From Methanocellales archaeon (GTDB taxonomy: Archaea > Halobacteriota > UBA148 > JAUWXC01), in NCBI GenBank assembly GCA_030018435.1, contig JASEEY010000010.1, positions 1-42,482 on the forward strand: a stretch of 42,482 bases of DNA, given 5' to 3'. Made by a program: the position numbers and the translations under genes. This document shows, one piece after another, positions 1 through 42,482 of the stretch. Below the pieces are notes generated by a model. The model was not told the origin of the DNA, did no database searches, and saw nothing but the letters and a program-made list of their open reading frames with translations. How positions within the stretch are numbered: the first letter of the stretch is position 1; the number at the start of each line of letters is the position of its first letter.

Positions 1-76
1 AGATGAGACCACATTCGTCTGGTTTTAGGGTCTTGACTTTCTCGCTTTTCAAAAACTCCTCTAGCGTTTTGTCCAC
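1..76 (-). CDS. Start of an unidentified gene, probably part of a cas locus (partial)
   Basis: An open frame runs off the left edge of the window. It begins at a GTG (76-74) with a strong Shine-Dalgarno GAGGTG five bases upstream. The 25 visible codons are open and encode a charged, Lys/Glu-rich N-terminus beginning MDKTLEEFLKSEKV. It lies 28 bases downstream of cas6 on the same strand, so it is probably co-transcribed and may be a CRISPR-Cas gene. No family can be recognised from 25 residues. Confidence 0.5.
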   Translation of the reverse strand, partial: MDKTLEEFLKSEKVKTLKPDECGLI

Positions 77-104
77 TTTTTCACCTCTACACACAACTTC
101 CGAC

Positions 105-863
105 TCATTCGTTATTATCGTTTCTCCCGTCTCCTTCTCTTAGGACTTCCACACATCCAAAACCCATCGCGCTTTTCTCCCCTATGCCAGCGTCGTATGC
201 GAAATTCAATAGCTCGGGACTTGCTTCCAGGTCAAAAGTCATAAGACTGCATCTTCTGGGCGTGGTTTTTTCGCCGCTGCCCATTAGAATGCGCTTTCCC
301 TTAAAATTCCTTGTGCTAGTAAGGTGAAAGTGATCTTTTTTGGGCGGCACACCATGATATTCGGTGTAGCGCTCAACGAGGTTTTTATGGACGTTTTCAT
401 GGAACTTGCCATCTGTCGGGTACAGCTCCCATTCCTTAAGCTCGCCATTCTCCTCTCGCAGCGTTTTGATGAATATCGGGCTTATCGTTCTGAATGTGGA
501 CGGACTAGGAAGCTTCTTCTGATCTAAGATTTCGATCTTGGTCACGATGAAATTCTGGGTATAAAGATGAAAATCCGGCTCCTGCAAAAGACCTTCGACA
601 AAGCTCCTCACAAATTCTACGTCAGGCGAAGTCAGGATGAAATGGGCATCCTCGAATGCCAATCCGTTGCGCGATGGTTTGCGATCTGAAATTATCAGAT
701 TTGAAAAATTGTAGAACTTGAAGCCCTGATGAGAATGAGATTCGTTCGCAAGCCTGATATTTCCGAGCGCGAGCTTCCCGTATAACATCGAAGCTAAAGC
801 GTATTGATAATCAAACGGAAGCAGTCCTTTGGAGACTTTCCTTACGAATATTTTGGCGCGCAT
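105..863 (-). CDS. cas6: CRISPR-associated endoribonuclease Cas6
   Basis: Cas6 cuts CRISPR precursor RNA within each repeat to make crRNAs for type I and III systems. The 252-residue length is typical. The N-terminal ferredoxin-like half contains HSHQGFKFYNFSNL (residues 43-56), matching the family segment that leads into the first RAMP fold; H43 or H45 is a candidate catalytic histidine. The C-terminus has the Gly-rich loop AGIGEKSAMGFGCVEV (about 225-240), the hallmark of the family. The ATG at 863 begins the frame. No repeat array is in the window; the rest of the locus would lie to the left, in the direction of transcription. Confidence 0.9.
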   Translation of the reverse strand: MRAKIFVRKVSKGLLPFDYQYALASMLYGKLALGNIRLANESHSHQGFKFYNFSNLIISDRKPSRNGLAFEDAHFILTSPDVEFVRSFVEGLLQEPDFHLYTQNFIVTKIEILDQKKLPSPSTFRTISPIFIKTLREENGELKEWELYPTDGKFHENVHKNLVERYTEYHGVPPKKDHFHLTSTRNFKGKRILMGSGEKTTPRRCSLMTFDLEASPELLNFAYDAGIGEKSAMGFGCVEVLREGDGRNDNNE

Positions 864-936
864 ATAATCGGGATGGGCATCATTTTAGTATGAAAGATGA
901 TTTCTTAAAAGTTCCGATTGAATTAAAAATCAAAGA

Positions 937-1269
937 CTAAATGATTTCAATCGCGAGTTTTGTTGTTCCTTCTGGATGCAAAAACAGCTCTTTGCCTTCC
1001 TGTAACTTTAAGAATCTGGCAATATCTGCGGGGATTCTAATAGCCAATGAGTTTCCTGAGCGCACGATCTTTATTTTCTTTGTAAGACCCCATATGCCCA
1101 GTTGCCTCGCCTTTTGCTCTATGGCTTTCATGGTCCCTTCATCCACAAAAGATTCCCCGCACTCGGCGCATATCTCTGCTTTGTATCTCCCAAGAGATAT
1201 TCCAAACATCTTCTCCTCAATCTCGCCTTCTTTCAAATTTCCTTTTTCACAAATTGGACATTTTTTCAT
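937..1269 (-). CDS. Antitoxin: YgiT/MqsA-type zinc finger fused to an AbrB/SpoVT domain
   Basis: Two domains in about 110 residues. The N-terminus has CPICEKG and, about 30 residues on, CAECGESF: a CxxC...CxxC zinc-binding unit as in the YgiT/MqsA antitoxin family. The C-terminus (about 65-110) contains KIVRSGNSLAIRIPADIARF, the swapped-hairpin AbrB/SpoVT DNA-binding fold. I chose the ATG at 1269 because GAGGTGGTGA sits just before it; a GTG at 1278 would extend it by three residues. It lies two bases after the stop of the small DUF4258 gene. By analogy with MqsRA it should neutralise that protein and repress the pair. The function is inferred from domains and gene order. Confidence 0.8.
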   Translation of the reverse strand: MKKCPICEKGNLKEGEIEEKMFGISLGRYKAEICAECGESFVDEGTMKAIEQKARQLGIWGLTKKIKIVRSGNSLAIRIPADIARFLKLQEGKELFLHPEGTTKLAIEII

Positions 1270-1271
1270 GG

Positions 1272-1436
1272 TCACCACCTCGGTTTTACCGTGATCACGT
1301 AAATCTCATCTTTAATTTTCTTGTAAACGACTTCGAAGTATGAGTATGATGAAATGATCTTGCCATCTTGAATGCGTTTCGCACCTTTGGTTATGGCTTC
1401 TTTCACTTCCCTCTCTGATATGCCACGCCCGATCAT
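1272..1436 (-). CDS. Small DUF4258-type putative toxin
   Basis: A 54-residue protein beginning MIGRGISEREVKEAITKG and ending YVITVKPRW. The opening R-G-I-S...V..AI, a central Y-[FV]-VVYK strand and a terminal V-I-T-V-hydrophobic strand are what I associate with DUF4258, a small RelE/MqsR-like fold often encoded beside zinc-finger antitoxins. The start is the ATG at 1436; the frame is closed by a stop not far upstream. Its stop is two bases from the antitoxin ATG, so the pair is translationally coupled. Toxin-first order matches MqsRA. RNase activity is inferred from the family, not visible in the sequence. Confidence 0.7.
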   Translation of the reverse strand: MIGRGISEREVKEAITKGAKRIQDGKIISSYSYFEVVYKKIKDEIYVITVKPRW

Positions 1437-1451
1437 TCTAAGTCTGGCATT

Positions 1452-2615
1452 TTACCTCAGCGCCTTAGCAAAAATTCCTGAGAGTTTCAACAATCTCGGC
1501 TTTGCCAGAATCAACTTCTTCACCACTGTCGAGGGATAATCCATGTCGCCGTATTGGGATATGATGCCCAGAATCCCTGGATCGTCAAGCGTCTTGATTA
1601 CTTCGTTAAAATCGGAGTCGTTCAACCTTTCCATCACCTCATGAATCCTCATCCCAATCGACAGTTCCCGCCCTATGGCGGACCTCCATCTCTTTTCGTA
1701 CTCTGCCAAACGTTTCGCTGAAACGTCACCCTCTTTTACAGCGGCAGCTGCCACTTCTCCCGCAATCTTCGCGCACAGGGCGCCTGTGTATATGCCCCCT
1801 CCGGACGTGGGTTTTACCTGCGCAGCAGCATCACCAACTAGTATCGTTCCTTCGGCGGTCGTTCGCTCAGGCGGACCAAGTGGAATGGCACCTACTTTTA
1901 AGTCGAGATGAGAGCCGCGATATCTTCTCGACACAATAGGATGGGACTTCAGCATATTCGTGAGATGTCGTAGGGGACCGGCAGTCGTGCACAGCCCAAT
2001 TCTCGCAATGCCATCTTCAAGTGGAACCGCCCAAGCGAAAAATCCTGGCGCCACCGAGCCAACGAACACTTCGACAAAGTCTTTATCGCGCACATCATAT
2101 AATCCCTCGATTTGCACGCCGCCGATGACTTTTTTTGCCTTGTCCAAGCCGGCCCATTTTGCGATCCCACTGCTGAGACCATCTGCACCGATGATGATTT
2201 TGGGATGCACCTCCAGACTCTCGCCTTGGGTGAGGATATCGAGTTTTCCGTCCTTAAGACTGGTCGCTTTGGCCTTGACCAAGAGGTTAGCACCCGCCCT
2301 AACCGCCTGTTTCGCAAGCTCCCTGTCGAAAATCTTTCTGTCTATAACGTATGCCTTGGTCTCTTTTCCATCGATTGTCAGGCATGTTCCGTCTGGTGAA
2401 TAAATGAAGGACCCCCTTATCCTGTTCTTTATCCACTTGCCCAATCCAATCTCGCATTCATCCAGAGCGCGAGTGCTGATGAGACCGGCGCAGGCCTTTT
2501 GGCCAATTTCCTGGTGCTCCTCAATGAGAAGGACAGACACACCACCTTTCGACGCATACTTAGCTGCCATTGATCCTGCTGGGCCGGCCCCAACAACCAC
2601 TACATCATATTCCAT
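1452..2615 (-). CDS. Geranylgeranyl reductase family FAD-dependent protein
   Basis: A flavoprotein of 387 residues, probably a digeranylgeranylglycerophospholipid reductase that saturates the isoprenoid chains of archaeal lipids at the membrane. The N-terminus has the dinucleotide-binding motif VVVGAGPAGSMAAKYASKGG (about 7-26), then EEHQEIGQKACAGL, characteristic of the GGR family. The second FAD motif GDAAAQVKPTSGGGIYTG lies near residue 265-285. Length fits the family (about 380-400). It stands alone and is divergent from the small membrane protein gene at 2661. Several paralogs exist in most archaea, so the substrate is inferred. Alternative: another member of the family acting on a different prenyl substrate. 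Confidence 0.85.
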   Translation of the reverse strand: MEYDVVVVGAGPAGSMAAKYASKGGVSVLLIEEHQEIGQKACAGLISTRALDECEIGLGKWIKNRIRGSFIYSPDGTCLTIDGKETKAYVIDRKIFDRELAKQAVRAGANLLVKAKATSLKDGKLDILTQGESLEVHPKIIIGADGLSSGIAKWAGLDKAKKVIGGVQIEGLYDVRDKDFVEVFVGSVAPGFFAWAVPLEDGIARIGLCTTAGPLRHLTNMLKSHPIVSRRYRGSHLDLKVGAIPLGPPERTTAEGTILVGDAAAQVKPTSGGGIYTGALCAKIAGEVAAAAVKEGDVSAKRLAEYEKRWRSAIGRELSIGMRIHEVMERLNDSDFNEVIKTLDDPGILGIISQYGDMDYPSTVVKKLILAKPRLLKLSGIFAKALR

Positions 2616-2660
2616 GTATCAGGCACATCCTTTTAAGTGTAAAATGTGTATCCTCCTTCT

Positions 2661-2834
2661 ATGCAGCCTATTATCGGAATCGTCGCATTTATATGTGCGC
2701 TTGAAACGAGCTACCTACTCATAGGGAGGACGTTCAAGAATAAAATCGATTTAGTCGAGCGGGCGATCCTGACCGGTGGCTTGGGATTGGCGCTATTCAT
2801 CATCGTGAGTTTTATTATCGAGTGGGGCACATAA
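2661..2834 (+). CDS. Small two-helix membrane protein, unknown function
   Basis: A 57-residue hydrophobic protein with two predicted membrane segments (about 4-22 and 40-55) separated by a charged loop (RTFKNKIDLVER). I chose the ATG at 2661 over an upstream GTG (2646). The TATA-like TTTTAAGTG near 2631 lies about 30 bases before this ATG, which fits a leaderless archaeal mRNA. It is 16 bases upstream of the next gene and probably shares its transcript with the DUF5749-like, pth2, mdh and truD genes. I do not recognise a family. Confidence 0.6.
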   Translation: MQPIIGIVAFICALETSYLLIGRTFKNKIDLVERAILTGGLGLALFIIVSFIIEWGT

Positions 2835-2850
2835 CACAGCGAGGGGTAAA

Positions 2851-3180
2851 ATGTCCATTAAGAACAAAATTTTCAGTCTTTTTAAAGGTGTAGAGAAGGA
2901 AGAAGATGAGACACCAAAAGTCGATTATTTGTGTAAAATTGTCAAATGCCAGGGTAAAAAAATTGGCGAGAGCATAACCGCTGATGAGAAACGATTGCTG
3001 GTCAAAAACAAAAATGAAATTCTCGCGATCCCGCTGGAGAAAGTTGTTGAGGTCTCAGAGGAGAGTATCATCGTTGATAAGTTCAACAAGAGAGAGGCTA
3101 AAAAAATGGGCAAATTATGGAAGAAGGAAGAAGCGGACAAGCTTAAATTTGACGAGCTGGGAATGATGATAAGCGAGTGA
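2851..3180 (+). CDS. Conserved archaeal protein (DUF5749-like), unknown function
   Basis: A 109-residue soluble, Lys/Glu-rich protein. The N-terminus is short and charged (FSLFKGVEKEEDE); a central beta-rich region follows (VDYLCKIVKCQGKKIGESI, then LLVKNKNEILAIPLEKVVEV), resembling a small PRC-barrel or OB-like strand pattern. The C-terminal helix is basic. It resembles an uncharacterised archaeal family I recall as DUF5749; that identification is tentative. RBS AGGGGTAAA precedes the ATG. It lies five bases upstream of pth2, so the two are very likely co-transcribed. No catalytic motif is visible. Confidence 0.65.
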   Translation: MSIKNKIFSLFKGVEKEEDETPKVDYLCKIVKCQGKKIGESITADEKRLLVKNKNEILAIPLEKVVEVSEESIIVDKFNKREAKKMGKLWKKEEADKLKFDELGMMISE

Positions 3181-3184
3181 GCTT

Positions 3185-3532
3185 ATGTTTGTTTATAAGC
3201 AATGCATAATCATCAGGTCTGACCTGAAACTCTCGACGGGAAAGTCGGCCGCACAGGTAGCACATGCCGCTATAGGGGCATATGAACTGGCTGAGCCAAA
3301 AATACGAAGAAAGTGGAAAGAAGAGGGGCAAAAAAAGGTCGTTTTGGAACTGAGTGATTTAAAGGAGTTGTATGAGTTGGAGAAGAAGGCGAAACGCCTT
3401 GGTTTCCCCGTAGCATTGATTACAGATGCCGGGCTAACGGAAATTCCTCCCGGCACCGTTACCTCGCTGGGCATCGGACCCGCAAAAAGCGAGGAGCTGG
3501 ATAAACTCACAGGACACCTGAAGCTGTTGTGA
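3185..3532 (+). CDS. pth2: Peptidyl-tRNA hydrolase, archaeal type (Pth2)
   Basis: Pth2 releases tRNA from peptidyl-tRNAs that drop off the ribosome. At 115 residues it has the standard length. Signature segments are LKLSTGKSAAQVAHAAIGAY near the N-terminus (the Lys, Gln and His region of the active site) and GLTEIPPGTVTSLGIGPA near the C-terminus, both diagnostic of Pth2 rather than bacterial Pth. It starts with ATG at 3185, after GAGTGAG. Its stop overlaps the upstream sequence of the malate dehydrogenase gene, so the two genes are coupled. Confidence 0.95.
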   Translation: MFVYKQCIIIRSDLKLSTGKSAAQVAHAAIGAYELAEPKIRRKWKEEGQKKVVLELSDLKELYELEKKAKRLGFPVALITDAGLTEIPPGTVTSLGIGPAKSEELDKLTGHLKLL

Positions 3533-3537
3533 TCACA

Positions 3538-4413
3538 ATGGTCAAGATTGGATTCGTAGGCGCAGGAAGAATTGGTTCGACGTCAGCCTACGCTACCCTG
3601 TACGACGTGGACTGCGATGAAATAGCGTTGGTTGATCTGATCGAAGATTTGGCCGTAGGCGAGGCAATGGATTTGGAGACGGCAGCAATCGCAATAGGTA
3701 AAAACGTGCTCGTAGAAGGTGGAAAGGATTACTCGCTCCTGAAAAACTCTGACGTCATCGTGATATCAGCGGGCATTACGAGAAAAGTTGGAATGACCAG
3801 ATTGGATCTGACCAAGACGAATGCGGGCATTGTCCAGAATGTCATAAAAAGGATAAGTCAACATGCCAAGGATGCAATTCTCATTCTAACGACAAATCCA
3901 GTCGATGTGATGACGTACGTCGCCTGTAAAGCGTCTGGGAAGCCGAAAAATGAGGTTATGGGTATGGGTGCATCCCATGATACCGCCAGGCTAAGGGAAC
4001 AGATATTGCGATTGAGCATAGAGGAGACGGATGCGATGGTGATCGGCGAGCACGGAGATAGCATGGTCTTCTTGAGGGGGCAAACGAATATCAAAAGCAA
4101 GGAGTGGAGAAACGCCGCAAAAGCTACGAAGGAAAGAGGAATGGAGATCATAAAGAGGAAGAGTGCTACCTATTATGCTCCGGCTTCTTGTGTCGCGAAA
4201 ATCGTGAAGGCAATAGTGAGCGATGAAAATGCGGTCATGCCAGTAAGCGTTGCGCTGGAAGGAGAATACGGCTTGCATGATGTCGCGATAGGCGTGCCGG
4301 CAATAATTGGCAAACAAGGAGCGAAGGTTCTGGAGCATGAACTAAGCGAAGAAGAGATGACCAGACTAAGAGAGTCGGCGAAGGTCATCAAGAGTATGCT
4401 GAAGGAGATTTGA
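3538..4413 (+). CDS. mdh: Malate dehydrogenase (LDH/MDH family)
   Basis: An NAD(P)-dependent 2-hydroxyacid dehydrogenase, most likely interconverting malate and oxaloacetate. The Rossmann motif GAGRIGSTSA is at residues 7-16 and NPVDVMTYVA marks the catalytic domain. GEHGDSMVF carries the active-site histidine. The specificity loop AGITRKVGMTRLDL has arginine where lactate dehydrogenases have glutamine, favouring malate. I chose ATG 3538; a GTG at 3529 would add three residues. About 291 residues is slightly short, as in archaeal LDH-like MDHs. The last base of its stop is the first base of the truD ATG, giving coupled translation. Confidence 0.88.
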   Translation: MVKIGFVGAGRIGSTSAYATLYDVDCDEIALVDLIEDLAVGEAMDLETAAIAIGKNVLVEGGKDYSLLKNSDVIVISAGITRKVGMTRLDLTKTNAGIVQNVIKRISQHAKDAILILTTNPVDVMTYVACKASGKPKNEVMGMGASHDTARLREQILRLSIEETDAMVIGEHGDSMVFLRGQTNIKSKEWRNAAKATKERGMEIIKRKSATYYAPASCVAKIVKAIVSDENAVMPVSVALEGEYGLHDVAIGVPAIIGKQGAKVLEHELSEEEMTRLRESAKVIKSMLKEI

Positions 4414-5711
4414 TGGATCTCGTGCCTCCACTCGAGCAAAAGGTTGGCATCGAACTTTATCTGACAAAAACTCCTGGTATAGGCGGCAGGATTAGGGGGC
4501 AAATAGAGGATTTCTATGTAGATGAGATCACGAACAGGGAAGAAGGGACGGAAGGAAAGTATCTGATCGTTGAGCTGACGAAACGCGATTGGGATACGCA
4601 CCACCTGATAAGGGAATTGTCCAGAGCACTTGGCGTTAGCCAGAAAAGGTTTGGCTTTGCGGGAACAAAGGACAAGAGGGCGCTAACAAAGCAAAAGATG
4701 AGCATCTGGGATACAGACGAGGATGCGCTCGAGAGGATTAATTTACCAGGGGTTGAACTGAAGGTCATTGGCAGGTCCAACAAGAAAGTTGCCTTAGGTG
4801 ACTTATGGGGTAATAAGTTCAGGATTGCTATCAGAGATGTAGAGCCTCCGTTAGATGTCGTGAAAGAAAGGATGATGTCCATCACAGAGGAGATCGTCCA
4901 GGCGGGCGGCGTTCCAAACTTCTTTGGCGTGCAAAGATTCGGCGTGCGGCGCCCCATAACTCATCTGATCGGAGAGGCGATTGTGAGGGGGGATTTTGAG
5001 GGGGCTGCACTGACATATCTTGCGGAGGTCTCTCCAGACGAGGCTGAGGAGGTACAAAGCGCAAGAAGCGCACTCGCAAAGGACTTAAAATTCCAGGAGG
5101 CGCTAAAAGAATTCCCGCTTTTTCTGAGATATGAAAGGGCAATGCTGAATGTGCTGGCTCAAAACCCAAAAGACCACATCGGTGCATTAAGGGTCCTGCC
5201 CCAAAAACTGCAGCAGATGTTCGTTCATGCTCATCAATCCTATATTTTCAATAAAATCCTGAGCGAAAGACTCAGAAGAGGTTTGCCGCTAAACAGTGCC
5301 CTGCCTGGTGACATCGTTTGCTTTCCCAATAAGGCTGGATTGCCGAATGTTTTGCGAACGCAGAGGGTAACAGAGGATAATGCCGAAGGCATCAACAATT
5401 TAATAGGAAAAAAAAGGGCATTTATTACCGCGCCGTTAGTTGGATATGAATCGCAGCTCGCAGATGGTGTACCAGGCGAGATTGAGCGATCGGTTATCGA
5501 AAGCATGAAAATCGAGAAAGACGATTTCAGAATACCTGACGTACCTGAATTGGCATCCAAGGGCAGGAGAAGGGAGATACTATCACACCTTCATCCAACC
5601 TACGAAGTCAAGCAAGAGGTAGCGCTGCAATTCTCACTGCCAAAGGGCAGCTATGCGACGACTGTGTTGCGCGAATATATGAAGACCGATCCCTTAAGTG
5701 CGGGATATTAA
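4413..5711 (+). CDS. truD: tRNA pseudouridine synthase D (TruD)
   Basis: TruD converts uridine 13 of tRNA to pseudouridine. The catalytic motif FAGTKDKRALTKQ, with the active aspartate in TKDK, lies near residue 85-97, and the family segment VPNFFGVQRFGVRRPITHLI lies near 169-188. The 432-residue length is normal for archaeal TruD, which carries a larger insertion domain than the bacterial enzyme. The ATG at 4413 overlaps the mdh stop (TGATG) and is preceded by AAGGAGAT, so it is preferred over the TTG at 4410. The 3' end overlaps the 3' end of convergent sppA by 18 bases. Confidence 0.93.
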   Translation: MDLVPPLEQKVGIELYLTKTPGIGGRIRGQIEDFYVDEITNREEGTEGKYLIVELTKRDWDTHHLIRELSRALGVSQKRFGFAGTKDKRALTKQKMSIWDTDEDALERINLPGVELKVIGRSNKKVALGDLWGNKFRIAIRDVEPPLDVVKERMMSITEEIVQAGGVPNFFGVQRFGVRRPITHLIGEAIVRGDFEGAALTYLAEVSPDEAEEVQSARSALAKDLKFQEALKEFPLFLRYERAMLNVLAQNPKDHIGALRVLPQKLQQMFVHAHQSYIFNKILSERLRRGLPLNSALPGDIVCFPNKAGLPNVLRTQRVTEDNAEGINNLIGKKRAFITAPLVGYESQLADGVPGEIERSVIESMKIEKDDFRIPDVPELASKGRRREILSHLHPTYEVKQEVALQFSLPKGSYATTVLREYMKTDPLSAGY

Positions 5712-6614
5712 CTGTCCGTATGGGCTTTCCTTTAGATATCTCAGATAATAACAAGCATAATCTGTTTTCCCCAGGGTCTTGCTGCCAAAAAGCAGTTCAG
5801 CAAGCGATGGTGCATTCATGTACTTCGCCCTTGGCACTCCCTTGATGCCTCCCAGCTCGGCGGCGATGGCAATCGCATCATGCAGGTTACCAAATTCATC
5901 GATCAATCCAAGGTCCCTCGCATCAGCGCCAATATAGACTCTGCCATCTGATAGCTCTTTCACTCTGGATATGGACATGTTCCTGTCTTCTGCGATCTCG
6001 CTCACGAATCGCTCGTACACGCTCATCACCACTTCATTTGCGTATTCCTTCTCCTCGTCAGTTAGACCTCTCCAATCCACACCCATATCCTTGAATTCGC
6101 CAGATTTAGCGATGTAGAACTCGATTCCCTCCTCGCTATAATACCCTGACTTGTCCACGAACGTCCAGGTTACGCCGATGCTCCCCGTCATCGTATCCGG
6201 GTTGGCTACGATAACATCCGCAGGTGCTGAAATGTAGTAAGCACCCGAGGCGGCGATGTCGCCCATTGATACGACTATTGGAATGCCCTTATCCTGTGCC
6301 CTTTTGATCTCGGTTATGATCTCCTGTGCCGCAGCCGGCGTCCCTCCAGGACTGTTAATTCTTAAGACTATCGCGCCGATTGAAGCGTCTTCGGCGGCTT
6401 CCCTGATGCTCTCGCATATGTCCTCTGATGTCGCATATCCTATACCCAAGGGCACATTCCCGGTTATCATCTCCCCCTGGACATAAATCACGGCAACCTG
6501 TTTTCCTATCCCAATATCCCTCATGGGCCCAATGAACACCCAAGCAGCAACGATTACTGCGCAAAATACGATGACTATAGCCAGACATACCAACACTATT
6601 TTTCTATTTTCCAT
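5694..6614 (-). CDS. sppA: Signal peptide peptidase SppA (S49 family), membrane-anchored
   Basis: A serine protease that degrades cleaved signal peptides. One N-terminal membrane segment (about 6-28, very hydrophobic) anchors it with the catalytic domain outside. The S49 dyad is visible: Ser123 in GDIAASGAYYISAPAD and Lys175 in SGEFKDMG. RINSPGGTP (86-94) is the oxyanion/substrate loop. The single-domain length of 306 residues matches archaeal and Gram-positive SppA. The ATG at 6614 lies two bases after the 3' end of tRNA-Val on the same strand, with no room for an RBS. The mRNA may therefore be made leaderless by tRNA 3' processing. Confidence 0.93.
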   Translation of the reverse strand: MENRKIVLVCLAIVIVFCAVIVAAWVFIGPMRDIGIGKQVAVIYVQGEMITGNVPLGIGYATSEDICESIREAAEDASIGAIVLRINSPGGTPAAAQEIITEIKRAQDKGIPIVVSMGDIAASGAYYISAPADVIVANPDTMTGSIGVTWTFVDKSGYYSEEGIEFYIAKSGEFKDMGVDWRGLTDEEKEYANEVVMSVYERFVSEIAEDRNMSISRVKELSDGRVYIGADARDLGLIDEFGNLHDAIAIAAELGGIKGVPRAKYMNAPSLAELLFGSKTLGKTDYACYYLRYLKESPYGQLISRT

Positions 6615-6616
6615 AA

Positions 6617-6690
6617 TGGGCCCGACCGGATTCGAACCGGCGATCTCCGCCGTGTGAGGGCGACGTCATAACCGACTAGACCACGAGCCC
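6617..6690 (-). tRNA. tRNA-Val (anticodon CAC)
   Basis: A 74-base cloverleaf. The acceptor stem GGGCTCG pairs with CGGGCCC, D-arm GTCTAGTCGGTTATGAC, anticodon loop CTCACAC with CAC at 34-36, T-arm GCCGG TTCGAAT CCGGT, discriminator A. CCA is not encoded and there is no intron. It is followed after two bases by the sppA ATG. Confidence 0.95.
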
Positions 6691-6698
6691 ATGACCAG

Positions 6699-6783
6699 CG
6701 TCGAGGGAGGGATTTGAACCCTCGAGTCCCTAAGGGACACAGGTTTAGCAAACCTGCGCCATACCGGGCTAGGCGACCTCGAC
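6699..6783 (-). tRNA. tRNA-Ser (anticodon GCT)
   Basis: An 85-base tRNA with the long variable arm of class II tRNAs (GTCCC TTA GGGAC). The acceptor stem GTCGAGG pairs with CCTCGAC, the anticodon loop is TTGCTAA (GCT at 34-36), T-arm GAGGG TTCAAAT CCCTC, discriminator G. There is no intron. A TATA-like TACTTAAG lies about 25-31 bases upstream (6806-6814). Confidence 0.95.
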
Positions 6784-6847
6784 TAAAACATTATAATTAG
6801 CTCGCTTAAGTATTTGTGTGTTGCTGCTCAGAGGTTGATCCAAATGT

Positions 6848-7161
6848 ATAGCGGGCACGCCATTGGTCGTCGTTCCCATCGTGATCCAGCAACCCGAGAG
6901 TCGTTCTCCGCCCCGCAACCCCGTGAGCGCCGGTCATTCACGGTAAGTCTGCTCCCTTCCGGACCTAAACCAGTACCCATGACCAAGATAAAGGACGAAC
7001 CCTCCGGTTAGCCCTCAATCAAAGCCGACCCCACAGGACGATGCATCACAGTAGAGTTCTCGGACTGAATCACAATGGAAGCGCTTCCTCAAGCTTCGCC
7101 CCTCGCATATCGACGATTTCGAGTTACAGGCGACGCCGAATTGCCCGGGCTAGCCCGCCAA
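6848..7161 (-). ncRNA. Signal recognition particle RNA (archaeal 7S RNA)
   Basis: The minus strand carries the conserved SRP S-domain helix 8 signature GTCCGGAAGGGAGCAG (6965-6950). The Alu-domain region near the 5' end reads TTCGGCG...CTGTAAC, as in other euryarchaeal 7S RNAs. The ends are closed by GCGGGC (7158-7153) pairing with GCCCGC (6856-6851), the archaeal terminal helix. The length of about 310 bases is normal. Exact ends are estimated to within a few bases. A TATA-like GTTTATTGC lies about 25 bases upstream. This RNA explains the stretch between tRNA-Ser and the gene at 7221; the plus-strand open frame inside it is spurious. Confidence 0.93.
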
Positions 7162-7181
7162 TTTAGCATAAATGCTAAGAA

Positions 7182-7190
7182 GCAATAAAC
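7182..7190 (-). promoter_or_regulatory. TATA-like promoter of SRP RNA
   Basis: On the minus strand GTTTATTGC lies about 22-29 bases before the inferred 5' end of SRP RNA, the expected archaeal TATA distance. This is inferred from sequence only. Confidence 0.45.
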
Positions 7191-7220
7191 TTATCGCAGT
7201 ATACGTGATATGGTATTAAC

Positions 7221-7463
7221 ATGACAGAGGAGCTGGTCGGTTACGTTTCTGGAAACAGAAAAAGGGAGCAAATCATACAAGCGCTTTCAAATACCCCTCT
7301 CGAAGCAGCCAAAATCGCCAGAATATCTCGCATACCCGAGCGATTGGTAGGAAGAATTTTAGACGACTTGAAGAAGAAGGGATTAGTTAAGGTTGATGAA
7401 AAGGTATATTCGCTGACCGAAGCCGGCGTTGAGGTAGAGAACAAAATCAGGAGTTTGCGCTAA
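7221..7463 (+). CDS. Small winged-helix DNA-binding protein
   Basis: An 80-residue protein that is essentially one winged-helix domain. The helices KREQIIQALSN and PLEAAKIARIS precede a recognition helix RIPERLVGRILDDLKKKGLV and a wing VKVDEKVYSLTEAGVEV. This resembles archaeal ArsR/MarR-like regulators of unknown target. It lacks metal-binding cysteines. A TATA-like GTATACG precedes it near 7198. The TAA stop (7461-7463) is immediately followed by the first base of tRNA-Pro, so the mRNA 3' end is presumably made by RNase P cleavage. Confidence 0.8.
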   Translation: MTEELVGYVSGNRKREQIIQALSNTPLEAAKIARISRIPERLVGRILDDLKKKGLVKVDEKVYSLTEAGVEVENKIRSLR

Positions 7464-7537
7464 GGGGCTGTAGGGTAGCCTGGTTATCCTAGGGGACTGG
7501 GGGTCCTCTGACTGGAGTTCAAATCTCCGCAGCCCCA
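7464..7537 (+). tRNA. tRNA-Pro (anticodon GGG)
   Basis: 74 bases. The acceptor GGGGCTG pairs with CAGCCCC, the anticodon loop is CTGGGGG (GGG at 34-36), T-arm CTGGAG TTCAAAT CTCC, discriminator A. No intron. It abuts the stop codon of the winged-helix gene with zero spacing and is probably co-transcribed with it. Confidence 0.93.
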
Positions 7538-7572
7538 TTAATACCACAATTACGTCTAATGTCGATGCACAA

Positions 7573-7588
7573 TTCGTTAAATTTATAA
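7573..7588 (+). promoter_or_regulatory. TATA-like promoter before the mevalonate-operon regulator
   Basis: GTTAAATTTATAACC lies about 27-40 bases before the ATG at 7614 and no Shine-Dalgarno precedes that ATG. This fits a TATA box with a leaderless transcript. Inferred from sequence only. Confidence 0.5.
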
Positions 7589-7613
7589 CCCATCCCAGCG
7601 TCTTCGAACTCTA

Positions 7614-8330
7614 ATGAGCGAAAATGTTACCGAGATTCGCAAGAGACTGGCCGAAAAGATGGCTGGGGAAATAACCCTCTCAAACAACCCCGGCGAAACG
7701 CTGAAGAAATGGAGAAAGAACTTTGAAATATCACAAACAGACCTGTCAGATTTTTTGGACATCTCCCCCTCTGTAGTCAGCGATTACGAATCTGGACGAC
7801 GGAAATCACCTGGAACCTTGATCGTCAGCAAAATCATAGAAGCCATTTTAGAATTGGATATGCAAAATGGTGCGAAAAAAATTAGGTCCTACCAAAATAT
7901 TCTGCGCAACGAATTTAACGTCGATGTCATCTATGATATCCACGAATATTCTGCACCCATAAGACTCGACTACTTCGCCGAATTGGTTCAAGCGGAAAAA
8001 ATTACGGGGAATTTCAACAAAACGATTAACGGGCACACCATGATAGATGGCCCAAGAGCGATCCTAGAACTATCGTCGAGCGAGTTCTTCAGACTTTATG
8101 GATGGAGCACCGAGAGGGCATTAATCTTCACAAAGGTGTCGACTGGCAAATCTCCTTTAGTTGCGATTAGGGTTACAAACCTCAGACCCGGCGCTGTAGT
8201 CCTGCATGGACTGAAAACGTCAGAAGTGGATCCGATTGCCGCGAAGATTGCGGAGATAGAGGGGGTGCCACTAATGACGACGTGCCTTTCCACAAACGAG
8301 CTAATTGAGATTCTAAGGAATTTAGGGTAG
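7614..8330 (+). CDS. HTH transcriptional regulator (COG1709-type) heading the mevalonate operon
   Basis: A 238-residue protein with an XRE-type helix-turn-helix at about residues 26-65 ([19 protein letters not shown], then [17 protein letters not shown]). A long C-terminal domain of unknown ligand follows (about 100-238), with a Gly-rich segment near [16 protein letters not shown] associate this architecture with the archaeal family COG1709, which commonly sits next to HMG-CoA synthase. Here it ends ten bases before the HMG-CoA synthase gene. It plausibly senses an intermediate and controls isoprenoid lipid synthesis; that role is inferred from neighbourhood. Confidence 0.83.
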
Positions 8331-8340
8331 AAGAGGTAAA

Positions 8341-9378
8341 ATGATCGGGATTACAAGCTATGGGGCATATATTCCACGCTACAGAATCAAAGTTGAGGAG
8401 ATTGCAAGGGTTTGGGGAAATGACCCGGAGCATATCAAAAAAGGACTGCTGATGTATGAGAAATCGGTACCGGACCTTGATGAAGACACTGCCACGATTG
8501 CAGTGGAAGCCGCGAGAAATGCCGTCTATAGATGCAACATCGATCCTAAAGAGATAGGGGCGATTTACGTTGGCTCAGAGAGTCACCCCTATGCCGTAAA
8601 GCCCACCGCCACAATAGTCGCAGAGGCAATCAGAGCAACGCCAGAGCTAACCGCTGCGGACTTTGAGTTTGCCTGTAAAGCTGGTTCCGCTGCGATTCAA
8701 ACCTGTATGGGTGAAGTAGCGATGGGAGCGATCAAGTACGGCATGGCAATAGGTGCTGACGTCTCACAGGGCGCGCCGGGTGATGCACTGGAATACACGG
8801 CAGCAGCAGGCGGTGCAGCCTACATCATCGGAAAAAAGAATCTCATCGCAGAGATAGAAGACACGTTCTCCTTTACCACAGACACACCGGACTTCTGGCG
8901 CCGCGAGGGAGAGAGTTATCCCATGCACGGTGGGAGATTCACCGGCGAGCCAGCGTATTTCAAACATACAATTTCTGCGACGAAAGGAATAATGAAAAAG
9001 GTTAGTACCAAGCCCAGTGATTACGATTATGTGGTATTTCATCAGCCAAATGGCAAGTTCCCACTACGCGTGGCAAAAACATTGGGATTTTCAGAGGAGC
9101 AGATTGGACCCGGACTGATCGTACCAAGGTTGGGTAACACGTACTCAGGCTCGTCCCTGATGGGACTGGCAGCGATTCTGGATCAGGCTAAACCGGGGGC
9201 AAGGATATTGATGACGTCGTTTGGCTCTGGTGCAGGTAGCGATGCATTCAGCATGACCGTTACCGATGGAATTGAAAAGATACGGGACAAAGCGCCAACC
9301 ATTGCAGAGTTATTGAAAAATCCCAAATACATAGACTATGCATTGTATGCAAAGCATAAAGGCAAGATTGCGGTGTGA
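8341..9378 (+). CDS. Hydroxymethylglutaryl-CoA synthase
   Basis: HMG-CoA synthase condenses acetyl-CoA with acetoacetyl-CoA in the mevalonate pathway. The 345-residue length is typical of archaea. The nucleophile is Cys112 in [32 protein letters not shown] carries the catalytic His-Pro-Asn region, and [12 protein letters not shown] the C-terminal substrate site. It is preceded by the RBS AGAGGTAAA. Archaeal HMG-CoA synthase, thiolase and the DUF35 protein are known to form one complex that channels acetoacetyl-CoA, and these three genes are adjacent here in that order. Confidence 0.95.
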
Positions 9379-9380
9379 AC

Positions 9381-10550
9381 ATGAGAGACGTGGCAATAAT
9401 CGGCGTTGGCTGCACAAACTTCGGCGAGATGTGGGAGCGGTCATTTAGAGATTTGTTCGTCGAGGCTGGCCTGAATGCCCTAGAAGATGCCAACGCTAGG
9501 GGGGAGGATATCGATGCTCTTTATGTCGGGAATATGAGCGCTGGCAAGTTCATTGACCAAGAGCACATCGGCGCTCTGATAGCAGATTATGCTGGACTGG
9601 CATCGCTACACATACCCTCCACAAGAGTGGAGGCAGCATGCGCCTCAGGAGGATTGGCGCTGCGAGAGGGTGTGTTAGCCGTGGCATCTGGATTGCATGA
9701 CATTGTGATCGCAGCTGGCGTGGAAAAAATGACCGATGTTGAAACGGGGGTGACGATAGATGCACTGGCTTCAGCCGCTGACAGGGAATGGGAAGGATTT
9801 ATGGGCGCAACGTTTCCTGGACTGTACGCCATGATTGCACGATTGCACATGCACAAATATGGAACGACAAGGGAACAATTGGCAATGGTGGCGGTGAAAA
9901 ATCATCACAATGCAACGATGAACCCCAAAGCACAGTACAAGAGGGAGATCACAATCGAGGATGTCATGAATTCCCCCTTGGTAGCGGATCCGCTCAGGGT
10001 TTACGATTGCTCTCCGATTACGGATGGTGCTGCAGCAGTAGTGCTCGCACCAGTAGCATTGGCACGAAAATTGAACGATACACCAATATATGTGCGTGCA
10101 TCCGCACAAGCAAGCGATACCATCACCTTGCATGACAGACGGGACATTACCACCTTAGATGCCACCGTACACGCCGCCCAGCGAGCATATAAGATGGCCG
10201 GTATCTCACCAAAAGATATTGATGTTGCAGAAGTACATGATTGCTTTACCATTGCTGAGATATGCGCCATAGAGGATCTGGGATTTGTGCAGAAAGGCAG
10301 CGGAGGTCCTGCCACTGAGGAGGGTATGACCGCGCTGGATGGAGATATTCCGATAAATCCCTCCGGTGGTTTAAAAGCGTGCGGGCACCCAGTTGGCGCT
10401 ACTGGAATAAAGCAGGCTATTGAAATCGTGCAACAGCTCAGATGCGAAGCAGGAAAACGGCAGGTAAGCGGAGCAAAAATTGGTTTAACTCACAACGTTG
10501 GCGGAACAGGAGGAACGGCAGTGGTCCACATATTGAGTATCAATAGGTGA
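9381..10550 (+). CDS. Acetyl-CoA C-acetyltransferase (acetoacetyl-CoA thiolase, archaeal)
   Basis: This enzyme makes acetoacetyl-CoA from two acetyl-CoA. The acylated cysteine is in [16 protein letters not shown] (about residue 87) and the second active-site pair is in [14 protein letters not shown] near the C-terminus. [20 protein letters not shown] carries the histidine. About 389 residues, standard for archaeal non-decarboxylating thiolases (SCP-x-like). The ATG at 9381 follows GGTGTGA and lies just after the HMG-CoA synthase stop; a GTG at 9375 is an alternative. It works with its two flanking genes as a channelling complex. Confidence 0.93.
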
Positions 10551-10554
10551 TAGC

Positions 10555-10956
10555 ATGGCAGTACCAAGATTATGGAGACGCATCCCAACGAGATACAACC
10601 TAATCGGAACAGAGTGTCAAACCTGTAGAGGACTTTACTTCCCACCAAGGACGACATGTCCGATGTGCAGAAGGGATGGCAGAATCGTAGAGCGCAAGTT
10701 TAAGGGAACTGGAAAGGTCATCACGTACACCACAATCTATTCTGCGTCGGCTGCTTTTCACAGGCAAACTCCCTACGTTCTAGCCATAGTCAAATTAGAT
10801 GAAGGGCCGCAGCTGACTGGACAGATAGTCTGCGACCCAGATGAGGCCAAGATCGGTATGAAGGTACGACCGGTTTTCAGAAAACTTGGTGAAGATGGAC
10901 CGGAAGGGGTTATCTATTATGGCACGAAATTTGTGCCTGCCGCAGAGGTATCTTAA
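10555..10956 (+). CDS. Zn-ribbon/OB-fold DUF35 protein of the thiolase-HMGCS complex
   Basis: A 133-residue scaffold protein. The zinc ribbon has Cys21, Cys24, Cys35 and Cys38 (CQTC...CPMC). The OB-fold (about 45-130) contains [12 protein letters not shown] and a C-terminal strand ending with the [12 protein letters not shown] segment. In archaea this family holds HMG-CoA synthase and thiolase together and helps form a shared CoA-binding site. RBS GGTGAT precedes the ATG. Its stop codon overlaps the start of HMG-CoA reductase by one base. Confidence 0.92.
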
Positions 10957-12224
10957 TGAGCACGTCAAGAATTCCTGGCTTTTACAAGTTAAGTGTGCAA
11001 GAAAGGTTGAGTAGGGTTAAAGATTTCGTGCACATGGATGACAAGTTCCTTGAGAATATCCATAAAAGGGCACTAAGCGTAGAACAAGCGGATAGGATGA
11101 TCGAGAATACAATAGGCATCATGGAGATTCCTCTCGGAATTGCCACCAATTTCCTGATTAACGGAGAGGATTACCTCATCCCCATGGCAACAGAGGAGCC
11201 GTCGGTCATCGCAGCAGCCAGCAATGCCGCTAAAATAGCAAGAGATAAGGGTGGTTTTTCTGCCAGCACCACTGAACCGCTCATGATAGGTCAGATCCAG
11301 ATGATGTGCGAGACACCAGAAGAGGCGAAGAGCGCTATTCTGGGTGCAAAAGAAGAGATATTGATGCTCGCAAATGAGCAAAATCCCACCTTGATAAAGT
11401 TCGGCGGCGGGGCAAAAGATGTGGAGGTAAGGATTATTGAAACTTCCATGGGTAAGATGGTGGTCACACACCTAATAGTCGATTGCAGGGATGCGATGGG
11501 TGCCAACGCGGTCAACACGATGTGCGAGGCGGTAGCGCCTTTAATCGAAAAACTAACCTCTGGTAAAGTATGCCTCAGGATAATTTCTAATCTAGCGGTC
11601 AAACGATTGGCTAGAGCGAAGGCGATTTTCTCCAAAGAGGCGTTAGGCGGAGAGGATGTCGTGGATGGCATCGTCATCGCGCAAAGATTCGCAGAGTCGG
11701 ACGTATACAGGGCAGCGACGCATAACAAGGGGATAATGAACGGCATCTCCGCTGTGGCATTAGCAACCGGCAATGACACCAGAGCAATAGAGGCAGGTGC
11801 ACATGCATACGCGTCCTTTTCTGGCAGATACAGACCTCTGACGACCTACGAGAAAAAGGAGGATGGAGACTTGGTTGGAGCTATCGAGGTGCCCATCGCC
11901 GTTGGAGTTGTCGGCGGCGCCACAAAAGTACATCCCACCGCGATAGCTAATATGAAGATTTTGGGAGTAAAAACTGCCTCTGAGTTGGCAGAGATAATGG
12001 CATCGGTTGGCTTAGCTCAAAACCTTGCTGCGTTGAAGGCACTTTCCACAGAGGGCATACAAAGGGGGCACATGTCCCTGCATGCGAGGAACATAGCAGC
12101 CATGGCAGGCGCAACTGGAGATACGATTGACGAAGTTGCAAGAATCATGATAAAGGAAGGGAAAATACGAGTAGACAGAGCCAAAGAGATCCTTGAAAGG
12201 CTCTCTAAAAGGGACAAAAAATGA
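10956..12224 (+). CDS. hmgA: HMG-CoA reductase, class II (bacterial-like)
   Basis: This enzyme reduces HMG-CoA to mevalonate, the committed step to archaeal lipids. The sequence is of class II, related to the Pseudomonas mevalonii enzyme rather than the class I enzyme usual in archaea. It begins [17 protein letters not shown], the class II N-terminus. Catalytic motifs are all present: Glu in [11 protein letters not shown], Lys in [10 protein letters not shown], Asp in [15 protein letters not shown], His in [10 protein letters not shown]. The nucleotide-binding motif is [13 protein letters not shown]. The 422-residue length fits class II. Location in the mevalonate operon implies a biosynthetic rather than degradative role. 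Class II enzymes are also known in Archaeoglobus and Thermoplasmatales. ATG overlaps the previous stop. Confidence 0.93.
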
Positions 12225-13015
12225 GAGACAAAATCACCGTTCCGGACATAATTGATATGAAGAAATCTGGAAAGAAAATTACAGTCCTCACCACCTATGA
12301 CTCGCTTTTTGCAAATATTCTGGATGAGGTAGGCATTCATATCCTGCTGGTGGGCGATTCCTTGGGCAATGTGATTTTGGGATACGAGAACCCTATTCCA
12401 GTGACGATGAAGGATATCATTCATCACGTCCTAGCAGTATCCAGGGGTGCGAAGAGCGCCCTAATAGTCGGAGATATGCCATTTGGATCCTATTTTACCC
12501 CCGAGGATGCATTAAGAAATGCAGGAAAATTGATCCAAGCAGGAGCGGAGGCTGTCAAACTTGAGGGGGGCACAGCAGTTAAAGGCCAGATTGAGGCGCT
12601 GACGGAAATGGGCATACCGGTGATGGGACATGTTGGATTAACGCCGCAGTCAATACACCAGATGGGCGGCTATAGGGTCCAAGGCAGAACACCTGAAACG
12701 GCGAAGAAGATATTGAGCGATGCAAAGGCGGTTGAAAGGGCAGGGGCGTTCGCAGTTGTGTTAGAAGGAATACCCTCATATCTAGCGGGCAAAATAACGG
12801 ATGAACTAAAAATCCCAACAATTGGCATAGGCGCAGGCCCCTATTGCGACGGACAGGTTTTGGTAACGCATGATGCCTTGGGCTTTTATGAAAAGACGCC
12901 GAAATTTGTGAAGAAGTACGCAAATCTTAGAGGATTGATATTGAGCGCAGTTAAAACATACAAAAAAGAAGTCGAAGAAGGAAGATTTCCAACCGAGCTA
13001 CATAGTTACCATTAG
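12221..13015 (+). CDS. panB: 3-methyl-2-oxobutanoate hydroxymethyltransferase (PanB)
   Basis: PanB makes ketopantoate from 2-oxoisovalerate and methylene-tetrahydrofolate or tetrahydromethanopterin, the first step of CoA synthesis. The family motifs [31 protein letters not shown] (metal-binding Asp), [32 protein letters not shown] and [16 protein letters not shown] are all present. The 264-residue length is standard. The ATG overlaps the HMG-CoA reductase stop by four bases, so it is the last gene of the mevalonate operon. That joins CoA supply with a CoA-consuming pathway. Confidence 0.95.
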
Positions 13016-13036
13016 TTTTTCAGCCACAAAATTTAT

Positions 13037-13062
13037 GTAATACCAAAAACGAAAGGTAATAC
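13037..13062. promoter_or_regulatory. Paired GTAATAC direct repeat before the VapBC-type operon
   Basis: GTAATAC occurs at 13037 and again 18 bases later at 13055, between a TATA-like ATTTATGTAA and the RBS of the AbrB-type antitoxin gene. The location fits an autoregulatory operator of the toxin-antitoxin pair. This is an inference from position and repetition. Confidence 0.35.
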
Positions 13063-13077
13063 AAAAAGGTGATCGTA

Positions 13078-13296
13078 GTGGTAACTGTTACAAAGAAATA
13101 CCAAGTTACTATCCCAAAGAAAGTGAGGGAAGATAGTGATATCGAGGCAGGAGACGATATAATTTTCCTCAAATTGAAGGACGGATATACCATTGTAAAG
13201 GCAGAGGATATTATCAGAGAGGGCGTAGAGCTCTGCAAAGATATAGATATGACCATATCAGAAACTAAAAAAGGATTGGGGAAGGATTTAATTTGA
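13078..13296 (+). CDS. AbrB/SpoVT-type antitoxin (VapB-like)
   Basis: About 72 residues. The N-terminal swapped-hairpin domain reads VTKKYQVTIPKKVREDSDIEAGDD, the classic AbrB/VapB DNA-binding motif. The C-terminal tail (EGVELCKDIDMTISETKKG) would contact the toxin. I chose the GTG at 13078 because AAAGGTGAT lies just upstream; a GTG at 13069 is an alternative but overlaps the RBS. Its stop overlaps the upstream end of the PIN-domain frame, giving coupled translation. By analogy it represses the operon and neutralises the PIN nuclease. Confidence 0.85.
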   Translation: MVTVTKKYQVTIPKKVREDSDIEAGDDIIFLKLKDGYTIVKAEDIIREGVELCKDIDMTISETKKGLGKDLI

Positions 13297-13682
13297 AAAT
13301 GATAGTTCTTGATACAAACGTGTTTTCAAACGACAAATTCTGTCGCTGGCTTAAAGGAAAAAACCTCAACCCCTTGATATCCTCAATCACATACACCGAA
13401 CTACTTTATCACCATCTAAAGAAGGGTAAAGATGAATCGTTCACGGATGGATTCCTGCAGGCACTGGGGGTTACAGTCGTTCCATATGACATGGAACATG
13501 CAAAAATAGCCTGTAGAAAAGTTATAGGCAAGTGGGACTTTAAGAGAAACATTAGAGATTACATGATAGGAAGTTCTGCAATCAAAGATGACTGCTGCTT
13601 TGTCACCTCAAACGTCAAGGACTTTGAATGGGTAGATAAAGTATACGCCCCAGAAGAATTTATGTCGCATTACGAAGGGTAG
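13293..13682 (+). CDS. PIN-domain ribonuclease toxin (VapC-like)
   Basis: A 127-129 residue PIN domain. Acidic residues expected for metal binding are visible: Asp in VLDTNVFSN (start), Glu in SSITYTELLYHH (about 45), Asp in NIRDYMIGSSAI (about 90), and a late CCFVTSNVKDFEWV with Thr/Asn/Asp. A typical VapC cleaves tRNA or rRNA at one site. The start is uncertain: TTG at 13293 overlaps the antitoxin stop, ATG at 13299 is the alternative. Family membership is clear; the RNA target is unknown. Confidence 0.85.
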   Translation: MKMIVLDTNVFSNDKFCRWLKGKNLNPLISSITYTELLYHHLKKGKDESFTDGFLQALGVTVVPYDMEHAKIACRKVIGKWDFKRNIRDYMIGSSAIKDDCCFVTSNVKDFEWVDKVYAPEEFMSHYEG

Positions 13683-13684
13683 GT

Positions 13685-15533
<1,849 letters not shown>

Positions 15534-15643
15534 ATGTTCACCTAAGAGTGGACAAATTTATAAAGGTATTTATTTTGTTCCCTTTTAGCAACTGCACAAA
15601 GATTATATAGCAGATCAGTTCCAATTAAGTTAGGGGATGGGAG

Positions 15644-15802
15644 ATGCGTTGTATTTGGTGTGGCATGAAATATACCGAAGAGTTTGGAGACGTTACCGCT
15701 GGTTTTTGCAGTCCTGCATGCGAGCACAGATGGTCTCAATCGTTCGAGCGCCATCGCATAGATGTCACATCGGATTTCTCAGACGTAAGAGTTAGCGGGT
15801 GA
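15644..15802 (+). CDS. Small zinc-finger protein, unknown function
   Basis: A 52-residue protein with a compact metal site: CIWCGMKYTEEFGD begins at residue 3, then FCSPACEHRW (about 25-34), giving CxxC...CxxxC plus a histidine. It resembles small archaeal zinc-ribbon proteins with a C-S-P-A-C treble-clef knuckle. ATG 15644 follows the purine-rich AGGGGATGGGAG; TATA-like GATTATATAG lies about 35-45 bases upstream. Its TGA ends at 15802, and the convergent trmI stop begins at 15803, so the two genes abut tail to tail. No function is known to me. Confidence 0.7.
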   Translation: MRCIWCGMKYTEEFGDVTAGFCSPACEHRWSQSFERHRIDVTSDFSDVRVSG

Positions 15803-16552
15803 TCACAGCCGTGCTATCGTGATAAATCCTGTATGAGCTACATGTGTAGAGGGGCGCGTACCCCTCCTAGTGAATTCCAGTTCCCTTTCGACACACTCAA
15901 GTGTCTGTACACTACGAAAACCCACCCTATCGATAGCAACCCTTACGTCCTCGGTCTGTTCAAAAAAGGGCGAATAGGTCGCCAGAAAACCACCGGGCTT
16001 GAGCACTTTTTTTACGTGTGGCACGACCATGGCAGCATCCTTCATATCCAGCGTTATCAAATCGAATTTCCTTCTCATGTGTGGTATCTCAGATACGATG
16101 TCGGCGTGCCTCACTTCGACGTTTCGCAGCTCAGCAGCCTCGATGTTCTCTCTAGCAATTTTAACAAATTCCTCGTTTCTCTCATAGGTGATCACCTTTT
16201 TAGCGATGCTACCAAGGTAGATGGCGAGGATTCCTGAACCCGTGCCAGCATCGAGTACCGTATCTTCTGGACACAAACCCGTATATGCAAGTATGATTCC
16301 AACGTCCTTTGGCATCATTGGCGCACCCGTCCTTTTACAGTGCCTGAAAAAATCTGGCGCCCTTGGCTTGAGAATGGTATATTCATAACCGAGATGCGTC
16401 CTGATTACGTCTCCAAACTTTTTATCGCGCAACTCACCTAGGTCGAGACGTCCATGATCAGTATGGAACGTTTCATCAGAAACTTCCACGAGATACTCGC
16501 GTTTCTTACCTTTGAGTAGAACTACACTCATGTAAGCTACCACGACCATCAC
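15803..16552 (-). CDS. trmI: tRNA (adenine-N1) methyltransferase TrmI (m1A57/58)
   Basis: A SAM-dependent enzyme methylating A57/A58 in the T-loop of tRNA. The N-terminal beta domain is followed by the Rossmann methyltransferase: DAGTGSGILAIYLG (motif I, about 101-114), the acidic end of strand 2 at VITYERNEEF, DLITLDMKDA (motif IV), and KPGGFLATYSPFFEQ. FRTGAPMMPKD-type segment KRTGAPMMPKDVGII is typical of TrmI. 249 residues. Its ATG overlaps the stop of the NAC gene by four bases. A later ATG (MSVVLLKG) is an alternative start. Confidence 0.92.
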   Translation of the reverse strand: MMVVVAYMSVVLLKGKKREYLVEVSDETFHTDHGRLDLGELRDKKFGDVIRTHLGYEYTILKPRAPDFFRHCKRTGAPMMPKDVGIILAYTGLCPEDTVLDAGTGSGILAIYLGSIAKKVITYERNEEFVKIARENIEAAELRNVEVRHADIVSEIPHMRRKFDLITLDMKDAAMVVPHVKKVLKPGGFLATYSPFFEQTEDVRVAIDRVGFRSVQTLECVERELEFTRRGTRPSTHVAHTGFITIARL

Positions 16553-16890
16553 TTTCGTAGCTTCATTATCGCTTTCGCCAGATCGCCTTTAGCATTCTTC
16601 AGTACCGCCCGCACTTCTTCAGCAGATGCACCCGTCTGCCCTACCACAAGCTGTACATCCTCCTCCGGTATTTTCAATTCGCGAGTTCGTTCTACTGGCG
16701 TGCCAGTGATTTGATATGTTCTCACACCCTGAGCATCCATTATCGTGACTTGGGCGTCGCTAAAAGCGATTTCCCTATCTGCTGTCCTGATGATAACTTC
16801 CTCAACGTCGCTAAGCGTCTCGATATTGATGCCCATCTGTTTCATCATCTGCTGTAAACGGCGTGGATTCATGCCTCTCATAGGAATCAT
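16549..16890 (-). CDS. nac: Archaeal nascent polypeptide-associated complex protein (NAC)
   Basis: A ribosome-associated chaperone that binds emerging chains; archaeal NAC is a homodimer. The N-terminus MIPMRGMNPRRLQQMMKQMG is the family's ribosome-contacting helix. The NAC domain follows (about 20-75, EEVIIRTADREIAFSDAQV), then a C-terminal UBA domain (about 76-113, VQLVVGQTGASAEEVRAVL...KGDLAKAIMKL). The 113-residue length is standard. It is coupled to trmI in one minus-strand operon. Confidence 0.95.
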   Translation of the reverse strand: MIPMRGMNPRRLQQMMKQMGINIETLSDVEEVIIRTADREIAFSDAQVTIMDAQGVRTYQITGTPVERTRELKIPEEDVQLVVGQTGASAEEVRAVLKNAKGDLAKAIMKLRK

Positions 16891-16984
16891 GGTCTTATCT
16901 CAAATTTAATTGATATAAAGAAGGAACGTGTTTTTACACTTATAAACATACCTCTATCATCACTACTTTCTTTAAATTTTTTTA

Positions 16985-17386
16985 TCACCCTGGCACGACT
17001 ACAACCGGACACGATGCCGTGTTGATCACGTCTTGAGCGATGCTCTGGTGAAGGAATCGATAGATCCTATCAAACTTGTGATGTCCCATGACGATCATAT
17101 CATATCCTTTGGCCACCTCGACAATTTTAGCGGCCAATCTGTTCTGCCCATCACCCAAACGTATCAATTCGCAGGTAGTTTCGATACCTTGCTCACGGAA
17201 AAGCTTAGCATGCTCTTCTGTCGTTTTTAACCTGATAACCTTTTTAGCGTCACGCATAAAGACGACGACGAGGATGTGTACCTTCGCTCCTAATTGTTTT
17301 GCCAGCGTAGCCACCGTTTTGGTAAGAGAGTCATTATTATTCAAAGGGTCAATTGGAACCAATAGCTTTTTGATTGGTTTCTTCAT
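16985..17386 (-). CDS. Universal stress protein family
   Basis: 133 residues with the UspA pattern: KKLLVPIDPLNNNDSLTKTV at the start, YDMIVMGHHKFD and TASCPVVVVPG at the end. The ATP-binding motif is degenerate: MGHHKFDRIYRFLHQSIAQDV keeps the spacing but lacks the glycines. The start ATG follows GGGCGGGAAGAC. It stands alone between NAC and a divergent HTH gene. Confidence 0.82.
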   Translation of the reverse strand: MKKPIKKLLVPIDPLNNNDSLTKTVATLAKQLGAKVHILVVVFMRDAKKVIRLKTTEEHAKLFREQGIETTCELIRLGDGQNRLAAKIVEVAKGYDMIVMGHHKFDRIYRFLHQSIAQDVINTASCPVVVVPG

Positions 17387-17537
17387 GTCTTCCCGCCCCT
17401 CTACAATACTAGAAGACCTTCAATTTATAATTTTTGGCTTTCGATGAACGAAAGACGATTTGATACACTTATAAGAGTGAGAATAGAATATAAGATTGAT
17501 AAGATTAAAAACAAAATGTTGTCTATTGGTGCTCAAA

Positions 17538-17840
17538 ATGAAAAGGATAGCAGAACTCGATGATACCAAAGGTGCACTAAGAGTTCTGCTCACGCTCTTA
17601 AGAGAGGGGCCTTTATCAAGGACTAAGCTATTCGAGAAGGCGCCTATTGGTATGCAAGCAACATACACAGCTCTGGAGGCTTTGGAGAAACTCGGGCTTG
17701 TAAAAGAGGATAGATCAGACGGGTTTCCAGGAACGATTACCAATTCTCTAACAGAAAAAGGGAGAAGGGTTGCGGAAAGGGTCAAGGAGATCGAGAATAT
17801 CCTCAATCAGGATGACGTGCGATGTGATTCAAGTGGATAA
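17538..17840 (+). CDS. Winged-helix DNA-binding protein
   Basis: A 100-residue winged helix: LRVLLTLLREGPLSRTKLFEKAP is helices 1 and 2, GMQATYTALEALEKLGLV the recognition helix, and FPGTITNSLTEKGRRVAERV the wing and final helix. I chose the ATG at 17538 because family proteins begin near KRIAELDD; the open frame continues upstream to 17496 without a better start. TATA-like AAGATTAAAAAC lies near 17501. The target is unknown. Confidence 0.75.
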   Translation: MKRIAELDDTKGALRVLLTLLREGPLSRTKLFEKAPIGMQATYTALEALEKLGLVKEDRSDGFPGTITNSLTEKGRRVAERVKEIENILNQDDVRCDSSG

Positions 17841-17900
17841 ATTTGTCAGAATACGATCAGCAAAACTTACAAAACTTTTCTGAGAAAGCGCCCATTTCCA

Positions 17901-17912
17901 AAAGTTATATAC
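17901..17912 (+). promoter_or_regulatory. TATA-like promoter of nnrD/E
   Basis: AAGTTATATACG lies about 50-60 bases upstream of the ATG at 17962 in an otherwise gene-free stretch. It is preceded by purines that could serve as BRE. It implies a short leader of about 25 bases. Sequence-based inference. Confidence 0.45.
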
Positions 17913-17961
17913 GGTGATGTAGTTTTAGACTTCTTGGAACGCCCCTGAAATAGTAGAGATC

Positions 17962-19395
17962 ATGACAGAAGCCATCACATCAAAACGGATGAGGGCAATA
18001 GATATCAACTCAGAATATGTTGGCGTTTCCCGCGCAGACCTCATGGAGAATGCCGGCAGGGCAGTTGCAGATGCCGTGCGCAAGCGATTTGATAAAGGCA
18101 AAATCACAATTCTCGCTGGGAGGGGCAATAACGGTGGGGATGCGTTCGTTGCCGCCAGACATCTAAAAGGCTTTGACGTTCAAGTGATGCTGCTCGGTAG
18201 CGCCGAGGACATAAAGACGAAAGAGGCAAAGGTTAAGTGGGATAGACTGAAAGATATCCAAGTGACGCTAACAGAAGTGCGTAGCCCGAAAAACCTCGAT
18301 AAGGATCGTATCATGGGCTCTGACGTGATCATCGATGCGATCTTTGGAACGGGTATTGCAGGAAAAATCAAAGAGTTGGAATCAACAGCGATGGATTTGA
18401 TCAATGCATCCAATGCGTTTGTGATATCGGTTGACGTTCCAAGTGGAATGAATCCGGACACGGGCAAAGGTGAAAAAATCGTTCATCCAGATTTGACGAT
18501 CACCTTTCACAAAATGAAAAGGGGATTGATAGGAGTGCCAAATGTGAGAGTAGCGGACATCGGCATACCAGAAGAGGCGGAATTGTTTGCAGGACCTGGG
18601 GACCTTCAGATGCTAGGGCCAAGACGTCCAGAAAGTCACAAAGGCGACAATGGGCGCATACTCGTCGTTGGAGGCGGTGCATACGTCGGCGCGCCTGCGC
18701 TAACAGCGTTAGCAGCACTTAGAGCGGGTGCAGACATAGCAACCGTTGCCGCACCATCAAGCGTTTCGGATATAATCGCGTCGTTTTCTCCAAACCTGAT
18801 TGTATCGCCTTTAACCTCAGATGTTCTCGTGCCTGATGATGTTCCAATTATAAGCGAACTGATATCCAAGCATGATGTTGTGGTAATCGGCATGGGTTTG
18901 GGCAAGAGCGAGCCTACAGCCAGGGCGATTAGAGCAATCGTGCCACTGTGTAAAAAGGCCGTGATCGATGCGGATGCCTTGAGTGTGCTTGAGTTTCCCT
19001 TGCATGGAGCGATAATAACACCTCATGCAGGGGAGTTCAAGTCGCTTAGCAAGTTGCGTCTGCCAAGGAGTTGGAAGAAGCAGGCTGAAACGATCAAGAA
19101 GTTTGCCAAAGAGAGCGGTGCTGTAGTGTTATTGAAGGGCAAGACGGACATAATATCTGATGGAGAAAGGATAAAGGCAAACAAAACTGGCAACGCAGGC
19201 ATGACCGTTGGCGGGACAGGGGATGTGCTCGCTGGCGTCGTAGGGGCGCTGTACGCAACAAATAGCGCCTTCGAGGCAGCCGTCGCAGGAGCTTTCATAA
19301 ATGGCAGGGCTGGAGACCTCGCATTCGAAGAATGGGGATTTGGCTTGTTAGCAACGGATGTCATAGACAACATTCCGAAAGCGATGAAAGTATGA
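17962..19395 (+). CDS. nnr: Bifunctional NAD(P)HX epimerase / ADP-dependent dehydratase
   Basis: This enzyme repairs hydrated NADH and NADPH. The N-terminal YjeF epimerase domain (about 1-210) contains LAGRGNNGGDAFVAARHL and IDAIFGTGI. The C-terminal ribokinase-like dehydratase (about 220-477) contains ITPHAGEF and NAGMTVGGTGDVLAGVVGAL, the ADP-binding GTGD motif. At 477 residues it has both domains, as in E. coli YjeF. The start ATG has weak GTAGAGATC upstream. Its stop is embedded in the ATGA overlap with the downstream trmJ gene. Confidence 0.94.
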   Translation: MTEAITSKRMRAIDINSEYVGVSRADLMENAGRAVADAVRKRFDKGKITILAGRGNNGGDAFVAARHLKGFDVQVMLLGSAEDIKTKEAKVKWDRLKDIQVTLTEVRSPKNLDKDRIMGSDVIIDAIFGTGIAGKIKELESTAMDLINASNAFVISVDVPSGMNPDTGKGEKIVHPDLTITFHKMKRGLIGVPNVRVADIGIPEEAELFAGPGDLQMLGPRRPESHKGDNGRILVVGGGAYVGAPALTALAALRAGADIATVAAPSSVSDIIASFSPNLIVSPLTSDVLVPDDVPIISELISKHDVVVIGMGLGKSEPTARAIRAIVPLCKKAVIDADALSVLEFPLHGAIITPHAGEFKSLSKLRLPRSWKKQAETIKKFAKESGAVVLLKGKTDIISDGERIKANKTGNAGMTVGGTGDVLAGVVGALYATNSAFEAAVAGAFINGRAGDLAFEEWGFGLLATDVIDNIPKAMKV

Positions 19396-20090
19396 AGATG
19401 GATATTAGGATTGTAATTGTAGAGCCGAAATATGAAGGAAACATCGGCTCAGTTGCTAGGGTAATGAAGAATTTTGGTTTCAAAGAGCTGGTATTAGTAA
19501 AACCGCCCCCATTAGGGGAGGTTTGCAGAGCTATGGCCTCGCATGCAGTAGATGTACTGGATAATTGCAAGACCGTCGATTCATTTGAGGAGGCAGTGGA
19601 AAATTCGAACCTCATAGTCGGTACAACCGGAATTACTGGAAAAACTGATGATGAACATATCAGAATGCCGTTCTTCACACCAAAAGAGCTGGGCGAGAAA
19701 TTGCATGGGAAGAGAGGGAGCATATCGTTGGTTTTTGGTAGAGAAGATATGGGATTGAGTAACGAGGAGATTAAAAAATGCGACATGATTGTAAGTATTC
19801 CAACTTGTATAGAATATCCAGTGATGAATCTATCCCATGCGGTAGCCATAATTTTGTATGAGTTAAGCGAAGCGCCCCCAGGGAAAATCGAACTTGCTAA
19901 GCACGATGATTTAGAGCGAATGTATGAGCATTGCCAATCTGTTTTAGACAAAATAGACTATCCGAGGCACAAACGAAACAAAACGCTCCTGATGTTACGC
20001 AGAATATTCGGGCGAGTAATGCTTACAGGACGAGAAGTGCAAACCTTTAGAGGTATCTTGAGGAAAATAGAGCTCCACGTTAAAAGATGA
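19392..20090 (+). CDS. trmJ: TrmJ-type tRNA 2'-O-methyltransferase (SPOUT)
   Basis: A SPOUT-class methyltransferase that methylates the ribose at position 32 in the anticodon loop. The knot motifs are VEPKYEGNIGSVARVMKNFG near the start, LVFGREDMGLSNEEI (about 115-130) and PTCIEYPVMNLSHAVAIIL (about 138-156). Around 232 residues. The ATG at 19392 overlaps the nnr stop (ATGA); ATG 19398 is an equally good choice, and longer in-frame starts would overlap nnr more. The C-terminal helical extension is typical of TrmJ. The exact base target in this organism is inferred. Confidence 0.9.
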   Translation: MKMDIRIVIVEPKYEGNIGSVARVMKNFGFKELVLVKPPPLGEVCRAMASHAVDVLDNCKTVDSFEEAVENSNLIVGTTGITGKTDDEHIRMPFFTPKELGEKLHGKRGSISLVFGREDMGLSNEEIKKCDMIVSIPTCIEYPVMNLSHAVAIILYELSEAPPGKIELAKHDDLERMYEHCQSVLDKIDYPRHKRNKTLLMLRRIFGRVMLTGREVQTFRGILRKIELHVKR

Positions 20091-20158
20091 ATGACTCAAT
20101 CTGTGTGGTGAGTTGCTATCTAACCCGTGTATTTATACATATTTGAAAGGAAGGCATT

Positions 20159-20359
20159 TCAGTCACAATAGCGCACGACGAGATAGCATAATACTATAAA
20201 AAATACCACTGCTATCGCCAAAAGCGCGTCGGAATTAACGATGGTGAGATGATTGACGATTATGCCGCCAAGCCCGAAGAAGCAAGCAGTAGCAGAGAGG
20301 ACGAGAAGTAGCATTAAAAGTGTAGGATTCAACTTTTTCCCGCGAATCACAAGAGCCAT
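20159..20359 (-). CDS. Small two-helix membrane protein, unknown function
   Basis: 66 residues with a basic start (MALVIRGKKLNP) and two hydrophobic segments (about 13-32 and 42-63), ending VVRYCD. A TATA-like CTATATATTC lies about 24-33 bases before the ATG at 20359 on the minus strand, fitting a leaderless start, so I prefer it over the ATG at 20398. It is divergent from the AI-2E permease gene. I recognise no family; the hydrophobic pattern and promoter suggest it is real. Confidence 0.5.
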   Translation of the reverse strand: MALVIRGKKLNPTLLMLLLVLSATACFFGLGGIIVNHLTIVNSDALLAIAVVFFIVLCYLVVRYCD

Positions 20360-20460
20360 GATATTTTTTAAAGCACCTGGGAATATATAGTTTGTCATAA
20401 AAAAACAACAAGAACTTCAACCTCGCAATCTACATATCGGATGAGAGGATATGATAAATC

Positions 20461-21519
20461 ATGAGCGATAAACGGAAAGACGGTGTGAGATACCTAATCG
20501 ACAAAAAGTGGGTGATCTCAAGCATAATATCTGTGCTTATATTACTATCTATCATCGCCTATTTCTTTTCCCCCCTGATAGATGGTTTAGTATTAGGACT
20601 CGTCTTTGCTTATGTTGCCAGACCTATAAAGGAGAGATTGGATAAAAAGCACATATATCTGGCTTGTCTGGTCGCCACATGCTGCATCGTCATACCATGC
20701 ATGCTAATTCTTGGTCTGGGCACTATAGAAGCGATAAACATGCTCATCTGGATAGTTCAACATCAATCAGAGATAGTAGATTCGTTCATCAGGACACTTA
20801 ATGCGATGAATCTACCTCCACCCGTATACGGCGCGATTTTGGATTTTGCGCGAAACTATGCGAGCTCTTTTGTGGCGGTAATTAGCCAGGTCTCGACGCT
20901 GAAATATGCCAAAAGTTTGGCAATGGTAGGACTAAATTTCGTGATATCGATCTTTGTGTGCTTTTTCTTGCTCGTGGATGGTGAGCGGTTGGCTGAAGCG
21001 GTTATGGATGTACTGCCGCCTGAAAAAAGGAGAAGCCTTAAATCGTATCTCATGCACTCAGATAGAGTGCTCTCTGGGATATACATCGGCAATTTTTATA
21101 ACGCGATCATCGTAGGTGTGATCTCCGTGTTCGTGTTCCTCTTCTTTGACATACCGCACATTTTCGTACTCTCTTCGTTCATGTTTTTGGCTGCACTACT
21201 TCCCATAATCGGATGTTGGATGGTGATCATTCCCGCTGCAGGATTCGTGTATTGGAATGCCGGTATTGCAATGGCACTAGCGTTCCTGTTGACGTCCACG
21301 ATTATCATATATGGGCCGTCTGAGCTCATCCTTAAACCATACATCGTGAGCATAACATCCAAAACCCATCCGCTCTTGATGTTGCTGGCATTCTTGGGTG
21401 GTGGACTGGTTGCCGGCGTAGCCGGCCTCTTCTTGGCACCGATGATGGTTGGCCTGCTTATAGCAGCACATAGGGTACTCATCGAAGAAAGAGACAAAGT
21501 CTATGAAGGTGCACATTGA
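20461..21519 (+). CDS. AI-2E family transporter (UPF0118 permease)
   Basis: A 352-residue polytopic membrane protein with about eight hydrophobic segments: two near the N-terminus (about 17-60), one near 72-92, then a large loop and several toward the C-terminus. Family features include LVLGLVFAYVARPIKERL after the first pair and AFLGGGLVAGVAGLFLAPMM near the end. Members export small molecules or act as ion antiporters; the AI-2 name reflects one studied case and should not be taken as a function here. The 3' end overlaps the TRAM-domain gene by 17 bases. Confidence 0.85.
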   Translation: MSDKRKDGVRYLIDKKWVISSIISVLILLSIIAYFFSPLIDGLVLGLVFAYVARPIKERLDKKHIYLACLVATCCIVIPCMLILGLGTIEAINMLIWIVQHQSEIVDSFIRTLNAMNLPPPVYGAILDFARNYASSFVAVISQVSTLKYAKSLAMVGLNFVISIFVCFFLLVDGERLAEAVMDVLPPEKRRSLKSYLMHSDRVLSGIYIGNFYNAIIVGVISVFVFLFFDIPHIFVLSSFMFLAALLPIIGCWMVIIPAAGFVYWNAGIAMALAFLLTSTIIIYGPSELILKPYIVSITSKTHPLLMLLAFLGGGLVAGVAGLFLAPMMVGLLIAAHRVLIEERDKVYEGAH

Positions 21520-21772
21520 ACGTGTAAAAAAGGAGCGGTCAAGGGAGCTTACAAGGATTCATCATGCCATAGCTCATCAACTACACAAACGATGGATCGG
21601 ACGAATCGTAGAGGCGCTTGTAACCGGGAAAGGGAAGAATAACACGGTGATTGCACGAGATGTGACCTGCAAGAACATCGTCATCAGGGAAGATTTACCA
21701 CTCGGTATGTGTTGTAGGGTGAAGATCGTTGGCGCACAACCTACATATCTGGTCGGTACGATCGATGAATAA
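21503..21772 (+). CDS. Orphan TRAM-domain protein resembling the C-terminus of e-MtaB methylthiotransferase
   Basis: An 89-residue protein. The first half (RVKKERSRELTRIHHAIAHQ) matches the linker helix that precedes the TRAM domain in archaeal threonylcarbamoyladenosine tRNA methylthiotransferases. The second half is a TRAM beta-barrel: GKGKNNTVIARDVTCKNIVI, LPLGMCCRVKIVGAQPTYLVG. The whole radical-SAM part (about 330 residues with two iron-sulfur clusters) is missing, and the sequence upstream belongs to the AI-2E permease in another frame. It could be a functional RNA-binding TRAM protein or a relic of a deleted gene. The frame is intact, starts at ATG 21503 and overlaps the permease end. 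Confidence 0.75.
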   Translation: MKVHIERVKKERSRELTRIHHAIAHQLHKRWIGRIVEALVTGKGKNNTVIARDVTCKNIVIREDLPLGMCCRVKIVGAQPTYLVGTIDE

Positions 21773-21808
21773 AGTTAAGAATGATGCGGAGCGAAGGTAG
21801 GGTGAAAT

Positions 21809-23686
21809 ATGCAATTATTGCTCATCCACTCGGATTACATCGAATATGAGGTAACAAAAGATACGCCTATTGCGGAGAAGATAGATGAATCGCTCAAGAA
21901 GGGCAGGCTGGAGGATGCCCTAGGAGCGTTCATCGCAGTTGAGAGGGTAGATGAAACGAATCCAAAAAAAGTGGCAGTGCAAACCGCGGACGAGATTAAA
22001 AATGTTGCCAATCAGGTCAAGGCTAAAAATGTCATGCTGTACCCCTATGCACATCTAAGTTCCGATCTCGCGTCGCCAAGGATTGCAGTAGAAGTGCTAA
22101 AGAATATTGAAGAGCTTTTAAAGCCTCGTCTTAGCGTTGTACGAGCACCATTTGGGTGGTACAAGGCATTTAAGCTCAGCTGCAAAGGGCATCCTCTGGC
22201 AGAGCTCTCCAGGAGTATCAGACCTGCAGCGAAAGAGAAGATGAAAGAGAAGATTCCAGAAGCCCTGAAGGCAGAGAAGATTAAATCGCACTGGTATATA
22301 TTAACACCAGATGATGATCTTCTGGACATAAACAAATTCGATTTTTCCAAACACGAAAAACTTAAAAAGTTCGCCGATTATGAGATGGCCAAAAGCAGAA
22401 TTGTTGAGCGAGCGCCACCACATGTCGAGTTGATGCGTCGTTTTGAATTCGCAGACTATGAACCCGGCTCGGACCCCGGAAACATGCGGTTCTACCCAAA
22501 AGGGAAACTGGTGAAAAGTTTGTTAGAAGATTATGTGCTCAGATGCGCCATTAATTATGGCGCCATGGAAGTTGAGACCCCGATCATGTACGATATGGAA
22601 CATCCCACGCTGCGGAAATACTTGGACAGGTTTCCAGCACGCCAGTATTCGATGGACTCTGACAAAAGACGGCTGTTCCTGAGATTTTCTGCATGCTTTG
22701 GCCAGTTTCTCATGAATCATGATATGACGATTTCGTACAGAAACCTGCCGTTAAAGATGTTCGAGATGACCAAGTATAGTTTCAGAAAGGAGCAGAGGGG
22801 TGAACTGGTTGGACTGCGCCGTCTTCGAACGTTCACGATGCCGGATATGCATACCTTGTGCGGGGATATGGTGCAGGCTATCGAGGAATTCAAGAGACAA
22901 TATCAGATGTGCATGGATGTCTTAGCCGACATAGGACTTAGCCAAAAAGACTATGAGGTTGCCATTAGATTTACCAAGGACTTTTATGATGCAAACAAGA
23001 AGTTCATTCACAGCCTAGTGAAGATCGTTGACAAGCCCGTTCTGATTGAGATGTGGGGGGGTCGATTCTTCTACTTCGTACTCAAATTCGAGTTCAACTT
23101 CGTCGATGCGCTGGATAAGGCAAGTGCTCTATCAACGGTGCAGATCGATGTGGAGAACGCTGAGCGATACGATATAAAGTTCATAGATGTCAACAACGAA
23201 GAAAAAAGACCGATCATCCTTCATTGCTCGCAGAGCGGGGCTATAGAGCGGTGCATGTATGCGTTGCTGGAAAAAGGATACATGGATGCTCAGCACGGAA
23301 AAATGCCCACGTTGCCCCTCTGGCTCTCGCCAACACAGGTCAGGGTAATCCCGGTAGCGGACAGGCACCTTAAGTATGCTGATGAAATTGTAGCACAACT
23401 CGAAATGCAACACATTAGGGTCGATGTCGATGATAGGGAGGGCACAGTAAGCAAAAAGATCAGGGATGCCGGCAGGGAATGGGTCCCGTATGTAGTGGTG
23501 ATCGGCGATGAGGAGATGAGGAGTGGTATGCTCAAGGTCGCAATCAGGGAGGGGTCTGAACCTAAAAAAGTGGATATGTCCATAGATGGGCTATCCTCCC
23601 GAATTTTAGCAGAAACCAAGTCTATGCCTTATAAACCGCTTCCTCTGCCGAGACATCTGTCCTCCAGACCAAAATTTGTCGGGTAG
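21809..23686 (+). CDS. thrS: Threonyl-tRNA synthetase, archaeal type
   Basis: This enzyme charges tRNA-Thr. The N-terminal editing domain (about 1-140, [15 protein letters not shown]) is the archaeal form related to D-aminoacyl-tRNA deacylase, which removes mischarged serine. The class II catalytic core contains [15 protein letters not shown] and [28 protein letters not shown] is motif 3 with its arginine. The anticodon-binding domain fills the last 110 residues. At 625 residues it is full length. RBS AGGGTGAAAT precedes the ATG. Confidence 0.96.
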
Positions 23687-23732
23687 TAACGAAGGATTTA
23701 ATATCCGACATACGATATCTTGGGAAGAAAGC

Positions 23733-24014
23733 ATGATAGGTCCAACCGAATTGATGATCATACTCGCCGTGGCGGCACTTTTATTCGGTACCAACAAACT
23801 GCCCGAAATTGCACGCCAAATGGGCAGGGCAATGGGTGAGTTCAAGAAGGCGCAAAGAGAATTTGAATCAGAGATGAGATCTGCTACATCAACGATGTCT
23901 GAGCCGGCTGAATCCAAAGCAAAAAGTTCTGATGACCTTGATATCGAAGATGAGATCAAAGACAAAGTAGTCGGACAGGTTGCCTCCAAGCTAAAGTCAA
24001 AGATCCTGAAGTGA
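23733..24014 (+). CDS. tatA: Twin-arginine translocase subunit TatA/E
   Basis: A small membrane subunit forming the pore for folded protein export. The N-terminal helix (TELMIILAVAALLFG, about 5-19) is followed by the hinge and amphipathic helix TNKLPEIARQMGRAMGEFKK (family F-G-x-x-K-L-P motif intact). A charged C-terminal tail contains KSSDDLDIEDEIKDK. 93 residues from ATG 23733, preceded by GGGAAGAAAG; the upstream frame extension lacks family similarity. TatC is not in this window. Confidence 0.92.
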   Translation: MIGPTELMIILAVAALLFGTNKLPEIARQMGRAMGEFKKAQREFESEMRSATSTMSEPAESKAKSSDDLDIEDEIKDKVVGQVASKLKSKILK

Positions 24015-24015
24015 C

Positions 24016-24396
24016 CTATCTCACTATGGTTACTGGGCAGTGAGCATAGTGAGTTACGCTATCAGCGACACTCCCTAACAACACTCGTTTAAGCCCCGTG
24101 AGGCCTCTTGATCCCATGATTATCTGGTCGAAGTCTCCCCTTTCAGCTTCATCGATGATGCCCCTGGAAATGACAGAATTGACGTACGACTTGGTATTGC
24201 ATTCGATGCCGATTTCTTTTGCTATATCTCTGACTCGTGCGAGCACTTTTTCACTCTCTTTTTGCGCGACTGATGATGTGATGACATGAAGGACGGTAAT
24301 ACTGGCGCCAGAATCCTTAGCGAATTGTAAGGCATACCTGACCGCTTTCTCTGCCTCAGGTGATCCATCAACAGCCACTAACAATTTCATCGTCAT
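24016..24396 (-). CDS. Universal stress protein, ATP-binding type
   Basis: 126 residues. It opens KLLVAVDGSPEAEKAVRYAL and ends with the ATP-binding motif MGSRGLTGLKRVLLGSVAD (G-x2-G-x9-GS) and HCPVTIVR. The ATG at 24396 is preceded by AGGTGGAG. It is a close paralog of the next gene upstream (24456-24851): they share the N-terminal and C-terminal motifs, suggesting tandem duplication. Converges on tatA with one base between stops. Confidence 0.92.
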   Translation of the reverse strand: MTMKLLVAVDGSPEAEKAVRYALQFAKDSGASITVLHVITSSVAQKESEKVLARVRDIAKEIGIECNTKSYVNSVISRGIIDEAERGDFDQIIMGSRGLTGLKRVLLGSVADSVTHYAHCPVTIVR

Positions 24397-24455
24397 CGTA
24401 CTCCACCTATTTCAATTTCTCAATAATATCAATTAAAGCTTTCTAAAATGTGATT

Positions 24456-24851
24456 TCACCTTATCACAGTTACCGGGCAGTGAGCATGCTTGACCACGTT
24501 CTCAGCAACGCTCCCCATTACCATTCGCTTAATTCCAGTAAGCCCTTTAGACCCGATCACTATAAGGTCATATCCCCCCTCCTCAGCTTCCTCAATTATT
24601 CCTCTATGAACGATGGGGTCAATGCGTGAGCTGGTCTTGCAATTCACCTTTACTTCTTTTGCTATTCCCTTAATATGAGCGAGTACCTCCTTACTTTTTC
24701 TTTGATCCTCACGCCCAATCGGAGGTTCGACTCCAATGACGTTAAGCACGGTAACATCGGCACCATAGGCCTTGCCAAGTTTCAAGGCATATTCAGCCGC
24801 TTTCTCTGCCTCAGGTGATCCATCAACAGCCACTAACAACTTTTTAATCAT
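24456..24851 (-). CDS. Universal stress protein, ATP-binding type
   Basis: 131 residues from the ATG at 24851, preceded by TTGGGGGATAT; the frame continues upstream to a TTG near the tRNA but the family begins at KKLLVAVDGSPEAEKAAEYAL. The C-terminus has IGSKGLTGIKRMVMGSVAE (G-x2-G-x9-GS) and HCPVTVIR. TATA-like GCTTAAATTG lies just upstream near 24870-24880. It is a tandem paralog of the downstream gene. Confidence 0.92.
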   Translation of the reverse strand: MIKKLLVAVDGSPEAEKAAEYALKLGKAYGADVTVLNVIGVEPPIGREDQRKSKEVLAHIKGIAKEVKVNCKTSSRIDPIVHRGIIEEAEEGGYDLIVIGSKGLTGIKRMVMGSVAENVVKHAHCPVTVIR

Positions 24852-24906
24852 ATATCCCCCAATTCCACCCAATTTAAGCCCGCTTAGGGTAATAAAGTTA
24901 TCCAAA

Positions 24907-24980
24907 TGGGGCTGGTAGGATTTGAACCCACGATCGGCTGGTCTGGAGCCAGCCGCCCTTCCAGACTAGGCTACAGCCCC
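24907..24980 (-). tRNA. tRNA-Trp (anticodon CCA), no intron
   Basis: 74 bases. The acceptor GGGGCTG pairs with CAGCCCC, D-arm GCC...GGC, anticodon stem GCTGG/CCAGC with loop CTCCAGA (CCA at 34-36), variable CGATC, T-arm GTGGG TTCAAAT CCTAC, discriminator A. In most euryarchaea tRNA-Trp contains a box C/D intron; none is present here. Confidence 0.88.
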
Positions 24981-24986
24981 ATAAGA

Positions 24987-25136
24987 TAGTCCCGGGCGGA
25001 TTCGAACCGCCGTCGCGGGCTCTCTCCACAACCTGCAAGAGGGTTGATCATTTGAGATTGCTTTTTGAACGATGATCAACCTTTTTTAAAAGGTTGTGCC
25101 AAAGGCCCGCAGGATTGACCACTACCCTACGGGACT
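24987..25136 (-). tRNA. tRNA-Gln (anticodon TTG) with 77-base intron
   Basis: The exons form AGTCCCG...CGGGACT with the anticodon stem CGGGC/GCCCG and loop CTTTGG+A (TTG at 34-36), T-arm GGCGG TTCGAAT CCGCC, discriminator A. The intron (25022-25098) is at the canonical 37/38 site. It begins CACAACC and ends GGTTGTGGAG, whose ends pair ACAACC/GGTTGT next to the splice site, although the 3' bulge is less regular than a strict bulge-helix-bulge. Exon 1 is 25136-25099, exon 2 is 25021-24987. The upstream repeat at 25157 supplies a TATA-like CTTAAAC. Confidence 0.88.
25022..25098 (-). other. Intron of tRNA-Gln, related to the tRNA-Ile intron
   Basis: Its first 25 bases contain ACAACCTTTT then AAAAAAGGTTGATCA, and its last part TGATCAACC...TGCAGGTTGT, GAG. 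Inner inverted repeats GGTTGATCAT/ATGATCAACC (10 bp) and AACCTTTT/AAAAGGTT give alternative hairpins. The same end sequences are found in the large tRNA-Ile intron at 25767-25918. Confidence 0.8.
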
Positions 25137-25156
25137 ATACGAAGTTAAGCTGCGCG

Positions 25157-25186
25157 GTACACTTTAGTTTAAGCGAATGCATACGC
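25157..25186. repeat. 30-bp repeat, copy 1 (possible tRNA-Gln promoter)
   Basis: A perfect 30-base match to 25218-25247, read on the plus strand from GTACACTTTAGTTTAAGC to GCATACGC. On the minus strand it contains CTTAAACTAAAG, which lies about 30-38 bases before tRNA-Gln and could be its TATA box. A diverged copy is at 33631. Confidence 0.85.
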
Positions 25187-25198
25187 CTTCGGGCTTAA

Positions 25199-25217
25199 GC
25201 ATTCACTTTGTGAATGC
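25199..25217. repeat. Hairpin between the two 30-bp repeats
   Basis: GCATTCA and TGAATGC form a 7-bp perfect inverted repeat with loop CTTTG. It could be a processing or terminator hairpin for the upstream tRNA-Val transcript; no T-run follows on the minus strand. Confidence 0.5.
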
Positions 25218-25247
25218 GTACACTTTAGTTTAAGCGAATGCATACGC
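25218..25247. repeat. 30-bp repeat, copy 2
   Basis: Identical to copy 1 over 30 bases, with a 31-base interval between them. It ends one base from the 3' end of tRNA-Val (25249). The minus-strand TATA-like element points toward tRNA-Gln, about 90 bases away. Confidence 0.85.
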
Positions 25248-25248
25248 A

Positions 25249-25322
25249 TGGGCCCGACCGGATTCGAACCGGGGATCTCCGCCGTGTAAAGGCGGTGTCA
25301 TAGCCAACTAGACCACAGGCCC
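25249..25322 (-). tRNA. tRNA-Val (anticodon TAC)
   Basis: 74 bases. The acceptor GGGCCTG pairs with CGGGCCC, D-arm GTCTAGTTGGCTATGAC, anticodon stem CCGCC/GGCGG with loop TTTACAC (TAC at 34-36), T-arm CCCGG TTCGAAT CCGGT, discriminator A. No intron. It resembles tRNA-Val(CAC) at 6617 closely. Confidence 0.95.
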
Positions 25323-25372
25323 TTAATACGCCAAGGGATTTCGTATATACTCAATCATAAACCTTTTGGGTT

Positions 25373-25459
25373 TCATACTGGCAGGACAAAGTAGATTGTG
25401 ATAAGCGATAGGAGTGCCATTATTAGCAAAACTACTACTATTCTCTCTTCTTTCTGCAT
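25373..25459 (-). CDS. Possible 28-residue single-helix membrane peptide
   Basis: A short frame beginning MQKEER followed by an unbroken hydrophobic stretch (VVVLLIMALLSLITIYFVL) and a stop. A charged EER head with a MALLSL helix resembles the membrane anchor of some small archaeal proteins, so it may be a real small protein or the anchor of a truncated one. Its ATG lies two bases after the 3' end of tRNA-Ala, the same geometry as sppA after tRNA-Val. No RBS. Tentative. Confidence 0.4.
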   Translation of the reverse strand: MQKEERIVVVLLIMALLSLITIYFVLPV

Positions 25460-25489
25460 CATGGACCGGTCGGGATTTGAACCCGAGGC

Positions 25490-25511
25490 TTGTAGGCGCA
25501 GTCAAAACGCT
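25490..25511 (-). other. Second intron of tRNA-Ala, in the variable loop
   Basis: On the minus strand: helix GTAG, bulge AGA, inner stem GCG, loop, CGC, helix CTAC, bulge AAG. Cutting each three-base bulge after its second base removes 22 bases and leaves the normal variable loop AGGCC. Confidence 0.8.
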
Positions 25512-25519
25512 CTCTACCA

Positions 25520-25553
25520 ATAAGGATGTCATGCTCTTTCAGACCATGACATT
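25520..25553 (-). other. First intron of tRNA-Ala, canonical 37/38 site
   Basis: 34 bases with an 8-bp perfect hairpin. The four-base helix (TTGG against CCTT) has only two G-C pairs, so the bulge-helix-bulge is relaxed. The expected loop TTGGCAT is restored on removal. Confidence 0.75.
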
Positions 25554-25735
25554 TGCCAAGGTAGCGATCTACCCCTGATCTACCGGCCCAAGCGCGTATA
25601 GCGCGTATGTGAAATGGCGAGATTTTACAATAAATCTATCGGTGAGAACTTTATACGAAGAAAACTTTAATTACATGTTGCCATAACTGGTTGAAGTAAC
25701 TCCATCATCTGGGCCCGTAGCTTAGCCTGGTTGGA

Positions 25736-25752
25736 TCTCGTAAGAGCAATAT
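25736..25752 (+). other. 17-base D-arm intron of tRNA-Ile
   Basis: The motif reads helix GTTG, bulge GAT, stem CTC with loop GTAA and GAG, helix CAAT, bulge ATG. Cutting each bulge after the second base joins GGA to GCA and restores the D-stem GCTT/GAGC. Confidence 0.78.
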
Positions 25753-25766
25753 GCACACGGCTGATA

Positions 25767-25918
25767 AACAACCTTTTAAAAAAAGGTTGATCAAAATGTC
25801 CTACATTCGCTCGCATACGCTCGCTCAGTAGGACTAGATTAAAAATCGAAGATATGATCTATCGAGCGTAGCGAGATGGGTCGTTCTGATGATCAACCTG
25901 TCTGCAGGTTGTTGAGAA
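25767..25918 (+). other. 152-base intron of tRNA-Ile, related to the tRNA-Gln intron
   Basis: The splice region is CTGA, bulge TAA, ACAACC paired with GGTTGT, TGAG, bulge AAA: a good bulge-helix-bulge. Ends match the Gln intron (ACAACCTTTT, AAAAAAAGGTTGATCA; TGATCAACC, TGCAGGTTGT). The middle 90 or so bases are unique and carry GTCCTAC/GTAGGAC and TCGCTCG-type inverted repeats. No open frame. Confidence 0.8.
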
Positions 25919-25997
25919 ACCGTGAGGTCGGGCGTTCAAATCGCCCCGGGCCCATTCTCTAGATGAAAATAAATAAAAAAAAGAAGAGAGAAGGTAA

Positions 25998-26306
25998 TTA
26001 TCTGAAAAGATCAGATGGATTTCTCGATAGTTGGTTATATTTCAGGTGTCGAACGCCAACCTTCTTAACCTTGGGTTTCCAGACCATTGATGGTAACCAG
26101 CTCGGTGCACCACCTGGGGCACGAACTTTCCCTCGAGAGCCAGTAAATACGTGAAGTCTTTTTGTGCCCTTCTCTCTAAGCACTATTCTCGTCTTTCCTC
26201 TGCTTGCGCACTTCAGAGCAGCATCTCGTGGTTGAAAACCACTGAATGTCCCCACTTCTCTACCATTCTCTATCAAACCAAAATTCTTTTTAGGTCTCTT
26301 TGCCAT
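25998..26306 (-). CDS. Chromosomal protein MC1 family
   Basis: A small basic architectural protein that bends DNA. 102 residues. NFGLIENGREVGTFSGFQPR, AALKCASRGKTRIVLREKG and KRLHVFTGSRGKV align with MC1 of Methanosarcina, as does WLPSMVWKPKVKKVGV near the C-terminus. I chose ATG 26306 (MAKRPKKN) because GGGGAGATTG lies just upstream. A C-terminal extension of about ten residues (LKYNQLSRNPSDLFR) goes beyond the usual MC1 end. Presence of MC1 supports a methanogen-related or haloarchaeal lineage. Confidence 0.9.
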   Translation of the reverse strand: MAKRPKKNFGLIENGREVGTFSGFQPRDAALKCASRGKTRIVLREKGTKRLHVFTGSRGKVRAPGGAPSWLPSMVWKPKVKKVGVRHLKYNQLSRNPSDLFR

Positions 26307-26427
26307 GTTCAATCTCCCCAAATTTTATTAGGTGAAAGTATGTTTACAAGTACCTCCTATTTCAACGTTGCGCTTTTTCTTGATACCAAACCCCTATATT
26401 CGACGTGTTTTTGAAGTTTACATTGAA

Positions 26428-27732
26428 TCACCAAGTAAAAATTCCAAAGAAGTACAAAATTAGTGGAAGCAACAATACACCCATGGCGTGCGTTTTCCTC
26501 ACCTTGAGGTAAGGAGGGAGCATTCCAATTACCATAGCAGTCGCAAAGACAATACCTCCAAATAAACCCGTGAACAAAACCACCATTATACCTATGCAAA
26601 GCAGAACTGCTGCGCTGAGCTTTGAATAGCTCGTGCGGAATAGAATCTTAGATGTATGATCGCCTATGAAGATCGTGGCGAAGTAGGATAGAATTGAAAC
26701 ACCCACGATGACCGCCAAGAGGAGTACTACCAAGGGCATGTCCCATACATTTGGATCCATGATGCTTTTAATGGCAACCATGGCGCCGCTACGCGGTCGC
26801 TGGATAATATATAGCGCTATCAGGCCAAAGATGGCATTCGCTGTGTTTACTCCACTGACTGCAACTATAAATTCCCTAGAAGAATCCTCTCCTCCTTCCT
26901 TGACCGCCAACCTCGTCACCACCGTCGCCACTGCTGGTGACACCCCAGGTAGCCATGCCACCAGAGACCCAGCTAAACTTCCTGTGAATATGCCTCTTGC
27001 GACCTTTCGCTTTGACAGTTTAAACCTCGTCTTCACCTGTTTCGGGATCGTGGATTTGGTGATTAAGCTGATTACGAGCATGCTGGCTCCAAACAGTCCT
27101 GAGAGCAGTGGGAATAATATAGAGGGTTCGCCAAGGGCTATTACAGGATACATCAGAGACGCCTTGGTGAATGAAAGGATGCCTAACGCGCCAGATAGCA
27201 GAAACATCAGCGCAGCATATCCCTTGTATTTGAGCTTTGTTTCCCACGGATCTATTCTCTCCCCAGACTCGGTCCCTACCATAATCAGAGCGATGAGTAC
27301 TAAAATCCAGCCCATATATCGATCGAGAACAGGATAGACGTACTCGAAAAGAATGCTGAACGGTAGCACTAGTCCCAATGCCACTATCACCGAGGCGGCG
27401 CTGCCCAACGCGGATAGTCTAATTGCTTCAACGCCTCTTCCCTCTAACAACAGCCTATGCCCTGGTAGGACTACAAGTGCCGTCTCCGCTTCTGGTGCGC
27501 CCAAAAAGATTGATGGAACAAAGTCCAAAAAAGTGTGCGCCACCGCATTTGCGATGATAATAATGGCGATGCAGACTGGCGAAATTCCGTGCTGGAGCAG
27601 TGTCGGAGCTAAAGCGATGAGCAGTATTGCGACATTGTTGACGTGAAGCCCCGGGATCAGTCCAGTGATGATGCCCAGAGCACATCCCACAAGGGCGGAT
27701 AGCAGCAAGAGATGTAGCGTAATCTGGGGCAT
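26428..27732 (-). CDS. TctA-like archaeal permease (COG1784-type membrane protein)
   Basis: 434 residues, about ten to twelve hydrophobic segments. The N-terminal GIITGLIPGLHVNNVAILLI is the TctA-family signature (G-x-x-P-G-h-x-x-N). IFLGAPEAETALVVLPGHRL and SLAGSLVAWLPGVSPAVATV are repeated family elements in the two halves. Bacterial TctA takes up tricarboxylates with TctB and a binding protein, but archaeal members stand alone, as here, and their substrate is unknown. No partner genes adjoin. Confidence 0.82.
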   Translation of the reverse strand: MPQITLHLLLLSALVGCALGIITGLIPGLHVNNVAILLIALAPTLLQHGISPVCIAIIIIANAVAHTFLDFVPSIFLGAPEAETALVVLPGHRLLLEGRGVEAIRLSALGSAASVIVALGLVLPFSILFEYVYPVLDRYMGWILVLIALIMVGTESGERIDPWETKLKYKGYAALMFLLSGALGILSFTKASLMYPVIALGEPSILFPLLSGLFGASMLVISLITKSTIPKQVKTRFKLSKRKVARGIFTGSLAGSLVAWLPGVSPAVATVVTRLAVKEGGEDSSREFIVAVSGVNTANAIFGLIALYIIQRPRSGAMVAIKSIMDPNVWDMPLVVLLLAVIVGVSILSYFATIFIGDHTSKILFRTSYSKLSAAVLLCIGIMVVLFTGLFGGIVFATAMVIGMLPPYLKVRKTHAMGVLLLPLILYFFGIFTW

Positions 27733-27787
27733 GAATCGTTTTCATCACTCATAGATGAAAAACTTTTACTAAAAAATTTGTTTTTGA

Positions 27788-28930
27788 TTATCCTACTAAA
27801 ACGCCCTCAATTCTTTCCAGCCCTTCGGATATGCGCGCCTGCGAGGTCGCATAGGATATTCGCACGTAATTGGTGCCAGAAGGTCCGAATGCCCCGCCGG
27901 GAGTTACAGCGACATACGCTTCGTTTAGCAAGCGTTCTGCAACATCCATTCCGCTCCCATATTGACCGACGTTCACGAACACGTAAAAGGCGCCCTTTGG
28001 CCTGGTGCATTCCAGCCCTATTGATTTAAGACCGTCTACCAAGAGATTTCTGCGCGCTCTAAACTCACTCACCATCTCGGCAATGCATTCCTGCGCCCCA
28101 GTCAACGCTGCTACGGCGCCATACTGCGCAAAAGACGTAGCACAGCTCGCGGAGTGCTGCTGTATCTTGAGCATGGCATCCAGGATCTCTGGCGGTGCTG
28201 TTGCGTAGCCCAGCCGCCAGCCAGTCATCGCATATGCCTTGGAAAAACCATTGACCGTGATCGTTCTCTCAGGCATACCGTCGAAGGAAGCAATGCTGAG
28301 ATGCTTTCCTTCGTAAATGATCTTTTCGTATACCTCATCGGAAAGCACGAATAGGTCATGATCCCTTGCAATATCCGCAATCAACTTGAGCGTGTTCTCA
28401 TCAAAAACTGCCCCGGTTGGATTGCCTGGCGTGTTCACGATGATTAGTTTGGTCTTCTTGGTGACAGACTCCAAAAAGTCTTCCGGTATAAATCCTCTTT
28501 TCTCATCTGTCTTGACCCATATGGGCTTTGCGCCTGCCAATTTTACGCAGGACTCATATGAAACCCAGGCAGGGTCGAATAAGATTGCCTCGTCACCCTC
28601 GTTGAGTGTGGCAAGCGTGGCTTCAAATATTGCCTGCTTCGCCCCGGGTGTTACGATAATTTCGTTCGGAGATGCGCTGATGTCGTTCTCTTTGAACTTA
28701 TTGGCAATCGCCTCTCTCAGCTCGGGTATGCCAGTGCTCGGCGTGTAATGCGTCCTCCCTTCGTCCAGCGCCTTCTTTGCAGCATCTATGATGTGCTGCG
28801 GAGTGGTAAAATCGGGCTCGCCAACGCTAAAACTGATGATATCCTTCCCGGCCCTTTTCAGTTTATTCGCCAAGTCGGATATTCTAAGCGTCGCTGACTC
28901 CTCTATCCTGTTAACCCGTTCTGAGAGCAT
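27788..28930 (-). CDS. Pyridoxal-phosphate aminotransferase, class I/II (aspartate aminotransferase-like)
   Basis: About 380 residues. The PLP lysine lies in VNGFSKAYAMTGWRLGYA; substrate and cofactor motifs include NTPGNPTGAVFDE and LSDEVYEKIIYEGKHLSIASFDG; the C-terminal arginine lies in NYVRISYATSQ. This is the group I-gamma type with aspartate or aromatic aminotransferase activity; the exact substrate cannot be told. I chose ATG 28930, preceded by GTGAGTGAAT; a GTG at 28936 overlaps the ribH stop. It follows ribH closely, in one minus-strand operon. Confidence 0.88.
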   Translation of the reverse strand: MLSERVNRIEESATLRISDLANKLKRAGKDIISFSVGEPDFTTPQHIIDAAKKALDEGRTHYTPSTGIPELREAIANKFKENDISASPNEIIVTPGAKQAIFEATLATLNEGDEAILFDPAWVSYESCVKLAGAKPIWVKTDEKRGFIPEDFLESVTKKTKLIIVNTPGNPTGAVFDENTLKLIADIARDHDLFVLSDEVYEKIIYEGKHLSIASFDGMPERTITVNGFSKAYAMTGWRLGYATAPPEILDAMLKIQQHSASCATSFAQYGAVAALTGAQECIAEMVSEFRARRNLLVDGLKSIGLECTRPKGAFYVFVNVGQYGSGMDVAERLLNEAYVAVTPGGAFGPSGTNYVRISYATSQARISEGLERIEGVLVG

Positions 28931-28932
28931 AT

Positions 28933-29346
28933 TCACTCACGCATTCGTTGCACCATCTTCACTGCCGCTTCAACAGCTCTCTTCGCATAATCAACGCGCT
29001 CATGCGCCTCCAGCCTGCTCATTCCTGGACCTGATACGCCCAATGCAACGGGTTTATCAAAATCCAGTGACAAATCCGTGAGCTTTCTGGATGTTTGCTG
29101 CATGATGACTTCGTCGTGTTCTGTTGTGCCTTCAATGACGCAACCAAGAGCTACAACGGCGTCGACGTTCTTGTCCTTAGCCAATTTCTTCACAGCCAGG
29201 GGCATGTCATAAACGCCTGGTACCAAAAGAGTTTGCACCACGGACGCTCCGAGAAATTCGGCATGCTCCTTTCCCAATAACTCCATTTGATGTGTCAGGT
29301 CTCTGTTAAATTCCGACACGACAAATCCAAGTCTAATTTCACCCAT
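28933..29346 (-). CDS. ribH: 6,7-dimethyl-8-ribityllumazine synthase (RibH)
   Basis: RibH makes the lumazine precursor of riboflavin. 137 residues. LGFVVSEFNRDLT (substrate strand), LVPGVYDMPLAVKKLA, and ALGCVIEGTTEHDEVIMQQTSR carry the conserved Phe, Glu/Tyr and His positions; the catalytic histidine lies in EGTTEHD. Downstream of ribC by 14 bases, so the last two riboflavin steps are in one operon. Confidence 0.94.
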   Translation of the reverse strand: MGEIRLGFVVSEFNRDLTHQMELLGKEHAEFLGASVVQTLLVPGVYDMPLAVKKLAKDKNVDAVVALGCVIEGTTEHDEVIMQQTSRKLTDLSLDFDKPVALGVSGPGMSRLEAHERVDYAKRAVEAAVKMVQRMRE

Positions 29347-29360
29347 TTTTAATCCTCCTA

Positions 29361-29849
<489 letters not shown>

Positions 29850-29878
29850 TTAAGAGTTTCTTTCCAAAAATGAGATGC

Positions 29879-31006
29879 TCATCCAAACGCTTCTTTTGCA
29901 GCGACCACGCCGCCTTCTGCTTTAACCCCGAGCTCGGACAGCGTGGATTCCAATGCTTCTAAAGTGGTCAAAATCTCTTTTGCGGACACATTGCCCATGT
30001 GACCTATCCTGAATATCTTGTCCTTGAGATGCGCCTGCCCACCCGCTATGAGCACACCCCTTTTCTTCATCCCACCACGCAGCTGCTTGTCATCGATGCC
30101 GTCGGGCATTACCATTGCTGAAACCGTGTTCGAGTACCTGCTGATGTCATTCAAACGTGGGAATAACTGCAGGTCCATCGCGTCCATCGCCTTCCTGACA
30201 GCCTCCGCGCACTTTCTATGTCGCTCAATCCTCTCATGTATGCCTTCTTCTTTTACCATGCGAAGCGCTTCATGTAGTCCGAAGAACAGGGGCACAGCCG
30301 GCGTATATGGCGTCTGCGCAGGCTCCTTTGCGGCATATTTTCGGTACGCTTTAAGGTCGAGATAGTATGGAGATTTTGCCTTCATGCGCTCCCATGCTCT
30401 TTCGCTGACGGCAATTGCAGCCAGCCCTGGAGGAGCGGCAAGGCATTTCTGCGAGCCGATGATGGCAATATCCACCCCCCATTTGTCCACGGGCACGTCA
30501 ACGCCGCCTATCGAGGAAATGCCATCCATGATGAACAACGCATCGTACTTCCTTGCTAACGCTCCTACCTCTTTGGCTGGGTTTAGCATGCCGACCGAAG
30601 TCTCATTGTGAACCATGGTTATAGCTGATACGCCTTTTTCTAGCGCATCCTCCACATCGTTCAATTCTATGGGGCTACCCCATTCATACTCCACAGGTAT
30701 AGGATTTCCGTACAGTGCAACGATTTCCTTGAAGCGCTCGCCGAATTTGCCGTTTACGATGGTGACGACATTATCACCTTTAACGACATTGCTGATGGCC
30801 GCTTCCATTCCAGCGGTTCCGGAGCCGCTGAGCACGAGGACATCGTTCTTTGTCTGAAACGCATCTTTCAAAACGGAAACACATTTATCCAAGATTTTGG
30901 CAAATTCGGGGCTGCGATGATTAATCATCGGTCTGGACATCGCCTTCAATACCCTGGGATGTAAAGGCACTGGTCCTGGTATCATCAGCAATTCTTCTGA
31001 GCTCAT
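29879..31006 (-). CDS. Class V PLP aminotransferase (alanine-glyoxylate/serine-pyruvate or aspartate type)
   Basis: 375 residues. It begins MIPGPVPLHPRVLKAMSRPM (after a short lead), the class V N-terminus. The PLP lysine is in IIGSQKCLAAPPGLAAIAVS and the cofactor-contacting aspartate in DGISSIGGVDVPVDKWGVD. VLSGSGTAGMEAAISNVV binds phosphate. In methanogens this family has been assigned as a broad aspartate/alanine aminotransferase; substrate is not readable from sequence. Single-gene unit with a TATA-like element upstream. Confidence 0.9.
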   Translation of the reverse strand: MSSEELLMIPGPVPLHPRVLKAMSRPMINHRSPEFAKILDKCVSVLKDAFQTKNDVLVLSGSGTAGMEAAISNVVKGDNVVTIVNGKFGERFKEIVALYGNPIPVEYEWGSPIELNDVEDALEKGVSAITMVHNETSVGMLNPAKEVGALARKYDALFIMDGISSIGGVDVPVDKWGVDIAIIGSQKCLAAPPGLAAIAVSERAWERMKAKSPYYLDLKAYRKYAAKEPAQTPYTPAVPLFFGLHEALRMVKEEGIHERIERHRKCAEAVRKAMDAMDLQLFPRLNDISRYSNTVSAMVMPDGIDDKQLRGGMKKRGVLIAGGQAHLKDKIFRIGHMGNVSAKEILTTLEALESTLSELGVKAEGGVVAAKEAFG

Positions 31007-31082
31007 CGCTATGGAATGCGCTCGTGAAGATATAAAAAGGTAACTTATTCAAGGTAGATATAAGAATATGAGGTATGGGCAG

Positions 31083-31541
31083 ATGAAAACGAAGTTCGAG
31101 TTCAAAAAGGATGCATACTCCGCGAAGAAGGAGGCATTCAAGAAGATCATAAAGAAGCATGGTCTCGGGTGGAGGAAAGGTAGCAGACCTTATACAGGAT
31201 CTTGGGTATCCAAAACAGAGAAATTATATGCAGAGTGGAGCGCCGAGAAAAATACGGGATTGTTTATCTATGAGGGTAAGAATGCTGACTTTTTAAAGGA
31301 GTTGAAGTCATTTGTCAAATCCATCGGCGGGAAGATAACAAAAGGCTATGTGCCGGGCAAGGATGAAATTGATGCCATCGTGGAGCAAAGACTCAAGTAC
31401 ATAATCCATGAAGGACGATATCCAGAGACGCTGAGAAAAGCGGGCGCTCCAGAGAGTTATATCAAAGCGGCCGTAGCAAGTTGGGAGAAACTCAAAAAGG
31501 AAATCAGGGCAGAAGCGAAGAAAGAGGTGAAAGGACGATAG
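31083..31541 (+). CDS. Unknown basic protein, first gene of a two-gene module
   Basis: 152 residues (157 if the ATG at 31068 is used), with very many lysines. Aromatic-rich segments are WRKGSRPYTGSWVSKTEK and LYAEWSAEKNTGLFIYEGK (about 30-70). A helical segment ends DAIVEQRLKYIIHEGRYPETL, APESYIKAAVASWEKLKKEI. GAGGTATGGGCAG precedes ATG 31083; TATA-like GATATAAAAAGG near 31028 fits the earlier start better. I recognise no family. A basic surface suggests nucleic acid binding, which is inference. Two bases separate it from the next gene. Confidence 0.65.
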   Translation: MKTKFEFKKDAYSAKKEAFKKIIKKHGLGWRKGSRPYTGSWVSKTEKLYAEWSAEKNTGLFIYEGKNADFLKELKSFVKSIGGKITKGYVPGKDEIDAIVEQRLKYIIHEGRYPETLRKAGAPESYIKAAVASWEKLKKEIRAEAKKEVKGR

Positions 31542-31543
31542 TT

Positions 31544-31903
31544 ATGAAGATAAAACAGATCATAGCAGAGATCGTAGATTTGGCAAATTCGCATGACTTG
31601 GCTGCTGTCGTTGAGTACAAGACAAAAGATAGCACGCAGATAGATATCGCAATTAAGGACGACACAACCAACCTGGTAGCCATCGAGTTCGAAAGCTCGT
31701 ACAAGTGGATCACTCACCGGATTTTGTACAATGCAATAAAGGCCAAAAGAGAGGGGTTTTCAAACGTCGTCTTCATCTATCCGTTTAACCAGAAGACCAT
31801 TCATAAATCTTGGGTGAAGCGTTTTATCACCGACGAGCTTAAGATGAACATGAAAATTGCCCATCCCGAGGAGTGTTTGCACATCATCGAAGGGCTTATC
31901 TAA
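31544..31903 (+). CDS. Unknown protein with a PD-(D/E)XK-like pattern
   Basis: 119 residues. The segment LAAVVEYKTKDSTQIDIAIK followed by LVAIEFESSYKWITHRILYN and VVFIYPFNQKT has the strand-helix order of restriction-endonuclease-like folds: an early Glu, Asp in QIDIAI, then E-F-E where E-x-K is canonical. The lysine is replaced by glutamate, so activity is uncertain. ATG 31544 follows AAGGACGATAG. It forms a module with the preceding lysine-rich gene; purE follows 24 bases later. The identification is only suggestive. Confidence 0.6.
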   Translation: MKIKQIIAEIVDLANSHDLAAVVEYKTKDSTQIDIAIKDDTTNLVAIEFESSYKWITHRILYNAIKAKREGFSNVVFIYPFNQKTIHKSWVKRFITDELKMNMKIAHPEECLHIIEGLI

Positions 31904-31927
31904 GTGGTAGTGATAGGTGATGATATA

Positions 31928-32329
31928 ATGAGCGACATGCACAAGGGAAAGGTAGCCGTTATCATGGGCTCTGAGTCTGATAGAAAGGTTGCCGATGATG
32001 CTGTACGCGTGCTGGAGGAGCACGACGTTACGTGTGATGTGCAGGTTATCTCTGCACACAGAAATCCCGTAGTACTGGATGAGTACATCAAGAAGTCCGA
32101 TGCGGACGTTTTTATTGCCATTGCCGGACTTTCTGCCGCACTCCCAGGTGCCATTGCCTCCAGAACCAAAAAGCCGGTGATAGGCGTACCCGTTAATGTC
32201 AAATTAGATGGCTTGGATGCGTTGCTTTCGATGATGCAGATGCCCTCCGGCATTCCTGTGGCGACTGTCGGCATCGATAATGGAAAAAATGCAGCCTACC
32301 TGGCGTTGCGGATTTTGGACCTGGAATGA
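31928..32329 (+). CDS. purE: N5-carboxyaminoimidazole ribonucleotide mutase (PurE)
   Basis: PurE converts N5-CAIR (class I) or AIR plus CO2 (class II) to CAIR in purine synthesis. From ATG 31928 (RBS AGGTGATG) it is 133 residues. [54 protein letters not shown] and [15 protein letters not shown] are family motifs. The catalytic histidine is in SAHRNP, which is SAHRTP in E. coli. Absence of adjacent purK means class cannot be settled here. Its last 34 bases overlap the 3' end of convergent thiC. Confidence 0.93.
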
Positions 32330-33585
32330 CGTTTCAGCGTATCCCGCATGATTTTTATTGCGCAAAGCTCTCCACACATGGAGCACGCGCCGCTGGATGA
32401 TTTTCGGCCGCGATGAATCCTTCTTGCTTTCTCGGGATCGATTGCGATATCAAACTGCGCTTTCCAGTCGAGATTTCTGCGTGCGTGCGCCATCTTATCA
32501 TCCCATGTTCTCGCTCTATCTTTCTGCCCGTCCTTGGTCAAATCCGCGGCGTGCGCTGCGATCTTGGTCACTATGGTGCCATCTTTGATGTCCTCGACGG
32601 TTGGCAGAGCGAGATGCTCTGCAGGAGAGGTCATACACAGGAAGTCCGCCCCATACATACCTGCCACCGCGCCCCCTATGGCACCTATCATATGATCGTA
32701 ACCTGGTCCTATGTCAGTCACAAGCGGCCCCAATAAGTAAAGCGGTGCATAGTCCGTCAGACGTTTCATCGCCATTACGCTTGCTCCAATATCATCCAAC
32801 GGCACATGTCCGGGACCTTCCGCAATCGTTTGCACACCTTCACTTCTGGCCCTGCGCACCAGCTCGCCGAGCGTGACGAACTCCGTAAACTCAGGCGCAT
32901 CACCGGCATCTGAGATACATCCTGGCCTCATCCCATCGCCGAGACTGATAGGAACGTCGTATTCTTTGGCAATCTCCAACAGGTAATCATACTCTGCATA
33001 GAATGGATTCTCTTGCTCATGCTGCATCATCCAAGCGACCATGAATGCACCTCCGCGAGATACAACATCCAAGATGCGCTGTCTTTTCTTGAGGTGTTCC
33101 ACGGCGCTTAATGTGACACCAGCATGAATGGTCATAAAGTCGATGCCATCCGCTGCATGTTTCCGAATCGCATTAAACATATCATCGACGCTCATATCCG
33201 GGTTCTGTGCAGCTTGATAAATGGGAACTGAGCCCACGGGCACGCTTACCTCGTTAAGAATCCTTCTTCTGATGATATCCAGATTGCCGCCAGTTGAAAG
33301 GTCCATGACAGTGTCTGCGCCATGTTTTACCGCCACCAACGCCTTTTCTACCTCCTCTTCCACATCGACGAAATCGATGGACGTACCTACGTTAGTGTTG
33401 ATTTTGGTGCGCATCAATTCGCCAATGCCAACGGGTGCAACATCTCTGGTAGCACTCCTAAGGATGACCAATCGTCCATCTGCGAGCGATTTTCTAACCT
33501 TCTGGACGTTGACGCCTTCGGATTGCGCAACCATTTTCATTTCTGGCGTAATCTGCCCTTTCCTAGCGGTTTCGATTAACGTCAT
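32296..33585 (-). CDS. thiC: Phosphomethylpyrimidine synthase (ThiC)
   Basis: A radical SAM enzyme rearranging AIR to the thiamine pyrimidine. 429 residues, like the shorter archaeal and anaerobe form. [65 protein letters not shown] and [20 protein letters not shown] are all present. The cluster motif is Cys401, Cys404, Cys408 (CSMCGELC), one residue tighter than CX2CX4C in E. coli ThiC. TATA-like TACTTAAATGG lies near 33620-33629. No THI-box riboswitch was recognised. Confidence 0.95.
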
Positions 33586-33617
33586 CGTTACACCATTATA
33601 CTTTATGTGATATACAT

Positions 33618-33629
33618 TCCATTTAAGTA
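33618..33629 (-). promoter_or_regulatory. TATA-like promoter of thiC
   Basis: On the minus strand GTACTTAAATGG lies about 33-44 bases before the thiC ATG at 33585, giving a leader of roughly ten bases. Sequence-based inference. Confidence 0.45.
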
Positions 33630-33630
33630 C

Positions 33631-33657
33631 GCGGTATACTTTAGTTTAAGCTCTGCG
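33631..33657. repeat. Diverged copy of the 30-bp tRNA-cluster repeat
   Basis: GCGGTATACTTTAGTTTAAG followed by C matches 25154-25174 at 20 of 21 positions, then diverges (CTCTGCG versus GAATGCA). It sits between divergent thiC and the MBL hydrolase gene; read on the plus strand TTTAGTTTAAG lies about 28-38 bases before the ATG at 33678, so it may be the promoter of that gene. Confidence 0.75.
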
Positions 33658-33677
33658 TAATCGTGGAATGGTATCTT

Positions 33678-34349
33678 ATGGTCAAGGTGCATAAAATTAC
33701 TGGCTCATACGGCGCAAATGCCTATTTGATCGATGCGACGCATCCAATCCTGGTGGATGTTGGCGCAGCAAATATGTTTGACCTCCTGAGGAGATTTCTG
33801 AATCCTATTGATTTGGAGTACATCGTTCTAACGCACTGCCATTATGACCATACATTTGGCACTGCCCAACTGGCAGAGCAGACTGGCGCCAACATCGCAA
33901 TTCACGAAGAAGATGCAAAGCTGCTTGGTGATGATTGGGCAACTGTCTCTGACGTGTTTGGAGCGCGTGCACCGAGCATAGAACCTGATATGTTGCTGAA
34001 AGGTGGAGAATCATTTGATCTGGGTAATATCTCGCTTAGGGTAATTCACACGCCGGGGCATACGCTAGGAAGCATCTGTCTTTACGGCGAAAATATCCGA
34101 AGTAACCTTTTGTTCTCTGGTGATACCATCTTTGCAGCAGGTGGCATCGGGCGTACCGACTTAGGAGGGGATGCGCATGCATTGGTTAATTCGATTAAAT
34201 TGCTGACAACGCTGGATGTCGATACAATCTATCCAGGGCATGGGGGTATCACAAACCAGAACGTTGATGCCCAGATTAGAGCATCGCTTAGGTATGCAGA
34301 GCTTAATTGCAAAGCTTACAATTCAAAAGGTTTTTATGCGTTTGTATAA
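33678..34349 (+). CDS. Metallo-beta-lactamase fold hydrolase (glyoxalase II-like)
   Basis: 223 residues from ATG 33678. The metal motif is LTHCHYDHTFGTAQ (HxHxDH, about 55-68); HTPGHTLGSICLYGE carries the next histidine, LFSGDTIFAAGGIGRTDLGG the bridging aspartate, and YPGHGGIT the last histidine. All metal ligands of a thiolesterase-type MBL protein are intact. Substrate is unknown; hydroxyacylglutathione-like thioesters are typical of the family, but archaea lack glutathione. A GTG at 33663 would add five residues. Confidence 0.88.
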   Translation: MVKVHKITGSYGANAYLIDATHPILVDVGAANMFDLLRRFLNPIDLEYIVLTHCHYDHTFGTAQLAEQTGANIAIHEEDAKLLGDDWATVSDVFGARAPSIEPDMLLKGGESFDLGNISLRVIHTPGHTLGSICLYGENIRSNLLFSGDTIFAAGGIGRTDLGGDAHALVNSIKLLTTLDVDTIYPGHGGITNQNVDAQIRASLRYAELNCKAYNSKGFYAFV

Positions 34350-34388
34350 TCTGATATAAGTATTTGCATTTAAAAAGAAGGGAGTTAG

Positions 34389-34910
34389 ATGCGCTCGCTA
34401 AAAGGGGAGAAGAACATAGCCAGTTTTTTGCTGACTTTCGTCATCTTCTTCGTGCTCTGGGCAGCCTTGTCAACGTTCTTTGATGTGGTGCATTTGTCCT
34501 TGGGCGCGATATGTTCTCTTCTCGTTGCATATGCCTCTCATGACCTGCTGATAAAACCCAAGGGTGCCGAACATGTTTTGACCGTTCTGGAAACGAGCTT
34601 TAGATTTTTTTTGTATTTATTTTGGCTTATCACACAAATCATCAGAGCCAACATCGATGTGATGATGATCGTACTCAGCCCCAAATTGCCAATATCCCCG
34701 GAGATCATAAAGTTCGATTCGAAACTGCCAAACGATGTGGCGCTTACCACGCTGGCCAACTCAATCACGCTGACACCCGGGACGTTGACGGTGGACATAG
34801 ATGAGAAAAAGACATACTATGTTCACTGTCTGGCGAAAAGGCATGGAGACGCGCTCCTTAAGGGAAAAATGCAATCGCTTGTAGCACGTGTTTTTGGGGG
34901 CAAAGAATGA
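34389..34910 (+). CDS. mrpE: Mrp/Mbh-type cation antiporter subunit E (MbhA-like)
   Basis: 173 residues with two or three N-terminal membrane helices (FLLTFVIFFVLWAALSTFF, LSLGAICSLLVAYA, FFLYLFWLITQIIRANIDV), then a conserved cytoplasmic domain with SPKLPISPEIIKFDSKLPND and ANSITLTPGTLTVDIDE, diagnostic of MrpE. First gene of a long membrane operon; TATA-like GATATAAGT near 34353 and RBS AAGGGAG precede ATG. Stop overlaps the subunit F start by four bases. Confidence 0.93.
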   Translation: MRSLKGEKNIASFLLTFVIFFVLWAALSTFFDVVHLSLGAICSLLVAYASHDLLIKPKGAEHVLTVLETSFRFFLYLFWLITQIIRANIDVMMIVLSPKLPISPEIIKFDSKLPNDVALTTLANSITLTPGTLTVDIDEKKTYYVHCLAKRHGDALLKGKMQSLVARVFGGKE

Positions 34911-35173
34911 TCGAGCCATTTTTACTTACGGCACTGGTATTGGTTTTTGCATCAGTGCTATGTCTCTATAGAACTATTAAAGGGCCAACTGTGCCAGACA
35001 GGATCGTCGCCGTCAATGTGATAGCTACCTGTACGATAGTCGTGCACGTTCTCATCGCTTTTATAGGTAATCAGCCAATGTTCATCGACATCGCCATGAC
35101 GTACGCGCTCTTGAACTTCTTGGTCACGCTCGTTGCCGCTCGCTATCTCGCCATAGGGAGGATATTCGCATGA
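34907..35173 (+). CDS. mrpF: Mrp/Mbh-type antiporter subunit F (MbhB-like)
   Basis: 88 residues, three membrane helices: LLTALVLVFASVLCLYRTI, IVAVNVIATCTIVVHVLIAF, and IDIAMTYALLNFLVTLVAAR. The motif KGPTVPDRIVAVNVI is the MrpF signature. Overlaps E and G by four bases each, so translation is coupled. Confidence 0.93.
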   Translation: MIEPFLLTALVLVFASVLCLYRTIKGPTVPDRIVAVNVIATCTIVVHVLIAFIGNQPMFIDIAMTYALLNFLVTLVAARYLAIGRIFA

Positions 35174-35514
35174 GCGTCTCGTCAATTCTTTCAACTACTT
35201 TCCTCTTCGCAGGGTCTTTCTTCTTCATCGTGGGCTCAATAGGTTTGAACAGGTTGCCAGATGTGTACACGAGATTGCATGCAACAACGAAATGCGACAC
35301 CCTCGGGCAGGCGCTGGCGCTGTTAGGAGTGATGTTTTATGAAGGGGCGACGTTTACGAGCGTGAAGATTTTGCTCATCGTCATATTCATCTTGATAGCG
35401 AATCCAACGGCTGCTCATACTCTGGCAAAGGGCGCGTACATGTATGGCGTAAAGCCGTGCGAGATCACGAGCATAGACATGTACAAAGAGAAAGTAAAGA
35501 GGCGGTCCAAATGA
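35170..35514 (+). CDS. mrpG: Mrp/Mbh-type antiporter subunit G (MbhC-like)
   Basis: 114 residues. FFFIVGSIGLNRLPDVYTRL followed by HATTKCDTLGQALALLGVMF is the MrpG hallmark (R-x-P-D-x-Y-x-R-x-H-A-x-T-K). Three helices. The C-terminus is basic (YKEKVKRRSK). Overlaps the next gene by four bases. Confidence 0.93.
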   Translation: MSVSSILSTTFLFAGSFFFIVGSIGLNRLPDVYTRLHATTKCDTLGQALALLGVMFYEGATFTSVKILLIVIFILIANPTAAHTLAKGAYMYGVKPCEITSIDMYKEKVKRRSK

Positions 35515-35756
35515 TATGGTTGCTTAATCTCGCGCTTCTGATGCCTTTGGTGATCACTGCCATTGCGGTGGTGGTCAACAAGGATCTGCTTGCTGCAGCG
35601 ATTACATTTTCCGTCTATAGTTTTATCATGGCGATGTTGTACACACAGCTCAACGCTCCTGATGTGGGACTGACGGAGGCTGCCGTCGGTGCGGGAGCTA
35701 CGACAGTCCTGTTTGTAATAACCATATCGAAAACGGCTAGGAGGGAGGAGGATTGA
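35511..35756 (+). CDS. DUF4040 antiporter subunit (MbhD-like, matches the MrpA C-terminal domain)
   Basis: 81 residues with three hydrophobic helices (WLLNLALLMPLVITAIAVVV, LLAAAITFSVYSFIMAMLY, VGAGATTVLFVITISK). The core segment LNAPDVGLTEAAVGAGATTV is the DUF4040 signature found in MbhD and in the C-terminal part of bacterial MrpA. Start at ATG 35511, which overlaps the mrpG stop (ATGA); the frame continues upstream within mrpG without a fitting start. Confidence 0.9.
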   Translation: MIWLLNLALLMPLVITAIAVVVNKDLLAAAITFSVYSFIMAMLYTQLNAPDVGLTEAAVGAGATTVLFVITISKTARREED

Positions 35757-36019
35757 GATTCGCCCCTCTTATGTTGGTGTTGGTCATCGGTGCAACGCTC
35801 GCCATAGCGGTGGCGGGTATGCCAGCGTTTGGCAGTTCAGATGCACCGGCATACACGCATGTCGTACCAAGATATCTTGAAAATTGTGTCGAGGAAACCG
35901 GTGTTGGTAATATAGTGACTGCAATCGTCGTGTATTACAGGGGATATGATACATTCGGCGAGATCACGGTCATATTTACTGCTGGCATAGCGGTCATAGC
36001 ACTTCTTGGGAGGGAGTAA
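35753..36019 (+). CDS. MbhE-like antiporter subunit
   Basis: 88 residues, beginning with a TTG in TTGAG that overlaps the previous stop and follows GGGAGGAGGA. Helices at MLVLVIGATLAIAVAGMPAF and TVIFTAGIAVIALLG; the segment NIVTAIVVYYRGYDTFGEIT is the signature of MbhE and of the last part of bacterial MrpA. Ends just before the MrpB gene. Confidence 0.88.
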   Translation: MRFAPLMLVLVIGATLAIAVAGMPAFGSSDAPAYTHVVPRYLENCVEETGVGNIVTAIVVYYRGYDTFGEITVIFTAGIAVIALLGRE

Positions 36020-36020
36020 A

Positions 36021-36461
36021 TTGCCTGAGTTGTTCGAGGATGTAATCGTACGAACGATTGCGAGGCTGATGACGCCGTTCATACAGTTGTTTGCCCTCTA
36101 CGTCCTCATGCACGGTCATGCCACACCAGGTGGAGGTTTCCAGGCAGGCGTGATCATTGCAGCGAGTTTCATATTAGTTGCCATAGCACTCGGCTTGGAA
36201 GAGGCAAAGGACAGGGTCAAGCAAAAGGTGAGATTGCCAATGGAAAGCTTCGGTCCTCTGAATTTTGTGGTGGTAGGTGTCGTATGCATGATCTGCGGCG
36301 GCTACTACCTGCAATATACGATAGTGCCGCTCTTGCCCTCTTTGCAGGCAGTTGGTGCGGTCCTGATATCAGCCGTTGAGGTGGGCATTGGCGTTACCGT
36401 CATGGCGATGGTAACAACGATATTCTTCTCCATGGCAGGTGGTAAACATGATACCAGCTGA
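36021..36461 (+). CDS. mrpB: Mrp/Mbh-type antiporter subunit B (MbhF-like)
   Basis: 146 residues from a TTG at 36021, which follows GGGAGGGAG and lies two bases after the previous stop; an in-frame TTG at 36006 would lie inside the RBS region. The motif FALYVLMHGHATPGGGFQAG (about 24-43) is the MrpB/MbhF signature. Four helices. Its 3' end overlaps the MrpC start by 14 bases. Confidence 0.92.
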   Translation: MPELFEDVIVRTIARLMTPFIQLFALYVLMHGHATPGGGFQAGVIIAASFILVAIALGLEEAKDRVKQKVRLPMESFGPLNFVVVGVVCMICGGYYLQYTIVPLLPSLQAVGAVLISAVEVGIGVTVMAMVTTIFFSMAGGKHDTS

Positions 36462-36825
36462 ATTTGAATTTCTGCTCAGGCATTATAACTACTGGACATC
36501 CGTCATCCTCGTCGTGATAGGACTCTACACCATGATCGTGAAGAAGAATCTGATCAAGAAATTCATGGGATTGAACATCGTCGATACCGCCACATTTCTA
36601 TTTTACATCTCCATGGGCGATGTGGAGTGGGGCGTAGCACCAATCGTAGTACATGGTGAGCATGCCGCTGAGCACGCGGTATATATAAATCCATTACCAT
36701 CTGTGCTGATACTCACGGCAATAGTCGTCGCCCTATCTACGACAGCGCTTGCACTTACCTTGGCGATCAAGATATACGAAAAATATGGAACGCTTAACTC
36801 AGAAAGAATTCTGGAGCTGATGTGA
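36448..36825 (+). CDS. mrpC: Mrp/Mbh-type antiporter subunit C (NuoK-like, MbhG-like)
   Basis: 125 residues, three helices (YWTSVILVVIGLYTMIV, IVDTATFLFYISMGDV, SVLILTAIVVALSTTALALT). KKFMGLNIVDTATFLFYISM and INPLPSVLILTAIVVALSTT are NuoK/MrpC hallmarks. Start ATG 36448 follows AGGTGGTAAAC. It is a NuoK homolog, expected to line part of the ion pathway. Overlaps the MrpD ATG by one base. Confidence 0.93.
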   Translation: MIPAEFEFLLRHYNYWTSVILVVIGLYTMIVKKNLIKKFMGLNIVDTATFLFYISMGDVEWGVAPIVVHGEHAAEHAVYINPLPSVLILTAIVVALSTTALALTLAIKIYEKYGTLNSERILELM

Positions 36826-38303
36826 TGAGCGCATTACGTCATCTTCCCATCATTGTGATTTTGATACCGTTAACGGCCGCTTACATCATGCCGTTAGTGG
36901 GGTACAAGTGGAAGAGACTGTGCAATTCCTTTGCAGTAATCGCACTGCTTCTTTCTTTTCTAGGGTCAATTGCACTTGCGAGATTGGTGCTAATAAATGG
37001 ACCCATCCATTATTACATGGCGGGATTCAGGCCTCCTTGGGGCATCGAGCTTGTGGCGGACTATCTGGGCGCATACATGTGCGCCGTCATATCGTTTATC
37101 ACCCTGCTAGTTGCGCTGTACTCTAGGGAGTATATAACAAAAGAAGTACCAGAACCGAGAAGGCCCCAGTATTATACCCTATTTTTGTTGCTAACCGGCT
37201 CCATGATGGGCGCCTCTGTTACAGGAGATTTATTCAATCTGTTCGTTTTCTTTGAAATCCTGTCAATATCGTCTTATGCGCTCATGTCCATTAGCGGAGA
37301 GGGTAAAGCGCTCCTTGCAGGGTATAAATACCTGCTAATAGGCGCTATTGCGTCCAGCTTTGTGTTGCTTGGTATAGGGCACCTGTACATATCTGCAGGC
37401 ACTCTGAACATGGCAGATATGTTTGTAAGACTGCCGCCCCTCTACAGTTCCTGGACCGTTCTCGCTGCGCTAGCCCTGTTAATCGTGGGCTTTAGCATAA
37501 AAACCGCGTTGTTCCCGTTGCACGTATGGTTGCCAGATGCATACACCAATGCGCCGTGCTCTGTACCTGTCTTATCAACCTTGGTCATAAAGGTGGGAGC
37601 TGTAGCGATCATCAGGCTTCTGTTCAACATATTCCGTCCGTCATTTGTCATAGAGACGATACCCATGACGGCTGCCCTCTCATATATGGCAGCAATTGCG
37701 ATAATTGTAGCCTCGTTATTTGCGATATCTCAAAGGGATATAAAGAGGATGCTCGCATATTCGTCCGTGTGTCATGTGGCATACGTGATACTTGGCATTG
37801 GAATAGGCACGGAACTCGGCTTGACCGGAGGAATGCTGCACATCATCAATCACGCCATCACCAAAGGATGTTTATTCCTTTGCACGGGTGCGATCATCTA
37901 CAAGACGGGGGTAAGAAATATCAGGGAGTTCGGCGGTCTTGGGAGGAAGATGCCAGCCACCATGGGAGCGTTCACCTTGGCTGCACTCTCGATGGTAGGC
38001 ATTCCTCCGACGAACGGATTCATAAGCAAGTTCTACATTGCGCTTGCTGCTATGACCGCAGGAAGACCTGTATTGGCAATCGTTATATTATTGAGCAGTT
38101 TGCTGAACGCCATATACTTTATAAGAGTTATAAACATCACCTACTTTGGCATTCCAGAAGAGGAGATCGAGATTGACGAAGCCCCGCTCACGATGTTGTA
38201 TCCAATGTTGATATTGGCGGCGTGCTGTTTGATCTTTGGCTTTGGTGCAGAGATATTGCTCACGATACTGAAACCAGCAGCCCAAGCGCTGTTAGGAGTG
38301 TAA
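36825..38303 (+). CDS. mrpD: Antiporter-like subunit D, first of four (MrpD/NuoL-M-N family)
   Basis: 492 residues, about fourteen helices. Ion-path residues of the NuoL/M/N fold are present: Glu in NLFVFFEILSISSYALM (TM5), Lys in GFSIKTALFPLHVWLPDAY (TM7), Lys in STLVIKVGAVAII (TM8), histidines in GMLHIINHAITKGCLF, and Lys in TNGFISKFYIAL (TM12). ATG 36825 shares a base with the mrpC stop. It occupies the MbhH position of the operon. A 90-base gap follows, with a promoter-like element, before the second copy. Confidence 0.93.
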   Translation: MSALRHLPIIVILIPLTAAYIMPLVGYKWKRLCNSFAVIALLLSFLGSIALARLVLINGPIHYYMAGFRPPWGIELVADYLGAYMCAVISFITLLVALYSREYITKEVPEPRRPQYYTLFLLLTGSMMGASVTGDLFNLFVFFEILSISSYALMSISGEGKALLAGYKYLLIGAIASSFVLLGIGHLYISAGTLNMADMFVRLPPLYSSWTVLAALALLIVGFSIKTALFPLHVWLPDAYTNAPCSVPVLSTLVIKVGAVAIIRLLFNIFRPSFVIETIPMTAALSYMAAIAIIVASLFAISQRDIKRMLAYSSVCHVAYVILGIGIGTELGLTGGMLHIINHAITKGCLFLCTGAIIYKTGVRNIREFGGLGRKMPATMGAFTLAALSMVGIPPTNGFISKFYIALAAMTAGRPVLAIVILLSSLLNAIYFIRVINITYFGIPEEEIEIDEAPLTMLYPMLILAACCLIFGFGAEILLTILKPAAQALLGV

Positions 38304-38393
38304 CATCGGAATTAAATCCATTTAAGTATAAATGGTGTAAAATGGAATATAAATGTTTAAGAATAAGTAACCTTATAGAAGAACCCTAAAAAG
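38304..38393 (+). promoter_or_regulatory. Internal gap with inverted repeat and TATA-like element
   Basis: This is the only long gap in the operon. CCATTTA AGTA TAAATGG (about 38317-38334) is a 7-bp inverted repeat. GGAATATAAATG (38345-38356) lies about 40 bases before the next start and resembles a TATA box. Together they suggest an internal promoter, possibly controlled, for the three extra D-type subunits. Confidence 0.5.
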
Positions 38394-39896
38394 GTGGTAC
38401 ATACGGAAGAAATAACTATATCCGCATTACCTGCAATAGCGGTACTTTTGCCTCTGTTGAGCACGGGACCAGTGTCTTTTGCGAGAGGGGCAATTTCCGA
38501 AGGTTTTAGAGACTATCTTGCAATAGGGGTAAGCGTGATAACTTTTTTGGCTGTTATGGCGATGATCCCCACCCTGATGGGTGGCAAAATAATCGAATAC
38601 GTGCTCATATCCAAGGAGGTAACCCCAGTCGAGATCGCGTTTAGAGTGGATCACCTTGGTTTAATAGTGGCGATAGCATCCTCATTCGTCTGGATGCTTG
38701 CTACGATATACTCGAGAGGATACATGGCTCACGAGCATGCGAAGGACAGATACTATTCGTTTATGGTGCTAACCCTTGGCGCCATGATGGGCATCGTGCT
38801 CACGAAAAATTTGTTCGCGTTATACATATTCTTTGAGATGATGACGTTGTCGTCGTACGTGCTCGTCATACATGAGGAGACCAAGGAAGCGCTATCAGCG
38901 GGTAAGAAATATCTGTTCATTTCCATCGGATTTGGACTCTTCCTACTGCTATCGATACTTGTAACATATATGATGGCAGGCACGCTAAATCTGGACCAAA
39001 TCGGCATTCTGCCACATGAAGCCGTCTCGAAATTGGCATATGGAACCCTCTTCTTCGCATTCATAGCTGGTTTTGGCACAAAGGCCGGTATGTTTCCTGT
39101 GCACATCTGGCTGCCGGATGCACATCCTGCTGCTCCCTCGCCTGCGTCTGCATTACTTTCCGGCGTGATGATTAAAGCGGGCGCGTATGGCATTATTAGG
39201 GTGATCTACAATGTATTCGGTCCTGAACTCGTGTCCGAGATAGGAGTCAATACGATACTGGCCATACTTGCTGGAATAACGATATTCTTGGGCAGTGCAG
39301 TCGCGATTTCTCAAAAAGAGATAAAGAGGATGCTTGCATACTCGAGCATAAGTCAGATAGGTTACGTCATCCTCGGCGCCGCACTGCTGACCAATGATGG
39401 ATTGAAGGGTGGCATTTTTCACATCTTCAACCATGCATTCATGAAGGGGTGCCTGTTTCTATGCGCTGGTGCCGTCATCCATCAAACAGGGCTCAGAAAC
39501 ATCGATGATTTTGGCGAATTGGGGCAGAAGATGCCAGTCACGATGCTCTGTTTCACGATAGCAGCAGTTTCGATGATAGGCGTTCCCCCGCTGAACGGTT
39601 TTGTCAGCAAGTGGATACTTTGTCTTGGTGCAATCGAAGCGGGCAATATCGTCCTCGTGTTATTCGTGGCGGTATTATTGCTGAGCAGCCTGATGAACGC
39701 CATCTATTATATGCCCGTCATCATCAAGGCGTTCTTTGGTCCCAAATCTAAGGAGCCGGTGGAAAAAGTCGATCCTGAACTGAGCATGTTAATACCGATT
39801 GTAGCTCTTGCACTTGGTTGTCTGATATTCGGGATATGCGCGAATCTACCGCTATCAATCATAGAGTTGGCGGTTCACACACTACTACTTAGGTAA
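38394..39896 (+). CDS. Antiporter-like subunit, second of four (MrpD/NuoL-M-N family)
   Basis: 500 residues, about fourteen helices, starting at GTG in AAAAAGGTGGTACATACG. Glu in ALYIFFEMMTLSSYVLV, Lys in GFGTKAGMFPVHIWLPDAH, Lys in GVMIKAGAYGIIRV, histidines in IFHIFNHAFMKGCLFLC and Lys in GFVSKWILCLGA are all kept, so it should translocate ions. It starts a new transcription-like unit after the 90-base gap. It is closer to MrpD/MbhH-type than to NuoH. Not a recent duplicate of the first copy. Confidence 0.92.
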   Translation: MVHTEEITISALPAIAVLLPLLSTGPVSFARGAISEGFRDYLAIGVSVITFLAVMAMIPTLMGGKIIEYVLISKEVTPVEIAFRVDHLGLIVAIASSFVWMLATIYSRGYMAHEHAKDRYYSFMVLTLGAMMGIVLTKNLFALYIFFEMMTLSSYVLVIHEETKEALSAGKKYLFISIGFGLFLLLSILVTYMMAGTLNLDQIGILPHEAVSKLAYGTLFFAFIAGFGTKAGMFPVHIWLPDAHPAAPSPASALLSGVMIKAGAYGIIRVIYNVFGPELVSEIGVNTILAILAGITIFLGSAVAISQKEIKRMLAYSSISQIGYVILGAALLTNDGLKGGIFHIFNHAFMKGCLFLCAGAVIHQTGLRNIDDFGELGQKMPVTMLCFTIAAVSMIGVPPLNGFVSKWILCLGAIEAGNIVLVLFVAVLLLSSLMNAIYYMPVIIKAFFGPKSKEPVEKVDPELSMLIPIVALALGCLIFGICANLPLSIIELAVHTLLLR

Positions 39897-39909
39897 GAGG
39901 GGAAAAACA

Positions 39910-41394
39910 ATGGAACCAGTACACTCAATAAGACCAGTTCTCGCCATATTAGCTTCGTTGATTTGTGCAGCCTTGATCGTCATAACAGGCGAAAGGCGCA
40001 GGAACCTCAGGGAGTTCTGGACTCTCTTTGCATCTCTATCCAAATATATTATAGTCGCGTCGATGTTTCCACTCGTTTACCATGGCGGGGTGTATGAGTT
40101 TGTTGGGCACACTATCGTACCCGGGATCGAACTCAGTTTTAGAGTAGATGCCTTCGGCATGTTCTTCGCGTTTTTGGCCTCCATGTTATGGATTCCGACC
40201 TCGATATACTCCATAGGCTATGTGAGGAGTCTTCATGAACATGCACAAACCAGGTACTTCTTCGCATTTGCCGTGTGCATGTCATCAGTCATTGGAATAG
40301 CATTCGCTGCTAATTTGATTACCCTATACATATTCTATGAGATGCTGACGATGGCCACCTTCCCACTGGTCATACATAAAGAAACACCGGAGGCTCTATG
40401 CGCTGGAAAGAAGTACCTGGCGTATACATTGACCGGTGGAGCCTTCATCTTGTTGGGGACGGCTATAACATATGTCCTAACAGGAACTCTCGCATTCGCC
40501 GACCATGGCATATTGATGGATCATGGAACACCAGAAATGCTCAGGGCACTGTTTGTGATATTTGTGATCGGATTTGGCGTAAAGGCTGCCATCATGCCCC
40601 TTCATGGCTGGCTGCCAAGCGCTATGGTGGCGCCCACTCCCGTCAGCGCTTTGCTGCATGCCGTGGCAGTCGTAAAGGCAGGCGTTTTTGGACTCATACG
40701 GGTCGTATATTACATCTACGGCGTGGATCTCATGAGGGAACTTGGCCTTGGTCTACCCCTCGCGGTTGCGGCATCGATCACGATCATCGTGGGATCCGTC
40801 CTCGCACTGAAACAGGATAATCTCAAAAAACTGTTAGCGTATTCTACGGTGAGTCAGCTATCCTATATCGTCCTCGGCGCCGCACTGCTGACACCAAGTG
40901 CCACTGCAGGAGGGATAATACACATCGCGAACCAGGCGTTCATGAAGATAACGCTGTTCTTCTGTGCTGGTGCGATCTTCGTCCAGACGGGTAAAAAGAA
41001 CATCAGCGAGATGAACGGCATTGGAAAGACCATGCCCCTCACGATGATATGCTTCTCGATAGCTGCAACAGGTATGATTGGTGTCCCACTGCTTTGCGGT
41101 TTCATAACAAAATGGTATCTATGCGTAGGAGCTTTGGAGGCGGGATATCTGATATTTATAGGCGTGCTGTTAGTGAGTGCCCTGTTAAACGTGGCTTACT
41201 TCTTCCCCATTATATACAATGCGTTCTTCATGGAGCCGGAAAAGGGAGCGAAAATGCACAACGACCCAAATTGGTGGATATTGCTGCCGATAGTGATATG
41301 TACATTAGGTGTTGTGATTTTAGGAGTGACGCCAAGCGTACCATATACTCCTTTGCGATTGGCGACTATTATAGTTCAGCAAGTGTTGGGGTGA
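39910..41394 (+). CDS. Antiporter-like subunit, third of four (MrpD/NuoL-M-N family)
   Basis: 494 residues. Glu in LYIFYEMLTMATFPLVIH, Lys in GFGVKAAIMPLHGWLPSAM, Lys in AVAVVKAGVFGLIRVVYYI, His in GIIHIANQAFMKITLFF and Lys in GFITKWYLCVGAL are present. LPSAMVAPTPVSALLHAVAV is the NuoL/M-type loop. RBS AGAGGGGAAAAAC precedes ATG. It is the close paralog of the next gene, sharing its N-terminus MEPVHSIRP and an almost identical 310-base internal tract. Confidence 0.93.
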   Translation: MEPVHSIRPVLAILASLICAALIVITGERRRNLREFWTLFASLSKYIIVASMFPLVYHGGVYEFVGHTIVPGIELSFRVDAFGMFFAFLASMLWIPTSIYSIGYVRSLHEHAQTRYFFAFAVCMSSVIGIAFAANLITLYIFYEMLTMATFPLVIHKETPEALCAGKKYLAYTLTGGAFILLGTAITYVLTGTLAFADHGILMDHGTPEMLRALFVIFVIGFGVKAAIMPLHGWLPSAMVAPTPVSALLHAVAVVKAGVFGLIRVVYYIYGVDLMRELGLGLPLAVAASITIIVGSVLALKQDNLKKLLAYSTVSQLSYIVLGAALLTPSATAGGIIHIANQAFMKITLFFCAGAIFVQTGKKNISEMNGIGKTMPLTMICFSIAATGMIGVPLLCGFITKWYLCVGALEAGYLIFIGVLLVSALLNVAYFFPIIYNAFFMEPEKGAKMHNDPNWWILLPIVICTLGVVILGVTPSVPYTPLRLATIIVQQVLG

Positions 41395-41398
41395 TGTC

Positions 41399-41479
41399 AT
41401 GACCGAAATATCTCATGAAGTCGTGCGTGAAGTACATAATATTTGGAATATCAGCAAAATCGCGTTGGGTGGGAGATAA
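41399..41479 (+). CDS. Possible 26-residue frame between duplicated antiporter genes
   Basis: A short frame from ATG 41399 to TAA 41479 that begins MTEISHEVVREVHNIW. It lies in the 88-base gap between the two paralogs and contains the RBS of the next gene (GGTGGGAGA). There is no family similarity and it may be noncoding or a scar of the duplication. Listed only because the gap otherwise has nothing. Confidence 0.2.
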   Translation: MTEISHEVVREVHNIWNISKIALGGR

Positions 41480-41482
41480 ATA

Positions 41483-42482
41483 ATGGAACCAATAATGGAA
41501 CCAGTACACTCAATAAGACCAGCCCTTGCGATTGTCGTTTCGCTGACCTGTGCAGGGTTGATTGTTCTAACAGGCAAAAGGCACAGAAATCTTAGGGAAT
41601 TCTGGACCCTTTCCGCATCCGTATCAAAATACATCATAGTCATATCGATGTTCCCGTATGTTTACCATGGTGGCAGGTATATATTCTCCACATTTGAAAT
41701 CATACCCGGCGTGGGATTCGATTTAAGGGTTGATGCCTTCAGTATGTTCTTCGCATTTTTGTCATCCTTCCTGTGGATCGTGACGTCGGTGTATTCAATA
41801 GGCTATATGAGGTCGCTCCATGAGCACTCGCAAACCAGGTACTTCTTCGCATTTGCCGTGTGTATAGCATCCACCGTCGGTATAGCCTTTGCAGATAATC
41901 TGTTCACCTTGTTCATATTCTATGAAATGCTGACTATAGCGACGTACCCCCTGATCATCCATGAGGAGACGCCAGAGGCGATGGCTGCTGGCAGGAAGTA
42001 TCTGATATATCTTTTGAGTGCAAGCCTATGCATCCTGCTCGGCATAGTTATAACGTATTCGTTAACCGGAACCCTCACCTTTTCTCGTGTTGGCATACTG
42101 GCTGGTCATGGCACGCCTGAGATGTTGAAGGCACTGTTCGTGCTCCTCATGATCGGTTTCGGCACGAAGGCCGCCATCATGCCCCTTCATGGCTGGCTGC
42201 CAAGCGCTATGGTGGCGCCCACTCCCGTCAGCGCTTTGCTGCATGCAGTAGCGGTCGTAAAGGCAGGCGTTTTTGGACTCATACGGGTCGTATATTACAT
42301 CTACGGCATGGATCTCATGAGGGAGCTTGGCCTCGGCCTGCCCCTCGCGGTTGCGGCATCGATCACGATCATCGTGGGATCGCTGTTTGCGCTGGCACAG
42401 GATAACCTCAAATTGAGATTAGCATACTCTACGGTGAGTCAGCTATCCTATATCGTCCTCGGCGCCGCACTGCTGACACCAA
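41483..42482 (+). CDS. Antiporter-like subunit, fourth of four (partial, runs off the window)
   Basis: An open frame of 333 codons from ATG 41483 to the right edge. RBS GGTGGGAG is seven bases upstream. A second ATG (41495, MEPVHSIRP) aligns with the start of the previous paralog. Glu in LFIFYEMLTIATYPLIIH, Lys in GFGTKAAIMPLHGWLPSAM and Lys in AVAVVKAGVFGLIRVV are kept, so it should be functional. At the right edge the sequence is still inside the second half of the protein. From 42173 on it is nearly identical to 40588-40897 of the previous gene. Confidence 0.92.
   Translation, partial: MEPIMEPVHSIRPALAIVVSLTCAGLIVLTGKRHRNLREFWTLSASVSKYIIVISMFPYVYHGGRYIFSTFEIIPGVGFDLRVDAFSMFFAFLSSFLWIVTSVYSIGYMRSLHEHSQTRYFFAFAVCIASTVGIAFADNLFTLFIFYEMLTIATYPLIIHEETPEAMAAGRKYLIYLLSASLCILLGIVITYSLTGTLTFSRVGILAGHGTPEMLKALFVLLMIGFGTKAAIMPLHGWLPSAMVAPTPVSALLHAVAVVKAGVFGLIRVVYYIYGMDLMRELGLGLPLAVAASITIIVGSLFALAQDNLKLRLAYSTVSQLSYIVLGAALLTP

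Follow-up and report, generated by a model that had tools for sequence, protein, structure and literature searches.

Two tRNA introns that share their ends

The introns of the tRNA-Gln and tRNA-Ile genes found in the analysed window (the whole 42,482-nucleotide stretch, contig JASEEY010000010.1 of assembly GCA_030018435.1, from a genome of 1.02 Mb in 29 contigs designated here G000) are two members of a large repeat family. We put the probability at about 0.7 that these introns are copies belonging to a single family of short palindromic repeats, which lives as bulge-helix-bulge (BHB) tRNA introns and spreads at the DNA level. The two genes and the parts of their introns are as follows.

24985-25137, minus strand: tRNA-Gln(TTG) gene, interrupted by an intron at the canonical 37/38 site and mislabelled 'tRNA-Stop' by ARAGORN
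25022-25098, minus strand: tRNA-Gln intron of 77 nt, belonging to the family; the hairpins of both ends are there and the middle is shortened
25073-25097, minus strand: 5' end hairpin of the Gln intron, ACAACCTTTTAAAAAAGGTTGATCA
25028-25050, minus strand: 3' end hairpin of the Gln intron, TGATCAACCCTCTTGCAGGTTGT, which is the 5' end in inverted copy
25711-25954, plus strand: tRNA-Ile(GAT) gene, interrupted by a 37/38 intron and by an insertion in the D arm, with boundaries set by comparison with the intron-free homologs of genomes G003 and G001
25736-25752, plus strand: 17-base insertion in the D arm of tRNA-Ile (TCTCGTAAGAGCAATAT)
25767-25918, plus strand: tRNA-Ile intron of 152 nt, a full-length family member, lacking in G001, G003 and G005
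25768-25793, plus strand: 5' end hairpin of the Ile intron, ACAACCTTTTAAAAAAAGGTTGATCA
25794-25889, plus strand: inner module of the Ile intron, made up of the hairpins GTCCTAC..GTAGGAC and GATCTATCGAGCG..
25890-25912, plus strand: 3' end hairpin of the Ile intron, TGATCAACCTGTCTGCAGGTTGT

The positions and lengths of both introns given in the initial annotation were confirmed. Both lie one base 3' of the anticodon (37/38) and their removal gives an intact mature tRNA. Both had been read as starting with ACAACC; this hexamer is indeed shared, but the true first base lies one position earlier and is C in Gln and A in Ile. A single A is the sole difference between the 5' end of the Gln intron (ACAACCTTTT-AAAAAAGGTTGATCA) and that of the Ile intron, and the 3' ends, (A)TGATCAACC..TGCAGGTTGT.GAGA, differ only at the hairpin loop and at one base. 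The six bases following the 3' end hairpin of the Gln intron, GGAGAG, contain the BHB partner of the anticodon loop.

The best local alignment of the two introns scored 44, whereas the highest score among 2000 dinucleotide-preserving shuffles was 27. The 5' ends alone scored 44 (shuffle maximum 31) and the 3' ends alone 34 (shuffle maximum 24), and the sharing of ends proposed earlier is thus beyond chance in all three comparisons. The ACAACC/GGTTGT pairing suggested for these ends was seen in the RNA folds of both introns, with a helix of GGTTGATCA and TGATCAACC nested within it. Unrelated introns of the same genomes use other helix letters, so the need of the ends to pair does not by itself account for their identity.

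The hairpin family in this genome and order

A third copy was found in the intron of tRNA-Arg(GCG) with the stricter pattern ACAACC..GGTTGATCA. The family hairpin, CAAMCTTTT-loop-AAAAGKTTG followed by ATCAAAA, is present in about 12 canonical-site (37/38) tRNA introns of G000, those of Gln, Ile, Ile2(CAT), Arg(GCG), Arg(TCT), Gly(CCC), Gly(TCC), Lys(CTT), Asn, His, initiator Met and elongator Met. Matching introns in further tRNAs, named beforehand as a sign of spread, are therefore plentiful in this genome, and the set of carriers varies between sister species. The hairpin of Gly(TCC) is in reversed orientation, and weaker relatives occur in the Lys(TTT) intron and as insertions in Leu D-loops.

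The wider pattern CAAMCTTTT-N(0-14)-AAAGKTTGATCA was searched in 11 genomes of the order, with the reversed pattern as a control. It gave 27 matches in 7 of the 11 genomes, 10 of them in G000; the reversed pattern gave none in the same 11 genomes. When the copies were read locus by locus, 24 of the 27 were inside tRNA introns, with host tRNAs differing among species. Two of the remaining three represent one orthologous site in the spacer between tRNA-Ala and 23S rRNA, and the third lies directly 3' of a tRNA. The spacer holds a full-length family element in G000:C29:796 (L087) and in G003:C1:89425, and the site is empty in G004 (CCATCAATGCACC). Short patterns revealed no complementary partner in the 3' flank that would place this copy at the BHB location of the 23S processing stem.

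For comparison of whole introns, the tRNA set was built with the Rfam tRNA model and individual genome stretches, plus a custom parser. The parser mishandled tRNAs with D-loop introns, and such rows were dropped or read by hand ('G000 Leu AAG' proved to be Ile and 'G004 Val AAC' a Leu D-loop copy). In all, 335 pairs of introns from different tRNAs passed E<=1e-3, including a few parser artefacts, and the best clean pair, Gln and His of G004, was 98.3 % identical over an internal tract of 120 nt. Inner modules of the Ile type were also found in the introns of other tRNAs in G000 and G004.

Two further observations concern repeats near tRNA genes. In G000, two GGGAAGGTTGATCA copies (C26:22592 and C26:45523) stand behind a long palindromic array with GTTGCAATCCCRTAGGGATTTCAAC, and nested palindromic repeats adjoin tRNA genes there. 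Genome G009 has a second shared tRNA intron family with unrelated-looking ends (GAAGGGG...CGAAACCCC), which occurs in Lys, Gln, Arg and Thr with identity of up to 89 % between different tRNAs (L167, L173, L181, L183, L184, L170).

Empty, short and rebuilt sites in sister genomes

Two genomes of the same genus were available for comparison: G003 (CP061209.1, Methanosarcinales archaeon Met33H, one contig of 987,146 bases) and G001 (JAUWQV01, CSMAG_2511). The tRNA cluster adjoins a gene for threonyl-tRNA synthetase, whose product is 87-88 % identical to those of G001 and G003 and about 65 % identical to that of Methanothrix, and the genome therefore belongs to an uncultured, small-genome branch among the Halobacteriota.

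Comparison with intron-free homologs, advised in the initial annotation, was possible for tRNA-Ile, since both same-genus genomes lack the 37/38 intron. The site is empty in G001 and G003 (exon CTGATA-ACCGTG) as well as in G005, and the empty homologs have the exact joined exon. In G004 the site holds an intron of 197 nt, and in L120 (CSMAG_2674) an intron with the same ends as in G000 and a different body. Both G000 and G001 have an intron in tRNA-Arg(TCT), which is precisely missing from G003; the flanks are near-identical between the close sisters G001 (filled) and G003 (empty). The absence of the Ile and Arg(TCT) introns could reflect loss instead of an ancestral empty state.

Other sites differ in the length of the insert. 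The Gln intron is reduced to the hairpin alone (27 nt) in G001 and G003. In the near relative L120 it equals the Gln intron of G000 with 51 additional bases (AAATGTGCTACC...AAAACCA), which resemble the Ile module ATGTCCTACATTCGCTCG. Since L120 carries these Ile-module-like bases, the G000 Gln intron is most simply read as a deletion derivative. The initial annotation had spoken of about 75 internal bases gained or lost between the Gln and Ile introns; the difference is real, and on the sequences compared it would most simply be, for the most part, a loss in the Gln copy of G000. Likewise, the elongator Met intron has 140 nt in G002 and is a hairpin-only intron of 28 nt with the same ends in G000. 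Palindromic ends are also direct repeats of each other, so that a deletion between them, as suggested by the Met case, would leave a single hairpin.

The Gln intron is present across the whole order. This site was thus interrupted long ago, and part of the pattern is replacement of the body in an old intron, not fresh insertion. In G004, the 3' end of tRNA-Thr together with its downstream element is duplicated behind a Leu tRNA gene (C1, about 701700-702200, L249, and 685045, L254). This duplication and the nearly identical Gln/His tract are signs of DNA recombination among tRNA genes in that genome.

The idea that an intron had been copied from one tRNA into another fared well in one respect: common origin and movement are well supported. 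Gln need not have been copied directly to Ile, the two being members of a many-copy family.

Each copy fits the anticodon loop of its host

A BHB intron pairs with the anticodon loop through the bases ahead of its 3' splice site. The Gln and Ile introns fold into the BHB layout, with a 4-bp central helix and bulges on either side in which 4 of 4 (Gln) and 3 of 4 (Ile) positions are paired. For 93 introns of seven genomes, the 3' segment paired on average 3.74 of 4 bases with positions 32-35 of its own host. When the segments were permuted within genomes (5000 permutations), the mean pairing was 2.81 and the maximum 3.04. As pairing with the own host exceeds that of all permutations, the 3' segment is matched to the host copy by copy; what the family has in common is the CAAMC/GKTTG helix and the body.

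The splicing endonuclease of G000 has two tandem PF02778-PF01974 halves, and its nearest solved relative is 1r0v, of the alpha-prime-2 type. Splicing in the cell and the exact splice sites are predictions.

Dispersed copies outside the order

The hairpin was found in 53 of 394 genomes in a scan of the phylum, in which the reversed pattern again gave no match in any of the 394 genomes. This result overturned the view that the motif is restricted to the order. The copy number reaches 59 in some genomes of 3-4 Mb from one genus (f5, g57), and there are several copies in family f8. Thirty-one non-order copies were read, and nearly all of them are extragenic or in coding regions; three lie directly behind tRNA genes and one is in the tRNA-Gly(CCC) intron of G067. 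The hairpin followed by ATCAAAA stands in such extragenic or coding positions in the Methanosarcina-like genome G289 and in G067, G097 and G179. G289 carries tRNA-Pyl, in keeping with Methanosarcina. Non-order copies often have ATCAAAA(A)C on their 3' side, as in the introns, and stand in arrays together with variants of the unit that bear the tag AGCG or ATCG.

Extragenic DNA is, from these copies, the wider habitat of the repeat, and the tRNA habit belongs to the small-genome order, with at least one separate case. Part of the wide occurrence could be convergence, the hairpin core being AT-rich and simple; chance is disfavoured because ATCAAAA adjoins the hairpin and the reversed pattern is absent. 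The earlier proposal of a mobile intron holds for the movement among tRNA genes, but the moving thing is probably not the intron as such. Since other families of the phylum carry the hairpin in dispersed and mostly extragenic copies, the data agree better with a repeat that lives as an intron than with an intron that jumps on its own.

The hairpin was also present, by exact pattern, in four viral contigs, in one of which (L280:2634-2657, IMGVR_UViG_3300048041_000145) it stands four bases ahead of a predicted tRNA-Ser.

How the repeat may live and spread as an intron

A full-length unit has two inverted ends, CAAMCTTTT-loop-AAAAGKTTGATCA ... TGATCAACC-loop-GGTTG, each end being a hairpin, with exchangeable hairpin modules between them. 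The outermost CAAMC and GKTTG would pair to form the intron-side BHB helix, and the last approximately six bases of the intron would pair with the anticodon loop of the host, so that the alpha-prime-2 endonuclease could cut both sites and leave a functional tRNA. Palindromic ends are expected to supply the intron-side helix for a whole, a single-hairpin or a reversed unit, and the repeat may survive in tRNA genes in so many rearranged forms because these ends form the helix in any of them. Copies would spread and be rearranged in DNA by insertion, ectopic recombination or gene conversion among tRNA genes, with no reverse transcription. We infer that the movement took place at the DNA level and may have run from dispersed repeat to intron, and we favour spread by DNA recombination or by a transposase yet to be found.

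No mobilising enzyme was identified among the families searched (PF00078 and Y1_Tnp, in five genomes). The PF00078 reverse transcriptase, looked for as the mark of a retroelement or group II intron, was found in none of G000, G001, G003, G004 and G009. Y1_Tnp was absent from G000 and from the single-contig genomes G003 and G004; there is one in G001 and there are three matches in G009, and a simple pattern showed no family hairpin adjoining the Y1 genes. A homing endonuclease or a protein-coding intron was ruled out, as the introns are too short.

An element of the REP or MITE kind, mobilised in trans by a transposase of the Y1 class (IS200/IS605 or RAYT type) or of another class, could account for a hairpin with a conserved ATCA tag at its foot, for the dispersed copies and for the arrays of variant units with 4-base tags in Methanosarcina-like genomes (e.g. 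CAAAC-hairpin-ATCA-CAAGCC-hairpin-AGCG), and Y1_Tnp does occur in G001 and G009. This explanation seems doubtful, as Y1_Tnp, the transposase type searched for, is absent from three of the five genomes and, by a simple pattern, stands beside no matching hairpin in the others, which led us to reject a Y1 transposase as the present driver. Nor was a target-site duplication visible by eye when filled and empty versions of the Ile, Arg(TCT) and 23S spacer sites were compared.

It could also be that old introns at fixed sites merely swapped their bodies by ectopic gene conversion and that new sites were never invaded. The same ends around different bodies in tRNA-Ile of G000 and L120, the internal blocks of 98 % identity and the tRNA-Thr tail behind the Leu gene of G004 are all what such exchange would produce. 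Conversion alone is nevertheless unlikely, because presence of the Ile and Arg(TCT) introns differs between sister species, although losses could explain some of these cases, and because copies are also found in Leu D-loops, behind tRNA-Val and in the tRNA-Ala/23S spacer that is empty in G004.

Transposition at the RNA level, in which an excised (circular) intron reverse-splices into a BHB-like site of another pre-tRNA and returns to the genome as a DNA copy by recombination, is what the mechanism in Thermoproteales would be if it is RNA-borne. It agrees with insertions and absences that are exact at the splice site with no additional bases, and with the location of nearly all copies of the order at BHB positions of tRNA genes. 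It is nevertheless quite improbable in view of five genomes (two of them single-contig) devoid of PF00078, matching tracts that often end within introns, as does the Gln/His block of G004, extragenic copies in other families, and last bases that fit each new host, which is unexpected of a copied donor intron.

That these are old, vertically inherited introns whose ends converged under selection of similar helices by the same endonuclease and anticodon-loop pairing is hardly credible, for even if the splice-helix bases are equally constrained in all hosts and the Gln intron occurs throughout the order, identity reaches past the helix to GGTTGATCAAAA and to inner modules, whose matches already contradict it, unrelated introns of the same genomes have other ends, cross-tRNA pairs are up to 98 % identical over 120 nt and the shared ends outscore all shuffles.

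Comparison with known systems

The origin of archaeal tRNA introns is an old question, and the Thermoproteales are the main documented case of their movement. Similar introns in different tRNAs are described there, with the mechanism given as unknown (Fujishima 2010, as represented in PMC4090602 and PMC8450103). As far as those accounts describe it, the present case is alike in near-identical introns in different tRNAs of one genome, in BHB splicing at canonical and non-canonical sites and, by description, in intron-free or differently interrupted orthologs in close relatives (here Ile, Arg(TCT), Gln and Met). It differs from the same accounts in the lineage (Halobacteriota with an alpha-prime-2 endonuclease), the palindromic inverted ends, the hairpin-only derivatives and the extragenic relatives.

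For the tRNA-Thr of Caldiarchaeum, a mobile element was proposed to have brought in an intron, with subsequent homologous recombination (PMC3293823). That case concerns one gene and plasmid-like integration at an att site, in contrast to a multicopy small repeat in many tRNA genes without an integrase. REPs and REPINs, which are served by RAYT transposases, are palindromes of 20-40 bases with a short tag at the foot, dispersed in the genome and forming arrays and inverted pairs (PMC2817692, PMC3116915, PMC3733652). In G289, G067, G097 and G179 the family may be likened to them, with its palindrome, foot tag and many dispersed copies. It is unlike them in the tag itself, in the lack of Y1 transposase from three of the five genomes and in the confinement of the order's copies to stable-RNA genes, nearly all of them inside tRNA genes. 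The terminal inverted repeats of full-length units (Ile, Gln, and Met of G002) recall MITEs, unlike which no target-site duplication is visible by eye.

Eukaryotic introners are DNA repeat families that yield many introns by supplying splice signals. A DNA repeat family as the source of introns is common to both systems; the introns here are archaeal BHB introns cut by a protein endonuclease, and the host is tRNA, not mRNA. It is possible, at somewhat below even odds, that we are dealing with an archaeal counterpart of introners, in which a dispersed REP-like repeat of Halobacteriota generates BHB tRNA introns and the spliced intron has become its main habitat in a small-genome lineage. New introns would then arise because, whichever way round the unit lies, its palindromic ends provide the splice helix.

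Neither the intron family of this lineage nor a link between tRNA introns and REP-like repeats was reported in the literature searched, which included few subscription papers. Intron transposition itself is known from the Thermoproteales; the lineage and the link to a repeat look new. The alpha-prime-2 lineage lies outside the groups known for intron-rich tRNAs. An extragenic palindromic repeat offers a concrete source of introns, and splicing away of the insert gives a testable reason why tRNA genes tolerate such landings. As the sister genomes include sites with and without an intron, inserts of a lone hairpin or of full length, and bodies exchanged at one splice site, gain, loss and rebuilding can be traced stepwise.

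Other insertions in the tRNA cluster

The D-arm insertion of tRNA-Ile is shared by G001 and G003; G005 has a variant of it and G004 lacks it. Judged by sequence comparison, it is probably a second, non-canonical intron that stands outside the hairpin family. Non-canonical introns alongside an alpha-prime-2 endonuclease would be unusual.

The tRNA-Ala(GGC) gene (25461-25590, minus strand), called Pro(TGG) by ARAGORN, has a 37/38 intron of 34 nt and a 22-base insertion in the variable loop, the latter present in G001 and G003 and absent in G004 and L120. Between tRNA-Gln and tRNA-Val, at 25160-25250, tacactttagtttaagcgaatgcatacgc occurs twice and flanks a hairpin.
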